Shown here one piece after another: positions 1-64,000 of a stretch of DNA of 64,000 nucleotides. The stretch's first letter is position 1. The number at the start of each line of letters is the position of its first letter. The stretch lies in NCBI RefSeq assembly GCF_000010985.1, contig NC_013939.1:372001-436000 (forward strand), in the 5' to 3' direction. The notes under the pieces were generated by a model. The model did not search any database. It saw only the letters and a program-made list of their open reading frames with translations, and had not been told where the DNA came from. Source of the DNA: Deferribacter desulfuricans SSM1. Its GTDB lineage: Bacteria; Chrysiogenota; Deferribacteres; Deferribacterales; Deferribacteraceae. The position numbers were made by a program, and so were the translations under genes.

Positions 1-13
1 AGGTATTTAACAA

Positions 14-1099
14 ATGGTTAAAATTATTTTAGGTGCTTTTTTTATTTCGTTAATAGTTAGTGTTTTAATAATTTTGTTATTTCAAAAAAGTTTTAATATT
101 GGTGAGGATTACTTTGAGGGGCCGCAGAAGTTTCATGATAGGCCGACGCCAAGGATTGGTGGAGCTGGTATATATATGGCTTTTTCAATTGTAATTTTCT
201 ATTTATTGATTTCAAAAAATTCAAATATTTATTTGAAGTTTTTTATCTCTTCATTACCTATTTTCTTTTTTGGTTTGTTAGAGGATATTACGAGGAAAGT
301 CTCACCAAAAGTTAGGCTTTTTGCAGCGGTTTTATCTGGATTATTGGCTTATTTTTTGATTGATGCTTATTTGCCAAGAATTGGGATACCTTATATTGAT
401 AGTATTTTTCAAATTAAGCTGATTGCTATTGTTTTTACTATTATTGGCATAGCTGGTGTGGTAAATGCTATAAATATCATTGATGGTTATAATGGCCTTG
501 TATCAGTAGTATCAGTCATTATTTTTTTAGCACTTGCTTATGTTGGGTATAAAGTACATGATAAGTTTGTATATACTATTTGTTTTTTGATGATAGGTGC
601 TATTGCTGGTTTTTTCTTTTGGAATTATCCTTTTGGGAAGATATTTTTGGGGGATGGGGGTGCATATTTTATAGGATTTACTATTGCTGTTTTATCTGTA
701 ATGCTTGTCAAAAATCACCCTCAGGTATCACCATGGTTTCCACTTTTAGTTGTAATTTATCCAGTCTTTGAAACTATTTTCTCTTTTTACAGGAAGAAAA
801 TTTTAAGAAATCAATCTCCATTTAAACCTGATGGTTTTCATTTTCATATGTTAATTTATAAAAGAGTTGTACCATTTGTATTTGATATCCATCGCAGTGA
901 AAAACTTATGCGTAATTCTGCCACATCCCCTTTCCTCTGGCTCATTTGCTCTCTTGGAGCTATTCCAGCTGTTTTCTTCTGGCAAAATACACCTGTTCTC
1001 ATAATATTTACCATTCTTTTTTGCATTTTTTATATCTGGCTTTATAGAAGTATTGTAAGGTTTAGGTTTGGGAAAATAATAAAAATGTTGAAACGTTGA
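14..1099 (+). CDS. WecA/TagO-like undecaprenyl-phosphate sugar-1-phosphate transferase
   Basis: An integral membrane glycosyltransferase of the MraY/WecA family (GT4), expected to transfer a HexNAc-1-phosphate from a UDP-sugar to undecaprenyl phosphate and so start a surface glycan or lipid-linked oligosaccharide. Many hydrophobic segments run the whole length. The family motifs are visible: a DD-type motif near residue 90 (LLEDITRK), NAINIIDGYNGL near residues 150-162, FLGDGGAYFIG near 213-223, and a His-rich loop PDGFHFHM near 273-280. The 361-residue length suits the family. The start lies close behind an AGG at the window edge. The last codons and the stop (MLKR-stop) are written in the octamer repeat that starts the island, so the C-terminus may have been redefined by that repeat. 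WecA-type specificity rather than MraY is inferred from the glycan context (STT3, Wzz); the exact sugar is unknown. Confidence 0.85.
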   Translation: MVKIILGAFFISLIVSVLIILLFQKSFNIGEDYFEGPQKFHDRPTPRIGGAGIYMAFSIVIFYLLISKNSNIYLKFFISSLPIFFFGLLEDITRKVSPKVRLFAAVLSGLLAYFLIDAYLPRIGIPYIDSIFQIKLIAIVFTIIGIAGVVNAINIIDGYNGLVSVVSVIIFLALAYVGYKVHDKFVYTICFLMIGAIAGFFFWNYPFGKIFLGDGGAYFIGFTIAVLSVMLVKNHPQVSPWFPLLVVIYPVFETIFSFYRKKILRNQSPFKPDGFHFHMLIYKRVVPFVFDIHRSEKLMRNSATSPFLWLICSLGAIPAVFFWQNTPVLIIFTILFCIFYIWLYRSIVRFRFGKIIKMLKR

Positions 1100-1255
1100 A
1101 AAGTTTAAACGTTAGAACGTTGGAACGTAATAACGTTAGAATGTGCGAATGTTTAGTTCAACTTATAAAATCTTTAGCCTCTAAAAACCGTTAGTCCTTC
1201 TACAACCTTTAAAACTTCTAAATCAGAACGTTGAAACGTTAGATCGTGTGAACCA
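1086..1255. repeat. Octamer repeat junction 0 (composite)
   Basis: From 1086 to about 1159 the sequence reads as consecutive 8-bp units such as GTTAGAAC, GTTGGAAC and GTAATAAC. It then passes into a second shared block (…AAAAACCGTTAG…CTACAACCT…AAACTTCTA, about 1160-1222) and ends with three more octamers. The array begins inside the last codons of the upstream gene. The rest of this 374-bp gap (1256-1473) holds the promoter of the next cassette and otherwise nothing I recognise. Confidence 0.85.
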
Positions 1256-1359
1256 GAAAACAAGGCACTTTAGGTCAGATCAAGTTGGTCAATAACAAAA
1301 AATTTATACTATCCACCAAGAATTACTTAACAGAAACTTAAAAATAATATTTTAAACAC

Positions 1360-1388
1360 TTGCATTTAGCTGTTTAAGAAAATATACT
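1360..1388 (+). promoter_or_regulatory. Sigma70-type promoter of RelB/ParE-like cassette
   Basis: TTGCAT at 1360-1365 and TATACT at 1383-1388 are separated by 17 bp. The site lies about 85 bp upstream of the antitoxin start and after the repeat array, so this cassette seems to carry its own promoter. Confidence 0.55.
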
Positions 1389-1473
1389 ATAGATAACTAT
1401 TGTGTTCTTATAACTGATATTTAAAATTATATAATTTTACTATTTGTAAAAGCTAAATGTTTAGAGGTGCAAT

Positions 1474-1689
1474 ATGAAAACTGAAAAGTTGTTTTCAGAA
1501 ATCGAATCTCTTCCCTTAGATTTAAAAGTAAAATTGGTAGAGAAGATATTATTAAGTATAAATCCAATAGAAAAAGATATTGATAAATTGTGGGCAGAAG
1601 AAGCTGAAAAAAGATTAAAAGAGATCGAAACTAAGAAAGAAAAACTCATTTCAGAAGAAGATATTTTTAAAGAGATTTATAAAAAATAA
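1474..1689 (+). CDS. RelB-like antitoxin (putative addiction module component)
   Basis: A 71-residue, highly charged, helical protein resembling the 'putative addiction module component' antitoxins (TIGR02574-like). The N-terminal half has the usual pattern (SEIESLPLDLKVKLVEKILLSI), followed by a lysine/glutamate-rich tail that would wrap the toxin. AGAGGTG sits about 8 nt before the ATG. It is expected to neutralise the toxin encoded one base downstream and to bind its own promoter. Antisense reading frames here are shadows. Family assignment is by pattern only; the small size leaves some doubt. Confidence 0.75.
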   Translation: MKTEKLFSEIESLPLDLKVKLVEKILLSINPIEKDIDKLWAEEAEKRLKEIETKKEKLISEEDIFKEIYKK

Positions 1690-1690
1690 A

Positions 1691-2002
1691 ATGAAAGTAT
1701 CTTTCCATCCTGAGGCTAAGAAAGAGCTTTTAGAAGCGATAAATTATTATAACGAGTTTAATGACCAGTTAGGATTGGAGTTTGTTAAAGAGTTTTATTC
1801 AGCAACAGAAAGAATAAAGTTGTTTCCTGGTGCATGGTCAAAACTTTCAAATAACACAAGAAGGTGTCTATTAAATAGATTTCCGTATGGCATTATCTAT
1901 ACTGTTAAAGATGAGCAAATTATAATATTGGCAGTTATGCAGTTAAACAAAAAACCAAAATTATTGGAAAAACAGGGAATAATAGCCTTTTATTTAATAT
2001 AG
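1691..2002 (+). CDS. ParE/RelE-family toxin
   Basis: A 103-residue RelE/ParE-superfamily protein. The N-terminal strand plus first helix (VSFHPEAKKELLEAINYYNE) and the central segment RFPYGIIYTVKDEQIIILAVMQ match the family fold, in which the toxin either cleaves mRNA on the ribosome or poisons gyrase. The usual C-terminal ending (H-x-x-R/K-x-P-x-x-W) is altered here: it reads LNKKPKLLEKQ plus a short hydrophobic tail, so activity may be reduced. It starts one base after the antitoxin stop and is surely co-transcribed and translationally coupled. Whether it acts on mRNA or gyrase cannot be told from sequence. Confidence 0.78.
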   Translation: MKVSFHPEAKKELLEAINYYNEFNDQLGLEFVKEFYSATERIKLFPGAWSKLSNNTRRCLLNRFPYGIIYTVKDEQIIILAVMQLNKKPKLLEKQGIIAFYLI

Positions 2003-2007
2003 TATAG

Positions 2008-2183
2008 GGAACAATTGGAAAGTTGGAACGTAAGAACGTTAGAAGGTTAAAACGTTAGAATGTTGGAACGTTGAAACGTAAACCGTGATTCGGGAATCGA
2101 ATACCGGTAATCGGGAAACGTGAATCGGATAACGAATATCGTTAACCGTTGAAAGCTTGAAACGCTGAAATGTTAAAACGTTT
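2008..2183. repeat. Octamer repeat junction 1
   Basis: About ten GTTNNAAC-type units (2020-2080) are followed by a second shared motif, AACCGTGATTCGGGAATCG, then a run of CGGGAAACG/AATCGG-like words and a final few octamers up to 2183. The 288-bp gap to the next gene otherwise contains only AT-rich DNA, presumably with the MNT/HEPN promoter. Confidence 0.85.
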
Positions 2184-2290
2184 TAGTATTGCGAGTGTGG
2201 TTAAATATATCGCAAAACAGTCTTGATTATTATGTAAATTGAGTTAATTTTTAAAATATATATTTAATTATAAAAAAGGTAGAAAAATTT

Positions 2291-2575
2291 ATGGAAGAAA
2301 TTGTAAAAAAATTGCAGAAAATACGCAGTTTTCTAGAAAAAGAATATTTCGTAAAGAATATTGCATTGTTTGGGTCTTATGTCAGAGGTGAACAAGATGA
2401 AAGTAGTGACCTTGATATTCTAGTAGAATTTTATAAAACACCTACTTTGATACAATTTTTGAGATTAAAAAATTTTTTGTCAGATTATTTAGGTGTCAGA
2501 GTAGATCTAGTTATGAAGCAGTCTTTAAAACCAGTTATTGGTGAAAAAATACTCAAAGAAGCTATATCAATATGA
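2291..2575 (+). CDS. mntA: MNT-type minimal nucleotidyltransferase (antitoxin)
   Basis: A 94-residue minimal nucleotidyltransferase. The catalytic signature GSX10DXD is complete: G28-S29 and D40-x-D42 (FGSYVRGEQDESSDLDILVEF region), with a later acidic position expected in the RVDLVMK strand. In characterised MNT/HEPN modules this enzyme adds AMP to a Tyr of the HEPN RNase and so silences it. The gene overlaps the HEPN gene by 4 bp (ATGA), the usual arrangement of this pair. It lies between octamer junctions 1 and 2. Confidence is high because both the motif and the partner are present. Confidence 0.9.
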   Translation: MEEIVKKLQKIRSFLEKEYFVKNIALFGSYVRGEQDESSDLDILVEFYKTPTLIQFLRLKNFLSDYLGVRVDLVMKQSLKPVIGEKILKEAISI

Positions 2576-2925
2576 AAAAAGGAAGACTTTATATAGATTA
2601 TTTAATTGATATTAAAGATGCCATAGAAAAAATAGAAATTTTTGTTTCAGATACTAATATTGATTGTTTGGAAAAAGATGAGAAAACTTTGTTTGCTGTT
2701 ATTAGATGTTTTGAAATTATTGGAGAGGCTGCTAAGAAGGTTGGTGAAGAAATAAAATGTAAATATACTAATGTCCCTTGGAGAGAGATTGCGGGTATGA
2801 GAGATATATTAATTCATGAATATTTTGGAATAGAAGTTGAGGTTATAAAAGAAACGCTTAAGAAGGATTTAGTTTTTCTTAAAAAGAATATAATTGAAAT
2901 ATTAGAAAAAGAAAGGAATAAGTAA
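2572..2925 (+). CDS. hepT: HEPN-domain RNase toxin (DUF86)
   Basis: A 117-residue all-helical HEPN/DUF86 protein. The RX4HXY motif is intact (R77-DILI-H82-E-Y84). In this family Arg and His form the RNase active site of the dimer, and the Tyr is the residue AMPylated by the partner nucleotidyltransferase. The N-terminal RLYIDYLIDI and the central EIIGEAAKKV are typical family landmarks. It overlaps the MNT gene by 4 bp and is followed directly by an octamer array. A functional toxin-antitoxin pair is likely. Confidence 0.9.
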   Translation: MKKGRLYIDYLIDIKDAIEKIEIFVSDTNIDCLEKDEKTLFAVIRCFEIIGEAAKKVGEEIKCKYTNVPWREIAGMRDILIHEYFGIEVEVIKETLKKDLVFLKKNIIEILEKERNK

Positions 2926-2944
2926 ACTATTTAATAATGATATA

Positions 2945-3131
2945 AGTTTTGAAAAGTTAAAAAGTTATATAGTTGAAACGTTGAAACGTTTAAACGTGCA
3001 AATGTTAAAACGTTAGAAAGTTAGAACTTTATGTCAACTTATCAAGTCCTTAATTTTTAAAAACCGTTAGTCTTTCTACAACCTTTAACACTTCTACAAC
3101 CTCTAAAGCTTTTTAAAACGTGAAAACGTGT
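2945..3131. repeat. Octamer repeat junction 2 (composite)
   Basis: Octamers (GTTGAAAC, GTTTAAAC, GTTAGAAA and relatives) run from about 2945 to 3028. They are followed by the same second block as in junctions 0 and 4 (…TCAACTTATCAA…AAAACCGTTAG…CTACAACCT…), then two more GTGAAAAC-like units. The order of the two parts is the same as in junction 0. Confidence 0.85.
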
Positions 3132-3159
3132 ACATAAGGATTGGTATTGTATTTAATAT

Positions 3160-3188
3160 TTGACAACTTGCATAAAAAAGTGTAAAAT
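3160..3188 (+). promoter_or_regulatory. Sigma70-type promoter of AAA ATPase 1
   Basis: A consensus TTGACA at 3160-3165 and TAAAAT at 3183-3188 are spaced by exactly 17 bp and lie about 30 bp before the ribosome-binding site. This is one of the best promoters in the window. Confidence 0.7.
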
Positions 3189-3218
3189 TCAATTAACAAA
3201 ATATACAGGAGAAATAAA

Positions 3219-4427
3219 ATGGATTTTACAAGGTTTTATGATGAACAGTTTGAACTAATAAAAAAATTAGATTTGAATTTCACAAGAAGTGTTTATGAAT
3301 TACTGGATATAAAGAATAATAAACTAATTGCATTATTAGGGCAAAGAGGTGTTGGAAAAAGCACAATGTTGCTTCAGAAATTAAAAGAGCTAAATAATAA
3401 CAATGCGTTATATATTTCAGTGGACAATCCATATTTTGCAAATGTAAATTTATATGAATTTGCTAAAAAATTTGAACAATACGGTGGAGAATTTTTATTT
3501 ATAGATGAAATACATAAATACAAAGATATAGGTTCACATCTAAAAGCGATTTATGATATGACAAATTTAAAAGTTATAGTGTCTGGTTCTTCACTTTTAC
3601 AAATTTACAAAGAAGCCGATTTAAGTAGAAGAATGTACGAAATAAGAGTTCCTGTAATGTCTTTTAGGGAATTTTTAGAAGTAAAAGGTTATACTTTCAA
3701 TAATTACTCTTTTGAAGAAATAATTGAGAATCATATAAGTATAGCAAAAGAAATAGCTTCTAAAATAAGACCTCTAAAATATTTCCAAGAATATCTTGAA
3801 TATGGTTGCTATCCGTTTTTTTTAGAAGGGATAAGCTCTTATAAACAGAAACTATTGAATATAGTTAATTACATTCTTGAAGTAGATTTACCTTATACAT
3901 CAAATATTTCGTACTCAAATATAGATAAGCTGAAAAGACTACTCTATCTGATCTCCATTTCTGTTCCATTTACTCCAAATATCAATGAGTTATCTCAAAG
4001 AACAGAAATTTCAAGACCATCTTTATTGGAGTATCTTTATTTGCTTGAAAAAAGTGAGATATTGATTAATCTACATTTCAAATCAAGAGGTATTTCAAAA
4101 CTTCAAAAACCGGATAAAATTTATATAAACAATACAAATTTAGTTAAAGCAATTGCAGAAAATTCAAATATCGGAAATGAAAGGGAGACATTTTTTGTAA
4201 ATCAGATAAAAAGTTATTTTTTAAATAAAAAGAGTTTTTTTGATGAAGATATAATTTTATCAAAACAAGGTGATTTTGTAGTAAAAGATTTTGTTTTCGA
4301 AATAGGGGGTAAAAATAAAACAAAAAAACAGATAAAAGAGATTCAAAATGCTTTTATTGTAAAAGATGATATTGAAATTGGAGATAATATTTCTATTCCT
4401 CTTTGGCTTTTTGGGTTTTTGTATTGA
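3219..4427 (+). CDS. AAA ATPase, DUF4143-type (paralog 1)
   Basis: A 402-residue P-loop ATPase of the 'archaeal ATPase' / AAA_14-DUF4143 type. Walker A is GQRGVGKST (residues 41-49), Walker B is LFIDEIH (93-99), followed by a sensor-like SGSSLLQI and an SRRMYE arginine region. Then come MSFREFLE, a winged-helix-like middle, and a C-terminal nuclease-like fold with D-F…FEIGGKNK. It ends with IPLWLFGFLY, a tail shared with paralog 3. Start: AGGAGA 8 nt before the ATG. The cellular role of this family is poorly known. Here it stands alone between repeat junctions with its own promoter. Two paralogs lie in the same island (5570 and 7466). Confidence 0.82.
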   Translation: MDFTRFYDEQFELIKKLDLNFTRSVYELLDIKNNKLIALLGQRGVGKSTMLLQKLKELNNNNALYISVDNPYFANVNLYEFAKKFEQYGGEFLFIDEIHKYKDIGSHLKAIYDMTNLKVIVSGSSLLQIYKEADLSRRMYEIRVPVMSFREFLEVKGYTFNNYSFEEIIENHISIAKEIASKIRPLKYFQEYLEYGCYPFFLEGISSYKQKLLNIVNYILEVDLPYTSNISYSNIDKLKRLLYLISISVPFTPNINELSQRTEISRPSLLEYLYLLEKSEILINLHFKSRGISKLQKPDKIYINNTNLVKAIAENSNIGNERETFFVNQIKSYFLNKKSFFDEDIILSKQGDFVVKDFVFEIGGKNKTKKQIKEIQNAFIVKDDIEIGDNISIPLWLFGFLY

Positions 4428-4430
4428 ATA

Positions 4431-4533
4431 GTGTTAAAACGTTGAAACGTTGGAACGATGGAAAGTAAGAACGTTGGAACGTGTGAACGTTTGAAAGTTG
4501 AGAAGTAAATCGTGATTCGGGAATTGGTTATCG
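4431..4533. repeat. Octamer repeat junction 3
   Basis: An octamer array begins 4 bp after the ATPase stop and runs to about 4500 (GTTAAAAC, GTTGAAAC, GTTGGAAC and others). It is followed by AAATCGTGATTCGGGAATTGG, the motif also seen in junctions 1, 7 and 8. The same order of ATPase 3' end, octamers and this motif recurs at junction 7. Confidence 0.85.
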
Positions 4534-4630
4534 TTTCTCTTAATTTGGTTTTCGAATGTTAGAGTGATTCTTATGAAAAACCGAGGCGTTTTTGCATGTA
4601 TATTGACTTTGAAAGATATATAAAAAAATG

Positions 4631-4659
4631 TTGATTATAGAGTTATAAGGATATATAGT
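4631..4659 (+). promoter_or_regulatory. Sigma70-type promoter of Phd/RelE-like cassette
   Basis: TTGATT at 4631-4636 and TATAGT at 4654-4659, with a 17-bp spacer, lie about 30 bp before the antitoxin start. The sequence around it is AT-rich but the spacing is ideal. Confidence 0.45.
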
Positions 4660-4689
4660 ACTATAAAGAGTATTTTTTAGAGGGTGATT

Positions 4690-4935
4690 ATGATAATTAC
4701 AGCAAATGAACTTAAAAGAAGAGGCGTTAGCCTGATAGATAGTTTGATAAAGAAATTTGATGAGGTTATAATCAGTGTTAGAGGTAAGCAAAAATATGTA
4801 GTACTTGATATTGACCGGTATGAAAAACTAAGAAATAGTGAAATAGAGATAGCTTATCTTAATGTGGTGAAGGATCTTGAGAATAATAGATACCATACGG
4901 ATATTGAGAGTTATATAAAAAATATATCAAAATAA
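4690..4935 (+). CDS. Phd/YefM-like antitoxin
   Basis: An 81-residue Phd/YefM-type antitoxin. The N-terminal DNA-binding part is recognisable: MIITANELKRRG, then a helix, then VIISVRGKQKYVVLDIDRYEKL, the usual strand-turn-strand with a 'conserved R-G-K' turn. The C-terminal acidic helix would bind the toxin. I chose the ATG at 4690 rather than the GTG at 4684 because AGAGG lies 6-7 nt upstream of the ATG. The stop is followed within 4 bp by the toxin reading frame. Its partner seems to lack a normal start codon, so this may be an antitoxin that has outlived its toxin. Confidence 0.8.
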   Translation: MIITANELKRRGVSLIDSLIKKFDEVIISVRGKQKYVVLDIDRYEKLRNSEIEIAYLNVVKDLENNRYHTDIESYIKNISK

Positions 4936-4938
4936 TAA

Positions 4939-5211
4939 ACGTACGAAATAATCTTTACAGAATCATATGAGAAAAGAGCATCTAAATTTTTTAAGAAACA
5001 TCCTGATTTGATTCAGCTATATAAGAAGATTTTGTACATTATGAAAAATAACCCATACCATCCTTCTTTGAGATTGCATAAACTCAAAAGAAGTCTTAAA
5101 AATTTATATTCGGTTTCTATTAATTTAGAATATAGAATAGTTTTGGATTTTGTTATTCAAAATAAAATCATTATACTTGTCGATATAGGTAAACATGATG
5201 TTGTTTATTAA
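4939..5211 (+). pseudogene. RelE/YoeB-like toxin with ACG in place of the start codon
   Basis: The reading frame encodes a complete RelE-type mRNA-interferase-like protein of about 90 residues (YEIIFTESYEKRASKFFKKH… then SLRLHKLKRSL and EYRIVLDF, ending in DIGKHDVVY). The position where an ATG is expected, directly after the antitoxin stop, reads ACG (4939-4941), and an in-frame stop precedes it (4936-4938). The first ordinary start is a TTG at 5008, which would remove the first strand and helix. Either an ACG start is used at low level or the toxin has been silenced by a single T-to-C change. I therefore mark it as a probable pseudogene. Confidence 0.6.
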
Positions 5212-5244
5212 AATGATTATGAAGTGAACTGTAGATTGTGATCT

Positions 5245-5480
5245 GTGGAACGTGTAAAAGTTAAAACGTTTCGGACAGTTTGTCAAATCATTAACATCTA
5301 CAACTTTAAAACTTCTAAAACAAAATGTTAGAACGTTAAAACGTAAATCAGGAGGCGGGAAAAGTGTAAACATTGAAACGTGTGAATGTTAGAATGTTTT
5401 GGTCAACTAATCAAATCTATAGCTTCTAAAAACCGTTAGCTCCTTTACAACCTCTAAAACTTCTAAATTATCTAAATATA
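5245..5480. repeat. Octamer repeat junction 4 (longest, duplicated composite)
   Basis: This junction has two rounds of the composite pattern. Round one: octamers (5248-5270), then GTCAAATCATTAAC…CTACAACTTT…AACTTCTAAA (to 5320), then octamers. Round two: octamers (5362-5398), then GGTCAACTAATCAAATC…AAAACCGTTAG…TACAACCTCTAAAACTTCTA (to 5466). The two-fold repetition suggests duplication of the whole junction. The rest of the 358-bp gap holds an operator-like cluster. Confidence 0.8.
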
Positions 5481-5490
5481 GTCTTCTTAT

Positions 5491-5549
5491 GGAACTAATA
5501 GTATTACAATTAGTTCTATTGTAGAACTAAAATATTGATTTTTTCTAGA
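5491..5549 (+). promoter_or_regulatory. Inverted-repeat cluster (possible operator) before AAA ATPase 2
   Basis: Three related dyads built on TAGTTC/GAACTA lie in 60 bp: AACTAAT/ATTAGTT (5493-5499 and 5509-5515), a perfect TAGTTCT-ATTGT-AGAACTA (5511-5529), and TTCTAGAA near 5543-5550. They sit 20-75 bp before the start codon, where a repressor would act. The binding protein is unknown; autoregulation is inference. Confidence 0.4.
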
Positions 5550-5569
5550 ACAGGTTTTATTATAAAACT

Positions 5570-6730
5570 ATGATCAATAATATAATAGATAGAGCTGAAC
5601 TAACGTTAGAAAGATTAAAACTTTATCTCCCCGAGAGAAAGCGTCCTATTTATAATACTATAAAGATAGATGGGATAAGAGGTGCTCTTGTATATGGTTC
5701 AAGAGGAGTAGGTAAAACTACTTTTTTGATAGACAAAATAGCTAATTCTAACATTGATTTTTTATATATAAGTGCTGACAATCCATTGATCTCATCTTTG
5801 CCTTTATATGATATTGTGAGCGAAATATTTAAAAAAGGCTATGATGGGGTCGTTATTGATGAGATTCATCACGCAAACAGATGGAGTGAAAACCTAAAAG
5901 CACTTTATGATGATTATCCTGGTCGTTTTATATGGATTAGTGATAGTAGTAACTTGATTTTAAAAAGAAGTGTTGCAGATCTTTCAAGACGGTTTGTCCA
6001 ATTTCGCATACCTTTTATGTCTTTTAGGGAATATCTTTATATTAAACATGATATTTTATTAGATGAAATAAATCCTTTTGATAATCTAAATAATATTCAC
6101 TCAATAATAAAGGATATAAATATTCTTAAACTGTTTTCTGAATATATTAATGGTGGTATTAGACCTATATTTTTTGAAGGAGAGTACTGCAAAAGACTGC
6201 AAGGATTAATAGAAAAATCGATTTATTATGATATCCCTTTTTATGTCCCATCTATTCAAGATAATCACTTTAAAGTTATGAATGCAATTTTAGGTTATTT
6301 GCTAAATTCTCCTATTCCAAACATTAATATTTCTGGTATGTGTAGTGAGTGGGAATTAGGAAAAGAAAAATTGTATCAGTTGCTTTATGTTATGGAACAT
6401 TCAGAATTAATTAATATAGTTAGAAAGGTTGGGAAAAGTAGGTATACAAAAGGTGCCAAAATTTTTCTTGCAGACCCATCAACTTATTATTGTTTTAAAG
6501 GAAATATAGGTAGTGTTAGAGAGGCTTTTGTGGTTATGTGTTTAAAAGAAAAATATGGAGTTTTTGCATGTAAAGATGAAAAAGAGTGTGATTTTGTAGT
6601 TGATGATATAAAGATTGAAGTAGGTGGTAAAAATAAGAAAAGGAAGAGTGCTGATTTTGTCGTTACTGATGAAGTGGATATCCCTGTTAAGGATAGGATA
6701 CCTCTTTGGATGCTGGGGATGGTGTTTTGA
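5570..6730 (+). CDS. AAA ATPase, DUF4143-type (paralog 2)
   Basis: A 386-residue relative of the ATPases at 3219 and 7466. Walker A is GSRGVGKTT (43-51) and Walker B is VVIDEIHH (94-101). The SDSSNLIL sensor region, an SRRF arginine segment and MSFREYL follow. The C-terminal nuclease-like part is shorter: CDFVVDDIKIEVGGKNKKR, then IPLWMLGMVF. It is the most divergent of the three; for example the usual GSS becomes DSS. There is no good Shine-Dalgarno sequence before the ATG at 5570, so expression may be low or the start may be unusual. An operator-like cluster precedes it. Function unknown beyond ATP binding. Confidence 0.78.
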   Translation: MINNIIDRAELTLERLKLYLPERKRPIYNTIKIDGIRGALVYGSRGVGKTTFLIDKIANSNIDFLYISADNPLISSLPLYDIVSEIFKKGYDGVVIDEIHHANRWSENLKALYDDYPGRFIWISDSSNLILKRSVADLSRRFVQFRIPFMSFREYLYIKHDILLDEINPFDNLNNIHSIIKDINILKLFSEYINGGIRPIFFEGEYCKRLQGLIEKSIYYDIPFYVPSIQDNHFKVMNAILGYLLNSPIPNINISGMCSEWELGKEKLYQLLYVMEHSELINIVRKVGKSRYTKGAKIFLADPSTYYCFKGNIGSVREAFVVMCLKEKYGVFACKDEKECDFVVDDIKIEVGGKNKKRKSADFVVTDEVDIPVKDRIPLWMLGMVF

Positions 6731-6737
6731 TGGGAGG

Positions 6738-6790
6738 GTGTTATAACGTTAAAAAGTTAAAACGTTAGAACGTATAAACGTTTAATGTTA
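6738..6790. repeat. Octamer repeat junction 5 (shortest)
   Basis: Six units (GTTATAAC, GTTAAAAA, GTTAAAAC, GTTAGAAC, GTATAAAC, GTTTAATG) lie between ATPase 2 and the orphan gene. No second motif is present here. Confidence 0.8.
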
Positions 6791-6822
6791 ATAATTGTAA
6801 ATTATGGGTTTGAGGTGAAATA

Positions 6823-7227
6823 ATGGATTTGATTGAAAAAATATATGAAGTTTTTGATAAAGAAAGAAAATTAGAAGAGGATAAAAAAATACTTAAGGAT
6901 AAATATGATGAGCTTTTTAAAGAAAAAGTAAAAATAGCTTTTGAATTATATAGTGAGTTTATTAAAAATAATCCCATTTTTGATAAAAATGCTAAATATT
7001 ATAAATTATATATCGATTCAGGATATTTTATTGTTGAAGAATTGATGTTTAATCACAAATTTAATGATTTTGTAGATTTTAAACACAAAAGTGAACATAG
7101 ACAGCATATTCTGGTTAATCTACATTTAAATATAAAAGAAGATGAATATGAGAATGATAGTGTAATTATTGATGAAAAACAGTTTAATAGACTGGCTAAA
7201 CAATATAAGGTAATAATAAGAGAGTAA
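6823..7227 (+). CDS. Hypothetical protein (island orphan)
   Basis: A 134-residue soluble protein that I do not recognise. Residues 1-60 are strongly charged and helical, probably a coiled coil (KERKLEEDKKILKDKYDELFKEK). The second half has aromatic-rich segments (YYKLYIDSGYFIVEELMF) and a His-containing stretch HKSEHRQHILVNLHL. GAGGTG lies 8-9 nt before the ATG, so translation is likely. It sits alone between octamer junctions 5 and 6, like the ATPases, and may form a unit with either neighbour. No signal peptide or membrane segment is evident. Confidence 0.65.
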   Translation: MDLIEKIYEVFDKERKLEEDKKILKDKYDELFKEKVKIAFELYSEFIKNNPIFDKNAKYYKLYIDSGYFIVEELMFNHKFNDFVDFKHKSEHRQHILVNLHLNIKEDEYENDSVIIDEKQFNRLAKQYKVIIRE

Positions 7228-7281
7228 AATGTGATGGCTCAGTTTAAAAGGTTTTGGTTAGAGTGAGAGTGAGTATAAGAA

Positions 7282-7385
7282 ATTGAAACGTGAAAACGAT
7301 AAAACGTTAGAAAGTTGAAAAGTTAGAAAGTTGGAATATTGAAACGTTAGAACGTTAAACGTTGAACCTTGAACATAGAACATAG
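7282..7385. repeat. Octamer repeat junction 6
   Basis: About eleven units (GTGAAAAC, GTTAGAAA, GTTGAAAA, GTTGGAAT, GTTAGAAC and others) run from 7285 to 7370, then degrade into TTGAACCTTGAACATAGAACATAG, itself a short-period repeat. They directly precede the promoter of ATPase 3. Confidence 0.85.
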
Positions 7386-7393
7386 TTTATTAT

Positions 7394-7447
7394 TTGACAG
7401 AAGGAGTAATTTTAGTATAACAGATTAAACTAATATTACTAAGTTTA
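7394..7447 (+). promoter_or_regulatory. Promoter plus inverted repeat before AAA ATPase 3
   Basis: TTGACA (7394-7399) and TATAAC (7416-7421) are spaced by 16 bp. An inverted repeat TAAACT/AGTTTA (7426-7431 and 7442-7447) begins 5 bp after the -10, over the expected transcription start, and could be an operator. The start codon is 19 bp further on. Confidence 0.5.
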
Positions 7448-7465
7448 GATTAGTGGAGTATACTA

Positions 7466-8671
7466 ATGAGCAGCTTGCTTGAAATAGCTATTAATCTTAC
7501 TGTGAATAAGCTAAAACAGCAGATTCCAAATTATAAGCGATTTTTATTTAATGACATAAAAAAGAGTGATTCTAAAATTATCGGTATTTATGGTGCAAGG
7601 GGGGTAGGTAAAACGACACTTATGTTACAGCTTCTAAGAGACTTGAATTTGCCTTTGCGTGAGACTGTTTATATTTCCTGTGATCATCCTGTATTTTCAG
7701 ATGTTTCTTTGTTTGATTTTCTTGAGGAGTTTAGTAAGAAAGGGGGGAAAATTGCATTTATTGATGAAATTCACAAAGCACCAGAATTTCAAGCCCATCT
7801 CAAATCTGTTTATGATTTTTTAGATATAAAAGTTATTTTTTCAGGTTCTTCTGCTGTGCAGATAACAAATCCTGATTTTACTCGTAGGTTTTCTATGTAC
7901 AGACTTCCTGCACTTTCATTAAGGGAATTTATTGAGTTAGAACTAAATATTTCATTGGAAAGTTATCATTTAGAAGAGATAATAAAAAACCACCAGGATA
8001 TAGCTTTAAAGATTATAAAAGAGCTGGGTAATGAAAAAATCTTAAAACTTTTTGGTGATTATCTGGAATATGGGGTATATCCTTTTTATCTAGAAGATAA
8101 AAAGAAATTTAAAGATAGATTGTCTGATTCTATAAATGCCACTTTATACACAGATTTAGCAGAAATATATAATATTCATCCTGAAAAAATAGTAACATTA
8201 AAAAAATTGTTAACAACTATTGCTGTTTCAGAACCTTTAGAATTATCTGTTGAAAATATTGCGAGTCTGACAGGCATTACAAAAGCTACACTATATAAAT
8301 ATATAGATTATCTTTCTATGGCTGAACTTATAATGTTCATACAAAATGAAGCCAAACGTTTTAAGTCTATAAGAAAACCAGATAAACTGTATTTAGCAAA
8401 TACCAATTTGTTAAATGCTTTATGTTTAAATGCTAAAAAAGGGACGGTGAGAGAAACGTTTTTTGCTTCAATGCTACGGTATATGCATTCTCTATACTAT
8501 TCAAATAAAGTGGATTTCTTGATAGATGAAACATATCTCTTTGAAGTGGGCGGGAAAAATAAAGATTTTTCGCAAGTTAAGGATAATAAAAATAGTTACC
8601 TTGCAATTGATGATATTGAGATAGGTTTTGAGCGAAAAATACCTTTGTGGCTTTTTGGTTTTTTGTATTGA
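7466..8671 (+). CDS. AAA ATPase, DUF4143-type (paralog 3)
   Basis: A 401-residue ATPase closely resembling the one at 3219. Walker A is GARGVGKTT (43-51), Walker B is IAFIDEIHK (96-104), then SGSSAVQI, TRRFSMYRLPALSLREFIE, an EYGVYPFYLE box, and a winged-helix-like segment (SLTGITKATLYKYIDYLSMAELI). The C-terminal part has RETFFASML, VDFLIDETYLFEVGGKNKD, and the terminal IPLWLFGFLY shared with paralog 1. Both genes have almost the same 3' end and are followed at once by octamers and the CGTGATTCGGG motif, so gene and repeat may have been copied together. GTGGAG about 9 nt before the ATG may serve as ribosome-binding site. Confidence 0.82.
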   Translation: MSSLLEIAINLTVNKLKQQIPNYKRFLFNDIKKSDSKIIGIYGARGVGKTTLMLQLLRDLNLPLRETVYISCDHPVFSDVSLFDFLEEFSKKGGKIAFIDEIHKAPEFQAHLKSVYDFLDIKVIFSGSSAVQITNPDFTRRFSMYRLPALSLREFIELELNISLESYHLEEIIKNHQDIALKIIKELGNEKILKLFGDYLEYGVYPFYLEDKKKFKDRLSDSINATLYTDLAEIYNIHPEKIVTLKKLLTTIAVSEPLELSVENIASLTGITKATLYKYIDYLSMAELIMFIQNEAKRFKSIRKPDKLYLANTNLLNALCLNAKKGTVRETFFASMLRYMHSLYYSNKVDFLIDETYLFEVGGKNKDFSQVKDNKNSYLAIDDIEIGFERKIPLWLFGFLY

Positions 8672-8672
8672 A

Positions 8673-8768
8673 TAACGTTAGAACGTTAAAACGTTGAAAC
8701 GTTGTAACGTAAATCGTGATTCGGGAAACGTGAAACGTAAATCGGGAAAAGTTAACCGTTGGATAGTT
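8673..8768. repeat. Octamer repeat junction 7
   Basis: Octamers (GTTAGAAC, GTTAAAAC, GTTGAAAC, GTTGTAAC) start 4 bp after the ATPase stop. They are followed by AAATCGTGATTCGGGAAACG and CGTAAATCGGGAAAAG, up to a TTAACCGTTGGA end. The layout copies junction 3. Confidence 0.85.
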
Positions 8769-8775
8769 CAAAATT

Positions 8776-8820
8776 CTAAGTTTTAAGTGCTAAGTGCTAA
8801 GTTTTAAGTGTTAAGTGCTG
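8776..8820. repeat. Heptamer tandem repeat
   Basis: About six 7-bp units alternate between TTTTAAG and TGCTAAG/TGTTAAG. This is a second short-period repeat type, different from the octamers and next to junction 7. It is the only copy in the window. Confidence 0.75.
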
Positions 8821-8881
8821 CAACAGTTTTTGGTTGAAAATATCTTGCTATTACATGTTGTAATAGTAAGTTTGTTGCCTA

Positions 8882-8910
8882 TTGACTCTCTATAAAACAA
8901 AGCTTATTTT
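8882..8910 (+). promoter_or_regulatory. Sigma70-type promoter of VapBC cassette
   Basis: TTGACT (8882-8887) and TATTTT (8905-8910) are spaced by 17 bp, about 30 bp before the antitoxin start. Confidence 0.45.
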
Positions 8911-8941
8911 ATTAAGTAAAGAAATATGAAGGAGACTTGTT

Positions 8942-9175
8942 ATGAGTATAGAAGTAATCGGAAAAATAAGTAGTAAAGGACAAATTACGATTCCAAAGAA
9001 AATTAGAGATTTACTTGGCACTGATATTATAAAGTTCAAAGTAGAAGACGATATAATTAAAATTGAACCTATTGAAGATGTAGCTGGCTTACTTTCTAAA
9101 TATGCCAAAAAAGGGGTATCTTTTGAGGAGGAAAGACAAACAGCATGGGAAAAGATAGGAGAAAAATATAGATGA
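8942..9175 (+). CDS. vapB: AbrB/MazE-family antitoxin (VapB)
   Basis: A 77-residue protein with an N-terminal AbrB/MazE swapped-hairpin DNA-binding domain: GKISSKGQITIPKKIRDLLG is the classic signature, continuing to FKVEDDIIKIEPI. The C-terminal 30 residues would cover the toxin. GAAGGAG lies 8 nt before the ATG. It overlaps the downstream PIN toxin gene by 4 bp (ATGA). It is expected to repress its own promoter, whose hexamers lie just upstream. Confidence 0.9.
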   Translation: MSIEVIGKISSKGQITIPKKIRDLLGTDIIKFKVEDDIIKIEPIEDVAGLLSKYAKKGVSFEEERQTAWEKIGEKYR

Positions 9176-9573
9176 AAAAAGTTATTTTTCTTGATACCAA
9201 TGTTATTTTAAGATATTTATTGAAAGATAAACCTGAACAATTTAATGAAATTAAAGAAACTTTTTCATTGTTAAAAACAGGAAAAATTAAAGGTTACATT
9301 TTATCAGAAGTTTTACTGGAGACCTATTACGTATTAGTTAGCTTTTACAATGTTCCCAAAGAAGAAGCGTTAATTAGTTTAAAGAAACTATTGTTGTATA
9401 AAGGGTTTATTGGAAAAGAAAAGGAAATATTATTAAATGCAATTGATTATGTTTTAAATAACCCTAAAGTAGGTTTACTTGATTGGGTATTGTGCTTGAA
9501 ATCCAAACAAAAAAATGGAGCTATTTTGACATTTGATAAAATATTAGCGAAAAATTGTAATAATAATTTATAA
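9172..9573 (+). CDS. vapC: PIN-domain toxin (VapC)
   Basis: A 133-residue PIN-domain RNase. The four acidic positions of the metal site are all present: D8 in FLDTNV, E46 in SEVLLE, D104 in LLDWVL and D122 in LTFDK. VapC toxins typically cut tRNA or rRNA. The length is typical and the active site looks intact, so this is likely a live toxin, unlike the RelE-like gene at 4939. It is the last cassette of the island and is followed 8 bp later by octamer junction 8. Confidence 0.9.
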   Translation: MKKVIFLDTNVILRYLLKDKPEQFNEIKETFSLLKTGKIKGYILSEVLLETYYVLVSFYNVPKEEALISLKKLLLYKGFIGKEKEILLNAIDYVLNNPKVGLLDWVLCLKSKQKNGAILTFDKILAKNCNNNL

Positions 9574-9580
9574 ATTAAAA

Positions 9581-9690
9581 AAGTGTAAACGTTAGAACGT
9601 TGAAACGTGCAAACGTTAAAACGTGTGAAAGTTAAAACGTTAATACGTTAGAAAGTAAACCGTGATTCGGGGATCGGGAAACGGTGGAAG
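9581..9690. repeat. Octamer repeat junction 8 (island right boundary)
   Basis: About ten units (GTGTAAAC, GTTAGAAC, GTTGAAAC, GTGCAAAC, GTTAATAC and others) are followed by AAACCGTGATTCGGGGATCGGGAAACGG. This marks the right edge of the island, 31 bp before the STT3 gene. Confidence 0.85.
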
Positions 9691-9720
9691 ATTTTATTCT
9701 ATAAAATTTGTGAGGTTGTT

Positions 9721-11703
9721 ATGGATAAAAAAGGTAAATTTATAATAGTTTTTTTGTTGATGATAGGTGTTTTTGTTTATTCGGCTTATGTAAGGATTGA
9801 TCAGTATAACAAGTGGAAAGAGCAAAGGAGTATTTATTTTGTAGAAAACTATCCTGCTATGACGACTCTTGATGCTTATTATTGGCTTAGATATGCTAAA
9901 GAGTATGATAATGGATTATATTATAAATCTGATAATGATACATTGAGATATTATCCAGATAGTCAACCTAAAAAAAGACCAGTACCATTTCTAAGTTTTT
10001 TGATAGCTAAGTTATCGAGTTTCACAAATAACAACTATTATTATGCAGGTCTTTTCTTAATTCCTATTTTAGCCTCACTTTTTATTATCCCTTTTTCACT
10101 TTATTTTTATTATGCTGGTTTCCCCTTTGGTGGGATTGTAGGTAGTTTTATTGGGACTTTTAGTTATATGTATTTTGTTAGAAGTTCAATGGGTAGAGTT
10201 GATACTGATTTGTTAAATATATTTTTCCCTACTTTAACATCTTTATTTATCTTTTTTGCAGCAAAATATGAAAATATTAAAAAGGTTTATTTTTATTCAG
10301 CTTTAAGTGGTCTTTCCATGCTATTTTTCTATTGGTGGTATTTTCACCCTGGCTTTACTTTAATATATTTTGGTGTTTTATTAGTTGTGTTATTTTTGGA
10401 AAAGAAACCAAAGGGATTAATTTTAAAAAGTGCAGGTTTGTTTATCCTTTTTAGTAATCCATTATACTTTTTTTATGGGATTTTTAATTTATTTGGATTT
10501 ATAAAAAATTATTTCACCATATCTAAAGAGAATTTAATTGGTTTCCCAAATATTTTACAGACGATAACTGAAGCTCAGCATAAGCCGATAAAAGAGGTTT
10601 TAGAGTACATCATAAATTCTCCATATTTATCTGTATTGGGATTAATAATATTTATTATTTTTGCTGCTTTAAAGTGGCGCAAATTTTTAGCTATAGCTCC
10701 ACTATTTTTACTTGGTTTACTTGCTTTTAAGAGCTCAAATAGATTTGTAATGTTTTTAGCCCCTTTTGCTGGTGCTGGCATTGGGATGATAATAGATTAT
10801 GTGGTGGAGTATGTTGAGAAAAATTTTAAAAAGATGAAGCCATTAAATATATATTTGGTTACTATTGCAGTTGTTGTACTACTATGTGTGGGACTTGGTA
10901 AGCTTACAGCAAAGGAATATGTGCCAAAGCCTTCAATAAATCCAGGGATAATAAAATCTTTTATTGAGATGAATAAGAAACTTGAAAAAGGTGCAATTTG
11001 GTCATGGTGGGATTATGGATATGCTATTGAGGATATTGTAGGATTCCCTGTTTATCATGATGGTGGCTCACAAGGCTCACCAAAAACTTATTTTATTGCA
11101 AAAAGTTTGATTACTGATAAGCAGAGTAAGCTTTATAGATATATTTCCTATTTTGATAATAACGGCATGAATGAGATTAAAGAGATGATTGAGGACAATA
11201 AATCCGCTCTAGATATTGTCAAGTATGTGGATAGCTATAAGGGGCTACCAAAAGGTAATAATTATGTATTATTTACTATGGATATGATTTCAAAATTTCC
11301 TGCATACAATTTTATTGGATCTTATAATTTTAATACTAAAACATCGCAAAAAGTGGTAGTTGCTCCTTTGAGATGTCAAAAGGTTGAAAAGGGTGTTTTC
11401 TATTGTGAAGGTAATAAAATTGATACAAACAGCGGTGTGATTAATGGTAAGATACCTATGAAACGGTTTGATATTTCAAAAGATGGTGGGCTTGTTTCAT
11501 CTAAAAATTATCCTTATGAGAGAGGGTACAATGCTGAACTAATATTAAAAGGGAACACAATTTTTTATCTTATTTTATGTGATGATAATTTTTACAATTC
11601 AAATTTCAATCAGATGTATTTGCTTGGTAAATACGATAAAAATTTATATGATGAGGTTTATAATAATTTCCCTTTTGCAAGGGTGTTTAAAGTTAAAAAA
11701 TAG
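9721..11703 (+). CDS. pglB: STT3/PglB-type oligosaccharyltransferase
   Basis: A 660-residue multi-pass protein of the STT3/PglB family, which moves a lipid-linked glycan onto Asn side chains of exported proteins. An N-terminal membrane segment is followed by the catalytic acidic residue D51 in TTLDAYYWLRYA. A second acidic pair is in SMGRVDTD. The external loop carries TITE (281-284), the TIXE motif of bacterial enzymes, and SNRFVMF has the sequon-binding Arg. The periplasmic domain carries WWDYG (429-433). Together these are the full set of PglB landmarks. Wzz lies convergent downstream and a WecA-like transferase upstream beyond the island. Substrate glycan and target proteins cannot be read from the window. 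Confidence 0.9.
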   Translation: MDKKGKFIIVFLLMIGVFVYSAYVRIDQYNKWKEQRSIYFVENYPAMTTLDAYYWLRYAKEYDNGLYYKSDNDTLRYYPDSQPKKRPVPFLSFLIAKLSSFTNNNYYYAGLFLIPILASLFIIPFSLYFYYAGFPFGGIVGSFIGTFSYMYFVRSSMGRVDTDLLNIFFPTLTSLFIFFAAKYENIKKVYFYSALSGLSMLFFYWWYFHPGFTLIYFGVLLVVLFLEKKPKGLILKSAGLFILFSNPLYFFYGIFNLFGFIKNYFTISKENLIGFPNILQTITEAQHKPIKEVLEYIINSPYLSVLGLIIFIIFAALKWRKFLAIAPLFLLGLLAFKSSNRFVMFLAPFAGAGIGMIIDYVVEYVEKNFKKMKPLNIYLVTIAVVVLLCVGLGKLTAKEYVPKPSINPGIIKSFIEMNKKLEKGAIWSWWDYGYAIEDIVGFPVYHDGGSQGSPKTYFIAKSLITDKQSKLYRYISYFDNNGMNEIKEMIEDNKSALDIVKYVDSYKGLPKGNNYVLFTMDMISKFPAYNFIGSYNFNTKTSQKVVVAPLRCQKVEKGVFYCEGNKIDTNSGVINGKIPMKRFDISKDGGLVSSKNYPYERGYNAELILKGNTIFYLILCDDNFYNSNFNQMYLLGKYDKNLYDEVYNNFPFARVFKVKK

Positions 11704-11766
11704 ATACTACTAAATAGAGCTAAATTATAAAGCAATAAGTTGTTTTTAAAAAAAAGTTAAAATTAT

Positions 11767-12642
11767 TCAAGAGGTAGTCAAATTATTACTGTTTGGTTCC
11801 TCTTTAAAACTCTTTACAAATTCAATAAAGAAAATCAAAAATATTGATAAAAATAAGCCTGTAACAAAAGCAACAGCAATAATTAAATTTTTCTTTGGCT
11901 TATAAGGGTTGTTTTTCTGATAGATTCTTCCTAGTATATTAGTTTTAGTAAAGTTTACAGGAGATAATTTGTATTCTAAGTCAATGATATTTAACTTTAT
12001 GTTTTTAATTTGGTTTTGATAAGAATTAATGGTATTTAATAATACTTGATATATAGCAGCATCTTTTACAGACTTTAATTGTTTATTTAACTCTGCAATT
12101 TGTTGTTCAAGTTCTCTTTGTGTTTTATTAAGCAAACTAATTTTTTCTTTTATGTTCTTTGTATAAGTATTTATTTTAGTATCTTCAATATCATTCAAAG
12201 TTTTTATAATTTTTTCTAAATAAGTGTTTGCACTTTTATTAGAGTAGTCCATAATCTTGACATTTAAAATATCGTTAGCTTTTTTGATTATGGATACATC
12301 AACTTGAGGGTACTTTATGTCTTCAGATTTCGAATTGTCAAATTTATTTTTTATTAATTCTACGGTAGCTTTTGGTTCTAATAAATAAATTTTATTATTA
12401 TTATTATTTATTACTGGTTTTATATATCCCATTTCTAGGCTAGCTTCTATTTGAAAAATTGGTTTTTTTATTGAAACATATATAAAAGCAAGTAGTGTAA
12501 TTAGTGTTGTAAATATTAAGATGAAATATTTATATCTTAATATAGTTTTAATTAAATCTCTAAGGTCAATTTCATCATCCTCATATGGTTGAATGGGTAC
12601 ATATTGAATTGGTATAATTTGCTGATTGTTTTTTTCTTCCAT
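11767..12642 (-). CDS. Wzz-type polysaccharide chain-length regulator
   Basis: A 291-residue inner-membrane protein with the Wzz/polysaccharide co-polymerase layout. A cytoplasmic N-terminus (DEIDLRDLIKTILRYKYFI) leads into a first membrane helix at about 40-58. A large periplasmic part follows, with coiled-coil-forming segments (LNKTQRELEQQIAELNKQLK). A second helix (LIIAVAFVTGLFLSIFLIFF) lies near residues 253-272. Before it stands the expected proline-rich NPYKPKK. It sets the length of a surface glycan such as O-antigen or capsule. It is encoded opposite to its neighbours and shares the upstream intergenic region with pstS. I cannot tell which polymerase it serves. Confidence 0.82.
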   Translation of the reverse strand: MEEKNNQQIIPIQYVPIQPYEDDEIDLRDLIKTILRYKYFILIFTTLITLLAFIYVSIKKPIFQIEASLEMGYIKPVINNNNNKIYLLEPKATVELIKNKFDNSKSEDIKYPQVDVSIIKKANDILNVKIMDYSNKSANTYLEKIIKTLNDIEDTKINTYTKNIKEKISLLNKTQRELEQQIAELNKQLKSVKDAAIYQVLLNTINSYQNQIKNIKLNIIDLEYKLSPVNFTKTNILGRIYQKNNPYKPKKNLIIAVAFVTGLFLSIFLIFFIEFVKSFKEEPNSNNLTTS

Positions 12643-12729
12643 GTTTTCCCTTAATTTTTCGTTTTTTTGTTATATAGCAAATAAGTTGATAAATTTCAAT
12701 AATTTGTTAAATATTTTAAATACACTACA

Positions 12730-12751
12730 TTTTACAAAAGTTTTACAAAAA
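12730..12751 (+). promoter_or_regulatory. Pho box upstream of pstS
   Basis: Two direct 11-bp repeats, TTTTACAAAAG and TTTTACAAAAA, are in tandem. The 11-bp period puts both on the same DNA face, as in PhoB/PhoP binding sites built on TTTACA/TTAACA words. The same repeat lies before pstC, and a phoB gene lies in the operon. The site is about 60 bp before the pstS start. Confidence 0.75.
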
Positions 12752-12811
12752 AGTGGAAAGTTTATAACATCTCTAGAGTAGAAAGGCACCATGAATATTT
12801 GGAGGTGCTTA

Positions 12812-13825
12812 ATGTACAAAAAAATTAGTATTTTGGTTTTAGGATTTATGTTTCTGGTTTCTTTTTCAATATTTGCAAAACAAAAGATAATTAATGGTGC
12901 AGGGGCCACTTTCCCTTATCCAGTCTATAGTGCTTGGGCGTATAAGTATTATAAAGAAACAGGTGTAAGACTTAATTATCAATCAATTGGATCTGGTGGT
13001 GGTGTTAGACAGATCAAAAACAGGACTGTGGATTTTGGTGCAAGTGATGCTCCTTTAACACCTGAAAAATTAAACGAGTATAAATTGTATCAGTTTCCTG
13101 CGATTATCGGTGGTGTTGTACCTGTTGTAAATATTAAAGGGTTAAAAGCTGGTGAGTTCAAGCTTACAAAGGGGATTCTTGCAAATATTTTTCTTGGGAA
13201 AATAACCAAATGGAATGACCCAGAAATTTCAAAAGTAAACCCCGGTGTAAAATTACCTGATGCTAAAATTACCGTTGTTCACAGATCTGATGGATCAGGG
13301 ACTACTGCAATTTTTACAAAATATTTAGCAGCAATTTCAGATGAATGGAAAAACAAAGTGGGTACTGGTAAATCTGTAAATTGGCCTGTTGGTATTGGCG
13401 GTAAGGGTAATGAAGGTGTAGCAAATTATGTAAAAAGGGTAAAAAACTCTATAGGTTATGTTGAGTTTGCTTATGCTAAAAATAACAAGCTAACCTATGT
13501 GTTGCTTGAAAATAAAGAAGGTAATTTCGTTGCACCATCATTTGATGCTTTCAAAGCTGCAGCAGCATTTGCAAACTGGGACAAAAAGAAAGGCTATTAT
13601 CTCTGGCTTGTAAATGCTCCTGGTAAGGATTCTTGGCCAATAGCAGGTGCTTCTTTTATCTTGCTTGCTAAAGAACAAGTGGAATCAAATAAGAGAGTTG
13701 TCAAATTTTATGATTGGGCATTTAAAAATGGTGATGAGATAGCAGAAAAACTTTTATATGTTCCTTTGCCTAAGAATTTAAAGGACAATATAAGAAATTA
13801 CTGGAGGGAATTAGGAATCTATTAA
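12812..13825 (+). CDS. pstS: Phosphate ABC transporter substrate-binding protein PstS
   Basis: A 337-residue periplasmic phosphate-binding protein. The N-terminus has a clear signal peptide (MYKKISILVLGFMFLVSFSIFA). The mature part opens with INGAGATFPYPVYSAW, the family hallmark, followed by IGSGGGVRQI, a D-FGASDAP phosphate loop, and VHRSDGSGTT. I chose the ATG at 12812 over 12791 because GGAGGT lies 6-7 nt before it and because the signal peptide starts there. It is transcribed on its own from a Pho box; a terminator and repeats separate it from pstC. It feeds phosphate to PstCAB. Confidence 0.95.
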   Translation: MYKKISILVLGFMFLVSFSIFAKQKIINGAGATFPYPVYSAWAYKYYKETGVRLNYQSIGSGGGVRQIKNRTVDFGASDAPLTPEKLNEYKLYQFPAIIGGVVPVVNIKGLKAGEFKLTKGILANIFLGKITKWNDPEISKVNPGVKLPDAKITVVHRSDGSGTTAIFTKYLAAISDEWKNKVGTGKSVNWPVGIGGKGNEGVANYVKRVKNSIGYVEFAYAKNNKLTYVLLENKEGNFVAPSFDAFKAAAAFANWDKKKGYYLWLVNAPGKDSWPIAGASFILLAKEQVESNKRVVKFYDWAFKNGDEIAEKLLYVPLPKNLKDNIRNYWRELGIY

Positions 13826-13835
13826 GCTGATAATT

Positions 13836-13913
13836 TGAGATTGCTTCGCTGGCGCTCGCAATGACCTGTTTCTCAGGCATCGCGAGGCAAAGTAAGTTGC
13901 CGAAGCAATCTCA
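13836..13913. repeat. REP-like palindromic element, copy 1
   Basis: A 78-bp imperfect palindrome with perfect 13-bp ends (TGAGATTGCTTCG … CGAAGCAATCTCA), and inner CGCTCGCAATGAC near the left arm versus GCATCGCGAGG in the right arm. It is more GC-rich than the surrounding DNA. It sits 10 bp after the pstS stop and may help terminate or stabilise that transcript. No protein is encoded. Confidence 0.85.
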
Positions 13914-14000
13914 TGTAAATTTCAGTAAGTTAGACCATTGTGTAGCAATATTAAAATGTTAGAAGTTGTTAATAAATCAAAAGTTAAGATACACTTCAAA

Positions 14001-14036
14001 AAGGTGTATGACAAGTTGTCATACACCTTTTTTTAT
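14001..14036 (+). terminator. Rho-independent terminator after pstS
   Basis: A 14-bp perfect stem, AAAGGTGTATGACA / TGTCATACACCTTT, with a 3-nt loop runs into a T-rich tail. It ends pstS transcription before the second Pho box. Confidence 0.88.
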
Positions 14037-14047
14037 TTTCAAAATTA

Positions 14048-14069
14048 TTTTACAAAAATTTTACAAAAA
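14048..14069 (+). promoter_or_regulatory. Pho box upstream of pstC
   Basis: TTTTACAAAAA occurs twice in perfect tandem (14048-14058 and 14059-14069), the same 11-bp unit as before pstS. It lies nearly 370 bp before pstC because REP-like elements occupy the interval. Confidence 0.72.
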
Positions 14070-14124
14070 TTTAATTCTTCTTTGATAAATAACTTCTAAA
14101 AGTCCTAATAGTATGAGATGTATT

Positions 14125-14379
14125 AGATTGCTTCGCTTACGCTCGCAATGACAGTTTGGCAGTCATAGCGAGGTAGTGTAAGCTGACGAGGCGATTTCAA
14201 ATAAGACGTTAAAGCTGGAGATTGCTTCGCTAACGTTTGCAATGACGGAGAATGGTCATTGCGAGGATGTGTAAGCTGATGAAGCGATCTCAAGTAGGGC
14301 GTTGAAGCAGGAGATTGCTTCACTTCGTTCGCAATGACAAAAGTGGTCATTGCGAGGAGCTAGAGCGACGAAGAAATCT
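14125..14379. repeat. Three tandem REP-like palindromic elements (copies 2-4)
   Basis: Three copies of the element seen at 13836 lie at 14125-14199, 14218-14292 and 14311-14379. Each opens with AGATTGCTTCGCT or a variant, has CGCAATGAC / GTCATTGCGAGG in the middle, and closes with GAAGCGATCTCA or a variant. Identity to each other is partial, so they are old or independent insertions. They fill the region between the pstC Pho box and pstC. A 75-codon minus-strand frame here is only a shadow of the repeats. The 609-bp gap 13826-14434 has no gene. Confidence 0.85.
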
Positions 14380-14434
14380 GGAAACGTAAGTAAATACTAC
14401 TGTGTAAGATACTTAATATGTAAAAAGGAGTTGT

Positions 14435-15364
14435 ATGGCTAAAAACCGTGATAAGTTTATTGATAACTTTTTTAAATGGATAACTTTTGCTGGGATAGTT
14501 AGTGTTCTATTAATTGTTTCAGGTATTTTTATTTCGTTAGTTTTTGAGTCAAAGGATGCTATCGCAAAATTTGGTGTCATAAAATTTTTGACCACAAAAA
14601 CCTGGGATCCGGTGGCAGAGATTTTTGGTTCAGCTACAATGCTCACGGGTACGGTGGTGGTTACTGTTTTGGCGCTGATTTTTGCAATACCTGTTGCAAT
14701 TGGGATAGCAATCTTTATTGTGGAGCTTTGCCCTCAGTTTTTAAAAGGGGGTTTTGGCACAACAATTGAGATGCTTGCCTCAATACCAAGTATAATTTAT
14801 GGGATGTGGGGGTTGTTTACAATTGCTCCTATCATGGGTAATTATATTGAGCCCTTTTTGCAGAAGTATTTATCACCAATACCTTTACTTGGAAAGCTGT
14901 TTTCTGGAACTCCGCTTGGGATAGATATTTTATCAGCAAGTTTGGTTCTTAGTATTATGCTGATACCTTTTATAGCAAGTATTACAAGGGACACATTAAA
15001 CCTCACCCCTTTAGTTTTAAAGGAGTCTGCATACGGTATGGGTGCTACTAAGTGGGAAGTTATAAGGGATGTAATGCTCCCACATTCAAAATTTGGTATT
15101 TATGGTAGTATTGTTATAGCACTTGGTAGAGCTCTTGGTGAAACAATGGCTGTGGCTTTTGTTTTAGGAAATAATCATAAAATACCTTCTTCTCTGTTTG
15201 ATGCTGCTGCTACAATAACAGTTACTCTGGCAAATGAATTTACTGAAGCGGATTCTGATATCTATCTTTCATCACTGTTTTATCTTGCTTTGATCTTGTT
15301 TGTTTCAAGTTTTATTATTTTGGCCTTTGCAAAATATATGCTGAGGAGAGCAAGTGAAAAATAA
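14435..15364 (+). CDS. pstC: Phosphate ABC transporter permease PstC
   Basis: A 309-residue inner-membrane permease with about six membrane helices. The N-terminus (KWITFAGIVSVLLIVSGIFISL) is the first helix, and LTGTVVVTVLALIFAIPVAIGIAIF is typical of PstC. The ABC-interaction loop ESAYGMGATKWEVIRDVMLPHSKFGI is clear. AAAAGGAG lies 6 nt before the ATG. With PstA it forms the channel of the phosphate importer. The stop overlaps pstA by about 11 bp. A long 5' leader with REP-like hairpins precedes it. Confidence 0.95.
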   Translation: MAKNRDKFIDNFFKWITFAGIVSVLLIVSGIFISLVFESKDAIAKFGVIKFLTTKTWDPVAEIFGSATMLTGTVVVTVLALIFAIPVAIGIAIFIVELCPQFLKGGFGTTIEMLASIPSIIYGMWGLFTIAPIMGNYIEPFLQKYLSPIPLLGKLFSGTPLGIDILSASLVLSIMLIPFIASITRDTLNLTPLVLKESAYGMGATKWEVIRDVMLPHSKFGIYGSIVIALGRALGETMAVAFVLGNNHKIPSSLFDAAATITVTLANEFTEADSDIYLSSLFYLALILFVSSFIILAFAKYMLRRASEK

Positions 15365-16199
15365 TATTAGAAGAAGAAAAATTATAAATGCATTTGCACT
15401 TTCTGTCGCAATGTTTTGTGCTTTACTTGGTTTGTTTTGGTTGGTTTTTATCCTTTTTGATATTTTAAAGGAAGGGATAAGTTATATTACGCCAGATTTA
15501 TTTTTAGAAGATCCAGCTCCTCCTGGTATAGAAGGGGGTGGGCTTAGAAATGCTTTTATTGGTCAAATTCTTATAATTATTGTAGCTACAATAATTGGTG
15601 TACCTCTTGGTATATTAGGTGGGACTTATCTTGCTGAATACGGTAAGAATAGTAGAATTGCAAAATTTGTCAGTACATTAGCTGATATTATGATCAGTGT
15701 GCCTGCTATTGTTGTGGGTACGTTTGTTTATGCTGTGATGGTAAGACCTCTTGGTCATTTTAGCGGTTGGGCAGGTGGTGTTTCGCTGGCGATTATTATG
15801 CTCCCCATTGTTGTTAGGACTACAGAAGATATGTTGAGATTGATACCTGATGAGCTTAGAGAGGCGGCATTTGCGCTTGGAGCACCATATTATAAAGTGA
15901 TTATGAATGTTGTGTATAAAGGTGCTGCAACGGGTATTTTAACTGGTGTGATTTTGGCAATTGCAAGAGTAGCTGGTGAAGCTGCACCTTTGCTATTTAC
16001 ATCGTTTAATAATTCATTTTTTACAATGAATTTGAATGAGCCTACACCATCTTTAACTGTAACAATTTTCCAATATGCAATGGGACCCTATGAAGATTGG
16101 CATCAAAAGGCATGGGCTGCGTCATTTATAATAACTTTTACGATTTTAATAGTGACGATTATTGCAAGATTACTAATTAAATGGAGATACAAAAAATGA
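15354..16199 (+). CDS. pstA: Phosphate ABC transporter permease PstA
   Basis: A 281-residue permease, partner of PstC. GTG start overlapping pstC, with AGGAG upstream inside pstC. Membrane helices include [22 protein letters not shown] and [27 protein letters not shown]. The EAA-type loop is [21 protein letters not shown]. The segment [15 protein letters not shown] is characteristic of PstA. The stop overlaps the pstB start (ATGA). It is in the pstCAB-phoU-phoB-phoR operon. Confidence 0.94.
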
Positions 16200-16954
16200 G
16201 TGAAGTGATATTTGAAGTAAGAAATTTAAGTTTTTATTATGGTGAAAATAAGGTTTTAAAAGATATTTCGCTTGATATCTATAAGAAAAAAGTAACGGCA
16301 CTGATTGGCCCTTCTGGATGTGGGAAAACCACTTTTTTAAGATGCTTTAATAGGATGCATGACCTCTATCATTTAAACAAGTATGAAGGTGAAATCCTTT
16401 TTCATGGAGAAAATATTTTAACAGATAAGATTGATATCATTGAGTTAAGAAGTAGAATTGGGATGGTATTTCAAAAACCAACCCCTTTCCCAATGAGTAT
16501 TTTTGATAATGTAGCTTATGGACTGAGACTAAAAGGTATAAAAAATAAATCTGAGTTGCAAGATAGAGTGGAAAAGGCACTTAAGGATGCTGCACTTTGG
16601 GATGAGGTAAAAGATAGATTAAATGATACTGCAAGTGGTTTATCTGGTGGACAGCAGCAGAGATTGTGTATTGCAAGGGCGTTGGCTGTGGAGCCTGAAG
16701 TTATATTGTTTGATGAGCCTACAAGCGCGCTCGATCCTGTGGCTACAGGTAGGATAGAAGATCTTGTCCATTCTTTAAGAGATATTGTAACTATTATTAT
16801 AGTTACCCATAATATGCAGCAGGCAGCAAGAGTTTCTGATTACACAGCTTTTATGTATCTGGGTGAGCTTATAGAGTATGATGAAACAACCACACTATTT
16901 ACAAGGCCTAATAAAAAGATGACAGAAGATTATATTACAGGAAGATTTGGTTAA
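16196..16954 (+). CDS. pstB: Phosphate ABC transporter ATPase PstB
   Basis: A 252-residue ABC ATPase. Walker A is GPSGCGKTT, the Q-loop region is [21 protein letters not shown] (strongly PstB-like), the signature is [15 protein letters not shown], Walker B is [13 protein letters not shown], and the switch His is in [14 protein letters not shown] placed the start at the ATG overlapping the pstA stop, with GGAG 9 nt upstream, rather than at 16181. Drives phosphate uptake with PstSCA. Confidence 0.96.
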
Positions 16955-17037
16955 AAATAGCTTTGTTTGTTGAATTATTTTGAAAGTGCTATTATTATGC
17001 TTATTAGAAACTGTTTTTATGGATGAAGGAGGTAAGT

Positions 17038-17319
17038 ATGGAGCAAAAAAGCAATAAAAGTAAATTTATCATGAAAGCACTTATTGGGTTTGGTCTTTTA
17101 TCACTTTATATAATTTTTTGTGCAAATTTATCTATAGGTAAAGCGGAAGAAGAGGCTTTAAAGAAGGATAAAGAGGTTTGTGAAAATAGTTTTAAGATGG
17201 ATATATTAGATGATTATACAAACTTAAGAAAGCAATTGGAAAGTGATGGGAAAATCACTCAATCTGAATTTGTCGTTTTAAAAATGAAATTGGAAGAGTG
17301 CTATAAGGATGAAATTTAA
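17038..17319 (+). CDS. Small single-pass membrane protein of the pst operon
   Basis: A 93-residue hypothetical protein with one N-terminal membrane helix (ALIGFGLLSLYIIFCANLSIG), or an uncleaved signal, then a charged helical tail with two cysteines (KEVCENSFKMD and MKLEECYKDE). The start at 17038 follows AAGGAGG closely; the upstream ATG at 17023 would put that sequence inside the gene. It lies between pstB and phoU, 15 bp before phoU, so it should be co-expressed under phosphate limitation. I do not recognise a family. A role in modulating Pst or PhoU at the membrane is only a guess from position. Confidence 0.7.
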   Translation: MEQKSNKSKFIMKALIGFGLLSLYIIFCANLSIGKAEEEALKKDKEVCENSFKMDILDDYTNLRKQLESDGKITQSEFVVLKMKLEECYKDEI

Positions 17320-17334
17320 TAAATAAGGGGTTTT

Positions 17335-17997
17335 ATGAAAGCTTTAGAAGAAAGACTAATAAATATTAAAACAGGCATTGCAAAAATGTCCCAGATTGTT
17401 GTGGATATGGTGCATTATAATGTAAAAGCACTTGTGGAGAGGGATTCTAATCTTGCTCAAAAGGTAATTGATCTGGATGAAGATGTGGATCAACTTGATA
17501 TAGAAATTGATGAACAGTGTTTAGAAATATTGGCGTTGTATAACCCAAAAGCGATAGATTTGAGAAGTATTGTGACTGCTTTGAGGTTGATTGTTGATTT
17601 GGAGAGAATTGGGGATCACAATGTTGATATTGCAAAAGAGATTATTAAGCTTAACCAGATCCCTCCTGTAAAACCTTATATTGATTTACCTAAAATGGCT
17701 GAAGCTTCAGCAGAAATGGTAAAAGACGCAATAAATGCATATTTTGAAAAAGATACGGAAAAATCGCTGGAGATAATAAAAAGGGATGATTTTATAGATG
17801 ATTTACACCAACAGATTATTAGAGAGTTGCTTACATACATTGCAGAAGATATTAGGAAAACAAAGGGTGCTATCTCTTTGATGTTTATCACAAGGAGTAT
17901 TGAAAGGATTGCTGATCACGCTACGAATTTGGCTGAATTGGTATATTTTATGGCAACCGGTAAAATAATTAGGCACATTCATATCGAAGATTTGTAA
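17335..17997 (+). CDS. phoU: Phosphate signalling regulator PhoU
   Basis: A 220-residue all-helical PhoU with the two tandem three-helix bundle repeats. Each repeat has the metal-binding motif: DLRSIVTALRLIVDLERIGDHNVDIA (about 81-106) and AEDIRKTKGAISLMFITRSIERIADHATNLAE (about 175-205). It links the Pst transporter to the PhoR-PhoB pair and keeps the regulon off in phosphate excess. It stands between the small membrane protein and phoB, with a 2-bp gap to phoB. Confidence 0.94.
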   Translation: MKALEERLINIKTGIAKMSQIVVDMVHYNVKALVERDSNLAQKVIDLDEDVDQLDIEIDEQCLEILALYNPKAIDLRSIVTALRLIVDLERIGDHNVDIAKEIIKLNQIPPVKPYIDLPKMAEASAEMVKDAINAYFEKDTEKSLEIIKRDDFIDDLHQQIIRELLTYIAEDIRKTKGAISLMFITRSIERIADHATNLAELVYFMATGKIIRHIHIEDL

Positions 17998-17999
17998 TA

Positions 18000-18668
18000 A
18001 TGGCGACTGTTCTTGTTATTGAAGATGAGGATTCTTTAAGAGAAATTATCTCGTTTAATTTAAAAAAGGCTGGTTTTAATTGTATAGAAGCAGCTGATGC
18101 AAATGATGCTTTGATTATCTTGGATCAGTTGTTACCAGATTTGATTTTGCTTGATTTAATGTTGCCTGGTTTAAAAGGGACACAGTTTTTAAAAATACTA
18201 AAAGATAGTGATAAGTTCAGTAAGATCCCTGTCATCATAATCTCTGCAAAAGATGAAGAAACAACTATTGTGGCCCATTTAGAATTGGGGGCAATCGATT
18301 ATTTAACAAAACCTTTTAGTATAAAAGTGCTAATAGCCAAAGTTAATAAATTTTTAAGTTTAGGTAACACAGAATCTACAGATAATCTAAAATTTAAAAA
18401 TATAGAAATTGATGAAAAAAGAGCAAAGGTTTTGGTAGATAATAAAGAAGTAAATCTTACTCACAAGGAGTTTTTGCTTTTAAAGCTTTTTATTCAGCAT
18501 CCTGGTAGGGTATATACAAGAGATGAACTTTTGTCCCATATATGGGGTTATGATTCCGCGATGATGACCAGAACAGTGGATGCGCATATTTCATCTTTGC
18601 GAAAGAAACTGGGCAAGAGCGGAAATAAAATAAAAACTATCCCAAAGATTGGTTATAAGTTTGAATGA
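18000..18668 (+). CDS. phoB: OmpR-family response regulator PhoB
   Basis: A 222-residue regulator. The receiver domain has the acidic pocket E8-D9-E10, phospho-acceptor D52 in LLDLMLPG and K105 in YLTKPF. The C-terminal winged helix (about 130-222) includes LTHKEFLLLKLF and TRDELLSHIWGY…RTVDAHISSLRKKLG. The PhoB assignment rests on its place after phoU and on the two Pho-box direct repeats upstream of pstS and pstC. It overlaps phoR by 4 bp. Confidence 0.9.
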   Translation: MATVLVIEDEDSLREIISFNLKKAGFNCIEAADANDALIILDQLLPDLILLDLMLPGLKGTQFLKILKDSDKFSKIPVIIISAKDEETTIVAHLELGAIDYLTKPFSIKVLIAKVNKFLSLGNTESTDNLKFKNIEIDEKRAKVLVDNKEVNLTHKEFLLLKLFIQHPGRVYTRDELLSHIWGYDSAMMTRTVDAHISSLRKKLGKSGNKIKTIPKIGYKFE

Positions 18669-19660
18669 TTAAAGCTGATATTTTAAGTGAAATTTTAGAT
18701 AAAGTTAATGATGCTGTATTGGTTTTGGATAAAGACCGTAATTTGTTGTTTGCCAATAAAAGTGCTGTAAATTTGATTAAATTAAAGAATTTTGAATTTG
18801 GGAAAAATATATTTAATATTTTGTCAGATTTAGAGATTATTACACTTTTTAATAAAATTTTTGAAAAAGCAGAAGATAGTTTTGAAATTAAATTTAAGGA
18901 TAGAGTCTTAAATATCAGAAAATATTTATTAAATGATATTTATAAGATTTTGATTATTTCTGATATCACAGCAAGTGTAAATTATAAAACTTTTAAAATG
19001 GAGCTTGTGGGAAATTTAACTCATGAGTTAAAAACCCCTATTGCGTTGATTATGAACTATGCAGAGACCCTTCTCTTAAATAAAGATTTGAATGATGAGA
19101 AAAAAGAGCAGTTTGTATCAAATATTTTCGAGTCTGCAAAACGATTAAATGATTTGGTGAGTGATATTATTTTGTTGCATAAGTTAGAAAACGAAAGTGG
19201 TAATTTTGTTGTTAAAGTTCCTGTTAAAATACAGGATATTGTTGGTGAGTTGAAATTAGCTTATGATAATGGAGATAAATCAGTACTTTTTGAGTATGAT
19301 GATGTGGAAGTTTTCATAAATAAGACGCATTTTGTCAGTGTATTATCAAATTTGATAGATAATGCAATAAAATATTCAAATGGTAAAAATGTGCTCGTTA
19401 ACATAAAAAAGGATAAGATAAAGGATTTTATAATTATTTCAGTTGATGATAAAGGTCCTGTTATACCAGATGATGAATTGGGTAGGATTTTTGAGAGATT
19501 TTATACAAGATCAAAGTCGAGAAACAAAGAAAAAGCTGGAACAGGTCTTGGTTTGTCAATAGTTAAACATATTTCTGCTCTTTATAATGGGTTTGTCCAT
19601 GTTTATAAAAATAGATACGGTGGCAACTGCTTTGAAGTGATTTTGTCAGAAAAGAAATGA
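18665..19660 (+). CDS. phoR: PhoR-like histidine kinase without membrane segments
   Basis: A 331-residue sensor kinase. Residues 1-100 form a PAS-like domain (VNDAVLVLDKDRNLLFANKSA). The H-box is ELVGNLTHELKTPIALIMNYAETLL with H120, followed by N-box NLIDNAIKYSNG, D-box VDDKGPVIP, and G-box GTGLGLSIVKHI. I see no hydrophobic segment long enough to cross the membrane, whereas classical PhoR has one or two. It probably reads phosphate status through PhoU/Pst in the cytoplasm or at the membrane face. The position after phoB supports the name. Confidence 0.85.
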   Translation: MIKADILSEILDKVNDAVLVLDKDRNLLFANKSAVNLIKLKNFEFGKNIFNILSDLEIITLFNKIFEKAEDSFEIKFKDRVLNIRKYLLNDIYKILIISDITASVNYKTFKMELVGNLTHELKTPIALIMNYAETLLLNKDLNDEKKEQFVSNIFESAKRLNDLVSDIILLHKLENESGNFVVKVPVKIQDIVGELKLAYDNGDKSVLFEYDDVEVFINKTHFVSVLSNLIDNAIKYSNGKNVLVNIKKDKIKDFIIISVDDKGPVIPDDELGRIFERFYTRSKSRNKEKAGTGLGLSIVKHISALYNGFVHVYKNRYGGNCFEVILSEKK

Positions 19661-19735
19661 TCTCCCTTTGTTATTGAAATATACTTTTGATGTGATAAAA
19701 TAACCATATAATTTATATTTTATTTGAGGTGTTGG

Positions 19736-21409
19736 TTGTTTTTTATTAAACCTTTTAGAAATATTAATCGTCTTAGAGAAATTGTTTTTATAATTGCTAG
19801 TAACGGTTTTGGCAAATTTCTAGATGACATTTATCTTTCTTCGTTGATTGGTATTGGTAAAAAAATACTTACGTTTGGGAAATATAAAAAAACCTCAAAA
19901 CTTCCTGTTGAAGTTAGGTTTAGGTTGATGTTAGAGGAGCTAGGCCCCACCTTTATAAAATTGGGGCAGATGTTGAGCACAAGAGACGATTTGCTCCCTG
20001 AGAAGTTTGTAAAGGAGTTGTCTAAATTACAGGATTCCGTAAAGGCTGAGCCGTTTGAGAAAATTAAAAAGAGATTAATCGAGCGATATGGAAATTTGGA
20101 AGACTATTTTTCTCATATTGATGAAACCCCTATTGCAGCAGCTTCTATTGCACAAGTTTATAAGACTGTAACTAGAGATGGTAAAGAGGTTGTTTTAAAG
20201 GTTAAAAGAGGTAATATCAAAGAGATAATCGATACAGACTTTGCAATAATTCTCTGGATGGCAAACCTTGCAGAGCAATATCTTCCTGAAGCAAAAGAGT
20301 TGAAAATTTCAGAATATTTAACCGAGTTTTATTCGCAAATTCAAAGAGAGTTGGATTTTGAGATTGAAGCAGCTTATATGAAAAAATTTAAAGATTATTT
20401 CGCAGATTTTGAAGATGTTATAATACCTGAAATTTATGATGATTTGTGTAGAGAAGATATAATTGTGATGAGTTATCACGCTGGCATACCGATAGATGAG
20501 GTTGAAAAATTACAAGAGAATGGCTTTGATACGAAAAAATTGGCAGTAATTGGGGTTGATTTTTATTTTAGACAAGTTTTTACATTTAGAATGTTTCATG
20601 GTGACCCTCATCCAGGTAATTTTCTTGTGGATAATGATGGAAAATTGGTTATTCTTGATTTTGGTATTATTGGCAAGATAGATAAGGCACTTTTATTGCA
20701 TTTGAGTAGAGTTTTTAAATATCTGATAGAGTTTGATATAGAATCACTCGTTGATGAGTTTGTCTCATTTGGTGTGATTGACGAAGAAAATGATATTAGA
20801 GGGATTAAAAACGATCTTTTAGATGTTTTGCTGCCTGTGTATGGTAAAGAGCTTGATAAAATTAATTTTAAAAAGAGTTTTGAAAGAATTTTCAAGGTTG
20901 CAAGGAAGTACAGATTTTATTTCCCTAAGGATTATTTTTTGATAATGAAAACATTTGCATTCTTGGAGTCAACAGGTAAAAAGCTTTATCCAGATTTTAA
21001 TATGCTTAAATATGCTAAAGAGTATGCTTATAAAATTGTAAAAGAGGAGTTTTCTTTTGGTCGCATCAAAGATGAAGGATTAAAATTTATAGAAGAATAT
21101 ATATATTTTTTTAAGAACTTCCCTGATGATTATAGAAAAATAGTTAAAAAGTTAGAAAATTCTGATTTGGGGATCAAAGTTATGATGGATAGTTTGGATG
21201 AATATATAAAACATCATGATAGAGCAACCAATAGGTTAGGTTTTAGTATTATGATATCTTTTACTATTTTGGCGAGTACTTTGCTTTTGATTGAAGATTA
21301 TGGCCCAAAAATTTACGGTGTTTCTTTATTTGGTATTTTAGGTATTTTTGTGTCTGGTTTTATGGGGATTTTGCTTGCCATTGGTTATTTTAGGTCAGGA
21401 AGGTTTTAA
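19736..21409 (+). CDS. ubiB: ABC1/UbiB/AarF-family atypical kinase
   Basis: A UbiB/ABC1-type atypical kinase of about 557 residues. Family motifs: KxGQ-type segment FIKLGQMLSTRDDLLPEKFVKELSKLQD, the Ala-rich loop PIAAASIAQVYK, VVLKVKRGNI, MFHGDPHPGNF (catalytic) and LDFGIIG. Two C-terminal membrane helices (FSIMISFTILASTLLLI and ISLFGILGIFVSGFMGILLAI) anchor it. The role is usually in ubiquinone/isoprenoid-lipid metabolism. The start is uncertain: no ATG is suitably placed. A TTG at 19736 has GAGG 6 nt upstream; another TTG at 19724 is possible. It overlaps RNase J by a base or so. Confidence 0.88.
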   Translation: MFFIKPFRNINRLREIVFIIASNGFGKFLDDIYLSSLIGIGKKILTFGKYKKTSKLPVEVRFRLMLEELGPTFIKLGQMLSTRDDLLPEKFVKELSKLQDSVKAEPFEKIKKRLIERYGNLEDYFSHIDETPIAAASIAQVYKTVTRDGKEVVLKVKRGNIKEIIDTDFAIILWMANLAEQYLPEAKELKISEYLTEFYSQIQRELDFEIEAAYMKKFKDYFADFEDVIIPEIYDDLCREDIIVMSYHAGIPIDEVEKLQENGFDTKKLAVIGVDFYFRQVFTFRMFHGDPHPGNFLVDNDGKLVILDFGIIGKIDKALLLHLSRVFKYLIEFDIESLVDEFVSFGVIDEENDIRGIKNDLLDVLLPVYGKELDKINFKKSFERIFKVARKYRFYFPKDYFLIMKTFAFLESTGKKLYPDFNMLKYAKEYAYKIVKEEFSFGRIKDEGLKFIEEYIYFFKNFPDDYRKIVKKLENSDLGIKVMMDSLDEYIKHHDRATNRLGFSIMISFTILASTLLLIEDYGPKIYGVSLFGILGIFVSGFMGILLAIGYFRSGRF

Positions 21410-22995
21410 TGAGCACAAAGATATCTATTTTTGGCGGAGCAGGCGAAATTGGAATGAACATGTATCTATATGAAAGTGAATCTGTGGCCTTTTTAGTAGA
21501 TTGTGGTGTAAAATTTGCGGATAATAGTTACCCTGGTATTGATATGATTATCCCTGATTGGGATTACCTAAAAAGTATAAAAGATAAATTGAGAGCTATT
21601 ATCTTGACTCATGGTCATGAAGATCACATTGGAGGTGTTCCTTACCTACTTGAAGACTTTGATTTAGAGGTTTATGGAGGAAATCTTACTATCAAACTGT
21701 TAGAATATAAATTTTATGAAAGAAAGATAAAAGTTTTGACAAATGTTGTAAAAGACAAAGATGTTATAAATGTAGGTGATTTTCAAATAGAGTTTGTAAG
21801 TGTTACTCATTCTATTCAAGATACCTTTGGACTTTTTATTACAAACAATGATTTAAAGCTTTTGCATATATCAGATTATAAGATGGATCAGGCTCCAGTA
21901 AATGGAAAGCCTTTTGATGTCCACAGATTTATGGAGATAGGGAAAAAAGGGGTTACGGCTTTATTGAGCGATTCCACAAATGTAGTTAATGATGGTCTGA
22001 CTCCATCTGAATCATCCATTTATAATGATCTTTTAGATGTTTTTTTGCAAGCTAATGGAAGGGTTTTCTTTACTACATTTTCTTCAAATCTGGACAGAAT
22101 TAAACAGGTTGTGGAGATATGTGAGCAGATAGGTAGAAAAATAGTTGTGGATGGTTCTTCTGTGACAAAGAGTGTAAAAATTGGTAGAGAACTTGGTTTA
22201 TTGAATATTAAACAGGATACTTTAATCAGCTTACAAGAGGCGAAAAAGCTTGATGATGATAAAGTTTGTTTTATTATATCAGGTTGTCAGGGTGAAGTAA
22301 ATTCCACACTCTATAAGATAGCATCCAATGAAAGAAAGATGTTGAAAGCAAAAGAAGGGGATCTCTTTATTATTTCTGCTAGAGTAATCCCAGGGAATGA
22401 ACTCAATTTGAATAATACTATAAATAAACTTTATTACTATGGGGCTAAAGTTGTTGATATAGAGGAAAAGAAGATTCATGTGTCAGGTCATGCATCAAAA
22501 GAGGAAGCTAAATTGATGCTTAATTTTATCAGGCCTAAGTATTTAATCCCTATTCATGGGGAGTATCGACATTTGAAAACACATATTGAGCTTTTAAAAG
22601 AAGTAAATTATGATGTTGAAACGGAAGGTATTTTTGCTGAAGATGGAGAAATATTGGTTTTTGAAGGTGAAAAACTTGTTGGACAAGACAATTTTGAAAG
22701 TAAAAGGAAATATATAGATGCAAGAGGTGAGTTTGTTTTAACAGAAGAGGATTTGAAACTTAAAAAAAATCTTGCAAGAGATGGTATTGTAATAATTCAG
22801 GACTTTGGAAAAGAATTTAGTTTAGAAACGGTGGGTTTTACGTTGAATAAGGAGGATGAAAATAGATTGCGTTATTTTATTGATGAAAATATGGGTGTGG
22901 TAGATTTAAGTAGAGATGAGTTGTTGGTTAATATTGTGAGAAGATTTTTTAAGAAAAGATTTGATAAAAGACCAGTTGTTAAGTATTTAATATAA
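21409..22995 (+). CDS. rnj: Ribonuclease J
   Basis: A 528-residue metallo-beta-lactamase/beta-CASP ribonuclease. The N-terminus FGGAGEIGMNMYLYE and the metal motif HGHEDHIGG are diagnostic, with further ligands in VTHSIQDTFGL and LSDSTNV. The beta-CASP part includes IISGCQGE, VHVSGHAS and PIHGEYRH. The length fits RNase J, which combines 5'-exonuclease and endonuclease activity in mRNA turnover and rRNA maturation. The TAATG overlap with the UbiB-like gene implies co-expression. Confidence 0.94.
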   Translation: MSTKISIFGGAGEIGMNMYLYESESVAFLVDCGVKFADNSYPGIDMIIPDWDYLKSIKDKLRAIILTHGHEDHIGGVPYLLEDFDLEVYGGNLTIKLLEYKFYERKIKVLTNVVKDKDVINVGDFQIEFVSVTHSIQDTFGLFITNNDLKLLHISDYKMDQAPVNGKPFDVHRFMEIGKKGVTALLSDSTNVVNDGLTPSESSIYNDLLDVFLQANGRVFFTTFSSNLDRIKQVVEICEQIGRKIVVDGSSVTKSVKIGRELGLLNIKQDTLISLQEAKKLDDDKVCFIISGCQGEVNSTLYKIASNERKMLKAKEGDLFIISARVIPGNELNLNNTINKLYYYGAKVVDIEEKKIHVSGHASKEEAKLMLNFIRPKYLIPIHGEYRHLKTHIELLKEVNYDVETEGIFAEDGEILVFEGEKLVGQDNFESKRKYIDARGEFVLTEEDLKLKKNLARDGIVIIQDFGKEFSLETVGFTLNKEDENRLRYFIDENMGVVDLSRDELLVNIVRRFFKKRFDKRPVVKYLI

Positions 22996-23010
22996 TGAAA
23001 GGGGTGATTT

Positions 23011-23802
23011 GTGCAGACTACCGATGCTTTAATTTTAGGTTTGATTCAGGGGTTGACTGAGTTTTTACCTGTTAGTTCAAGTGGGCACCTAGTGATTGTT
23101 CAATCTATGATTAAAAACTTTAATCAGCCAGGTATTTTGTTTGATACCCTATTACATTTTGCTACACTGCTTGCAGTTTTTATCTATTTTCGTAAGAGAA
23201 TAAAAAAAATTATCAGAGCTTTTTTTGGTTTGTTTATGAGAAAGTATAGGGTGGATTATTTTGAAAATAAAAGATTTTTATGGGGGATAATAATTGCCAC
23301 AATCCCAACAGGTATTATAGGGTTGTCACTTGAAAAATATGCAGAAAAGCTATTTAGCACCACTGTTTATGTTGGATATGCTCTTATTTTAACTTCGATT
23401 ATTTTATATTTATCTGATAAAGCTAAAGGGAGTCAACCTGTTGATGGAAATAAATCATTTATCCTTGGGATAGTTCAGGGTCTAGCTGTAATTCCTGGGA
23501 TTTCAAGGTCTGGATCAACTATTGCTGCAGCACTATTTATGGGGGTAAAAAGGGAAGAGGCTGCAGAATTTTCTTTTTTAATATCGATCCCTGCTATTTT
23601 AGGTGCAACTGTTTTGCAGTTAAGAGATGTTGATATTTCAATGATTTCTGATTTAAACGCGTATCTCTTTGGTATGATTGCTGCTTTTGTGAGTGGATTA
23701 ATAGCATTAGCTATTTTAATACCGCTTGTTAAAAAGGGGAGACTAACTATTTTTGCTATATACTGTTTGTTAGTGGGGTTTATAACTGTAATATGGCTTT
23801 AG
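23011..23802 (+). CDS. uppP: Undecaprenyl-diphosphatase UppP (BacA)
   Basis: A 263-residue integral membrane phosphatase that recycles undecaprenyl diphosphate to the monophosphate for cell-wall and glycan export. The signatures are GLIQGLTEFLPVSSSGHLVI at the N-terminus and QGLAVIPGISRSGSTIAAAL near 170. Eight or so hydrophobic segments. GTG start preceded by AGGGGTG. The product supports the peptidoglycan and glycan genes elsewhere in the window. Overlaps ftsK by 10 bp. Confidence 0.95.
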   Translation: MQTTDALILGLIQGLTEFLPVSSSGHLVIVQSMIKNFNQPGILFDTLLHFATLLAVFIYFRKRIKKIIRAFFGLFMRKYRVDYFENKRFLWGIIIATIPTGIIGLSLEKYAEKLFSTTVYVGYALILTSIILYLSDKAKGSQPVDGNKSFILGIVQGLAVIPGISRSGSTIAAALFMGVKREEAAEFSFLISIPAILGATVLQLRDVDISMISDLNAYLFGMIAAFVSGLIALAILIPLVKKGRLTIFAIYCLLVGFITVIWL

Positions 23803-25940
23803 AAGAGAAGCAGAAAAAGGTATTAACAGCTTTAATTTTGCTCTTTTTAATAATATTTTTCTCTGTTTCCATATTTACCCATTCTCACAATGATCCATCA
23901 TACAGTAATATTGTTTTTACAGATTTAAAACTTCAGGTAAACAACGGCTTTGGAAAGATTGGAGCCTATGTATCTGATCTGTTGGGGACTGTTTTTGGTG
24001 CTCCAATAATTATTTTTGTTATTGCTCTCATATTTGTTTTTTTAGATATTTTAAAAAACAGAACTATTAATTTTATTTTAATAAGGTTTTTCTCTTTTTT
24101 ATCATTAATGTTATTTCTATCATTCTTGTTTGGAGCTATTTTGACTGATGACCCATACTTTGTTTCTAAGCCTGCTGGCGGAATAATGGGTATTTTTAGT
24201 AGATTTTTGATGGTAAATTTCTTAGGTAAAGTTGGAACTGTTATTTTTACACTGTTTGGGATTGCGATCTCTTTATTTTTTATTTTTAGAGATATTATAG
24301 ACAAAAATTTGAATTTTAATGTGAAAATCTTTTTGCCAAATTTGAAAAGGGATAAAAGCAGAAAAAATAAAGAGAAAAAGGGCTCTAAAACTCGAAAAAG
24401 TAAAGTTAAAGATGAGGTTATTGAGGAAGATTTGGAAATAGAAAATGATAATATTGAAGAAGCTTTAGAAGATAAGCAATTAAATATTTCTGAGCTAAAT
24501 TGTGTTAAGAAGGCCAGTAAAGCAAAATATTATATCCCAATCGATTTACTTGATGATTTTAATGGAAAGGTAATGATGGTTTCTGAAAGTGAGTTAAAGA
24601 AAAATGCTCAAATTTTAGAAGAAAAGCTTAGGGATTTTGGTGTAGAGGGGAAAGTAAAAGAGATTCAGCCTGGGCCTGTTGTGACACTTTATGAATTTGA
24701 GCCAGCTCCAGGTATAAAGATTAGTAAAATTGCTAACCTTGAAAATGACCTAGCTTTGGCTATGAGTGCTATTAGTGTTAGAATTATTGCTCCAATACCT
24801 GGCAAATCTGTAGTGGGTATTGAGCTTCCAAATACGAAAAGGGCAACTGTGTATCTGAAAGAACTATTGTCTTCAGAAGAGTTTGCAAAAAGCAAATCAC
24901 CATTAACAGTTGTTTTGGGTAAAGATATAGCTGGGAAACCTTATATTACAGATCTTACTAAAATGCCTCATCTATTGATTGCCGGGACAACAGGTAGCGG
25001 TAAAAGTGTGGCGATAAATGGGATAATTACTTCTATCCTTTTTAAATCTTCTTATGAAGATGTGAAATTTGTAATGATTGACCCTAAAATGGTAGAGTTA
25101 AGTGTTTATGAGGGGATACCGCATTTGGCAGCGCCAGTTGTTGTTAACCCAAGAAAAGCTGCTAATGTGCTCAAAAATGTGGTGGAAGAGATGGAGCATA
25201 GATATGCCCTTTTAGCTGATAGAAAGGTTAGAAACATTATTTCTTATAATCAGATAATAGAGAAAGAGGGCGGGGAAAAGCTCCCATATTTAGTAGTTGT
25301 GGTTGATGAATTTGCAGATTTGATGATTGTGGCAGGAAAAGATGTTGAAGAGACAATTATCAGAATTGCCCAGATGGCAAGAGCTGTTGGGATACACCTT
25401 GTGTTAGCTACTCAAAGACCTTCTGTGAATGTGATTACAGGTATTATAAAGGCGAATATGCCAGCAAGACTTTCTTTTAGGGTTTCTTCAAAAACAGATT
25501 CAAGAACAATTTTAGATCAAAATGGTGCTGAGGTTTTACTTGGTAAAGGGGATTCTCTTTTTATCCCTCCAGGTAGCAGCGAGCCAATAAGGATTCATGG
25601 ATGTTTTGTAAGTGAGAATGAGATAAATAGGGTGGTTGATTATTTAAAAGGGTTGGCTGAGCCTGTTTACAATATGGAGCTTGTAAAAGATGAAAATGAT
25701 AGAGATGAAACAGTGGATGAAGAAGATTTAGATGAAAAATATTATGAAGCGTTGGAACTTGTAAAAGAGAAAGGGTTTGCTTCTATATCGATGATACAGA
25801 GATATTTGCGTATTGGGTACAATAGAGCTGCAAGGATTGTTGAAATTATGGAAAAACAAGGTATTATAGCACCAAGTGATGGGACATCAAAACCAAGAGA
25901 GGTTTTAATAAAAGATCAGAGAGGTAAAGGTAATGGCTGA
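23793..25940 (+). CDS. ftsK: FtsK/SpoIIIE DNA translocase
   Basis: A 715-residue septal DNA pump. Four or so membrane helices occupy residues 10-170, a charged linker (KRDKSRKNKEKKG…) follows, then the motor: Walker A GTTGSGKSVA near 402-411 and Walker B YLVVVVDEFADLM near 503-515. The C-terminal winged-helix gamma domain (EKGFASISMIQRYLRIGYNRAARIVE) would read KOPS-like sequences and activate XerCD. The linker is short compared with E. coli FtsK, as in SpoIIIE-like proteins. It overlaps uppP upstream and the dehydrogenase-like gene downstream. Confidence 0.95.
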   Translation: MALEEKQKKVLTALILLFLIIFFSVSIFTHSHNDPSYSNIVFTDLKLQVNNGFGKIGAYVSDLLGTVFGAPIIIFVIALIFVFLDILKNRTINFILIRFFSFLSLMLFLSFLFGAILTDDPYFVSKPAGGIMGIFSRFLMVNFLGKVGTVIFTLFGIAISLFFIFRDIIDKNLNFNVKIFLPNLKRDKSRKNKEKKGSKTRKSKVKDEVIEEDLEIENDNIEEALEDKQLNISELNCVKKASKAKYYIPIDLLDDFNGKVMMVSESELKKNAQILEEKLRDFGVEGKVKEIQPGPVVTLYEFEPAPGIKISKIANLENDLALAMSAISVRIIAPIPGKSVVGIELPNTKRATVYLKELLSSEEFAKSKSPLTVVLGKDIAGKPYITDLTKMPHLLIAGTTGSGKSVAINGIITSILFKSSYEDVKFVMIDPKMVELSVYEGIPHLAAPVVVNPRKAANVLKNVVEEMEHRYALLADRKVRNIISYNQIIEKEGGEKLPYLVVVVDEFADLMIVAGKDVEETIIRIAQMARAVGIHLVLATQRPSVNVITGIIKANMPARLSFRVSSKTDSRTILDQNGAEVLLGKGDSLFIPPGSSEPIRIHGCFVSENEINRVVDYLKGLAEPVYNMELVKDENDRDETVDEEDLDEKYYEALELVKEKGFASISMIQRYLRIGYNRAARIVEIMEKQGIIAPSDGTSKPREVLIKDQRGKGNG

Positions 25941-26910
25941 TTTAAAAACATTTTATATGGGGTATGAACTAAAAAATCCAATTATTTTATCAAGTTGTTC
26001 ACTTTCAAAAAATATCGATAATTTATGTCAGGCTGAGGATAGCGGGATTGCAGCAATAGTATTAGCATCTTTGTTTGAAGAAGTGATAAAAAATGAGCTT
26101 GGGGTGGTTTCTGACACATTTCATCCTGAAGCGTATGAATATGGTGTAGATTCTTCTATGCTTTCTTATGGAGCTACAAAATATATAGATTTGGTTAAAG
26201 AGGCAAAGAAACGATTAAATATACCAGTTTTTGCTAGTGTTAACTGTATAGATAGTGAAGTATGGATAGATTTTGCCAGGTCGATAGAAGATGCTGGTGC
26301 TGATGGATTGGAGCTTAATATATCTTATATATCATTTCAAGTAGATGATAATCCTAGAGATATTGAAGATAAATATGTTGAAATTGTAGAGAAGGTTAAA
26401 AATAAATTGAATATACCTATATCTGTAAAATTAGGACCATATTTTACATCTATTCCGAATATGGTAAAAAGGTTGAAAGATGTTGGTGCAGATGCTGTTG
26501 TTTTATTAAATAGATATTATCAGATGAATTATGATTTTATCGAGGATAAATATGTCCCAATAAATTATTTTAGTGGGGATAAAGAGTGCTATAATGTTTT
26601 AAGGTGGGTAGGGATTGTGAGCAGTCAATTGGATATTGATATAGCTGCCACAACAGGTTTTCATACTGCTAAACAGATAGTAGAAGCTTTATATATGGGA
26701 GCATCGTCTGTGCAGTTGGCTACTATTTTTTATAAGAAAGGTTTGGTCTATGCAAAGGAGCTTTTGAAAGAGGTTAATGAAATTTTAGAAAAACAAAACT
26801 GCAGCTCTATAAAGGATATTAAGGGTAAAGCTGTTGACAGTTTTGAAGAGATTAAAGCTTTAGAGCGTGTTCAGTATATGGAATATTTAAATAAAGCATC
26901 AGAAGGGTAA
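25933..26910 (+). CDS. Dihydroorotate dehydrogenase-like protein
   Basis: A 325-residue TIM-barrel flavoprotein of the dihydroorotate dehydrogenase superfamily. The family's opening (FYMGYELKNPIILSSCSLSKNIDNL) and an FMN-phosphate loop (ATTGFHTAKQIVEALYMGASSVQLAT) are clear. In true PyrD class 1 enzymes an NxSCPN motif carries the catalytic base; here the equivalent reads ELNISYISF, without Cys or Pro-Asn. It therefore belongs to the DHOD-like group of unknown substrate often seen in anaerobes and should not be taken as pyrD. Its start overlaps ftsK by 8 bp. Confidence 0.8.
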   Translation: MADLKTFYMGYELKNPIILSSCSLSKNIDNLCQAEDSGIAAIVLASLFEEVIKNELGVVSDTFHPEAYEYGVDSSMLSYGATKYIDLVKEAKKRLNIPVFASVNCIDSEVWIDFARSIEDAGADGLELNISYISFQVDDNPRDIEDKYVEIVEKVKNKLNIPISVKLGPYFTSIPNMVKRLKDVGADAVVLLNRYYQMNYDFIEDKYVPINYFSGDKECYNVLRWVGIVSSQLDIDIAATTGFHTAKQIVEALYMGASSVQLATIFYKKGLVYAKELLKEVNEILEKQNCSSIKDIKGKAVDSFEEIKALERVQYMEYLNKASEG

Positions 26911-26956
26911 AGTTTTTCTTAGAGTTTTATCTTGGAGGTAGCTGTATAGGAGTGAG

Positions 26957-27742
26957 ATGAATTCTTTTTATGATTTATTAAATACTGATTATTTATTGAC
27001 GTTTTTTTTGATTGTAATAAGAGTAAGTGGTATTTTGTTTACTGCACCAGTTTTTGGAAGTGGTGTTGTTGATGTTAGGCTACGTTTATTTTTTTCCATA
27101 ATAGTTTCAATACTTATTATAAATAATGTTTCTATAATATCGTTTCAAAATGTTTCTACCTTACTTTTAATTTTACTAGTGATTAAAGAGTTGCTTATTG
27201 GTATTGCAACCGGTGTGCTTGCAAGATTTATTTTTGCCGGTGTCCAGTTTGGAGGACAATTGATTGGCTTTCAAATGGGGTTTGGTGTTGTAAATATCCT
27301 TGATCCACAAACAAATACTCAAGTTTCTATTATCGCACAGTTTCAAAATATTTTGATGATATTGATCTTTTTGGCAATTGGTGGTCACCTTTTTGTTATT
27401 AAAGCGATAAGCTATTCTTTTACAAATGTTCCTTTGGCAAAGTTTACTTTTAGTAGTGAAGGGTATATTTTTTTAGTTGAAAAATTTGGAAGTATTTTTT
27501 TGACGGCAATAAAAATCATAGCACCGGTTTTTGTTACACTTCTATTACTACATGTTGTAATGGGTATTATGGCTAGGCTTGTGCCGCAGATGAATGTATT
27601 GATTGTGGGATTTCCTGTTCAAATTGCTTTTGGTCTTCTTGTTTTGTTGTTGAGTTTATCTTATTTTTACAAGATATTTGAGAAAATACTTTATCAATAT
27701 TTAGTTAATATAGATCAGCTTTTTAAAATCTTGGGTGGATAA
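26957..27742 (+). CDS. fliR: Flagellar export protein FliR
   Basis: A 261-residue multi-pass export-gate protein. Typical landmarks: LTFFLIVIRVSGILFTAPVFG at the start, then GFQMGFGVVNILDPQTNTQVSIIAQFQ in the middle and VMGIMARLVPQMNVLIVGFPVQI near 190-212. AGGAGTGAG lies just before the ATG. It is the first gene of the long flagellar cluster; its stop overlaps the flhB start. FliP and FliQ are not in the window. Confidence 0.95.
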   Translation: MNSFYDLLNTDYLLTFFLIVIRVSGILFTAPVFGSGVVDVRLRLFFSIIVSILIINNVSIISFQNVSTLLLILLVIKELLIGIATGVLARFIFAGVQFGGQLIGFQMGFGVVNILDPQTNTQVSIIAQFQNILMILIFLAIGGHLFVIKAISYSFTNVPLAKFTFSSEGYIFLVEKFGSIFLTAIKIIAPVFVTLLLLHVVMGIMARLVPQMNVLIVGFPVQIAFGLLVLLLSLSYFYKIFEKILYQYLVNIDQLFKILGG

Positions 27743-28821
27743 TGCCAGAAAAAAATGATGCCGAAAGAACGGAAGAGGCTACGCCGAGACGAAGGCAAAA
27801 AGCTAGGGAAGAAGGGAACGTCCCTAAAAGTAGGGAGCTATCTACTGCTATTATCTTTTTAATTAGTGTGATTTTTCTGTATTTTTACACGCCAATATTG
27901 ATAGATAACTTTTCTAAATTAATTAGTCATACTCTTTCAAAGGTAGGGTATACTCTAAGTAAAAGCGCTACAGTTGAGCTATTTAATTTCGTTTTTCAAT
28001 TTTATTTAAAAGTGTTATTTCCACTATTTGCTCTGTTGGTTGTGGCTGGGTTATTGGTAAATGTTGCCCAATTTGGGTTTTTGATATCTCCAAAGGCACT
28101 GGAGCCTAAATGGGATAGATTAAACCCTATAAATGGCTTACAAAACTTATTTTCAAAAAGAAGTCTTGTGGAGCTTATAAAATCTATTTTTAAGATATTT
28201 GTAGTGGGATTTGTGGCTTATATTATTGTGAGAGGCAAAATAGGAGTTATTTTAAATCTTGCTGATGCCGACCCTTTTTCAAGTATGGTATTTTTTGGTA
28301 AACTTGTTTTTGAGCTCTGTTTTAAAATTGGGCTTTTGATTTTGTTGATGTCCATATTAGACTTTTTCTATCAAAAATGGCAGTATGAACAAGATCTTAA
28401 GATGACAAAGCAAGAGGTAAAAGAGGAGTTTAAGCAGATGGAGGGGGATCCCCTGATTAGGCAACGAATTAGAAGTATGCAAAGGGAGATGGCTCGAAAA
28501 CGTATGATGGAAGAAGTACCCAAAGCAGATGTGGTTATTACCAACCCTACTCATTATGCTGTTGCCATAAAATACGACATAAACAAAGATAGGGCACCTG
28601 TAGTTGTTGCTAAAGGGCAGAGATTGATGGCACAGAAAATAAAAGAGATAGCAAAAGAAAATGGTGTATTTATCCATGAAGACCCTCCACTTGCTAGAAC
28701 CTTGTATTCACAAGTGGAAATAGGGGATGAAATACCTGAAAATCTTTATAAAGCTATTGCTGAAATATTGGCTATTGTGTATAAAATGAAGAATAAAAGA
28801 GTTGAGGATGTTGCACAATAA
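27742..28821 (+). CDS. flhB: Flagellar export switch protein FlhB
   Basis: A 359-residue export protein. N-terminal DAERTEEATPRRRQKAREEGNVPKSREL is a family signature. Four membrane helices follow. The cytoplasmic domain has the self-cleaving motif N-P-T-H in VVITNPTHYAVAIKY near residues 270-273, which switches export from hook to filament. It begins at the last base of fliR. A REP-like element lies between it and flhA. Confidence 0.96.
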   Translation: MPEKNDAERTEEATPRRRQKAREEGNVPKSRELSTAIIFLISVIFLYFYTPILIDNFSKLISHTLSKVGYTLSKSATVELFNFVFQFYLKVLFPLFALLVVAGLLVNVAQFGFLISPKALEPKWDRLNPINGLQNLFSKRSLVELIKSIFKIFVVGFVAYIIVRGKIGVILNLADADPFSSMVFFGKLVFELCFKIGLLILLMSILDFFYQKWQYEQDLKMTKQEVKEEFKQMEGDPLIRQRIRSMQREMARKRMMEEVPKADVVITNPTHYAVAIKYDINKDRAPVVVAKGQRLMAQKIKEIAKENGVFIHEDPPLARTLYSQVEIGDEIPENLYKAIAEILAIVYKMKNKRVEDVAQ

Positions 28822-28833
28822 AAAAATAATATT

Positions 28834-28912
28834 TTGAGATTGCTTCACAAACGCTCGCAATGACGGAATAATGTTGTCATTGCGACCCCGCCATTTAGTG
28901 GGAGATGTTGAG
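28834..28912. repeat. REP-like element, copy 5 (right arm replaced)
   Basis: The left arm TTGAGATTGCTTCAC…GCTCGCAATGAC and centre GTCATTGCGA match the elements near pstC. The right arm instead reads CCCCGCCATTTAGTGGGAG. It lies inside the flagellar operon between flhB and flhA and must be transcribed through. Confidence 0.75.
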
Positions 28913-28945
28913 TTTAAAGTTTATAAATAAAGAGGTTTGTTAATT

Positions 28946-31030
28946 GTGGCTCAAAGTAATGTGATGAAATATTTAAAACAGACAGAGATTTTAGTTGCAA
29001 TAGCAATTGTTGGTATTTTGATTGTGATGATTTTGCCTATGCCATCCTTGCTTTTGGATATCTTGCTGACTATGAGTATTACGTTTGCTGTGATTATACT
29101 GCTTGTATCAGTTTATATAAAAGACCCTTTGGAGTTTTCTACATTTCCAACTGTGTTACTAATTGCCACACTTTTCAGGTTATCTTTAAATGTGGCTACT
29201 ACAAGAAGGATTTTACTGCATGGCGCAGAAGGTGAAGATGCTGCTGGTGCTGTAATTAAGGCATTTGGCCAATTTGTGGTTGGTGGTAATTACGTTGTTG
29301 GTATTATAATATTTCTCGTTCTTGTTATTATTAATTTCGTTGTTATTACCAAAGGTTCTGGAAGAGTTGCAGAGGTAGCAGCAAGATTTACGTTAGATGC
29401 GATGCCTGGTAAGCAGATGAGTATTGATGCTGATTTAAATGCAGGCTTGATTGATGAGCAAACTGCAAGAAAAAGAAGGGAAGAGATTCAGAAACAGGCT
29501 GACTTTTATGGTGCTATGGATGGTGCCAGTAAATTCGTAAGAGGTGATGCTGTTGCAGGATTAATTATTACAGCAATCAATATTATTGGTGGTTTGATTA
29601 TAGGTGTTGCTCAACACGGATTATCGGTTTCAGAAGCTGCTAAAATTTTTACTATTTTAACTGTTGGTGATGGCCTTGTGAGTCAAATTCCTGCTCTAAT
29701 TGTTTCAACTGCTGCAGGTATTGTGGTTACAAGGACTGGTGATGAAGAGGATTTGGGAAGTCAACTTGTTTATCAACTGTTCAAAAGCTCAAAAATAATG
29801 TTTGTAGCTGGTGGTATACTTTTCTTTTTTGCACTTGTGCCTGGTATGCCAAAGGTTTCTTTTATCTTTCTTTCATTGTTGATGATTGGTGTTGGCTATT
29901 TGATGAGAAATGCGAAAGAAAAGGTAGAAAAAGAGGATATTGAAACTGAAGAAGAATCTGAAGAGGAAACTCCTGAAGAGGAGATGGTTAAAGACCTTTT
30001 GGATATTGATTTAATGGAGTTAGAAATAGGGTTTAATCTCATCCCATTAGTGGATACCAACAGAGGTGGTACATTATTAAACAGAATAAAATCATTAAGA
30101 AGACAGATAGCTTTAGAGATGGGGTTTATAGTTCCTCCTATTAGAATTAGGGATAATTTACAGATAGATCCAAATAGCTATGTGGTTTTTATTAAAGGGG
30201 TAAAGGTTGCCACTGGTTCAGTTTATCCAGATAAATACTTGGTAATGAATCCTGATGGAGATTTGGACTCTATAGATGGGATCCCCACTAAAGAGCCAGC
30301 TTTTGGTTTAGACGCAAAGTGGGTGGATGAAATAGAGAAAGAGAAAGCAGAAATCGAAGGGATGACGGTGGTTGATCCTTCCACTGTTATTTCTACACAC
30401 TTAACAGAGATTATTAAAACATATGCTTATGAATTACTTGGTAGACAGGAGACCCAAGAACTTATTGATAGACTTAAAGAAAAATATCCAAAGCTTGTAG
30501 AAGATTTAATTCCAAACATACTTGATATAGGGATTGTTCAAAGAGTTTTACAAAATTTGTTAAAAGAACGTGTTTCTATTAGAAACTTACCAACAATTTT
30601 AGAGACATTGGCTGCCTATGGTACACAAAGTAAGGATATCGAATATCTTACGGAAAAGGTTAGAGTAGCTTTAAAAAGGCAGATTACAGAAAGTTTGCTT
30701 GCTGCTGACAACCGTCTTTATGTTTTTACGTTAGCTCCCCAGATTGAGCAGATGATAGCTAAAAATATACAGCAGGGGGATGATGGTAGAGAAGTGGTGA
30801 TGGAGCCAACAACAGCTCAAAAGCTTTTACAAAAACTAATAGATAAGACTAAAGAGATTACGGAAAATGGTTTAAATTCAGTTCTTGTTATTTCACCACC
30901 TATTCGGTACCCATTTAGACGATTTGTAGAAAAATTTGTTCCAAATCTTTATGTGATTTCGCATAATGAAATTGCTGAAAATGTTCAGATAGAATCTTTA
31001 GGAACTGTGGAGATAACAGATGAAAATTAA
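28946..31030 (+). CDS. flhA: Flagellar export protein FlhA
   Basis: A protein of about 694 residues, the nonameric ring of the flagellar export apparatus. Eight membrane helices fill residues 10-330, including the conserved cytoplasmic loop with RVAEVAARFTLDAMPGKQMSIDADLNAGLI. A large cytoplasmic domain with VDPSTVISTHLTEIIK and PTILETLAAY follows. I chose GTG at 28946, with AGAGG about 10 nt upstream; TTG 28937 is too close to that sequence, and ATG 28964 is an alternative. Overlaps flhF by 11 bp. Confidence 0.95.
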   Translation: MAQSNVMKYLKQTEILVAIAIVGILIVMILPMPSLLLDILLTMSITFAVIILLVSVYIKDPLEFSTFPTVLLIATLFRLSLNVATTRRILLHGAEGEDAAGAVIKAFGQFVVGGNYVVGIIIFLVLVIINFVVITKGSGRVAEVAARFTLDAMPGKQMSIDADLNAGLIDEQTARKRREEIQKQADFYGAMDGASKFVRGDAVAGLIITAINIIGGLIIGVAQHGLSVSEAAKIFTILTVGDGLVSQIPALIVSTAAGIVVTRTGDEEDLGSQLVYQLFKSSKIMFVAGGILFFFALVPGMPKVSFIFLSLLMIGVGYLMRNAKEKVEKEDIETEEESEEETPEEEMVKDLLDIDLMELEIGFNLIPLVDTNRGGTLLNRIKSLRRQIALEMGFIVPPIRIRDNLQIDPNSYVVFIKGVKVATGSVYPDKYLVMNPDGDLDSIDGIPTKEPAFGLDAKWVDEIEKEKAEIEGMTVVDPSTVISTHLTEIIKTYAYELLGRQETQELIDRLKEKYPKLVEDLIPNILDIGIVQRVLQNLLKERVSIRNLPTILETLAAYGTQSKDIEYLTEKVRVALKRQITESLLAADNRLYVFTLAPQIEQMIAKNIQQGDDGREVVMEPTTAQKLLQKLIDKTKEITENGLNSVLVISPPIRYPFRRFVEKFVPNLYVISHNEIAENVQIESLGTVEITDEN

Positions 31031-32180
31031 AAAGTATGAAGTCTATGATATGAGAGAAGCTATCGAATTGATAAAAAAGGATCTTGGCCCTGATGCCGTT
31101 ATTTTATCTACGAAAAAGATTGTAAAAAATAACAGCTTTGGACTATTTTCAAGACCCATATTAGAAGTTACTGCTGCAATAGATTACGAGCCACCAAAGA
31201 AAAAAAAGAAAGAATATGAAGAAAATATAAGTAAAGTTGAAAAGGATGATTTTAATTTGGAGGAGATTGCTAGTAAACTTGGTCTTGAAAAACTCGAAAT
31301 AGTTTTAAAAGAGATTAGTGATATTAAAAAGCAGCTCAGTGAGTTAAAAAACAAATCAAAGGATGATATCCAGACAGCTGATTTGCCAGAAAATATGGTT
31401 CCCTATTTTAATGTTTTGGTAAAAAATGGGGTTGACGATTTAATAGCTTATAAATTCTTAAAGAAGGTAGAAAAGAGAGTATCCACTGATTTTAATAGAG
31501 CTCAGCTTAATAAGTTGTTAGTTCAATTATTAAGTGAGCTTATTCCTATTGAAAAAGATTATTTTTCTTCATTAAAGCAGAAAGTGGTGGCTATGATTGG
31601 CCCAACAGGTGTTGGAAAAACAACAACGATAGCTAAAATTGCTGCAACTCTTAGTTTAAAGTTACAAAAAAAGGTTGCTTTGATTACCATAGATACATTT
31701 AGAATTGGAGCAGTAGAACAGCTTAGAACTTATGCAGATATTGTGGATATTCCTTTGAAAGTGGCTTCTAATCCAGAAGAGTTAAAGTCGCAGATTGCAG
31801 AGCTTTCTGGTTTTGATTATATCTTTTTGGATTCTATGGGTAGGAGTCAGTTTGATGATAGCCAGATTAGAGAGCTTGCAAAGTATATGGAGGTAAGCCC
31901 TGTTATAACTCCTGTATTGGTATTATCTATGAGTTCAAATCATGCAGAGCTTTATGATACTTTTGATAGATATAGATTGTTGAAACCGGAATATCTAATT
32001 TTTACAAAATTAGATGAAACGAGGAGATTTGGACCTTTATTAAATTTACCTGTGTTAAAGAAAATCCCATTGCTTTTACTTTCTACAGGTCAGAATGTTC
32101 CTGAAGATATAGAAATACCAGATGGCAAAAAGATTGCTATAAGATTGTTAAGTGACATACAAAAACTTTGGAGAGAGTAG
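31020..32180 (+). CDS. flhF: Flagellar SRP-like GTPase FlhF
   Basis: A 386-residue SRP-type GTPase that fixes the position of polar flagella. The N-terminus (KIKKYEVYDMREAIELIKKDLGPDAVILSTKK) is the FlhF B domain. The G domain has GPTGVGKTTTIAKIA (P-loop), DTFRIGAVEQLRTYADI, DSMGRSQFD in place of the usual DTAGRS, and TKLDETRRFGPLLN. The altered switch motif (T to S, A to M) may slow or change GTP hydrolysis. It overlaps flhA and flhG, which usually act as a pair controlling flagellar place and number. Confidence 0.94.
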   Translation: MKIKKYEVYDMREAIELIKKDLGPDAVILSTKKIVKNNSFGLFSRPILEVTAAIDYEPPKKKKKEYEENISKVEKDDFNLEEIASKLGLEKLEIVLKEISDIKKQLSELKNKSKDDIQTADLPENMVPYFNVLVKNGVDDLIAYKFLKKVEKRVSTDFNRAQLNKLLVQLLSELIPIEKDYFSSLKQKVVAMIGPTGVGKTTTIAKIAATLSLKLQKKVALITIDTFRIGAVEQLRTYADIVDIPLKVASNPEELKSQIAELSGFDYIFLDSMGRSQFDDSQIRELAKYMEVSPVITPVLVLSMSSNHAELYDTFDRYRLLKPEYLIFTKLDETRRFGPLLNLPVLKKIPLLLLSTGQNVPEDIEIPDGKKIAIRLLSDIQKLWRE

Positions 32181-33019
32181 TGGGAGATCAGGCAAGCATT
32201 TTGAGAAAAATGGCTTGGTTAAAAGATAGAAAAGCAAAATATATCTCTATTGCTAGCGGTAAAGGTGGGGTTGGTAAAACGAATTTCTCGGTAAATCTTG
32301 CCTACATGCTCTCAAAATTTGGGAAAAAAGTTCTTTTATTTGATGCTGACTTAGGCCTTGCAAATGTTGATATTATTTTAAATATTGCTCCATTAAGAAC
32401 TATCAAAGATTATCTAAATGGTGATGCAAAGGTTGATGATGTAGTGATTCCAAATGTAAAAGGTTTTGATGTTTTCCCTGCTTCAAGTGGATTTATGGAG
32501 TTGTCAAGTTTGAGTAGTGATGATTTTGATAAGATAGTAGATATGTTTTTATCTTTGGATAAAATTTATGATTATATTATTTTTGATACTGCTGCAGGTA
32601 TTGCAGAGAATGTTTTGAGATTTATCACTTTTTCAGATATTTTTGTTGTTATTACATTGGCAGAACCAACAGCCATTACTGATGCATACGCTTTGATAAA
32701 GGTTGTTAATATGAAAATAGGGGATTTAAACCCCTATGTTGTGGTAAATATGGTTAACAGTGAAAAGCAGGGAAATTTTGTTTTTGACAATTTGTCAAAG
32801 GTAGTAAAAAACTTTTTGAAAAAGGAGATTAGATACCTTGGTAGTATAAAGCGCGATAAAAATCTTATAAAAGCAGTTGCAAATCAAAAAATTGCTGCGG
32901 AGGTTTTTCCAGATAGTGATTTTGCTTTGGGAGTTAAGAATATAGCAAACAAATTGTTAAGTATTGATGAAAAAAATAGAAATATCAGTATTGAGAAGTT
33001 TCTTTATATGAGAGGTTGA
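32180..33019 (+). CDS. flhG: FlhG/MinD-like ATPase (flagellar number regulator)
   Basis: A 279-residue ParA/MinD-family ATPase. The deviant Walker A is SGKGGVGKTNFSVNLA, with LFDADLGLANVDIIL and IIFDTAAGI following. N-terminal residues before it (DQASILRKMAWLKDRK) resemble the FlhF-activating DQAxxLR peptide of FlhG, which supports FlhG rather than MinD. I chose GTG at 32180, with GGAG 6 nt upstream; TTG at 32168 is an alternative. It overlaps the flhF stop. It limits flagellar number together with FlhF. Confidence 0.92.
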   Translation: MGDQASILRKMAWLKDRKAKYISIASGKGGVGKTNFSVNLAYMLSKFGKKVLLFDADLGLANVDIILNIAPLRTIKDYLNGDAKVDDVVIPNVKGFDVFPASSGFMELSSLSSDDFDKIVDMFLSLDKIYDYIIFDTAAGIAENVLRFITFSDIFVVITLAEPTAITDAYALIKVVNMKIGDLNPYVVVNMVNSEKQGNFVFDNLSKVVKNFLKKEIRYLGSIKRDKNLIKAVANQKIAAEVFPDSDFALGVKNIANKLLSIDEKNRNISIEKFLYMRG

Positions 33020-33020
33020 T

Positions 33021-33239
33021 ATGAAGGGGATATACGGGTATGTGGCGCTTTTAATTGCTTCTTTGTCATTTATGATATCATTTGGATATAAGGTTTTTCA
33101 TTTAGATTATATTGATATTGAAAATTTCTTTAGCCTGTTTTTAAGAGATTTGATGGTTTTTTTTGTTGTATATTTTATTGCAAAGTATTTTTTTAAAAAC
33201 ATCGAAATGATATTTAATAACTATAGAAAGATATTATGA
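33021..33239 (+). CDS. Small two-helix membrane protein between flhG and fliA
   Basis: A 72-residue hypothetical with two hydrophobic segments (YVALLIASLSFMISFGY and FLRDLMVFFVVYFIAKYFF) and a short basic end. It starts 1 bp after the flhG stop and overlaps fliA by 4 bp, so it is part of the operon and surely translated. No family recognised. Small membrane proteins at this position are seen in several flagellar operons, but I cannot name this one. Confidence 0.7.
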   Translation: MKGIYGYVALLIASLSFMISFGYKVFHLDYIDIENFFSLFLRDLMVFFVVYFIAKYFFKNIEMIFNNYRKIL

Positions 33240-33967
33240 AAATGAATGAATATTATAAGTTAAATGAAGAATTTTATAATGAAGAGGAATTAATAAAGGA
33301 GTTTATCCCTAAGATAAAATTGTGGGTATTAAAAGCTTGTTCGAATTTGCCTGACAGCGTGGATATGGATGAGATTTACTCCGCAGCCTGTTTCGGTTTT
33401 GTTGAGGCGCTAAAACGATATGATAAAAGCAGGAATATAGATTTTAAATATTATGCAGAAAAGCGTGTGAAGGGTGCAATTTTAGATGTTTTGCGCAAAA
33501 TGGATATTTTATCGAGAAATGTAAGGACAAAAATCAAAGATTTAGAGGATAAAATTGCAAGATTATCATCTAAACTGGGTAGAAAGCCGCATCCGTCAGA
33601 AATTGCAAAAGAATATAATTTAGATATTGATGAGGTTAATAAATTATTAGAGCTGTTAGAAAACTCTGATCAAGTAAGTTTAGATATTACATTTGGTGAG
33701 GATGATAGTAGTTCATTGATAAATTTTATAAAAAGTGATATTTTAACACCTGAGGAGTCAATTGAGAAAAAAGAGTTGATAGAGGTTTTGGGTAAAGAGA
33801 TTGAAAAGTTGAATGAGAAGGAAAGACTTGTCATAACATTATATTATTATGAAGATCTTACGATGAAAGAGATAGGTAGTGTACTTGGGATATCAGAATC
33901 AAGAGTAAGTCAACTGCATAATAGTGCAGTAAAAAAACTAAAGAAAAGGATGGAGTGGAAAGTATGA
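33236..33967 (+). CDS. fliA: Flagellar sigma factor FliA (sigma28)
   Basis: A 243-residue sigma70-family factor. Region 2 holds VDMDEIYSAACFGFVEALKRYD and FKYYAEKRVKGAILDVLRKMD, typical of FliA/WhiG. Region 3 is RKPHPSEIAKEYNLDIDEV, and region 4 is LTMKEIGSVLGISESRVSQLHNSAVKKLK. It directs transcription of late flagellar and chemotaxis genes. An FlgM anti-sigma factor is not in the window. Overlaps its neighbours by 4 bp on both sides. Confidence 0.95.
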   Translation: MKMNEYYKLNEEFYNEEELIKEFIPKIKLWVLKACSNLPDSVDMDEIYSAACFGFVEALKRYDKSRNIDFKYYAEKRVKGAILDVLRKMDILSRNVRTKIKDLEDKIARLSSKLGRKPHPSEIAKEYNLDIDEVNKLLELLENSDQVSLDITFGEDDSSSLINFIKSDILTPEESIEKKELIEVLGKEIEKLNEKERLVITLYYYEDLTMKEIGSVLGISESRVSQLHNSAVKKLKKRMEWKV

Positions 33968-35028
33968 GTAAAATCAAGGTATTAATTGTTGATGATTCTG
34001 CTTTTATGAGGAAAGCCATTGAAGGGATGTTAAAGAAAGACCCTGAAATAGAAATAGTTGGATTTGCAAGAAACGGGAAAGAAGCAGTTGAGATGGTGGA
34101 AAGCCTAAAACCAGATATCATTACTTTAGATATAGAAATGCCTATAATGAATGGCTTAGAAGCTCTCGAAATAATCATGAAAAAATTCCCTACACCTACC
34201 ATAATGGTTAGTTCTTTAACTACAGAAGGTGCTGAGGCAACTTTAAAGGCATTGGAGCTTGGTGCAGTTGATTTTATCCCAAAAGATAAGTCTTTTGCCA
34301 CATTGACAATAATGAAAATAGAAAAAGAATTGATAGAAAAGATAAAGTATTTTGCCAGAAAAAGATCTACTGGTATAATTAGAAGACCAACTGTTACAAC
34401 TAAAACAGTTGAGAAAAAAACTCAGATAGCTGGTATTAGCAAACCTACAAGAAAAGTCCCTTTAAAGATGGTTTTGATAGGTACTTCTACAGGTGGGCCT
34501 CAATCTTTACAGAGAGTTATACCAAAATTACCTGCTGATTTGAATAAGCCCGTATTGGTGGTTCAGCATATGCCCCCTAATTTTACAAAATCTCTTGCAG
34601 ATAGATTAAATAATTTAAGCAAATTGACAGTAATAGAGGCTCAGGGGAAAGAAAAGATTGAGCCAAATGTTGTTTATATAGCAAAAGGTGGATTTCATCT
34701 AAAGGTTAGGAAAGTTGGGTCGAATTATTATACAGAGGTAAGTGAAGAACCGAAAAATGTTTTGCATGTACCAAGTGTTGATGTGATGGTTGAATCAGCT
34801 GTGGAGGCTATTGGTGGTAATGGCCTTGGAGTGATTATGACAGGAATGGGTTCTGATGGAAAGATTGGATTGCAAAAGCTTAAAGAGAAAGGTGGAATAG
34901 TGATTGCTCAGGATAAAGATAGCTGTGTTGTTTATGGGATGCCAAGAGCAGTTGTAGAAGCAAACCTTGCTGATGAAGTGGTACCTCTTGATAAACTTGC
35001 TGAAAGAATTACAGCATACTGTAAATAG
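33964..35028 (+). CDS. cheB: Chemotaxis protein-glutamate methylesterase CheB
   Basis: A 354-residue CheB. The receiver domain (1-120) has DDSAFMRKA, the phospho-acceptor D56 in ITLDIEMP, and K108-like LGAVDFIPKDK. After a linker the methylesterase domain (about 165-354) shows the catalytic Ser in IGTSTGGPQSL, His in VVQHMPPNFT and Asp in GMGSDGKIG. Start at the ATG overlapping the fliA stop (GGAG upstream), not at 33955. It demethylates and deamidates chemoreceptors; cheR is 11 kb downstream in the same cluster. Confidence 0.95.
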   Translation: MSKIKVLIVDDSAFMRKAIEGMLKKDPEIEIVGFARNGKEAVEMVESLKPDIITLDIEMPIMNGLEALEIIMKKFPTPTIMVSSLTTEGAEATLKALELGAVDFIPKDKSFATLTIMKIEKELIEKIKYFARKRSTGIIRRPTVTTKTVEKKTQIAGISKPTRKVPLKMVLIGTSTGGPQSLQRVIPKLPADLNKPVLVVQHMPPNFTKSLADRLNNLSKLTVIEAQGKEKIEPNVVYIAKGGFHLKVRKVGSNYYTEVSEEPKNVLHVPSVDVMVESAVEAIGGNGLGVIMTGMGSDGKIGLQKLKEKGGIVIAQDKDSCVVYGMPRAVVEANLADEVVPLDKLAERITAYCK

Positions 35029-35043
35029 GAGATAATTTAAAAA

Positions 35044-36045
35044 ATGGCCGATATTTTAAGTCAAGAAGAGATTGATGCCCTACTTTCGACAGTAGCTGAA
35101 GAAGGTATTGATGAGAAAAAAATAGATTCGTTGGAGTTTGTTCCTAAAAAAGTATCGGTCTATGATTTTAGAAGGCCTGATAGGGTTTCTAAAGAGCAGT
35201 TAAGGTCTCTTAGAAATTTACATGATAAGTTTGCTAGAAATTTTAGCTCTGCCCTTTCTAATGTATTGAGAGCTATTACTGATATAAATTTGGTAAGCGT
35301 TGACCAGATGACTTATGGTGAGTTTCTTATGTCTTTACCTGATCCAACAAGTTTTAATGTTATAAGTATGATACCTTTAGAGGGGAATTTAGTTTTGGAA
35401 ATCAACCCATCAATTGTTTTCCCTATAGTTGATAAACTGTTAGGTGGCACAGGTCAACCACTTTACAAAATTAGGGAGCTGACAGACTTAGAGCAGAAAT
35501 TGCTTGATGGCGTTATTAATCTTTTACTGAAAGAGCTTGAAGATGTCTGGAGACAGGTTATTCCAAATGTAAAATTTAAAAAAGAGGTAAGTGAGAATAG
35601 TCCACAGGTTATACAGATAGTTGCTCAAAATGAAGTTGTTGTTTTGATTGTTTTTGAGGTCAAATTTGGTGAAGCAAGTGGATTGATAAATTTATGTTTT
35701 CCAGCAATTACTCTTGAGCCTGTCCTTGGTAAAATTAGCTCTCAAGATTGGATTATTGGTGGTAAAAAAGGTAAGTTTGGCAATTATGAGGAGCAAATAT
35801 TTTTGCTGCTTGAAGATATATTTGTAGATGTTGAAGCTGTGTTAGGTGAGAATATATTTACAGTTGATGAAATACTCTCTTTAAAAGCAGGAGATACAAT
35901 ATTACTCAATAAAAAATCAACCCATCCTGCAGTATTGATTTTAAATAATCTGAAGAAGTTTGAAGTGGAGCTAGGTATCTCTGGAGTCAAAAAAGCGGTT
36001 AAAGTAAAGAGAATTATAGAAGATCACGTGGGAGTTGAACAGTGA
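35044..36045 (+). CDS. fliM: Flagellar motor switch protein FliM
   Basis: A 333-residue C-ring protein. The N-terminal CheY-binding peptide LSQEEIDALLS is intact (residues 4-14). The middle CheC-like domain and the C-terminal SpoA domain (FEVELGISGVKKAVKVKRIIE) follow. It binds phospho-CheY and changes the rotation sense. Spaced 15 bp from cheB; the stop overlaps the next gene by 4 bp. Confidence 0.95.
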   Translation: MADILSQEEIDALLSTVAEEGIDEKKIDSLEFVPKKVSVYDFRRPDRVSKEQLRSLRNLHDKFARNFSSALSNVLRAITDINLVSVDQMTYGEFLMSLPDPTSFNVISMIPLEGNLVLEINPSIVFPIVDKLLGGTGQPLYKIRELTDLEQKLLDGVINLLLKELEDVWRQVIPNVKFKKEVSENSPQVIQIVAQNEVVVLIVFEVKFGEASGLINLCFPAITLEPVLGKISSQDWIIGGKKGKFGNYEEQIFLLLEDIFVDVEAVLGENIFTVDEILSLKAGDTILLNKKSTHPAVLILNNLKKFEVELGISGVKKAVKVKRIIEDHVGVEQ

Positions 36046-36920
36046 AAAATTTATTTAATTTGGATGATATGCCGGGATATAAAGAGTTTGTCGATTTAGT
36101 TAAAGAGAATTTTGGTAGTTCTTTGCAAACTGTGATAAATAGAGATGTTGAAATAGAAATTACTGAATTTTTCACAGGGTTTATCTCAGATGTCTATGAA
36201 AATTTTGATAATCCTGTTTGTGTAAAAGGGGTTGAAACTGAAAGTGGGAATGAGTTTGGATTACTTTTCACTATAAAAGATTTGACAGCGCTTGTCGATT
36301 ACATGATGATGGGGGAAGGGGAATCTAAAGATGAGCTTGATGATGAAACAAAGGATGGGGCAAAAGAGCTGATAACTCAGATTGTATCCTCTTTAAATGT
36401 TCCTTTAAAGGAGAAATATGATAAAAAGTTTAATTTTACAGTGGTGGATATTTTTACTGAGATGTCAGAAGAGGATGAAAAAGAGTATGCTGCTTATAAA
36501 TTTTCAATAAAAGCAGATAAAATAGATTCTGAATTTATCTTTTTTATAGATTCTGCTTTTAATAGTATAATCGAAACCTCTTCTGAAAAAACGGATGATG
36601 TACCTGATTTTGTCCCATTTGAAGAAGGTTTTGAGCAGAACAGTAGTTATGATTCAGGAGGTAATATAGATTTATTATTGGATGTTGAGATCCCTGTGTC
36701 GGTAAAAATAGGTTCTACTAAGATGTATTTAAAGGATATTTTGGAACTTGGACCTGGTAAAATTATAGAGTTAGAAGAGTATGCTGATGAGCCTGTAGAA
36801 TTGTTGGTAAATAATAAAGTTATTGCTCGTGGAGAGGTTGTTGTAGTTGATGGATATTTCGGTTTGAGAATTCAGGAAATAGTGAGTAAAGCAGAAAGAA
36901 TTAAGAAACTTAAAGATTGA
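36042..36920 (+). CDS. fliY: FliY/FliN-type motor switch protein
   Basis: A 292-residue protein with an N-terminal CheC/CheX-like domain (about 1-190) and a C-terminal FliN domain (about 208-292: LLLDVEIPVSVKIGSTKMYLKD…LELGPGKIIELEE). FliN alone is about 90-140 residues, so the long N-terminal part marks it as FliY-like. It lacks the EIDALL peptide that binds CheY in FliM. It completes the C-ring with FliM and FliG. GTG start overlapping fliM. A possible CheY-P phosphatase role is uncertain because the CheC catalytic E-x-x-N motif is not obvious. Confidence 0.85.
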   Translation: MKNLFNLDDMPGYKEFVDLVKENFGSSLQTVINRDVEIEITEFFTGFISDVYENFDNPVCVKGVETESGNEFGLLFTIKDLTALVDYMMMGEGESKDELDDETKDGAKELITQIVSSLNVPLKEKYDKKFNFTVVDIFTEMSEEDEKEYAAYKFSIKADKIDSEFIFFIDSAFNSIIETSSEKTDDVPDFVPFEEGFEQNSSYDSGGNIDLLLDVEIPVSVKIGSTKMYLKDILELGPGKIIELEEYADEPVELLVNNKVIARGEVVVVDGYFGLRIQEIVSKAERIKKLKD

Positions 36921-36973
36921 TTATTATGAAAATAGAGTTTAATATAGATATAAAACATATTTGGAGGCTTTAG

Positions 36974-37351
36974 ATGGCTTACGATGATGTAATTATTACT
37001 GTTGATGATTCTTCTACAATGAGAAGGATTATAAAAAATACTCTTATTAAGATTGGGTTTAATAATATTCTTGAGGCTTCAAATGGTGTCGAAGCTTTGG
37101 ATGTTATCTCTAAAAATAAAGTAGACCTTATTATTACTGACTGGAATATGCCTGAGATGGATGGCCTAACCTTTGTTAAAACAATTAGGTCAAATTCTGA
37201 ATATGATGAAATTCCCATTTTGATGGTTACCACTGAAGCTGCTAAAGAGGATATTTTGATGGCATTAAAAAGTGGTGTTAACAATTATATTGTTAAACCG
37301 TTTACCCCTGATACATTAAAAGAGAAGGTTTTTAAACTTTTAGGTTATTAA
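36974..37351 (+). CDS. cheY: Chemotaxis response regulator CheY
   Basis: A 125-residue single receiver domain. Acidic pair D11-D12, phospho-acceptor D56 in IITDWNMPEMDG, T85-like VTTEA and K107-like YIVKPFTPDTL. The DWNMPxMDG motif is the CheY hallmark. TTTGGAGG lies 7 nt before the ATG. It is followed 1 bp later by cheZ. Confidence 0.95.
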   Translation: MAYDDVIITVDDSSTMRRIIKNTLIKIGFNNILEASNGVEALDVISKNKVDLIITDWNMPEMDGLTFVKTIRSNSEYDEIPILMVTTEAAKEDILMALKSGVNNYIVKPFTPDTLKEKVFKLLGY

Positions 37352-37352
37352 A

Positions 37353-37988
37353 ATGGAAGAGTATCTTAAAGATTTGAATGAGTTAATTGAAATAGCTAAG
37401 AAAATAAATAGTGGTGACTATGATTTAATCGATATTAGTTTGAATCCTGAAAGTGAACTTTTTCATATTGCAGAATATTTCAATGATGCTGTAAAAAAAT
37501 TAAAAATTGTAGATGAAACTTTTTCAGATACTTATGAAGAGTTACCAGTATTTGAAAAAGTCTTAAAAGATATTATTGATGATATGAAAAATGCTTCTGA
37601 ATCTATTCTTAATGAAATAGATAAAATAAATTTTAATATTGATTCTATAAAAGAAACATTAGCAAGTATAAAAAATGCTGCGCAAAACAAGGATTTTGAG
37701 CAGGTTAAAATATATATAAATGGTTTAAAAGATAATATCAGAGAAGGTGAGGATATCTGCTTTGATATTATTGCAGCTTTAGAATTTCAAGATATCACTA
37801 AACAAAAGATCGATAAGTTGTTAATGATTATAAAAGAGATTGAAGATAAGATAGCAGATTTGATTATAAAGCTCGGTTTAAAATCGAATAAAATTGATCC
37901 TGAAAAGCTTTCAGAGGTAAAAGATAAAACTGAAGTGTTAGAAGATCAGGAGTTAGTGGATAAATTATTAGAAGAATTTGGTTTATAG
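37353..37988 (+). CDS. cheZ: CheZ-like CheY-P phosphatase
   Basis: A 211-residue helical protein. The segment DIIAALEFQDITKQKIDKLL matches the CheZ active-site helix, with the Gln (EFQD) that activates water for dephosphorylation of CheY-P. The C-terminus LVDKLLEEFGL resembles the CheZ tail that binds CheY. A long hairpin of coiled-coil character (DKINFNIDSIKETLASIK) fits the CheZ four-helix bundle dimer. Its place between cheY and cheA supports the call. Confidence 0.85.
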   Translation: MEEYLKDLNELIEIAKKINSGDYDLIDISLNPESELFHIAEYFNDAVKKLKIVDETFSDTYEELPVFEKVLKDIIDDMKNASESILNEIDKINFNIDSIKETLASIKNAAQNKDFEQVKIYINGLKDNIREGEDICFDIIAALEFQDITKQKIDKLLMIIKEIEDKIADLIIKLGLKSNKIDPEKLSEVKDKTEVLEDQELVDKLLEEFGL

Positions 37989-37997
37989 GAGTTTTCT

Positions 37998-40082
37998 ATG
38001 AATAATGAAATGAACGATTTAATCCAGGATTTTTTAATCGAAGCAGAGGAATTGATAGAGCAATTGGATCAGGATTTAGTAGAACTCGAACATCGAAAAG
38101 ATGATTTGGATCTGTTAAATAAAATTTTTAGAGCTGCACATACAATTAAGGGTTCATCTTCATTTCTTGGTTTTGAAAAGCTGACAGATCTTACTCACAT
38201 TGCAGAAGAGATTTTAAATAAACTTCGTAAAGGTGAGATGGTAGTTACCACTGATGTTATGGATGTATTGTTGGAGTTTGTTGATTATTTAAAGAAATTA
38301 ATTGATGATATAAAAAATGGTACAGATACTGTTGATATTACTGATATTGTGAAAAAGCTTAAGCTTGTAAATGAAGGAAAATCAGTAGGGGCTCCAAAAG
38401 AGGAGAAGGCAAAACCTGAGAAAAAAGAGACAAAAAAGAATGAGCCTAAACAGATTGCAAAGGTTACAAAAGCTATAGAGCAGACAATAAGGGTTGATGT
38501 TAATAGATTAGATGTATTGATGAATTTAGTTGGAGAGCTTGTTTTAAGCAGAAACAGGATAGCTCAAATTTCTGCAGAATTTGAAAAGAAGTTTGAAGGT
38601 GAATTTTTGGTTGAGCAACTTTTAGAAACCACATCACATTTGGGATTGATTACCACTGAATTGCAACTAGCTGTAATGAAAACAAGGATGGTTCCGATAG
38701 GGAAAGTGTTTAATAAATTTCCAAGAATGGTTAGAGACTTATGTAGAGAGCTAAATAAGGATATAGAGCTTGTCATCACTGGTGAAGATACAGAGCTTGA
38801 TAAATCTGTTGTTGAAGAAATAGGTGATCCTCTCATCCATATGATAAGGAATGCCGTTGATCACGGGATCGAGCCACCAGAAGAGAGGGTTAAAAAAGGT
38901 AAACCTGAAAAGGGGCTTGTAGCATTAAATGCTTATTATGAGGGGAACCATATCGTTGTAGAGATAAAAGATGACGGCCGCGGTATGGATCCAGAAAAGT
39001 TGAAAAAGAAGGCGATAGAAAAAGGTGTCATCACTCCAGAAGAGGCTAAATCATTGAGTAAAGAAGAAGCTTTTGGCCTAATTTTTAGACCAGGTTTTTC
39101 CACAGCGGAAAAGGTATCTGATGTCTCAGGGCGTGGCGTTGGTATGGACGTGGTTAAAACAAACATTGAGAAACTTAATGGGATTATTCAGATAGATTCA
39201 GAATTGGATAAAGGTACAACCTTTAAATTGAAGTTACCTCTTACACTTGCAATAATTCAAGCTTTGTTAGTGGAAGTTTCAGGGGAGATATTTGCTATCC
39301 CTATTGTTTCTGTTGTTGAAACGGTAAAAATAGATGAAAATGAAATTCATAGTTTTGAAGGAAGAGAGGTTTTAAAACTTAGAGAATCTGTTTTATCTTT
39401 GATAAGATTGAACGAAGTATTTGAGTTAGAACCCACTTTTAGTAATGAGATGTATGTGGTTGTTGTAGCTTTAGCTGAGAAGAGGGTGGGACTGATTGTT
39501 GATAGATTGATTGGGCAAGAAGAGATTGTTATCAAGTCTTTGGGTGAGTATTTAGGTGGTACTGTTGGTATTGCTGGCGCTACAATTATGGGGGATGGTG
39601 CTGTAAGACTTATTCTGGATGTGGCTGGAATTATGGATATTGCATCCAAAATGCCAAGGGTTAATAGGAGAAAAACTACATCTGTTGTTCAAACAAACGA
39701 ATTTACAAACAAGATGAATGTAATGGTGGTAGATGATTCAGCTACTGATAGAAAAATTATGAAGAGACTTTTAAATAATACAGGTTGGCTAAATGTTGTA
39801 GAGATTACGAACGGCAAAGATGCACTTGCTGCTATAAAGAATCTTCAGATTGATTTTGTAATTACAGATGTCTTTATGCCTGATATGGATGGTTATGAGT
39901 TGGCTAAATCATTGAGGGAATCAGGGTATAATGGACCAATAATTGCAGTTTCTTCAAGAAGTGAGGCAAAGGATAGTAAAAAATACTCATTATATGGTAT
40001 AGACTCATTTATTGTAAAACCTGTAAGTTTAGAGGAGTTATTGAAAACAATCGATGAGCTTAAAGCTGTTTATAAAAAATAG
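37998..40082 (+). CDS. cheA: Chemotaxis kinase CheA with C-terminal receiver domain
   Basis: A 694-residue kinase. The Hpt domain has phospho-acceptor H48 in AAHTIKGSSSFLGF. After an acidic/basic linker come the dimerisation domain (RVDVNRLDVLMNLVGELVLSRNR) and the ATPase with N-box DPLIHMIRNAVDHGIE, DDGRGMD and GRGVGMDVVK. The CheW-like domain lies near 430-565. Residues 575-694 form an extra receiver domain with FVITDVFMPDMDGYEL and a conserved FIVKPVSLEEL. Such CheA-CheY fusions (CheAY) are known in Campylobacterota. The extra receiver may act as a phosphate sink. No separate P2 domain is obvious; the region is short. Confidence 0.94.
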   Translation: MNNEMNDLIQDFLIEAEELIEQLDQDLVELEHRKDDLDLLNKIFRAAHTIKGSSSFLGFEKLTDLTHIAEEILNKLRKGEMVVTTDVMDVLLEFVDYLKKLIDDIKNGTDTVDITDIVKKLKLVNEGKSVGAPKEEKAKPEKKETKKNEPKQIAKVTKAIEQTIRVDVNRLDVLMNLVGELVLSRNRIAQISAEFEKKFEGEFLVEQLLETTSHLGLITTELQLAVMKTRMVPIGKVFNKFPRMVRDLCRELNKDIELVITGEDTELDKSVVEEIGDPLIHMIRNAVDHGIEPPEERVKKGKPEKGLVALNAYYEGNHIVVEIKDDGRGMDPEKLKKKAIEKGVITPEEAKSLSKEEAFGLIFRPGFSTAEKVSDVSGRGVGMDVVKTNIEKLNGIIQIDSELDKGTTFKLKLPLTLAIIQALLVEVSGEIFAIPIVSVVETVKIDENEIHSFEGREVLKLRESVLSLIRLNEVFELEPTFSNEMYVVVVALAEKRVGLIVDRLIGQEEIVIKSLGEYLGGTVGIAGATIMGDGAVRLILDVAGIMDIASKMPRVNRRKTTSVVQTNEFTNKMNVMVVDDSATDRKIMKRLLNNTGWLNVVEITNGKDALAAIKNLQIDFVITDVFMPDMDGYELAKSLRESGYNGPIIAVSSRSEAKDSKKYSLYGIDSFIVKPVSLEELLKTIDELKAVYKK

Positions 40083-40350
40083 TATCTTATTTGTTTTGCT
40101 TGTGTTTGTTTATGAAGTAAATACTGGTGCGACCAGATTTCAAACAGTTAGTAAGTTAGATTATAAATCGTTTTTTTACTATAATGGCGGAGCTGATGTT
40201 ATTAAAAGTCTTAAAGTTGTTAGAGTTTATGACGATTCAGATTTTAAAAAGGCTTTAAAGGACTTTAAAATTGAGGACAAAAATTATAAGAAGCTTTTAC
40301 CTATCCTTACTAATAATAATTTTCATTACAGGTATATCTGGTGGCGCTAA
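40054..40350 (+). CDS. Hypothetical exported protein (uncertain)
   Basis: A 98-residue frame that begins inside the 3' end of cheA. It has a signal-like N-terminus (LFIKNSILFVLLVFVYEVNTGA) followed by a Lys/Asp-rich part with FFYYNGGADVIKSLKVVRVYDD. It overlaps the next reading frame by 80 bp, which is unusual. No Shine-Dalgarno sequence is close to its ATG. It could be a small secreted protein coupled to cheA. No family recognised. A sequencing or annotation frameshift joining it to the OmpA-like frame is possible, because both frames show exported-protein features. Confidence 0.45.
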   Translation: MSLKLFIKNSILFVLLVFVYEVNTGATRFQTVSKLDYKSFFYYNGGADVIKSLKVVRVYDDSDFKKALKDFKIEDKNYKKLLPILTNNNFHYRYIWWR

Positions 40351-40873
40351 TAAAAGATTATTTAAAGCTTTAGTACAAAAGCCTGGTTCTATTTCAACAG
40401 TTATTTATGTATATGATTTGTCTGTTGATAGTGCAAAAGAGAATATTGCATTAAATGGGTGGAAAGTTTTACAAATTGAAGAAGTTAGTAATGGTAAAGA
40501 TTATAAATCAATTAAGAATATTAGTGGTTTTGGCAACTTAAAACTTATCAAGACATTTTATTTTAAAAAAGGTGAATATCGATTTAATCTAGATAACGAG
40601 ACTATATCTTTTTTTAGAAATCTAAATAGGGATAAGGTATATTATATCTACGGTCATACTGACTCTTTACCAGTAAAGCCAAATAATAAGTATAGAAATA
40701 ATTATGAATTATCAATCTTAAGGGCAGAGTTCATAAAAGAGCTTATTAGAAAATATTCTGGTATAGATAGTAATGCTAAGATAGTTGGATTTGGAGCATT
40801 TTTCCCATTAGTTTCAAATGGACTTCAAGGTGCTGAAAAAAATAGAAGGGTAGAACTTTATGAGTCGTTTTAG
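40271..40873 (+). CDS. OmpA-like C-terminal domain protein
   Basis: A 200-residue exported protein. A signal or anchor (SFYLSLLIIIFITGISGGA) is followed by about 70 residues I do not recognise, then an OmpA/MotB-like peptidoglycan-binding domain: YIYGHTDSLPVKP, NNYELSILRAEFIKELI, IVGFGAFFPLVSN, GAEKNRRVEL. The TTG start at 40271 has AAAGGA 9 nt upstream but overlaps the preceding frame by 80 bp. It overlaps the following gene by 14 bp. In a motility operon such a protein may help anchor a machine to the cell wall. It lacks the MotB plug. Confidence 0.8.
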   Translation: MRTKIIRSFYLSLLIIIFITGISGGANKRLFKALVQKPGSISTVIYVYDLSVDSAKENIALNGWKVLQIEEVSNGKDYKSIKNISGFGNLKLIKTFYFKKGEYRFNLDNETISFFRNLNRDKVYYIYGHTDSLPVKPNNKYRNNYELSILRAEFIKELIRKYSGIDSNAKIVGFGAFFPLVSNGLQGAEKNRRVELYESF

Positions 40874-41840
40874 CGATTTAAACCCAAAAGATCTCTACAA
40901 CATTTCGATAGCCAATTTTTATGATTATGTCGCTGAGATAATGGATGATTTTAATTATTCATTTCATAGAGCATTAAAAGAGGTGCCTAATAAAACCCGT
41001 TGTGAGATTTGGAAGCATAAAGGAAGTGATGACGAAGCGTTGATTTGGGTAGAGGTAGTTCAAGATGGAGGAGATGTGGATTCTGAAGTGCCGGTAGAAG
41101 TATTGAGAGTAATGAACGAAAACAATTTGACAACGTTATTCTTTTTTACAAACGGACATTTAAATGATGAGGATAAACAGATAATAGATGAAGAAGGTTA
41201 TTTTATCTTTACCACAGATGAGATTATAGAAACATTAATCGCAATAGATAAGAAAAAAGAACCAAAAAAGAAAGTTGTTAGAAAAAAAGTTAAAACACCG
41301 TCAGGTTTTATTTTAATAAGAAATTATTTGAGAAATCGAGAAGTTCCTAAAGAAAAAAATGTAATTAGAATAAATCTTATAAAGAGTGTGGTAGAAAGAT
41401 ATTCATCATTTTATGAACCTGTAAAAAGTATTGTGGATAAAATTGAAAATTTTGATGATATACCCGATGATATAAGGGAAACTTTGAAGAAAGAGCAGTT
41501 TAAGCTTTTACCAAACTTGTTAGTTGTTTCAACGTATACTTTTTTAGATAGGTTTCAGTATTTAAAAGTTGATTTATTTAATTTTGTGAAACTTTTGATT
41601 ATGTATATTGGTGCTATAATAGAATATGAACCGATGGAGGATGTAGAAAAGTATAAAAGTGAGATAGAAAAATTGTTGGAGAAATTTAATAATATAGATA
41701 AAGAAATTGAAGAGTACAAAAAAGATTATATCGAAGAAAATAAAAAATTGACAAAAAATTTGATTGTTTCATCTGTTGTAATTATATTAATTCTGTTTAC
41801 AATAATTATTGCATATGTGGTGTTAAATGGAAAATATTAA
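40860..41840 (+). CDS. Mrr-fold-like protein with C-terminal membrane anchor
   Basis: A 326-residue protein. Residues 10-130 resemble a restriction-endonuclease/Mrr-like fold: ALIWVEVVQDGGDVDSEVPVEVLRVMNENNLTTLFFFTNGH, then EEGYFIFTTDEIIETL. That order (a strand with the Q-x-K position, then a 'TNG/TTxxF' strand, then a helix) is typical of Mrr N-terminal folds. The catalytic Lys position reads VVQDGG, so nuclease activity is doubtful. A basic linker (KKKEPKKKVVRKKVK) follows, then a helical region and a single C-terminal membrane helix (LIVSSVVIILILFTIIIAYVVL). Its role in the chemotaxis cluster is unknown. Confidence 0.6.
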   Translation: MSRFSDLNPKDLYNISIANFYDYVAEIMDDFNYSFHRALKEVPNKTRCEIWKHKGSDDEALIWVEVVQDGGDVDSEVPVEVLRVMNENNLTTLFFFTNGHLNDEDKQIIDEEGYFIFTTDEIIETLIAIDKKKEPKKKVVRKKVKTPSGFILIRNYLRNREVPKEKNVIRINLIKSVVERYSSFYEPVKSIVDKIENFDDIPDDIRETLKKEQFKLLPNLLVVSTYTFLDRFQYLKVDLFNFVKLLIMYIGAIIEYEPMEDVEKYKSEIEKLLEKFNNIDKEIEEYKKDYIEENKKLTKNLIVSSVVIILILFTIIIAYVVLNGKY

Positions 41841-43419
41841 ATTTGATGAAGTCATCAATAATATTGAAGAGTTGGTTTTAATTGTTGATAAAAATTATAA
41901 GATTCAATATGTAAATAAGCAGATAAAAATACTTTCTGATAAAAAGCCTGAAAGCGTTATTGGGAAAAAATGTTATTCAACACTTTTTAAAAGAAGTGAA
42001 CCTTGTGAAAACTGTCAACTTTCCACTTTAAAAAATAAATGTTTTGCAAAAGATATTGTGCACGATACTCTAAATTTTAGAGGGTTTAGAAAAATTCTTA
42101 GAAGTAGATTTGAGTGCTTAGATGAAGATAATCTGTTTTTGGAAGTGCTAAAGGATATTACGGAAGAGAAAGTTTTGGTAGATAAACTTACTCACCAAGC
42201 TAAAGAGCTAAAGGCCAACAATGTAATTCTTAGTTTGAAGAGGCAAGAGGTTGAAAGAAAACATAGGTTTTTAACAAAGGTTGTTAACAGTATAAGTGAT
42301 GGTTTGTTGGTAGTTGAACAAGACTACAAGATAGATTTATTAAATTATAAAATAGCTGATTTTGTAAATAAAAATTATGACAGCCTAAAAAGTGGGAAAT
42401 GTTTTCAAGTTTATGGATTTGAGGAGCCTTGCAGTGATTGTCCTCTAAAAAATCCTAAAGTTACAAAAAGTGTTAGAGAAGTAAATGATCGAAAATTGAC
42501 CGTATATTTCAATAAATTTGAAAACTATATTGTAGAAAGTGTAAGGGATACGACCAAAGAGATTTACCTGCTTGATGAGATAAAAAGGCAGCAAGCTGAG
42601 CTTAAAGAGAAGCAGTATCAGATGATGAAGCTCAACGAAGATCTTCTCAAAATGAATGAAAAGCTTAAAAAAGCTCAGGAAATAATAAATGAAGAGCTGA
42701 GACAGGTTGGTGAGATTCAGTCAAGTTTACTCCCTGATGAATTACCACAACTAGAAGGTTATGATTTTGGTGCTTTTTATACACCTGCAGAGCAAGCTGG
42801 TGGGGACTATTACGATTGTATAGAAATGAGTAACGGTTACTGGGGTTTTACTGTTGCCGATGTAAGTGGTCATGGGATTCCAGCTGCAGTAATTATGGCT
42901 ATTACTAGAGCAATTATGAGATCTTATACTTATGATGTAATTTCTGCAGCAGAAGCTTTGAGTATGGTAAACGAAATCCTGTGTGATAATATTTATACAA
43001 ATGATTTTGTTACAATGTTTTATCTCGTTATGAACAGCTTGACAGGTGAGTGTAATTTTGCAAGTGCTGGTCATAATCCGCTTCTCTATTTCGATAAATC
43101 TGAGATGGTTGTGAGAAAGATAACAGCATCTGGTCTATTTTTAGGCGCTTTTGAAGAAGTTGATTATGAAGAAGGTAGCTTTGTTATGGATAGTGGAGAT
43201 ATCGCTTTTATGTATACCGATGGATTGGTTGAGGCAATGAATAAAAGTGATGAGCAGTATGGTTATGATCTACTGATTAATAAAATAATTATGTTTCAAA
43301 ATGAGAAATGTAGTGATATAATAAATTATATAATGGAAGATGTAAAAGAGTTTACAGAAGGTAGACCTTTTGAAGATGATATTACTATCTTTGTAATAAA
43401 AAAAGAGAGTGGAGGTTAA
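41827..43419 (+). CDS. PAS-PAS-SpoIIE (RsbU-like) serine phosphatase
   Basis: A 530-residue protein. Two PAS-like domains (about 5-115 and 150-240) each carry a cysteine cluster: C-x10-C-x2-C around GKKCYSTLF…PCENC, and C-x9-C-x2-C around GKCFQVYGF…PCSDCP. A coiled coil (about 245-295) leads to a PP2C/SpoIIE phosphatase domain: GGDYYDCIEM, VADVSGHGIPAAVIMA, SAGHNPLLYF and FMYTDGLVEAMN. RsbU-type phosphatases dephosphorylate STAS proteins, and two STAS genes follow directly. The Cys clusters suggest redox or metal sensing. Overlaps its neighbours by 11-14 bp. Confidence 0.9.
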   Translation: MENIKFDEVINNIEELVLIVDKNYKIQYVNKQIKILSDKKPESVIGKKCYSTLFKRSEPCENCQLSTLKNKCFAKDIVHDTLNFRGFRKILRSRFECLDEDNLFLEVLKDITEEKVLVDKLTHQAKELKANNVILSLKRQEVERKHRFLTKVVNSISDGLLVVEQDYKIDLLNYKIADFVNKNYDSLKSGKCFQVYGFEEPCSDCPLKNPKVTKSVREVNDRKLTVYFNKFENYIVESVRDTTKEIYLLDEIKRQQAELKEKQYQMMKLNEDLLKMNEKLKKAQEIINEELRQVGEIQSSLLPDELPQLEGYDFGAFYTPAEQAGGDYYDCIEMSNGYWGFTVADVSGHGIPAAVIMAITRAIMRSYTYDVISAAEALSMVNEILCDNIYTNDFVTMFYLVMNSLTGECNFASAGHNPLLYFDKSEMVVRKITASGLFLGAFEEVDYEEGSFVMDSGDIAFMYTDGLVEAMNKSDEQYGYDLLINKIIMFQNEKCSDIINYIMEDVKEFTEGRPFEDDITIFVIKKESGG

Positions 43420-43420
43420 A

Positions 43421-43738
43421 ATGGATGTAAAAGATGTGAATGGGAAAAAAGTTGTTTATTTAAGTGGGGAAATTAATGCGCAGACTGGGCAAAGTATGAA
43501 AGAAGAGGTTTTAAAACTTTTTGAATCCACAGATACTGTTGTACTGTCATTCAAAGGTGTTGTTTATATGAATAGTTCCGGTTTAAGGGAAATCATAGAT
43601 CTGTATAAAAAAACTAACAAAAATAAAAAGAATCTTAGATTATGCGAATTATCCAATGACTTAAAAGAGATGTTTTCTTTTACTGGATTAGATAAAGTAT
43701 TTAAAATATTTGCTACAGAAAATGAAGCTTTGAGGTAA
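43421..43738 (+). CDS. STAS-domain anti-sigma factor antagonist
   Basis: A 105-residue single STAS domain like SpoIIAA/RsbV. Core landmarks: VVYLSGEINAQTGQSMKEEVLKLFE, VVLSFKGVVYMNSSGLREIIDLYK (Ser pair at the phosphorylation site) and LCELSNDLKEMFSFTGLDKVF. I chose the ATG at 43421, with GGAGG just upstream, over 43409. It is the likely substrate of the SpoIIE phosphatase encoded before it. The matching kinase (RsbW-like) is not visible in the window. Confidence 0.9.
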   Translation: MDVKDVNGKKVVYLSGEINAQTGQSMKEEVLKLFESTDTVVLSFKGVVYMNSSGLREIIDLYKKTNKNKKNLRLCELSNDLKEMFSFTGLDKVFKIFATENEALR

Positions 43739-43741
43739 TTT

Positions 43742-45160
43742 ATGTCTTACAAAATTGAAAAATCGGGTGATGAATTAAAAATATACTTACTGCCTGATTT
43801 GAATGTAACAATTTTTAAAGAGATAATCGATAAAATTGCTAATGAGAAAAATGTTAAAACTGTGAAGTTGGATCTTAGCAGAGTTGAATATGTACAGAGC
43901 AAAGCTCTTGCTGGTTTTATACAGCTAAATAAGTTTTGCAATGAAAATGGATTAGATTTTTTAATTGTAAATGCTAATGAGAGCATTATTCAATTGTTTG
44001 AGCTTACCAATTTGAGATCTGTTTTTAAGATTGATATGGATTTCAGTTCATATAAACCTGAAGAGTTGTTGAAATTTTTCGAAGATATAGAACTTGCTGA
44101 TAAAGTTTCCGATTTTATAGGTGAAAATTACAATGAACAATATAAAGAATTAATGCGCAAATTATTAAAATCTGATGACCCAGTATTGAAAGAGTATGCC
44201 ATATTGACAATAGGAAAAGCAGGGGATTTTGAGTGTTTAGATGATATCAGGGACGCATTGAATGATGAAGTTGGTAATGTTGTAAAAGCAGCAATTACTG
44301 TTTTAGGGTGGTTTCAGGATTTTGAAAGTAAAGAGAAGATTTATGAATTTTTGAAAAGTGAATTTATAGATGTTGCTGAATCTGCTGCAGCGACAGTAGC
44401 CCTGCTATCTGATGAAAGTGATGCTGATAGGATATCAGAACTTTTAAAAAGTGATGATGAAAGGTTAAAGAAGATTGCAATTCAAGCACTTACTTTAATA
44501 AATGATGATAAATCCTATGAGATTTTGAAAAGTGAGTTAGAAAAAGAGAAAGATGAATATCTTTTAGCGTATTTGGTAAAGATGTTATCTTTTTTTAAAA
44601 AGGATGAGGTTGCTGATATTATTTTAAGTTACTTATCTCATAGATCTAATATTGTCAGGGAATCTGCTGCTGCTTCACTTATTAGAATTAATGCTGTTCA
44701 TAAAATCGATGAGATATTAAAGTTGACAAAAGACTCTGATAGTATGGTTGCCTATTTTGCTGTAAAAGCTATAGGTGAGTTATGTGAAGAGCAGAAATGT
44801 GCAGATTATTTAATGAATATTTATCATGAAGTGGCTGAAAATGTTAAACTTGCCATTATTGAGGCTTTGGGAAAGATTGGTGCAAATGCTGATGATTTTC
44901 TAATTCAATGTTTATCAGAGGAGAATGAAGATATTAGAAAAGAAGCAATCAATTCTCTTTATTTATTAAAAGGTAACGAGGTAAAAGATATAGCTTTGAA
45001 ATGCTTAAATGATAAAAGTTGGATTGTTAGGTATAAAACTGTAGAGATATTATCGAATATTAATGGTGATGATATGGAAACCACTTTAAGAATGCATCTT
45101 GAAAAAGAGGATAATAGATTTGTGAAAGAGAAAATTTATCAGGTGCTGGGAGAGTTATGA
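43742..45160 (+). CDS. STAS domain fused to HEAT-like repeats
   Basis: A 472-residue protein. Residues 1-100 form a STAS domain (LKIYLLPDLNVTIFKEIIDKI…LDLSRVEYVQSKALAGFIQLNKF). The phospho-Ser position reads QSKAL rather than DSSGL, so it may not be regulated by phosphorylation. Residues 135-472 are HEAT/PBS-lyase-type repeats of about 30 residues (DDPVLKEYAILTIGKAGDFE; SNIVRESAAASLIRIN; NVKLAIIEALGKIG; DKSWIVRYKTVEILSNI). HEAT arrays are protein-binding. It is probably a scaffold or partner in the switching module with the phosphatase and the upstream STAS protein. Confidence 0.85.
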   Translation: MSYKIEKSGDELKIYLLPDLNVTIFKEIIDKIANEKNVKTVKLDLSRVEYVQSKALAGFIQLNKFCNENGLDFLIVNANESIIQLFELTNLRSVFKIDMDFSSYKPEELLKFFEDIELADKVSDFIGENYNEQYKELMRKLLKSDDPVLKEYAILTIGKAGDFECLDDIRDALNDEVGNVVKAAITVLGWFQDFESKEKIYEFLKSEFIDVAESAAATVALLSDESDADRISELLKSDDERLKKIAIQALTLINDDKSYEILKSELEKEKDEYLLAYLVKMLSFFKKDEVADIILSYLSHRSNIVRESAAASLIRINAVHKIDEILKLTKDSDSMVAYFAVKAIGELCEEQKCADYLMNIYHEVAENVKLAIIEALGKIGANADDFLIQCLSEENEDIRKEAINSLYLLKGNEVKDIALKCLNDKSWIVRYKTVEILSNINGDDMETTLRMHLEKEDNRFVKEKIYQVLGEL

Positions 45161-45990
45161 TAAACACAGGTATTATAAAAATTAAAGATGATGAGTTTAT
45201 AGAATTAGCAGAACTCATTTATAAGCATGCAGGGATTACTTTTACATCAAATAAAAAATATTTGTTAGAAAATAGATTATCAAGACTGCTTCATGAGCTA
45301 AACTTTACTTCATTTAAAGATTATATTTATTATTTAAAGTATAATATTAAAGGAAAATTTGAACTTCAGAAATTAATAAATCTGGTTACAATTAATGAAA
45401 CGTATTTTTTTAGGGAAAGAGGTCAAATCGATTACCTTACCGATAAGGTTGTCCCTTTTTTGATTTCTAAGGGTAAAAGAACAATTAAAATATTATCTGC
45501 GGCATGTTCTACAGGTGAAGAACCTTACAGTATAGCTATTGCATTGAAAGAGAAGAATCTTATTGGTAAAGCAAGGTTTGATTTAATCGGTGTAGATATC
45601 AATACAGAAGTGATAAAAACAGCACAAGAAGGGATCTATCGGTCTGTTTCTTTTCGTGGAGTGGATCCTAAAATTATTTCTAAATATTTTAAGAAAGAAG
45701 ATCTTAATTATTTTATTTCTGATGAAATTAAAAGAATGGTAAGGTTTATGCAGGGGAACCTTACAGATAAAATGTTGTATCTTAAGGTTGGCAAATGTGA
45801 TGTGATTTTTTGCCGGAATGTGTTGATTTATTTTGATGTTGATACAAAAAAATTGGTTATTGAGCACTTTTATAATGCTCTTAATACTCCAGGTTTTTTA
45901 TTTTTAGGGCACTCAGAAACAATTAATCGTTTGAATGATAAATTTGTAATGGAGAATTTTAAAACGGGTATCGTTTATAAAAAGGAGTAA
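45157..45990 (+). CDS. cheR: Chemotaxis methyltransferase CheR
   Basis: A 277-residue CheR. The N-terminal helical domain (FIELAELIYKHAGITFTSNKKYLLENRLSRLL) is followed by the SAM-dependent methyltransferase domain: VTINETYFFRE, ILSAACSTGEEPYSIAIAL (SAM site), LIGVDINTEVIKTA and CDVIFCRNVLIYFD. It methylates receptor glutamates, opposite to CheB. It overlaps the HEAT protein by 4 bp. Confidence 0.96.
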   Translation: MINTGIIKIKDDEFIELAELIYKHAGITFTSNKKYLLENRLSRLLHELNFTSFKDYIYYLKYNIKGKFELQKLINLVTINETYFFRERGQIDYLTDKVVPFLISKGKRTIKILSAACSTGEEPYSIAIALKEKNLIGKARFDLIGVDINTEVIKTAQEGIYRSVSFRGVDPKIISKYFKKEDLNYFISDEIKRMVRFMQGNLTDKMLYLKVGKCDVIFCRNVLIYFDVDTKKLVIEHFYNALNTPGFLFLGHSETINRLNDKFVMENFKTGIVYKKE

Positions 45991-45993
45991 TAT

Positions 45994-46302
45994 TTGACGG
46001 GCATTGGTCCAAAAGATTTACAACATATTATTGGTAAAATAAATTATCCTGAGAAAATTCAGGATGTAGTTGATAAAAATAGTTATAATAGATATGGTTA
46101 TGTTTCAAAGGAGTTTGTTGAGCAAAATCTAAATAATTTAGTAACAGTAATCAATGTCGAAGATTCAAAAATGCTAATAATTGACCCTAAAAAGAGGGAA
46201 GAACTTTTAAGAAAATTGAAAAAGATTAAGAAAAGGTCTAAAAAAAAGAAGATTTCTGTTTTAGAAGAAGAAGCTGGTAAGATAATAGATACAGAGGGTT
46301 AA
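45994..46302 (+). CDS. Hypothetical protein of the chemotaxis cluster
   Basis: A 102-residue soluble protein starting at a TTG with AAGGAG 7 nt upstream. It begins TGIGPKDLQHIIGKINYPEKIQDVVDK and ends in a strongly basic stretch (LRKLKKIKKRSKKKK) followed by an acidic tail. No family recognised. It is placed between cheR and the PilZ-like gene with 1-4 bp gaps, so it is co-translated. The basic patch could bind nucleic acid or an acidic protein surface. Confidence 0.65.
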   Translation: MTGIGPKDLQHIIGKINYPEKIQDVVDKNSYNRYGYVSKEFVEQNLNNLVTVINVEDSKMLIIDPKKREELLRKLKKIKKRSKKKKISVLEEEAGKIIDTEG

Positions 46303-46303
46303 T

Positions 46304-47089
46304 ATGAATAAGGTTGTTTTAAAAATTTATCAAAAAGATGATATAAGGACAATTTATGCAGTATTTGTTGATCAAAAAAACTTTGGTATTAAGTCAAATG
46401 GATTAAGTGAAGATCTTTTTTCAGATTCTTTAAAGATACACGCTTTATGGTATGAAGGTGATGATCTGGTTGGTGCTGATGTGGAGTTTTTGAGAAGAGA
46501 TGGGGATGTTTATTATTTAAAAATTATATCCAATGTTGAAAAAGGGCTCCGTAGAGAACATTATCGAATCGATTACAAAGGGAAATATAAGATAAAGTTG
46601 ATAGATGTTGACTCCTTATCAGATTTTAAAAGAATCATTGATAGAAAGAGCATTCAAGCTAAATCCACAATGGCCAACAAAATTAAAAACATCATCCAGA
46701 AAGAAACAAGTAGTATGCAGTATGTTTTACGATTTTTATTAGAGATTGATACAAAACTTGATTTGGTATTAGAATCTTTGAGTAATAAGGAAATTGATTT
46801 AGAGTTTATGGAAGTTGATGCAATAGATATAAGCGGAGGAGGATTAAGTTTTTTTTCACCAGAAGAGATAGATAAGGAGCTTTTTCTTTACATAGAAGGT
46901 GATATCAGAGAATCGTTAACCAGAGTAAAATTTTATGCAATTGGAAAAATAGTTTCTGAGTTTAAAACCCCAAGAGGTTATATTTATGGGGTTGAGTTTA
47001 AATACATTGATAATGAATTGAGAGAAGATATCATAAAATATGTTTTTGAAAAGGATAGAGAATTGATAAAGAAATCTATTCAGAGTTAA
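46304..47089 (+). CDS. PilZ-like domain protein
   Basis: A 261-residue protein. The N-terminal half (about 1-110) is a beta-rich domain with LKIISNVEKGLRREHYRIDYKGKYKIKL, including the R-x-x-x-R pair (RREHYR) typical of the c-di-GMP binding motif. The C-terminal half holds the D-x-S-x-x-G motif (DAIDISGGGLSFFSPEEI) and a beta barrel to IYGVEFKYIDNELREDIIKYVFEKDREL. Thus RxxxR and DxSxxG are both present, separated by a long helical insert. A c-di-GMP brake on motility is plausible in this context; binding is inferred. Confidence 0.75.
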   Translation: MNKVVLKIYQKDDIRTIYAVFVDQKNFGIKSNGLSEDLFSDSLKIHALWYEGDDLVGADVEFLRRDGDVYYLKIISNVEKGLRREHYRIDYKGKYKIKLIDVDSLSDFKRIIDRKSIQAKSTMANKIKNIIQKETSSMQYVLRFLLEIDTKLDLVLESLSNKEIDLEFMEVDAIDISGGGLSFFSPEEIDKELFLYIEGDIRESLTRVKFYAIGKIVSEFKTPRGYIYGVEFKYIDNELREDIIKYVFEKDRELIKKSIQS

Positions 47090-47104
47090 TCTAAAGGTAA
47101 TAAT

Positions 47105-47530
47105 ATGAATTTTAGTTTAATATTAATTATAGCATTTGTATTGATTGGTATACTTTATCTCTTTTGTTTGGTCTTGTTTTTAAAAATTAAGCAAATCGAA
47201 CAAAAATTAGTTGATATTTCTTATGATGAGGTAAATTTACTTGTGAATGAATTGAGGGAGCTAATTATAGAGAGTGAAAGGGTATCTGAAAAACTGGATA
47301 ACGGTATTCGTGAAAAAGAGAGTTTGCTTGAAGATCTTGTGGATTTAGTGGATGCAAAGCTAAATAGGTATGAGATGTTGGAGTCTAATTTGGAAAAAGA
47401 GAAGAGTTTAAAAGATAAAATTTTACAACTTCATAAAAGTGGTAAATCTATGAGTGAAATAGCTAAGGAGCTAGATGTTTCTGTTACCGAAGTAAATCTT
47501 GTGATAAAGTTATTAAATGAAAATAGATAA
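47105..47530 (+). CDS. Membrane-anchored coiled-coil/HTH protein (DUF6115/DUF2802-like)
   Basis: A 141-residue protein: one N-terminal membrane helix (LILIIAFVLIGILYLFCLVLF), a coiled coil (about 30-105) and a C-terminal helix-turn-helix-like segment (KDKILQLHKSGKSMSEIAKELDVSVTEVNLVIKLL). This layout is shared by uncharacterised proteins often found in flagellar clusters. The function is unknown. It overlaps the next gene by 14 bp. Confidence 0.7.
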   Translation: MNFSLILIIAFVLIGILYLFCLVLFLKIKQIEQKLVDISYDEVNLLVNELRELIIESERVSEKLDNGIREKESLLEDLVDLVDAKLNRYEMLESNLEKEKSLKDKILQLHKSGKSMSEIAKELDVSVTEVNLVIKLLNENR

Positions 47531-48353
47531 TACAAAATTATCTAATATTATCAGTAAAGAACCTCCAAAACTTAAAATTGGCGAGACTGTCAATGTCAAA
47601 CTTGTAAGATTGTTAGAAAATAATGTTTATTTAGTAAGTATAAAAGGGAAAATATTAAAAGCTATTTTAAACTCCAGGCTTGCTTTATCCAAATTTCGTG
47701 CAGAAGTGGTAAAATTAGAGCCTATATTAGAGCTAAAAATGGTCAAAGATCCTTTGCAGAGTATGGATAGCCTGAAATTGAAGCAGATAATTTATAAACT
47801 TAGTAAAAGTGAGATATTTAATTCATTAAAGGAGTTAGACAATTTTAACATTAAAAAGATTGATAAAGAAGAGATAAAAAAACTTATTAAAGATTCAGGT
47901 ATCTTTTTAGAAAGGAAAATTATAAAAAATGAAGATGTATCAGATGATACTAAATTGCTATTATTAAAAAAAGGGGGAGGGGAAGATAATATAACAAAAT
48001 TGCAGATAAATTATTTGATTAATGGTGAATTAATTTTACCTTTTAAGGCTGAAAAGTATGATGTGAGTGATGGTGCCATTAAAATAAAAAGTAAGGATGG
48101 GAATTTTTATGTTTCATTTCATGTGAACCTTTCAGAAATTGGTGATGTTTTGGTAAAGCTTGTACATTATAAAAACGGTGAGATTAAAGGTAAAATTTTT
48201 ACAGATGAAAAGTATAAAAGTTTTTTTGATAAATTGAGTGTTGATGATATTGATTTGGTCTGGGCAGCATTAAATGTTGAGGATATTGATAAAGAGTTTA
48301 ATATTGATGATAAGCTTTATTCATCAATAGGGCGCTTTGAAATTATAATATAG
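47517..48353 (+). CDS. Hypothetical protein, last gene of flagellar cluster
   Basis: A 278-residue soluble protein without a recognised domain. The start KLKIGETVNVKLVRLLENNVYLVSIKGKILKAILNSRL resembles the beta-type N-terminal segment of some FliK-like proteins ('G…V…VL…dG.y.l…g..i.A'). The middle and end (GDVLVKLVHYKNGEIKGKIFTDEKYKSFFD) could correspond to the FliK C-terminal core. This is a weak, pattern-level resemblance. Synteny with chemotaxis genes makes a hook-length-related role possible. It overlaps the preceding gene by 14 bp. Confidence 0.5.
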   Translation: MKIDNTKLSNIISKEPPKLKIGETVNVKLVRLLENNVYLVSIKGKILKAILNSRLALSKFRAEVVKLEPILELKMVKDPLQSMDSLKLKQIIYKLSKSEIFNSLKELDNFNIKKIDKEEIKKLIKDSGIFLERKIIKNEDVSDDTKLLLLKKGGGEDNITKLQINYLINGELILPFKAEKYDVSDGAIKIKSKDGNFYVSFHVNLSEIGDVLVKLVHYKNGEIKGKIFTDEKYKSFFDKLSVDDIDLVWAALNVEDIDKEFNIDDKLYSSIGRFEIII

Positions 48354-48394
48354 ATGATTGAGGATGTTGCGCAAATAATAATTACTTAAGCACC

Positions 48395-48470
48395 TCAGAT
48401 TCCTTCACTTCGTTTGCAATGACAGCTAGGCAGTCATCGCGAGGAAGCGTAAGCTGACGAAGCTATCTGC
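48395..48470. repeat. REP-like element, copy 6
   Basis: TCAGATTCCTTCACTTCG … GACGAAGCTATCTGCA with CGTTTGCAATGAC / GTCATCGCGAGG in the centre. It sits between two convergent genes (flagellar cluster end and feoA) and could end transcription from both sides, since no other hairpin with a T-run is evident there. Confidence 0.8.
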
Positions 48471-48508
48471 AACGTCCTTGGAGATTATACATTAAACACT
48501 TTATTATG

Positions 48509-48730
48509 TTAATTTGTTTCTTTTACGATTATTTTGTCTGCAAGTTCATTATCTATCGCAAATCTTGAGTTAAAGACTTCAAAAATAATCATTGGCTGTT
48601 TTTGTACTATTTTTATTTTGAGACCTGGTAGGATACCTAAAGAACATATTTTTTTTAAAGCTTGGGTATCATTTTTTTCAATATCAATAACAATGTATTC
48701 TTTATTTAGTTTGGCTGATGCAATTTTCAT
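48509..48730 (-). CDS. feoA: Ferrous iron transport protein FeoA
   Basis: A 73-residue SH3-like FeoA. The family's pattern is visible: ICSLGILPGLKIKIVQKQP and FEVFNSRFAIDNELADKIIV. It begins directly after the feoB stop (TAA followed by ATG). In most bacteria feoA precedes feoB; here it follows. It assists FeoB in ferrous iron uptake. Confidence 0.92.
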   Translation of the reverse strand: MKIASAKLNKEYIVIDIEKNDTQALKKICSLGILPGLKIKIVQKQPMIIFEVFNSRFAIDNELADKIIVKETN

Positions 48731-50668
48731 TTAATACCCCACAGCAGTCAAGATGAGATTTAGTATTATTCCGGTGAAAAATGCAAATGGTATAACAGTC
48801 AAAAATATAACCATAGCTGTTTTAAAACCTCTTTCTTTTATCATCATTGAAAACTGTGCAATACAGGGGACAAACAGAGTTAATATTACACTAGCAACAA
48901 TCAAATTTTTTACTGTTAATGTATTCTGAATATCGTACAATCCTGCAGCACCAAAATCCCTTCTAAAGAATCCGTAGATAAAAATATCTCCCATCTGTTT
49001 TGGGAGTCCTGCCATTTTTGCTGGAAATGAAAGTATAAAAGATAATACATCGAATAGTTTGGTAAGTTTTCCTATCCATATCAGAACTGATGCAAGTATA
49101 AAAAGTGGAATAACTTCAATTGCATACCATTTTAATCTTGAAAAAGTTTTTAGAAATACATTCTTAATACTTGGCATTCTAATTGGTGGAACTTCCATGA
49201 AAAAGCTGGCACTACCCCCTTTTGTATATTTATTTAAAATGAAGCCACTTATTAAGAAAACTACTAAGATAGTTATAAACCAAATTATAAGTGCTGAAAA
49301 ACTTTTATCAAAAAGTCCAAGAATTACACCCAGTTGAGCAGAGCATGGTATTGTCAAAGCAAGCAAAAATGTAACAAGCAATCTTTCCCTTTTTGTTTCA
49401 AGGGTTCTTGTTACAACTGTGGCCATTGTACCACAACCTAATCCTAAAATTAGAGGGATTACAGACCTCCCACTTAATCCAATCTTTTTCATTGATTTAT
49501 CAAGAATGATGGAGAGTCTTACTAAATAGCCTGAATCTTCTAATAAAGAAAACATAAAGAAAAAGGTTGAAACTACAGGTAAAACGATTGCGATTGCATA
49601 TCTTAAGCCTAAAGTTATAATTCCGTAGTCACCAGCAAAAAGATTGAAAAATATGGTATCTCCTAAAAACTTATGGAAAAGCTGATTTATGTAGGGGTTT
49701 AAACTTTCTTCAAAAATTTTTGTTTCTATGAAATCCACAAGAGTTCCAGCGCCAAATTGCCCAACAAACTTGTAAAATCCAAAATACAGAATCAATAAAA
49801 CAGCTAAAAAACCAAAAGTTGGGTGCAAGGTTATTTTATCAAAAAAGGAACTTATTTTTGACTGTTTTTTTGAGCCGTTTGAATAAAAATGTTCTGCACA
49901 GAGTTCTTGTGAAAGTTCTAATCTTTTTGAAGCTATTTCTATGTGGAGATTATCTGATAAACTATCAATTATTTCTTTTATTTTATCAAAGTTAGTTTCC
50001 CTTTCTTTTACAAACTGTATTGTATCTTTATCTTTTTGAATTAAAAGAAGAGCTATACTCCTCTTTGAGATTGGATAGCTACTATTTAATTGCTTAATTA
50101 TTTTTTCTATCAGTTGCTCTATATTATTGCTGTATTTAATGTTTATCGGCTGAAAATTATATCTTCCTTCAACTACACTCAAAATCCTAGCCATCAAATT
50201 TTCTGTCCCTTTGTTTTTAATAGCGGCAGTTTTAACTACAGGGATTCCAAGGTCATGCTCTAAATGGGTAATATTAATCTCCATCCCTTGGCATTCGAGC
50301 TCATCATACATATTTAATACAAGTATTGTGGGTAGACCCGCTTCGATAAATTGGAATGTAAGTGGAAGCATCCTTGCTATATTCTTTGCGTCTACAACAT
50401 GAAGAATACAATCATAATCATTTTGTAAGATAATATCCTTTGTGACTTTTTCTTCTTCAGTAATCGTGTTAAAATTGTAAAAACCTGGGGTATCTATAAA
50501 TTCCACCTCGTGGTGTGGACCGATGTTAGTTTTACCTTTAAATATTGAAACAGTTGTTCCAGGATAGTTTGATACAGAGGCATATTTTTTCGTTAGGTTA
50601 TAAAAAAGCGCACTTTTACCAACGTTTGGATTACCTACTAAAAGCACTTTATATTCTTTCTTATGCAT
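48731..50668 (-). CDS. feoB: Ferrous iron transporter FeoB
   Basis: A protein of about 645 residues. The N-terminal G domain has GNPNVGKSALF (P-loop), YPGTTVS, DTPGFYNF and LNMYDE. The middle is a GDI-like helical domain. The C-terminal membrane part has two Gate motifs: PLILGLGCGTMATVVTRTLETKRER (about 410-435) and FVPCIAQFSMMIKERGF near the end. It is somewhat shorter than E. coli FeoB (773), as in many anaerobes. I chose the ATG with GGAGGT 4-5 nt upstream; an upstream TTG would give four more residues. Imports Fe2+ across the inner membrane. Confidence 0.94.
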   Translation of the reverse strand: MHKKEYKVLLVGNPNVGKSALFYNLTKKYASVSNYPGTTVSIFKGKTNIGPHHEVEFIDTPGFYNFNTITEEEKVTKDIILQNDYDCILHVVDAKNIARMLPLTFQFIEAGLPTILVLNMYDELECQGMEINITHLEHDLGIPVVKTAAIKNKGTENLMARILSVVEGRYNFQPINIKYSNNIEQLIEKIIKQLNSSYPISKRSIALLLIQKDKDTIQFVKERETNFDKIKEIIDSLSDNLHIEIASKRLELSQELCAEHFYSNGSKKQSKISSFFDKITLHPTFGFLAVLLILYFGFYKFVGQFGAGTLVDFIETKIFEESLNPYINQLFHKFLGDTIFFNLFAGDYGIITLGLRYAIAIVLPVVSTFFFMFSLLEDSGYLVRLSIILDKSMKKIGLSGRSVIPLILGLGCGTMATVVTRTLETKRERLLVTFLLALTIPCSAQLGVILGLFDKSFSALIIWFITILVVFLISGFILNKYTKGGSASFFMEVPPIRMPSIKNVFLKTFSRLKWYAIEVIPLFILASVLIWIGKLTKLFDVLSFILSFPAKMAGLPKQMGDIFIYGFFRRDFGAAGLYDIQNTLTVKNLIVASVILTLFVPCIAQFSMMIKERGFKTAMVIFLTVIPFAFFTGIILNLILTAVGY

Positions 50669-50686
50669 TAATACCTCCAATAAGTG

Positions 50687-50721
50687 AAAAGTTAGATATA
50701 TCTAACTTTTGTATTTGTCAA
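50687..50721 (-). promoter_or_regulatory. feoB promoter with overlapping 24-bp palindrome
   Basis: On the minus strand TTGACA (50721-50716) and TATCTA (50698-50693) are 17 bp apart. A palindrome with arms AAAAGTTAGATA / TATCTAACTTTT (about 50687-50710) covers the -10 element. TTAG…CTAA-type palindromes are typical of DtxR/MntR/IdeR-family metalloregulators. A repressor bound there would block RNA polymerase. The regulator gene is not in the window. Confidence 0.65.
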
Positions 50722-50751
50722 GATTTTTTCTGATTTCTTTAATAAAAAAGC

Positions 50752-50780
50752 TTTACATTTTATTATTTTTAAATTATATG
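50752..50780 (+). promoter_or_regulatory. trp operon promoter
   Basis: TTTACA (50752-50757) and TATATG (50775-50780) are spaced by 17 bp. The expected transcription start (about 50787) falls at or next to the ATG of the leader peptide, for which I see no Shine-Dalgarno sequence, so the leader message may be leaderless. It is divergent from the feoB promoter, 30 bp away. Confidence 0.55.
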
Positions 50781-50787
50781 TACTTGC

Positions 50788-50859
50788 ATGAAGGGTTCAA
50801 TAATTTTTAACATTTTAAAATCATTAAGAAATTGGTGGTGGCAGTTGATAGCAATATAG
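50788..50859 (+). CDS. trpL: trp leader peptide (three tandem Trp codons)
   Basis: A 23-codon frame starting at ATG 50788 and ending at TAG 50857. It encodes MKGSIIFNILKSLRNWWWQLIAI in three parts: a short hydrophobic start, then Arg-Asn and three consecutive Trp codons (50833-50841), then five residues. It is placed exactly as in classical attenuators: the Trp codons cover RNA segment 1, and the stop lies between segments 1 and 2. Stalling at Trp codons when tryptophan is scarce would free segment 2. No Shine-Dalgarno sequence is evident. Confidence 0.88.
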   Translation: MKGSIIFNILKSLRNWWWQLIAI

Positions 50860-50924
50860 TGCTGTTCTGCCACCATTAAAATATATTTGGGCCGTGTGGC
50901 GGAACAGCCACACGGCCTTTTTTT
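50836..50924 (+). terminator. trp attenuator (1:2, 2:3 and 3:4 hairpins)
   Basis: Segment 1 TGGTGGCAG (50836-50844) pairs perfectly with CTGCCACCA in segment 2 (50867-50875). Segment 2 CTGTTCTGCCAC (50862-50873) pairs over 12 bp with segment 3 GTGGCGGAACAG (50896-50907), with one G-U pair. Segment 3 GGCCGTGTGGC (50890-50900) pairs with segment 4 GCCACACGGCC (50907-50917), an 11-bp GC-rich stem with a 6-nt loop and a run of 7 T. So 2:3 and 3:4 are mutually exclusive, as in E. coli. Confidence 0.92.
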
Positions 50925-50937
50925 ATAACTATTCGAA

Positions 50938-50969
50938 GGCCGTGGGATTTAACTCACGGCCTTTTTTTT
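50938..50969 (+). terminator. Second terminator directly before trpE
   Basis: GGCCGTGGG (50938-50946) / CTCACGGCC (50953-50961) with a 6-nt loop and eight T. It lies 6 bp before the trpE Shine-Dalgarno sequence. Its 5' arm GGCCGTG can also pair with CACGGCC of attenuator segment 4 (50911-50917), so it can be disarmed when segment 4 is free. Confidence 0.85.
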
Positions 50970-50988
50970 ATGAATTTGGAGGTTTAAA

Positions 50989-52461
50989 ATGTTAAATGTA
51001 AATTTTAAGGAATTTGAAAAATTATCAAAAGAATTTAGACAAATCCCTATAATACGAGAAATCGTGGGGGATATTTATACCCCTATTAGTTTGCTCAGAA
51101 ATTTTTCCAATGAAAAATTTCTATTTTTGCTTGAAAGTGCAAATATTGATAAGAGTTTTTCAAGGTTTACCTATTTTGCAAAGACTGCGAAGAAGACACT
51201 AATTTTCAAAAAAGGGAAACTTTATTTAATTGATAAAGATGGGAAGAAAACAGAACTACTTGTAAATCCTATTGATTATTTAAACAGTGAAATGAACGAG
51301 TTTAAAGGTGCAAAATTTGAAAGTATTGGTGATTTTTGTGGTGGATATGTGGGCTTTTTTGGTTATGAAATGGCAAATTATATGGGGATTTTAAGAGAGA
51401 AATTGTATGAAGGTGATGAATCTCAACTTGGACTTGGATACATTGATGAGTTTTATGTTTTTGATAACAAGTTAGGTAAATTTTATTCGGTTTGCATTGC
51501 AGATACCTCAAATTCTTTAGAGGATGAGTTTAGAAGATGTGTAAAAAGAACCCTTGAGATGGTAGATGAGTTACATGTTGTTAATTTTGACCTCACGAAA
51601 TCTGACAGTTTTATAAATATTAAAAAAGATTTTGAAAAAGATGATTTTATTGAAACTGTAAAAAAGGTTAAAGATGAAATAATTAGAGGCGAAGCAATTC
51701 AAATTGTCATTTCCAATAAATTTGAAGTGGATGGATTTGTAAACCCTGTGAGTTTCTATAGAGCGTTAAGAAATATTAATCCATCCCCTTATATGTTTTA
51801 TTTTAAATTTGATGATTTTATTGTGTGTGGTTCATCCCCTGAAATTCATTTAAAAATCAAGGATAATAAAGCCACTTTAAAACCTATTGCCGGCACATAC
51901 CCAGTAGAAAAAGATATCGAGGATGTGAAAAGAAAATTAATATCTGATGAAAAGGAGATTTCTGAGCATTTAATGCTTTTAGACCTTGCAAGAAATGACC
52001 TTTATAGAGGGTGTAAACCTAAAACGGTAAAAGTCAATGAGGCGTTTGTTCCGGAAGTTTATTCACATGTAGTGCATATTGTGTCGGAGGTGGAGGGGGA
52101 AAAAAAAGAGGGCATTTCAAATTTAGATTTATTTGCAATGACATTTCCTGCAGGGACTGTTTCAGGTGCTCCAAAGGTGAGAGCTATGGAGTTGATAAAT
52201 CAGTATGAAAAAAGTCCTCGAGGTTTTTATGCAGGATGTGCTGGTTATTTCTCTTTTGCAGGGGATATGGATACATGTATCACAATTAGAAGCGCCGCTT
52301 TTAAAAATGGGAAAATGATTTTAAGAGCAGGAGCAGGTATTGTCTATGACAGCGATCCTGAAAGGGAATATTTTGAAGTGGAAAATAAGCTGGGAGCTCT
52401 TTTTAAAGCAATTGAGGTAACTAAGAATATGGAGGAAAGGTATGTTTTTACTGATAGATAA
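50989..52461 (+). CDS. trpE: Anthranilate synthase component I TrpE
   Basis: A 490-residue chorismate-using enzyme. LLES (FLFLLESANID, near residue 47) belongs to the Trp feedback site. Catalytic-domain landmarks: IQIVISNKFEV, NPSPYMFYFKF, SSPEIHLKI, PIAGTYPVEKD, LMLLDLARNDLYRG, TFPAGTVSGAPKVRAMELI and RAGAGIVYDSDPEREYFE. TTTGGAGG lies 7-8 nt before the ATG. First gene of the complete trp operon; overlaps trpG by 20 bp. Expression is set by the attenuator upstream. Confidence 0.97.
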   Translation: MLNVNFKEFEKLSKEFRQIPIIREIVGDIYTPISLLRNFSNEKFLFLLESANIDKSFSRFTYFAKTAKKTLIFKKGKLYLIDKDGKKTELLVNPIDYLNSEMNEFKGAKFESIGDFCGGYVGFFGYEMANYMGILREKLYEGDESQLGLGYIDEFYVFDNKLGKFYSVCIADTSNSLEDEFRRCVKRTLEMVDELHVVNFDLTKSDSFINIKKDFEKDDFIETVKKVKDEIIRGEAIQIVISNKFEVDGFVNPVSFYRALRNINPSPYMFYFKFDDFIVCGSSPEIHLKIKDNKATLKPIAGTYPVEKDIEDVKRKLISDEKEISEHLMLLDLARNDLYRGCKPKTVKVNEAFVPEVYSHVVHIVSEVEGEKKEGISNLDLFAMTFPAGTVSGAPKVRAMELINQYEKSPRGFYAGCAGYFSFAGDMDTCITIRSAAFKNGKMILRAGAGIVYDSDPEREYFEVENKLGALFKAIEVTKNMEERYVFTDR

Positions 52462-53005
52462 TTACGACTCATTTACTTACAACCTATACGCACTTTTTGA
52501 TAATGCTGGTGTGGATGTTGATATAATTAAAAATGATGAGTTTGTGGATGCATCAAAATATCATGGGTTAATAATTTCTCCGGGGCCTTCAAATCCGGAA
52601 AACTCAGGTAATTCTTTAAAATATATTGAAGAATATAAAGGGAAACTCCCCATTTTTGGTGTTTGCCTTGGGATGCAATGTATAGCCTATTACAAAACAG
52701 GGACTTACAGACAGGCTAAGAGCATTAAACATGGCAAAATAGACAAAATTATCAAATCAAAAGATTCATTAATTTTAGAAGGGTTGCCTAACAAGTTTGA
52801 AGCTGTTCGTTATCACTCTCTGGCAGTCAATGTAGCTGAAGAGTTTGTTGTTGCAAGAGGGGAGAGTGATGGTGAAATTATGGCTATTGAATTTAGAGAT
52901 GAATTGCTCTTTGGTGTTCAATTTCATCCAGAATCGATAAAAAGTGAATATGGGGACAAAATCGTTCAAAATTTTATAAAAATTTGTGGAGGGTGTCATG
53001 TATGA
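52442..53005 (+). CDS. trpG: Anthranilate synthase component II TrpG (glutamine amidotransferase)
   Basis: A 187-residue class I glutamine amidotransferase. LIDNYDSFTYNL opens the protein. The nucleophile is C75 in GVCLGMQCIAYY, and the His-Glu pair is in VQFHPESI near the end. It supplies ammonia to TrpE. It stands alone, not fused to TrpD as in E. coli. Overlaps trpE by 20 bp and trpD by 8 bp. A pabA-like dual role is possible if no other pabA exists. Confidence 0.95.
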   Translation: MFLLIDNYDSFTYNLYALFDNAGVDVDIIKNDEFVDASKYHGLIISPGPSNPENSGNSLKYIEEYKGKLPIFGVCLGMQCIAYYKTGTYRQAKSIKHGKIDKIIKSKDSLILEGLPNKFEAVRYHSLAVNVAEEFVVARGESDGEIMAIEFRDELLFGVQFHPESIKSEYGDKIVQNFIKICGGCHV

Positions 53006-53990
53006 TGCTGTAAAAAAACTTTTTAATGGAAAAGATATGAGTTTAGCTGAGTCTTTAAAAGTTTTCGAGGGGATAATGAAAGGTGAGTTTGATGATGATA
53101 TAGTCAGTGCTGTTTTAATTGCTCTAAAAATGAAAGGGGAAACTGCAACAGAGATATACGTTGCAGCAAAAGTTCTTAATGACCTTAAGTTTAGATTTGA
53201 ACACTCTAAAAGGCCATGTATTGATACTTGTGGTACTGGTGGTGATGGTAAAAGCTGCGTCAATGTATCTACTGCTGTGTCTATTATTTTGTCGTCTCTT
53301 GGTCATAATGTGGTTAAACATGGTAATGTTGCTATAAGTGGAAAAGTGGGATCTGCTGATATTTTGGATATGTTAGGTATTCCTGTTAAGTTATCAGTTG
53401 ATGAAATGCGTGAATTTTATGAAAGAAATGGTTTTGTGTTTTTGCTTGCACCGATGTTTCATCCTGCGATGAAAAATGTGGCTCAGATCAGAAAAAAACT
53501 TGGTGTTCCTACTATCTTCAATCTTTTGGGGCCGCTGGTAAACCCTGCTGATCCAGAATATCAAATCATTGGGGTAGGTAGTAAAGATAAACTCGAGGTT
53601 TACGCAGAAGCTGCTAGTAAATTTAAAAATAAAAAGTTTATAGTTTATTCGTCCTTAGATGGATATGATGAGGTTTCAACAAAAGAGCCAACAAGGTGCT
53701 ATAAGATTATTGATGGGCAAATATCAGAATTTGTATTAAAGCCTGAAGATTTCTTTGAACCTTTTGATATGCCTTCTGTTTCATCAAAAGAAGAGGCTAA
53801 AAGACTGTTTTTAGAGGGCATTATTGGAGAAAATGAAAAAATTTCCATACTTTTTGCAATCAATACTGCACTTGCTTTGCATTTAATTGATAATAGTTCA
53901 ATTGATGACGGTTTTGAAAAAGTGCTGCAACATCTGAAATCAGGCAAAGTAATTGAAAAATTAGAAAGTTTAAAAGGGGTAAGTGCTTAA
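52998..53990 (+). CDS. trpD: Anthranilate phosphoribosyltransferase TrpD
   Basis: A 330-residue enzyme joining PRPP and anthranilate. The PRPP site CGTGGDGKSCVNVSTA, KHGNVAISGKVGSADILDMLGI and FLLAPMFHPAMKNVAQIRKKLGVPTIFNLLGPLVNPA are typical. The ATG at 52998 has GGAGGG 5 nt upstream, which is why I prefer it to the upstream TTG frame start. Overlaps trpG and touches trpC. Confidence 0.96.
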   Translation: MYDAVKKLFNGKDMSLAESLKVFEGIMKGEFDDDIVSAVLIALKMKGETATEIYVAAKVLNDLKFRFEHSKRPCIDTCGTGGDGKSCVNVSTAVSIILSSLGHNVVKHGNVAISGKVGSADILDMLGIPVKLSVDEMREFYERNGFVFLLAPMFHPAMKNVAQIRKKLGVPTIFNLLGPLVNPADPEYQIIGVGSKDKLEVYAEAASKFKNKKFIVYSSLDGYDEVSTKEPTRCYKIIDGQISEFVLKPEDFFEPFDMPSVSSKEEAKRLFLEGIIGENEKISILFAINTALALHLIDNSSIDDGFEKVLQHLKSGKVIEKLESLKGVSA

Positions 53991-54727
53991 TGTTTTTAGA
54001 AGAGGTTTATCTGAAAAAAATTGAAGAGGTTAAAGGTCTAAAAGTAGAAGGTGTTAGAAATAAAAGGATTATACCTTTTGGTATTAACCTTCCAGAGAAG
54101 AGGGTTATAGCTGAAGTTAAGCAGGCTTCTCCATCTTTAGGCCTTATAAAAAATGTAGATGTTTGTTTACAGGCAAAAAGATATGAAAAAGGTGGTGCAG
54201 CAGCTATAAGTGTTCTTACTGATAAATATTACTTTAATGGAAGTTTTGAATTTTTAAACAGAATTAGCAAGGAAGTGAGCCTTCCCATATTGTGTAAAGA
54301 TTTTATCATCGATAAAAAACAGGTGGATATGGCCTATATGAATGGTGCTGATGTTATCCTTTTGATAGTTAGTCTTCTTGATGATAAATCGTTGTTTAAT
54401 CTTTATGAATACGCAAAAAGCCTTGGATTAGAAGTATTAGTGGAAATTCATGAATTTGAAGAATTTAAGAGAGTTGAAAATATGGGTATTAAATTTTTAG
54501 GGGTAAATAGCAGAAATTTGAAAACTTTAAAAATTGATAAAAGCTATGCCTTAAATGTGTTAAAAAATATAGATGGTGAATTTGTAAAGGTAGCTGAAAG
54601 TGGAATTGAGACTATTGATGATGTAATGATGTTTAGAAATGTAGGAGCTGAGATGTTTTTAATAGGGACTACCCTTATGAAGTCAGAAAGTCCTGAAGAA
54701 TTGATCAGGAAATTTAATCAGGTGTAA
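53990..54727 (+). CDS. trpC: Indole-3-glycerol-phosphate synthase TrpC
   Basis: A 245-residue TIM barrel. Family landmarks: VIAEVKQASPSLGLI, AISVLTDKYYFNGSFEFL, LPILCKDFIIDKKQVDMAYMNGADVILLI, EVLVEIHEFEEF, LGVNSRNLKTL and KVAESGIE. Single-domain form, with TrpF separate. The start overlaps the trpD stop (TAATG). Confidence 0.96.
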   Translation: MFLEEVYLKKIEEVKGLKVEGVRNKRIIPFGINLPEKRVIAEVKQASPSLGLIKNVDVCLQAKRYEKGGAAAISVLTDKYYFNGSFEFLNRISKEVSLPILCKDFIIDKKQVDMAYMNGADVILLIVSLLDDKSLFNLYEYAKSLGLEVLVEIHEFEEFKRVENMGIKFLGVNSRNLKTLKIDKSYALNVLKNIDGEFVKVAESGIETIDDVMMFRNVGAEMFLIGTTLMKSESPEELIRKFNQV

Positions 54728-54728
54728 T

Positions 54729-55271
54729 ATGTTTATCAAAGTATGTGGGATAACCACTTTTGAGCAGATAGAATGGGCTATTGAGCTTGGATACAGTGCA
54801 GTAGGTATAGTTTTTCACCCTAAGAGTAAAAGGTATGTGGGCTATACAAAAGGTATCAAACTTGCAGATTATGCAAAAAATAAAATTTTAACAGTGTGTG
54901 TTGGTATAGATTTTGATGAAGTAAAAGATGTGTATGATAATTTTGATTATGTACAGCTTTATAACTATAGAGAGCTTGATAATCTAATTTATGGGACTGC
55001 TGATAAACCAGATAACGAAAAGTTTAAATATCTTATTTTTGATAGAAGTATGGGGAAAGGGGTTTTTGAATGTGATTATCCTGAATGGGTTTACGACTAT
55101 ACAGATAGATTGCTAGTATCTGGTGGTTTGACACCTGAAAATGTGGGTAACGTTTTTGAAAAGATTATACCAGCTGGTGTTGATGTATCAAGTGGTGTGG
55201 AAGTGGATTATGGTGTGAAAAGTTTTGAAAAGATGAAGTTATTTATAGAGAAAATTAAACAACATATCTGA
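54729..55271 (+). CDS. trpF: Phosphoribosylanthranilate isomerase TrpF
   Basis: A 180-residue TIM barrel, slightly shorter than usual (about 200). The catalytic Cys is in [14 protein letters not shown] (C6), with [12 protein letters not shown] and the phosphate loops [12 protein letters not shown] and [20 protein letters not shown]. The shortening is in the middle of the barrel (between [10 protein letters not shown] and YLIFDRSMG), but the active-site motifs are kept. One bp after trpC. Confidence 0.93.
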
Positions 55272-55279
55272 GGTGTTTT

Positions 55280-56455
55280 ATGAATTATAATAGATATTTT
55301 TATGGGGAGTATGGTGGCCAATTTGTAGCGGAAACTCTTATACCGCTCCTCGATGAACTTGAAGAAAATTTTATTAAATACAAAGATAATAAAAATTTTA
55401 ATGATGAATTAGATTATTTGTTAAAAAATTATGCAGGCAGACCAACACCTGTTTATTTTGCAAAGAGATTATCTGAAAAGTATGGAGTTAATATTTATCT
55501 AAAAAGGGAAGATTTACTTCATACAGGAGCTCATAAAATAAATAACACTTTAGGGCAGGCGTTGCTTGCAAAATACATGGGGAAAAAGCGTATTATTGCT
55601 GAGACAGGAGCTGGACAGCATGGAGTTGCCACTGCAACAGTTTGTGCTTTACTTGGGATTGAATGTACAGTGTATATGGGGAGTCTTGATGCTAAAAGAC
55701 AGAGAATAAATGTAGAGCGGATGAAGATGCTTGGTGCAAAAGTGGAAGTGGTAGATTTTGGTAGTCAAACTTTGAAAGATGCTGTAAGTGCAGCAATAAA
55801 AGATTGGGTAACCAATGTTGATACTACTCATTATCTCATTGGCTCTGCAGTTGGGCCATACCCTTTTCCAGAAATCGTGGCACATTTTCAGTCAGTAATT
55901 GGATTAGAAGCAAGAAAGTTTTTCATTGAAGAGGTTGGTAAATTGCCTGATGTTGTTGTTGCCTGTGTTGGCGGAGGAAGTAATGCGATAGGTATTTTTA
56001 GAGGTTTTTTAGAGGATGAAGATGTAAGATTGATTGGTGTAGAAGCGGGTGGTTTATCAGAAAAGGTTGGGGAGCACGCAAGTAGTATCTCTTATGGCAA
56101 AAAAGGGGTTTTTCAGGGGAGTCTTTCAAAGGTATTGCAAACAGAATTTGGGCAGATTGCAAGTGTCCATTCTGTATCTGCTGGACTTGATTATCCAGGC
56201 GTTGGGCCTGAGCATGCCTATCTATTTGATATAGGTAGAGCAGAATATTATCCAATAAATGATAAAGAAGCAGTAGATGGTTTCTTTGAACTTACAAGGT
56301 TAGAAGGGATTTTACCAGCTTTAGAATCTAGTCATGCAATAGGGTATGTGATGAAGCATCATAAAGAGTTTATTGGTAAAAATGTGTTAATCAATTTGTC
56401 GGGGAGAGGGGATAAGGATTTGCATATTATAGAAGATTATGTGAGGGGAATATGA
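55280..56455 (+). CDS. trpB: Tryptophan synthase beta subunit TrpB
   Basis: A 391-residue PLP enzyme. The PLP lysine is K86 in [17 protein letters not shown]; the phosphate loop is [10 protein letters not shown], and E-T-G-A-G-Q-H-G binds the substrate carboxylate. The motif [17 protein letters not shown] is canonical for TrpB1 (not TrpB2). It condenses indole with serine and forms the alpha2-beta2 complex with TrpA. Overlaps trpA by 4 bp. Confidence 0.97.
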
Positions 56456-57144
56456 AAGGTGTTTATATTGTTCTAAGCTATCCAGATAAAGAAACATTTC
56501 TTGAAGTAATAAATTTTATATCGAACTATGACGGTATAGATTTTATAGAGATAGGTTACCCTTTTAATGATCCAGTTGCTGATGGGCCGGTTATAATGGA
56601 TGCAATCAATCAGGTTTATGATAAAGTTACTTTTGAAGATTTAAAAGAGGTATTGAGGATAATAAATAAAAGAAAAAAAGTATATGTAATGACATATTCA
56701 AATATTGTTTATAGCTATGGATTAAAACAGTTTTCTGATGATTTTGGTTTTTTACTAGATGGTCTTATAATTGCCGATTTGCCAAATAGGATGCATGACT
56801 TTTTTTATCAAAAAGGTTTATCTGTAGAGATTATTCCCTTTTTAACACCAACGAGTAGAAAGGAAGATATTTTATCAATTAACAATTTGAAAGGTGATTT
56901 TGTATACTATGTTGGGACAAAGGGGACAACTGGGGTTATGGGTGACTTAAATTTTAATGAAAATAAGATTAGTGATATAAAAAAGTTGGTGAATAAAAAA
57001 GTAGTTTACGGATTTGGCATTAAGACAAGAGATGATATATATGATATTTTAAAATTTTCTGACGGTGTAGTGGTAGGAACAGAAATAGTAAAAAGACAAA
57101 AAGATTTTGAAAAATTCAAGAGTTTTATCAAAAATACGTTTTGA
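56452..57144 (+). CDS. trpA: Tryptophan synthase alpha subunit TrpA (short N-terminus)
   Basis: A 230-residue TIM barrel. Both catalytic acids are present: E33 in [17 protein letters not shown] and D44 in the same motif (E49 and D60 in E. coli). [14 protein letters not shown] and [12 protein letters not shown] form the phosphate site. The protein is about 30-35 residues shorter than usual; about 16 are missing at the N-terminus, where helix 0 normally closes the barrel, and loops are trimmed. The start overlaps trpB, so the short start looks real. It probably depends on TrpB for stability. Confidence 0.93.
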
Positions 57145-57175
57145 TAAAATTTTTATAATGTGTTAATCTAATGCT

Positions 57176-57664
57176 ATGAGGAATTATTTTTTTGTTATTA
57201 TTGGATTAGCTGTTATTGTTATCTTTTTTAGTTCAATAAAGAGATATGACGTTTTTTATATAGACACCGTTTCCAATGAGCTTGTTCCCAAAAAAGTTAT
57301 TGTTATTAACCCTTTTTATAGAAAAGATGTATATGCTTATTTACTTTTAAATAAACTCAAGATTGATAAAGGTAATCAAATATCCCCTGTAGGAAAATAT
57401 GTGAGTTTTGAAAATGTTAGAATAAAAAATGATTACTGTGTTGTGGATTTAAGAATACATAAAGGGTTTGTTAATAGTAGTAATAATGAGTATTTACTTG
57501 TAAAATCTATTTTGAAAACTTTGAAATCTTTTGACAATAGTATAAAACTATTTAAAATTAATATCTTAAGTAGTGATGTAGAGTTACAGATGGATTATAA
57601 TTGTGCTATGACTATAGAAAACGATGAAATAAAAATAGTTGAAGGGAGTTGCAATGAGAAGTGA
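57176..57664 (+). CDS. GerM-like (GerMN domain) protein
   Basis: A 162-residue protein with one N-terminal membrane segment ([18 protein letters not shown]) and a GerMN-like domain: [18 protein letters not shown] and the later [34 protein letters not shown] match the pattern in which a strand is followed by a 'S…E..lv.sI..TL' helix. In Bacillus gerM directly precedes rph, and here it also precedes rph and rdgB. The organism is unlikely to form spores, so the role is probably general envelope biology. It overlaps rph by 11 bp. Confidence 0.65.
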
Positions 57665-58370
57665 TGGAAGAAAAAATGATGAAATGCGTTTAATAAAAAT
57701 AACAACGGATTATATCAAATATCCTGAAGGCTCTGTTTTAATAGAATTTGGGGAGACAAAGGTTATTTGTAATGCTTCTATTACTGAAGGTGTACCACCT
57801 TTTTTGAAAGGAACGGGGACTGGGTGGATTACTGCTGAATATTCGATGTTACCAAGGGCTACACATACAAGAAATGTTAGAGAATCTGTAAAAGGGAAAC
57901 TTTCTGGAAGAACTCAAGAAATATCAAGGCTCATAGGCAGAGCTCTTAGATCTGTTGTTGATATGAGTGTTTTGGGTGAAAGAACAGTGGTTATTGATTG
58001 TGATGTTATACAGGCAGATGGAGGTACAAGAACGGCTTCCATTTCAGGTGGTTTCGTTGCATTATATTCTGCTTTTGAAAAACTTGTTAAAAGTGGTGAG
58101 TTAGAAAAAAATCCGATTAAAAATTTTGTTGCAGCTGTTAGTGTGGGCGTTTTAAACGATGATGTGATTTTAGATTTAAATTATGAAGAGGACTCCACTG
58201 CTAGGGTGGATATGAACGTAGTAGCAACTGATAGTGGTGAAATAATTGAAATTCAGGGTACAGGTGAAGAAAGCCCTTTTAGTAGAGATGTATTAAACAA
58301 AATGATAGATTATGCTTTTATCGGGATAAACAACATTATTGAGGCTCAGAAAAAAGCGCTTGGTTTATGA
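57654..58370 (+). CDS. rph: Ribonuclease PH
   Basis: A 238-residue phosphorolytic exonuclease that trims tRNA 3' ends. The signatures are [72 protein letters not shown] and [17 protein letters not shown]. The start at 57654 has GGGAG 5 nt upstream; the longer frame from 57639 would place that sequence inside the gene. Overlaps rdgB by 4 bp. Confidence 0.96.
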
Positions 58371-58966
58371 TAGATAAAGTTTATGTAGCTACAAAAAATA
58401 AAGGGAAACTTAAAGAAATCTCTGAAATTTTAAAACCGATAGAGGTGATATCCGTTTATGAAGTTGTAGAAAATCCAGTAGATATTGTAGAGGATGGCTC
58501 TACTTTTGAAGAAAATGCAAGAAAAAAAGGTGAGGAATTGTCTAGATTTGTAGAGGGTTATGTTATAGCAGATGATTCTGGTCTAGTTGTTGAAGTTTTG
58601 AACGGTAAACCTGGTATTTATTCTGCAAGATATGCCGGAGAAAATGCTACAGATATGGAAAATAATCTTAAGCTTTTAAAGGAGTTAGAAGGTACCCCTT
58701 TTGAAAATAGAGATGCAAAATTTGTCTGTGTTATAGCGCTGTGTAAAGATGGTAAGACCATAGAAACTTTCTATGGGGAATGTAAAGGGAAAATAGGTTT
58801 TGAGCTTAAAGGGGAAAATGGGTTTGGGTACGATCCGCTTTTTGTCCTTGATAATGGAAGAACTATGGCAGAGTTGTCAAGTGATGAAAAAAATAGAATC
58901 AGTCATAGAAGAGAGGCTTTAGCTAAATTAAAAAAGTTCTTGGATAATGTTTCTAAAAATAATTAA
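58367..58966 (+). CDS. rdgB: RdgB/HAM1 non-canonical purine NTP pyrophosphatase
   Basis: A 199-residue house-cleaning enzyme that hydrolyses ITP, dITP and XTP. Landmarks: [57 protein letters not shown] and [10 protein letters not shown]. It completes the rph-rdgB pair common in bacteria and overlaps the next gene by 20 bp. Confidence 0.96.
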
Positions 58967-60761
58967 AGGTTTTTTGTTATTTATTTTTTTGGTGGCGATT
59001 GCCCTTATTTTTTTATTTCAGTTAAACGATTTTTATAAAAAATACCTAATATCTTTAATTGAAATTCCTAAATTAAAGATTGAAAATAGCGAAAGAACAA
59101 CTTTTTTAAAAATTTACTCGAAAAACGGAAATCTTATTTTTCATCAGTACAATAACTTTGGTGGTTTGGTTAATTTAAAAAATGATTTTGAGAATTTTGA
59201 TGAGCTCTATAATTTTTTTCTAAAAACAAATGGGAAAGATATCTATTTGGAGCAACTTTTTAAAAAATTTTATAAGAAATATAAAAATAAAGTTTTTGGG
59301 TTGTCATATAAGGAATTTTTAAAAGAGCAATTTTATAAGGCATTTTGGAAAAAATATAGTTATTCTGATTTTTACACTATTATTGCTAACAATTTTGTTT
59401 TTCAACAAAGTATAAAAGGGATAAATGGTTATTCTTTTTATCTTTTTGGGACTGATTTTGAAAAATTGAAATTAAAAGAGAAAACTTTTTTAATACTACT
59501 AGTGTTATTTAACAATGTTGATGCACATAATAATTTTGCCTATTTTGAAAAGCTTGCAAGTCTATTTACAGATGATGAAACTCCCATAAGATTTAACTAT
59601 CCCAAAACATTTGTGAAGTATAACGATTATGTAGAAGGTGTTTTAAAAGAGCTAAAAGAGTATAAACTGGATTATAAAAAAACTAACATTGTGGTTTATT
59701 CTAATTTAGATGAAACACTTTACAAGGTTATGAAAAGAGTAGTTACTTCTTCATTAAAGAAATATGATGGGGTGGAAGGTTCAACTGTTATATTGAATTA
59801 TAAAACTAAAAAGGTCTTGGCTGTGCTTGGAACTATCAATGGGGATTATGCTTTAAACAGGGCTCTTTATGCTAAAAGAGAGGTTGGTTCAGTTTTTAAG
59901 CCTGTTACTTATTTAACGGCTTTTTCATATGGATTAAGACCATCATTTGTATTAGAAGATAAATCTTATGCTTTTAAAGAGGGGAGCTTTATTTATAAGC
60001 CTAAAAATTTTAAAGATTTTTATATGGGTAGAACAAATATAAGAAATGGGCTGATTTATTCTTTAAACAATTTAACAATCAAGCTTGCTGAAACTGTTGG
60101 GTTAAAAAGGGTGTCTAAAATGGCTAATCAACTGGGTTTTGAGAACGTAAAACCTTTTTATGCCATGCCTCTTGGCTCTATTCCTCAGACACCTTTTACA
60201 GTTGCTAATGCTTTTAGCGCAATAGCAAATTATGGGCATAGATGTAAAATGAAATTTATTAACAGGATCGAAATAGATGATAAAGAGCTCGATATAGCTG
60301 ATGAAAAATGCCAAAAGGTTGTTGATGAAAAGTCGGCTTACCAGACAATATATTTGATGAAAAAAGTAGTTCAATATGGAACTGCAAGAGGAGCTAATTT
60401 AATACCAGGAACAGCTGGTAAAACAGGGACAAGTAATGATAGTAAAGATTGCTGGTTTGTTGGAATTTTCCCACCTTATGTAGTCGTCCAATGGGTTGGT
60501 TATGATAATTATAAGACCATTGATGAAGACGCTACAGGTGGAAAAGTAGCAGCTCCAATTGTTGCTAAAATAGAGAAATATTCATTAAAAAAAGTTAAGC
60601 GGGTGAGTTTTGATGTTCCAAAAGGTGTAGTGTTAAGAAAGGTTGTGAAAAATGAAGATATGTTGTATAGTGATGGTTGTGGAAGATATTATTATGAAAT
60701 GTTAAAGTTGAACAATTTACCTAAAAGATGTGATAGGATAAATACAGTTGAAAGGGAGTAA
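58947..60761 (+). CDS. Penicillin-binding protein with degenerate GT51 region
   Basis: A 604-residue membrane-anchored protein (FLLFIFLVAIALIFLFQL near the N-terminus). The transpeptidase domain (about 270-600) is complete: S-x-x-K in REVGSVFKPVTY, S-x-N in YSLNNLT and K-T-G in GKTGTSND. Residues 85-210 align with the second half of a GT51 glycosyltransferase (LKEQFYKAFWKKYSYSDFY…KGINGYSFYLFGTDFEKLKLKEKTFLILL), but the catalytic ED…F…H motif is missing. So it looks like a class A PBP that has lost glycosyltransferase function, and it would need a partner such as RodA/FtsW or another PBP. Confidence 0.85.
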   Translation: MFLKIIKGFLLFIFLVAIALIFLFQLNDFYKKYLISLIEIPKLKIENSERTTFLKIYSKNGNLIFHQYNNFGGLVNLKNDFENFDELYNFFLKTNGKDIYLEQLFKKFYKKYKNKVFGLSYKEFLKEQFYKAFWKKYSYSDFYTIIANNFVFQQSIKGINGYSFYLFGTDFEKLKLKEKTFLILLVLFNNVDAHNNFAYFEKLASLFTDDETPIRFNYPKTFVKYNDYVEGVLKELKEYKLDYKKTNIVVYSNLDETLYKVMKRVVTSSLKKYDGVEGSTVILNYKTKKVLAVLGTINGDYALNRALYAKREVGSVFKPVTYLTAFSYGLRPSFVLEDKSYAFKEGSFIYKPKNFKDFYMGRTNIRNGLIYSLNNLTIKLAETVGLKRVSKMANQLGFENVKPFYAMPLGSIPQTPFTVANAFSAIANYGHRCKMKFINRIEIDDKELDIADEKCQKVVDEKSAYQTIYLMKKVVQYGTARGANLIPGTAGKTGTSNDSKDCWFVGIFPPYVVVQWVGYDNYKTIDEDATGGKVAAPIVAKIEKYSLKKVKRVSFDVPKGVVLRKVVKNEDMLYSDGCGRYYYEMLKLNNLPKRCDRINTVERE

Positions 60762-60763
60762 GC

Positions 60764-61264
60764 ATGAATATCTACTTAATTGGTTTTATGGGAACCGGGA
60801 AAACAACAGTTGGCAAAGCATTAGCATTAAAATTAAATAAAAAATTTAGTGATTTGGATGATTTAATCGTTGAAAAAACAGGGAAGCAGATTGTGGAGAT
60901 TTTTAGAGAGGATGGCGAAGAAGAATTTAGAAAAATTGAAACAGAAGTATTAAAAGATATTAACGAGAAAGATAATTTTGTTGTGGCAACAGGAGGTGGT
61001 GTTTTAACCACTGAAGGTAATTATGAAATTATGAAAAGTAATGGGGTAATTATTACCTTGGCTGCAAGCCCTGAGGCTATTTATGAAAGGCTTAGAAATG
61101 ATGAAACAAGACCTCTTTTAATGGTGGATAATGTGATAGATGAGATTAAAAGATTAATGTTTGAAAGGGCTCCATTATATATAAAGGCGGATTATATTGT
61201 TGATACTACAGAGCGTCCAATTGATGAGATTGTAAATGAAATTGTAGAGTATTTAAATGAATAA
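60764..61264 (+). CDS. aroK: Shikimate kinase AroK
   Basis: A 166-residue P-loop kinase. Walker A is GFMGTGKTTVG (7-17), the shikimate site includes DLDDLIVEKTG and FRKIETEVL, the GG motif is ATGGGVLTT, and the lid Arg is in NDETRPLL. It phosphorylates shikimate on the way to chorismate, the substrate of TrpE. It overlaps aroB by 8 bp. Confidence 0.95.
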   Translation: MNIYLIGFMGTGKTTVGKALALKLNKKFSDLDDLIVEKTGKQIVEIFREDGEEEFRKIETEVLKDINEKDNFVVATGGGVLTTEGNYEIMKSNGVIITLAASPEAIYERLRNDETRPLLMVDNVIDEIKRLMFERAPLYIKADYIVDTTERPIDEIVNEIVEYLNE

Positions 61265-62309
61265 AAAGTTGATGGTTGATTTAAAAAAAACTGTAGATTA
61301 TTCATATTTCATTTATTTTAGACCCTTTGTCCCTGATTATGAAAATGCTTATTTTTTAATTGATTCAAACGTTTATCATTTTCATAAATATAGATTTAAT
61401 TCGCTAGAGAATGTTTTTATTTTTGAATCGTCAGAAAAAAATAAAAATTTTGATAATGTTCAGAAGGTCCTTTCATGGTTAAGAGAGAATAGATGTAAGA
61501 GACATGATACTCTTGTAGTTGTAGGTGGTGGTATTGTAGGTGATTTGGGCGGTTTTGCTGCTTCGATTTATATGAGAGGGATAAATTTTGTCCAAGTTCC
61601 AACAACTCTTTTGTCAATGGTTGATAGTAGCGTAGGTGGTAAAACAGGGATAAATTTCCATGATACAAAAAACTTGATTGGAGCATTTAAACAGCCGATA
61701 GAGGTTGTGATAGACACCTCTTTTTTAGATACGTTGCCAGAAGTAGAATATCAAAATGGTTTGGCTGAAGTATTAAAATATGGTTTAATGTTTGATAAGC
61801 AGTTTGCAGATTTCCTTAATGATAATTATGATTCCATTCTAAATAAAACTAATGATAATGTAATTGCTGATATGATTTATAAATGTTGCAAAATAAAGGG
61901 GGAGGTTGTTAAAGAGGATGAGTTTGAGCAAGGTATTAGGAAATTTCTTAATTTTGGACATACAATAGGACATGCAATAGAAGTGGACTCTGATCACAAA
62001 ATAAAGCATGGTTACGCTGTTGCTATCGGTATGTATTTAGAGTCTTTAATTGGTATGGAATTAGGTGAGCTTGATGAAGATACCGTGTATTATGTAAAAA
62101 AGCTACTTTTAAGATATAATTTTGATATAGATTATAAAATTAAAGATAGTTTCAGGTTTTTGGATGCTTTAACTGGTGATAAAAAAGCTGAAAGTTATGG
62201 TATTGTACTTTCCTTGACTAACCCTATTGGGGCTGGTAAAATAATTAAAGGAGTAAGTATTGATTTTGTAATGAAAATACTTAAAAAGTATGGAGTTTTA
62301 AATGGATGA
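61257..62309 (+). CDS. aroB: 3-dehydroquinate synthase AroB
   Basis: A 350-residue NAD- and Zn-dependent enzyme. The NAD site is VVGGGIVGDLGGFAAS, followed by RGINFVQVPTTLLSMVDSSVGGKTGINF and GLAEVLKYGLMFD. Zn ligands include E in EVLKYG and two His in LNFGHTIGHAIE and DHKIKHGYAVAIGM. Cyclises DAHP to dehydroquinate. Overlaps its neighbours by 8 bp. Confidence 0.96.
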   Translation: MNKKLMVDLKKTVDYSYFIYFRPFVPDYENAYFLIDSNVYHFHKYRFNSLENVFIFESSEKNKNFDNVQKVLSWLRENRCKRHDTLVVVGGGIVGDLGGFAASIYMRGINFVQVPTTLLSMVDSSVGGKTGINFHDTKNLIGAFKQPIEVVIDTSFLDTLPEVEYQNGLAEVLKYGLMFDKQFADFLNDNYDSILNKTNDNVIADMIYKCCKIKGEVVKEDEFEQGIRKFLNFGHTIGHAIEVDSDHKIKHGYAVAIGMYLESLIGMELGELDEDTVYYVKKLLLRYNFDIDYKIKDSFRFLDALTGDKKAESYGIVLSLTNPIGAGKIIKGVSIDFVMKILKKYGVLNG

Positions 62310-63408
62310 GAAAACCAGAGCAAGATATCTAAAAGATATCGAATATTTTTCAAAAAAATTAGAAGAGGAACCAGGTTCAAAAGTGTTTATGCCGCTTGCG
62401 ATAGCTTATTTAAAACTTGGAAAATATGATGAAGTGATAGATGTGTGTATAAAGGGGTTAGATAAAAATCCAAACTACCTTGCAGCTAAGACTATTTTAG
62501 CTCAAGCATATTTGGAAAAAGGGATGATAAATGAGGCAAAGGTTCTTTTGGTGGAGGTTGCTACTTTAGAGAAAAGTAATTATCGAGCAAATAAACTGCT
62601 TGGTGATATTTATAGGTCAGAGGGTAATTTGGAAAAGGCTCTTTTTCATTATAGAACAGCTCATTTGACAAGCCCTGAAGATAATAATTTGAAAGAACTG
62701 ATAGAAGAGTTAGCTGAAAAAATTGATGCTGTTCCAAAAACTGAGGAAGAGATAGAAGAAATAGAGAAATTAGCTGAGACTGCTAAAGAGATTGCTGAGG
62801 AAGTTGGTGAGGAGTTATCAGAAGATTTAAAGGTTGAAAGTGAGTTTGAAGTTGTTAAACAAGAAGAGCTTGAAAAAAGTTTATCAGATATAGATGAAAT
62901 GGGTGAAGAGGAAAAAGTTAAAACTGAGTTTAAAGAGGGTAAAGATGAAATTTCTGAATCTGAGTTGGGTGAGTTATTAGTTGAGTCAAATGAGGGTGTT
63001 GAAGAAGAAAAGGAAGCTTCACTTGAAGTTGATGAATTGGAGAAAGAAGTAGAAGAAAGTGAAAAGTTAGAACCTGAATTTGAATTGGAAGATTTAAGTG
63101 TTAGCAAAGAGGAAGAAAAAGGTATTGATGATGAATCAGGTTTAAAACTTGAAACTGAAAATATAGAAGAAGAAACTATTGATACTGAGAAACAAGAATT
63201 AAATGTGGAATCATCTATTACGGAGGGTGATGAGGAATTTGTACAGAATATAGAGACTGATGAGTCTGGTGAAGAAACAGTTTTAACTGAGCAAGTTGCA
63301 GAAGAAACTCAATATGTAGTAATTGATGAGAAAAATCAAAAGATTATAGATGAGCTTGAAAAATGGCTTGAAAATATCAAGAAAGTAAAGGCGGAAAGAA
63401 GTGTTTAA
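62302..63408 (+). CDS. TPR protein with long acidic tail
   Basis: A 368-residue protein. Residues 1-140 contain three or four tetratricopeptide repeats (VFMPLAIAYLKLGKYDEVIDVCIKGLDKNP; YLAAKTILAQAYLEKGMINEAKVLL; NYRANKLLGDIYRSEGNLEKALFHYRTAH). Residues 145-340 are an extreme Glu/Asp/Ser-rich region of low complexity, probably disordered. The last 30 residues are again helical (IDELEKWLENIKKVKAERS). It overlaps aroB and the downstream roadblock gene by 8 bp, so the three are co-translated. Function unknown; probably a protein-protein hub. Confidence 0.8.
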   Translation: MDEKTRARYLKDIEYFSKKLEEEPGSKVFMPLAIAYLKLGKYDEVIDVCIKGLDKNPNYLAAKTILAQAYLEKGMINEAKVLLVEVATLEKSNYRANKLLGDIYRSEGNLEKALFHYRTAHLTSPEDNNLKELIEELAEKIDAVPKTEEEIEEIEKLAETAKEIAEEVGEELSEDLKVESEFEVVKQEELEKSLSDIDEMGEEEKVKTEFKEGKDEISESELGELLVESNEGVEEEKEASLEVDELEKEVEESEKLEPEFELEDLSVSKEEEKGIDDESGLKLETENIEEETIDTEKQELNVESSITEGDEEFVQNIETDESGEETVLTEQVAEETQYVVIDEKNQKIIDELEKWLENIKKVKAERSV

Positions 63409-63760
63409 AAAGATTATAAACAGAATCTTTGAAGCTGTTGATGGATTAAAACTGTTTGCTATATTTGATAAAGATGGAATTATTGTTGATAAGGTTGAAG
63501 TTTCTGACAGGACAGCAGAAGAGCTAGCAGCTGAGTTTTCTTCTGTGCTTAGATATATAGATAAAGTTACAACGTATCTGGTTACTGGAAAGATGCAAAA
63601 AATGTTAATAGATTGTGGTGAGGAGATTTTTTATCTTCACAAACTGAATAATTTTTATTATATAGTGGCACTTCTTGATAGGAATGCCATTATAGGAAAA
63701 CTGAAATTTTATATTAAATATTTTGAGAGAGATTTTAAAAGAGAGTTTGACATTGATTAA
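63401..63760 (+). CDS. Roadblock/LC7-domain protein
   Basis: A 119-residue protein with the roadblock/LC7 pattern: IFEAVDGLKLFAIFDKDGIIVDKVEVSDRTAEELAAEFSSVL, then TTYLVTGKMQKMLIDCGEEIFYLHKLNNFYYIVALLDRNAIIGKLKFYI. Such domains regulate small GTPases (MglB) or form filaments. It is coupled to the TPR gene upstream. No MglA-like GTPase is visible in the window. Confidence 0.75.
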   Translation: MFKKIINRIFEAVDGLKLFAIFDKDGIIVDKVEVSDRTAEELAAEFSSVLRYIDKVTTYLVTGKMQKMLIDCGEEIFYLHKLNNFYYIVALLDRNAIIGKLKFYIKYFERDFKREFDID

Positions 63761-64000
63761 GCTTGCTGTTTTGAATGGACCAAATTTAAATTTATTGGGA
63801 AAGAGGGAACCTTCCGTTTATGGTAAAAACTCTTATGATGATTTGGTAAATATATTACAGAGCTTTGCAAAAAATAAAAATGTTGAACTACATGTTTTTC
63901 AGTCAAATCATGAGGGGGAATTGATTGATAAAATTCATGAACTTGCAAATATTGTTGATGGTTTTATCATAAATGCTGGAGCATATACACATACAAGTAT
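63753..64000 (+). CDS. aroQ: Type II 3-dehydroquinate dehydratase AroQ (partial, runs off window)
   Basis: The first 82 codons of a type II dehydroquinase: LAVLNGPNLNLLGKREPSVYG (N-terminal signature), the active-site Tyr in this motif, QSNHEGELIDKIHEL and IINAGAYTHTS. The third step of the shikimate pathway, fitting with aroK and aroB. The start is probably the TTG at 63753, overlapping the roadblock gene by 8 bp; no ATG is near. The 3' end lies beyond 64000. Confidence 0.93.
   Translation, partial: MIKLAVLNGPNLNLLGKREPSVYGKNSYDDLVNILQSFAKNKNVELHVFQSNHEGELIDKIHELANIVDGFIINAGAYTHTS

Follow-up and report, generated by a model that had tools for sequence, protein, structure and literature searches.

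A trp leader with two terminators in Deferribacter desulfuricans: a probable six-segment relay under one leader peptide

Introduction

The trp attenuator of E. coli carries Trp codons in segment 1 of a leader whose segments pair as 1:2, 2:3 or 3:4, the last of these being the terminator ahead of the operon; this operon, having a repressor, tolerates a read-through of 10-15% (Elf and Ehrenberg, PMC1183508). The his attenuator of Salmonella and E. coli is built as a longer chain, with stem-loops AB, CD and EF, of which only EF is followed by a run of uridines, and an alternative stem DE; six segments answer to one stalled ribosome, an alternative pairing is relayed along the chain and the last hairpin either forms or does not (PMC10989985). 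On the argument of Elf and Ehrenberg, the additional hairpin of his serves to reduce basal read-through in an operon that has attenuation as its sole control (PMC1183508).

Other described leaders share single features with the one reported here. The trpL transcript of Sinorhizobium meliloti begins with the ATG and is leaderless (PMC7298713), and trpL1 of Streptomyces lividans is also transcribed leaderless (PMC8079986); both are attenuators with Trp codons that are transcribed from the leader AUG, and the accessible parts of the two accounts do not describe a linked second terminator, that of S. lividans mentioning "two hairpin structures". Two tandem terminators together with a potential anti-terminator are found in the rimP leader, in a tandem form present in several Gammaproteobacteria, which the extracts of its description do not present as a leader-peptide attenuator (PMC2965389). 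Finally, two attenuation steps in series have been reported for mgtCBR (PMC3641672) and for mefA/msrD, where the arrangement was termed a double-lock system (PMC10314930). As far as these partial texts go, mgtCBR uses two leader open reading frames that respond to different signals (PMC3641672) and msrD has a leader peptide of its own (PMC10314930), whereas in the locus described below both terminators seem to answer to a single leader.

That locus lies in the genome of Deferribacter desulfuricans SSM1, in a stretch of 64,000 nucleotides (NC_013939.1, positions 372,001 to 436,000) which is referred to as the window and whose own numbering is used throughout. A preliminary description, made from the letters of the window, had recognised a complete classical trp attenuator at 50788-50924. 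One open-access library, which lacks most subscription papers, was searched; it yielded no account of a single leader peptide governing tandem terminators, and no match for Deferribacter in combination with attenuation and a leader peptide.

A conserved attenuator upstream of trpE

The forward strand of the window carries the operon trpEGDCFBA (50989-57144). Its first gene, trpE (50989-52461), has a Shine-Dalgarno sequence, GGAGG, at 50978-50982 and found TrpE relatives in other genomes, and the reading frames 3' of it were recognised by eye as trpG, D, C, F, B and A. On the other side of the leader a divergent gene (48731-50680, minus strand) looks FeoB-like by eye, and the perfect palindrome AGTTAGATATATCTAACT just upstream of it (50690-50707) is a possible metal-regulator site. 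The leader reading frame, trpL, spans 50788-50859 on the forward strand and encodes a peptide of 23 residues, MKGSIIFNILKSLRNWWWQLIAI, with three consecutive Trp codons at 50833-50841 and its stop codon at 50857-50859.

For comparison, 50 genomes of the phylum were considered, among which 31 have a TrpE match and 24 of these a match of at least 50% identity; the leader could be read in 23 of the 24, that of G022 (L013) being dropped as its contig begins 45 nt before trpE. In all 23 readable Deferribacterales leaders, window included, a short reading frame that includes three or more consecutive Trp codons stands 5' of the trp genes. The triple Trp codon noticed in the preliminary description is thus a conserved feature, and the comparison with related genomes that it had proposed finds the attenuator in every readable relative.

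The RNA from 50788 to 50924 folds with -54.8 kcal/mol (z = -7.2), a value equalled by none of 200 dinucleotide shuffles. In the minimum free energy (MFE) fold segment 1 (50832-50844) pairs with 50867-50879, the 3' part of segment 2 (50861-50879), over 13 bp. By reading, the 5' part of segment 2 (50861-50873) can instead form a 13-bp 2:3 antiterminator with 50896-50908 in segment 3 (50889-50908). The 3:4 hairpin is a terminator stem of 12 bp (50889-50918), in which the arm 50889-50900 of segment 3 pairs with 50907-50918 of segment 4 (50907-50919), and it runs into T residues, so that terminator 1 with its U tract covers 50889-50924 on the forward strand. Terminator 1 is one of two terminator-like sites found between 50500 and 51100, against 0.3 expected. 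These pairings had already been proposed, with lengths of 9, 12 and 11 bp that prove slightly too short. In the window they are mutually exclusive and stand in the right register to the leader peptide. Across the relatives, the 3:4 hairpin is present in 23 of 23 leaders, and it covaries on a sequence-only MAFFT alignment (A2); the same alignment, with segment 2 misaligned by MAFFT, gave no usable covariation signal for 1:2 and 2:3. On these features it is nearly certain that the element is a ribosome-mediated trp attenuator upstream of trpEGDCFBA, ordinary in kind.

The start of the leader transcript

A promoter, TTTACA (50752-50757) and TATATG (50775-50780) separated by a spacer of 17 bp, precedes trpL on the forward strand, and its -10 hexamer ends 7 nt 5' of the leader ATG, just as the preliminary description had stated. 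Taken alone, this pair is no stronger than chance in the window (a generic scan found 2 promoters where 2.6 were expected, and did not list this one). Equivalent -35 and -10 elements are nevertheless conserved in all 22 leaders that have a promoter on the contig (L005, which has none, was left out of this count), and in each of them an in-frame ATG stands 5-8 nt past the -10 hexamer. Because of this spacing the predicted 5' untranslated part is about 0-2 nt long, which leaves no room for a Shine-Dalgarno sequence. The conserved geometry makes a leaderless start of trpL probable, as had been suspected from the window. The accompanying remark that this would be unusual for an attenuator is not supported, since S. 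meliloti trpL and S. lividans trpL1 are both reported as leaderless (PMC7298713, PMC8079986), and with these precedents a leaderless trpL is nothing new in kind.

Transcription might instead begin farther upstream and give the leader an untranslated region, the -10 beside the ATG being fortuitous. The window does contain, 21 nt upstream of the ATG, a pair (TTAATA-16-TATTAT) that scores slightly above the adjoining one (8.6 against 8.1), and in two more distant leaders, of the spirochaete locus L047 and of G039, an SD-like sequence lies in an untranslated stretch. Against this, the promoter that adjoins the ATG, with its spacing of 5-8 nt from the -10 to an in-frame start codon, is the best-scoring one in 21 of 22 leaders and the second best in the window. 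An upstream start, which would be compatible with the relay proposed below, is rather unlikely.

A second terminator, apparently linked to the first

Between terminator 1 and trpE sits a second intrinsic terminator with its U tract (50935-50969, forward strand), made of segment 5 (50935-50946) as 5' arm and segment 6 (50953-50964) as 3' arm; lying beyond the end of the element as first delimited at 50924, it had been missed. With it included, the region 50788-50972 folds with -77.2 kcal/mol (z = -9.2). A strict scan of 464 kb of the genome found 30 terminators and only this one tandem pair. Each of the 23 readable Deferribacterales loci with this trpE, window included, has a Trp leader and, behind it, two terminators separated by 10-31 nt, the second terminator of L008 and L015 having been placed by hand. 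Like 3:4, the 5:6 stem covaries on A2. Repeat-like insertions stand between terminator 2 and trpE in L035, L036, L018 and L021, and in genus g6 these could hold another promoter. A search with all 4227 families of Rfam release 15 gave no match above the gathering threshold in the window or in 12 further loci; the sub-threshold hits at 50740-51000 were mostly to unrelated sRNAs, and a known Rfam leader or riboswitch was set aside as an explanation.

The two terminators appear to be linked by a further pairing. Segment 5 contains AAGGCCGTG (50936-50944), exactly complementary to CACGGCCTT in segment 4 (50911-50919), a stretch made up of the 3' arm of terminator 1 and the first U residues; the window has this exact complementarity pattern, CACGGCCTT/AAGGCCGTG, a single time, and 100 shuffles did not produce it. 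In all 23 leaders, RNA running from segment 4 to segment 5 is predicted to fold into the 4:5 hairpin (-12.8 to -31.2 kcal/mol). The label of a complete classical attenuator is therefore incomplete: the four-segment core stands, and the second terminator, tied to it by 4:5, extends it to a chain of six segments.

On A2, 96.8% of the 4:5 cells are paired and seven of the nine pairs have changed on both sides, and none of 500 shuffles did as well in paired cells, in the number of pairs changed on both sides or in covariation score; the L008 row, misaligned in terminator 2 of A2, was kept in these counts and in those for 3:4, 5:6 and 3:6. A hand-anchored alignment, which dealt with L008 separately, gives changes on both sides in nine of nine pairs, the anchoring having been chosen with the pairing in view and favouring 4:5 for g13 and g6; four such pairs remain there once g13, g6 and f5 are removed. 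Examples are found in the g15 genomes, which have CACAGCC in segment 4 and GGCTGTG in segment 5 (two of the three retain a CACGG core in segment 6), and in L014, with CACGGCTTC in segment 4 and GAAGCCGTG in segment 5. When segments 4 and 5 were swapped among nine lineages, only 4 of 20,000 permutations were as good as the cognate combination, and over 144 choices of representatives (500 permutations each) the largest p was 0.004; these statistics are only indicative since the lineages are related. In g10 the cognate 4:5 ranks mid-range among non-cognate pairings.

Some complementarity (AAAGC/GCTTT) is common to all terminators, and the 28 others of the genome served to test whether chance likeness of this sort explains 4:5, an explanation that was rejected; of 756 unrelated pairs, 5.2% pair with -12 kcal/mol or better. 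Duplication of one hairpin would create complementarity as well, and 3:6 provides the control for it. On A2 this pairing has no clear excess over shuffles (142 of 500 for cells paired, 35 of 500 for covariation score), and its duplex is weaker than 4:5 in 20 of 23 leaders; in g13 and g6 it lies at the background of unrelated terminators (-5.6 to -7.9, against -13 to -18 for 4:5). That 4:5 covaries but the 3:6 control does not argues against mere hairpin duplication, which is insufficient as the sole cause.

A probable relay along six segments

The model that these pairings suggest would operate as follows. Transcription would start at the leader AUG, or within about 2 nt of it, and the message would be translated leaderless. 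With Trp-tRNA plentiful, the ribosome would leave segment 1 and reach or cover segment 2, allowing 3:4 to form, and most polymerases would be halted at terminator 1; for those that leak through, segment 4 would still be locked in 3:4, 5:6 would form and terminator 2 would stop most of the remainder, so that termination is multiplied. With Trp-tRNA scarce, the ribosome would stall on the three Trp codons, 2:3 would form and segment 4 would be left free; it would pair at once with newly transcribed segment 5, terminator 2 would be too late to fold and the polymerase would enter trpE. The new part of the system would thus be a six-segment relay in which one stalled ribosome controls two chained terminators, and on the present evidence we consider this reading likely.

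In fold predictions, a stalled ribosome was mimicked by releasing the RNA from a point 16 nt past the beginning of the first Trp codon. Released RNA that extends to the terminator 1 loop contains a 2:3 helix of at least 8 bp in 21 of 23 folds. For RNA that extends through segment 5, the MFE fold combines 2:3 with 4:5 and lacks 3:4 in 14 of 23 leaders, window included, and the equilibrium fold keeps 3:4 in the other nine (L005, five of g10 and three of g6). In the window the predicted barrier is 8.9 kcal/mol for escape from 4:5 into 5:6 (median 7.2) and 16.9 kcal/mol for escape from 2:3 into 3:4 (median 12.4). Given the lower barriers for leaving 4:5, the second step should be less tight, and relief of terminator 2 may therefore be partial. 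Genus g6 is the weak case: its three leaders have a very strong terminator 2 (-27 to -30 kcal/mol) and a 4:5 helix with 4-5 wobbles, whose mono-shuffle z is only -0.8 to -2.0 and whose predicted escape barrier is just 2.8-2.9 kcal/mol in two of the three genomes, and for these reasons the relay may not work there.

Two other readings were considered. The locus could be a classical four-segment attenuator with a backup terminator that is constitutive or weak; the two hairpins would then resemble each other through tandem duplication or conversion, without any role for 4:5. It is true that the hairpins are near copies of each other in several lineages and that 3:6 equals 4:5 in strength in L010-L012; copying nevertheless predicts that 3:6 should generally equal 4:5, which is contradicted by its weakness in most leaders and by its lack of clear covariation, and a strong unregulated terminator before trpE would hold the operon off under starvation. 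We consider this reading improbable, if less so than the next, in which the tandem hairpins mainly shape the released leader RNA, providing two alternative 3' ends and affecting its stability or action in trans. A precedent is rnTrpL of S. meliloti, leaderless too, which is reported to act in trans (PMC7298713). The covariation of 4:5 is not something that such a role predicts, and as the main explanation it seems very unlikely; it would be compatible with the relay.

Occurrence in other genomes

The seven genomes of the phylum with a distant TrpE all lack the tandem arrangement. In two of these, both Deferribacterales (L024 and L027), the leader peptide is replaced by GGTGGCACCGCG, which we take to be a T-box-like motif, about 100-250 nt upstream of trpE and below the Rfam gathering threshold. 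L026, of family f7 and also with a distant TrpE, has a Trp-containing leader, MKKFSLYLKPLFVSYFFSQSWRVLWWRFNA, with a promoter close to the ATG and, by eye, no clear terminator pair. The distant phylum member G039 (L034) has the leader MKYRVAVTLFSCSWRWWR, preceded by a Shine-Dalgarno sequence, on its trp operon; there the 3:4 hairpin lacks a U tract, 5:6 has one, and 2:3 (-14.0) and 4:5 (-13.6) can both form, so that this chain is possibly the plain his layout on a trp operon. Within D. desulfuricans itself, neither the region 5' of ilvD, behind which ilvB is positioned (L143, by eye), nor that before the second leuA-like gene (L138) has a leader with tandem terminators.

Of the 80 named TrpE loci that were surveyed, only four from Deferribacterota and L047, a spirochaete MAG, combine tandem terminators with a Trp leader. 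In the Spirochaetota order of L047, 37 of 46 genomes have TrpE, and 7 of the 30 loci read combine a Trp leader with tandem terminators, the other Trp leaders having a single one; the remaining seven TrpE genomes, for which there was no locus, lie outside this count, and L153, L156 and L166 have short flanks and are maybe out of register. All seven tandem leaders of the order form a 4:5 hairpin (-10.8 to -24.9 kcal/mol). A palindrome of the type GTTTCTATATATAGAAAC, likely an operator, lies at or near the trp promoter in L038, L039, L040, L045, L047, L050 and L056 of the Spirochaetota.

Comparison with known attenuators and significance

Set beside the E. coli trp attenuator, the locus has the same core on the same operon and differs in its terminator 2 with 4:5, in its leaderless geometry and in belonging to a phylum where TrpR was not found. 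With the his attenuator it shares the full chain 1:2/2:3/3:4/4:5/5:6 with 5:6 as a terminator (4:5 being weak in g6), and may also share attenuation as the only control and low basal read-through, as described for his (PMC1183508). It differs from his in its Trp codons, leaderless leader and phylum, and in the position of the U runs: his has one only after EF (PMC10989985), whereas here 3:4 and 5:6 are both terminators, and a terminator confined to the last hairpin is seen only in the relative G039.

No TrpR above the family cut-off was found in the 50 genomes of the phylum, which gave two sub-threshold matches; as a control, the profile was positive in 2 of 14 named genomes, E. coli among the two. 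Attenuation may therefore be the main control of this trp operon, another repressor being possible. A trp operon lacking TrpR, with a his-like chain whose middle hairpin is a terminator too, would fit the argument of Elf and Ehrenberg, and low basal read-through where TrpR was not found is the likely benefit of chaining two terminators. Somewhat more tentatively than the relay itself, we favour the view that one stall acting on two terminators in series would multiply termination in the off state with no corresponding loss in the on state. It would take the place of TrpR in providing dynamic range, both for the Deferribacterales and, in part, for one order of the Spirochaetota.

If this is true, there would be a second route to low basal read-through, in which the extra hairpin is a chained second terminator as opposed to the non-terminating hairpin of his. 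The relay would offer a compact test of how far a single ribosome stall propagates through RNA folding, and a natural two-lock design for leader-based regulators. For the phylum of Deferribacter, attenuation is now documented at the level of sequence, and the chained terminators may explain how a trp operon without TrpR could achieve a wide regulatory range.

Follow-up and report, generated by a model that had tools for sequence, protein, structure and literature searches.

The trp leader in the window, the 64,000-nucleotide stretch of Deferribacter desulfuricans SSM1 DNA to which all coordinates refer, is best read as a tryptophan attenuator in which two intrinsic terminators stand in series and one ribosome decision controls both through a hairpin relay (probability about 0.78). 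At low tryptophan, a ribosome stalled on the Trp codons would mask segment 1, and segments 2 and 3 would pair (2:3) ahead of the synthesis of segment 4, barring the first terminator (T1, 3:4). The free segment 4 would then grab the emerging segment 5 in a 9-bp helix (4:5) before segment 6 exists, which would pre-empt the second terminator (T2, 5:6) and let RNA polymerase reach trpE. At high tryptophan, or with no translation, segment 2 would be covered or paired with segment 1, and 3:4 would form and terminate transcription. For any polymerase escaping T1, segment 4 would be locked in 3:4, leaving 5:6 to form and the second terminator to act. The anatomy, conservation, covariation and predicted folding are documented below; that both sites terminate transcription, that the outcome depends on Trp-tRNA and that the off state is tighter are inferred.

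Organization of the trp leader and operon

A promoter-like sequence is predicted on the plus strand at 50752-50780, with a -35 element TTTACA (50752-50757) and a -10 element TATATG (50775-50780) separated by a 17-nt spacer; promoter spacing of this kind recurs in nearly all of the 22 leaders examined. The predicted transcript start falls on the ATG of the leader ORF or 1 nt before it, which would make translation of the leader peptide leaderless. On the minus strand, divergent from the trp leader, lies a FeoB-like iron transporter gene (48731-50680) recognized by eye.

The leader peptide ORF (50788-50859, plus strand, as are all leader and operon features below) encodes MKGSIIFNILKSLRNWWWQLIAI followed by a stop codon, and the WWW leader is kept in relatives. 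Its three Trp codons (50833-50841), the putative ribosome stall site, lie within segment 1; as in ribosome-mediated Trp attenuators, trp genes are thus preceded by a short ORF in which Trp codons stand in a row. Folding places segment 1 at 50832-50853, with segment 2 (50860-50879) as its partner if no ribosome is present, and positions 50861-50874 of segment 2 pair with 50894-50908 in the predicted 2:3 antiterminator. Segment 3, the 5′ arm of T1, was located at 50890-50900 by the terminator scan and by 3:4 covariation, and segment 4 (50907-50917) together with the U run of T1 extends over 50907-50924 (terminator scan). Both prediction and covariation indicate that the 2:3 antiterminator and the 3:4 terminator are mutually exclusive.

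Terminator T1 (50890-50924; terminator-scan site at 50889-50918) has a run of U7 behind its hairpin in the window, and T2 (50938-50969; terminator-scan site at 50935-50964) lies 20 nt 3′ of T1. The interval first noted, 50907-50969, thus reaches from segment 4 to the last U of the T2 run. Segment 5 (50936-50946) contains AAGGCCGTG (50936-50944), which pairs with segment 4, and GGCCGTGGG (50938-50946), the 5′ arm of T2; segment 6 (50953-50961) and the U run of T2 occupy 50953-50969 according to the terminator scan. The region 50600-51050 holds exactly two terminator-like sites, T1 and T2, for which shuffles predict 0.1. The two terminators, each with its U run, lie where the original prediction had put them, with T2 ahead of the trpE ribosome-binding site (GGAGG, 50978-50982), which is outside both. 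The trpE gene (50989-52461, ATG at 50989; TIGR00564 match in this genome, E 4e-128) is the first of trpE-G-D-C-F-B-A (50989-57144), in which the genes after trpE were assigned by reading their sequences.

Complementarity of segments 4 and 5 in the window

The pairing on which the relay depends had been proposed from the complementarity between GGCCGTG of segment 5 and CACGGCC of segment 4, and these motifs indeed occupy 50938-50944 and 50911-50917. The helix is longer than first noted, because AA (50936-50937) and UU (50918-50919) extend it to 9 bp. Its segment 4 side, CACGGCCTT (50911-50919), takes in a portion of segment 4 plus its tail, was delimited by covariation and pairs with 50936-50944. 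This pairing excludes both 3:4 and 5:6.

The likelihood of such a match by chance was estimated in a 464-kb sample of the same genome, in which 114 terminator-like sites were found. Random pairs of terminators from this sample gave a 4:5-type run of at least 7 in 4% of draws. We also considered whether 4:5 could stem from a terminator motif common in the genome, and this was ruled out, as the GGCCGTG arm is confined to T1 and T2 among the 114 sites. By itself, a 7-bp match would be only mildly unlikely, and it is conservation and covariation, judged from sequence comparison, that lift 4:5 above chance. A single-protein query scan of the genome contigs returned one remote match.

Conservation and covariation in the class

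A TrpE search across 48 genomes of the class, combined with reading of the upstream regions, yielded 23 leaders from 9 genera. All 23 have a WWW leader, the 3:4 hairpin and a second terminator, and complementarity between segments 4 and 5 was seen in 20, which represent 8 genera and 6 families. A lack of covariation between segments 4 and 5 had been set beforehand as grounds for refuting the relay; covariation was present, and the relay claim withstood the test. With registers set by hand for 4:5, 3:4 and 5:6, the 17 distinct rows showed 98% of 4:5 cells paired and two-sided changes at 6 of 9 positions, which was found in 0 of 500 shuffles; sliding the 4:5 register reduced paired cells to 18-53%. 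The 3:4 and 5:6 helices showed covariation behaviour like that of 4:5 in the same 17 rows. When the entire leaders were aligned with MAFFT instead of by hand, 4:5 had 96% paired cells and again two-sided changes at 6/9 positions.

Exchanging segment 5 between genera, also in the hand-set registers, weakened 4:5. Within the order, the natural pairing was equalled in 2 of 40,320 permutations, and when the exceptional genus was included, 8 of 362,880 permutations were as good. Segment swaps over 16 groups produced no match to the natural pairings in 200,000 permutations.

A plain backup terminator, that is, a T2 that arose as a duplicate of T1 and cuts leak-through, with 4:5 as a by-product without function, is the strongest rival of the relay, and we consider it unlikely. 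GGCCGTG is common to segments 3 and 5 and CACGGCC to segments 4 and 6, and since segment 3 thus resembles 5 and segment 4 resembles 6, duplication alone would give some 4:5 complementarity. Against this, changes in segment 4 are tracked by segment 5 but not by segment 6 in L002, L014 and g16. Compared with L001 of the same genus, leader L002 has U changed to C adjoining segment 4 and A changed to G in segment 5, and its segment 6 keeps U; a compensation of the same kind distinguishes L014 from L005 and L015 in another genus. In L016 and L018 both strands of 4:5 have changed together and remain Watson-Crick paired (CACAGCC:GGCTGTG), whereas 5:6 carries a G.U there. Segment 5 likewise tracks segment 4 where segment 3 does not in L014 and L015, in which it meets segment 4 by an A-U pair and segment 3 has a G.U. 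The co-specificity found in the permutations is not expected of a backup either, and a plain second terminator would block expression at low tryptophan too.

Leader variants

The U run of T1 is broken in L005, L014 and L015, which have kept 4:5 and T2. T2 cannot be a backup in these leaders; it would be the site of termination, with 4:5 exerting the control. The genus g6 (L006, L007, L009) speaks for the backup, as it retains T2 without 4:5: its T2 is long and different, and its 4:5 is weak, at -9 to -13 kcal/mol compared with -20 to -24 kcal/mol for 5:6, so a T2 is able to occur where there is no relay. Repeat-like sequence of about 300 nt separates the second terminator from trpE in L006 and L007. 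An insertion of ~120 nt rich in inverted repeats lies between T2 and trpE in L019 and L022 and is absent from sister genomes.

The different T2 stem of genus g6 could also be taken to mean that T2 answers a separate signal (a protein, a ligand or another ORF) and that 4:5 is incidental, and tandem attenuators with their own signals do exist, as in mgtCBR (PMC3641672). We regard this as very improbable. The linker between segments 4 and 5 measures 38 nt in L008 and 15-25 nt in the other 19 of the 20 leaders, leaving little room for a separate sensor, no Rfam family reached the gathering score, and the 4:5 covariation would be left without explanation. The Rfam comparison of the window region produced no family at the gathering threshold, the best being Ref1C with 39.3 bits against a threshold of 90, and none was obtained at the gathering score for eight dual or his-like leaders.

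Leader L028, from another class of the phylum, has a W-R-W-W leader peptide and a 3:4 hairpin that lacks a U run, and its only terminator is reached via 4:5. Its 4:5, identified by eye, has 9 bp (CCACGATCG:CGGTCGTGG) with one G.U, and this layout resembles the his type proper, here serving trp.

Predicted folding in the two ribosome states

The proposed switch was also evaluated by folding the leaders under both ribosome states. As the relay predicts, the models favour 2:3 and 4:5 with a stalled ribosome, and 3:4 followed by 5:6 with the ribosome at the stop codon. At the point where segment 5 is complete, 14 of 17 leaders have 2:3+4:5 as their MFE structure in the stalled state, and the MFE structure includes 3:4 when the ribosome is at the stop codon. 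Once segment 6 is made, 3:4+5:6 has the lowest energy in all 17 leaders. Because this is the equilibrium state, the relay must be kinetic, as in classical attenuators.

Kinetics were approached by a step-wise co-transcriptional walk with a barrier limit, a coarse model with uneven performance. As calibration, the walk kept the E. coli trp 2:3 antiterminator at a limit of 6 kcal/mol and lost it at 7 kcal/mol, and on E. coli his it reached a state like B:C + D:E, for which a stall at His 5-6 was required. At a limit of 6 kcal/mol, 4:5 was held to the end in 12 of 17 leaders, the window leader among them, and masking of segment 4 led to formation of 5:6 in 14 of 17. In the window leader, 4:5 gave way to 5:6 at a limit of 6.5, and with segment 4 masked 5:6 formed at 6.5 only among the limits tried. 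When the walk was run with a stop-codon ribosome, T1 formed in 12/17 leaders at limit 6; the window leader formed T1 at limit 6 and T2 only at limit 10.

That 4:5 mainly protects 2:3, by sequestering segment 4 against a late invasion by 3:4 and with a secondary effect on T2, is the least probable of the alternatives: 2:3 and 4:5 do co-occur in the stalled-state MFE and 3:4 is a more stable alternative to 2:3, but T1 is already passed when segment 5 is made, such protection would matter only if T2 depends on 2:3, and it is compatible with the relay in any case.

The relay logic of the original prediction, in which 2:3 frees segment 4 to capture segment 5 and 3:4 is otherwise followed by 5:6, is thus favoured by covariation, segment swaps, compensations and modelled kinetic folding. 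We conclude that the window leader represents a real, conserved variant and that the proposed mechanism is likely.

Comparison with known attenuators

The leader peptide ORF with Trp codons, the 1:2 pairing, the 2:3 antiterminator and the 3:4 terminator are shared with E. coli trpL, which is without segments 5 and 6 and is accompanied by TrpR, whereas the window leader has both additional segments. The his attenuator, in which segments C and D can pair, offers the closest topology. It consists of six segments, and B:C with D:E stands against A:B and E:F, so that the relay started by a stalled ribosome pre-empts a later terminator (PMC4046918). The window leader is like that of E. coli and Salmonella his in having a six-segment relay, with 4:5 corresponding to D:E and exclusive with the last terminator. 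It differs in that his has one terminator (E:F), whereas here two terminators lie in series and the leader codes for Trp. The middle hairpin of the his type is not a terminator, whereas 3:4 carries U7 in the window and a U run in most members, so the window leader is a variant and does not belong to the his type in the strict sense; L028, and in part L005, L014 and L015, look like the single-terminator form of his.

The trpL transcript of Sinorhizobium meliloti starts at the ATG, as predicted here, and its operon is without transcriptional repression, but a single attenuator terminator is depicted for it and two are present here (PMC7298713). Two tandem terminators with an antiterminator also occur in the rimP-leader of Gammaproteobacteria, which serves another gene and signal and whose description, in the part consulted, mentions no ribosome relay (PMC2965389). 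The mgtCBR leader likewise has more than one attenuating element, but there separate signals act independently and without intrinsic terminators (PMC3641672). In the open-access literature, we found no description of this layout for trp genes or of trp leaders in Deferribacteres. Any novelty of the layout would lie in its use in trp attenuators; the relay topology itself is known from his (PMC4046918).

Wider distribution and significance

A covariance model built from 20 leaders was run against 385 genomes and, outside the phylum, gave hits ahead of trpE-like genes in L073, L078, L079, L080 (in which the match does not extend to the leader ORF) and L082. L083 (G147) has a WWW leader and one visible terminator ahead of a trpE-like gene. 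Among 100 regions upstream of trpE sampled without bias from other lineages, 13 had a WW leader and a terminator according to a simple filter, some of them perhaps chance ORFs, and two of the 13 (L151, L169) had tandem terminators. In all seven leaders outside the phylum, five of which were found by a model favouring similar arm sequences and so give no prevalence estimate, 4:5 has 9-12 pairs, and these leaders prefer their own partner (397 of 200,000 permutations); none of the seven matches an Rfam family.

With somewhat better than even confidence, we propose that dual-terminator relay trp attenuators form a recurrent class, which occurs in six or more families of the order as well as in several lineages beyond the phylum. 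In this class, a single ribosome decision would set both serial terminators and possibly replace a repressor in providing a tight off state. No TrpR match exceeded the cut-off in the 48 genomes of the class, in which two weak matches were seen, and attenuation would therefore carry more of the control. In the argument of Elf and Ehrenberg, basal readthrough is reduced by the additional hairpin of his, and trp can afford leakage thanks to TrpR; a second terminator under the same decision would fit this reasoning (PMC1183508).

Two textbook designs come together in these leaders, with the terminator switch taken from trp and the relay from his. If they work as proposed, leak would be multiplied over two terminators while induction would take one ribosome stall, giving a wide control range without a repressor. 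This predicts that lack of TrpR and the presence of additional hairpins are linked, in the way that has been modelled for his (PMC1183508), and such leaders would provide a natural part for synthetic regulation.
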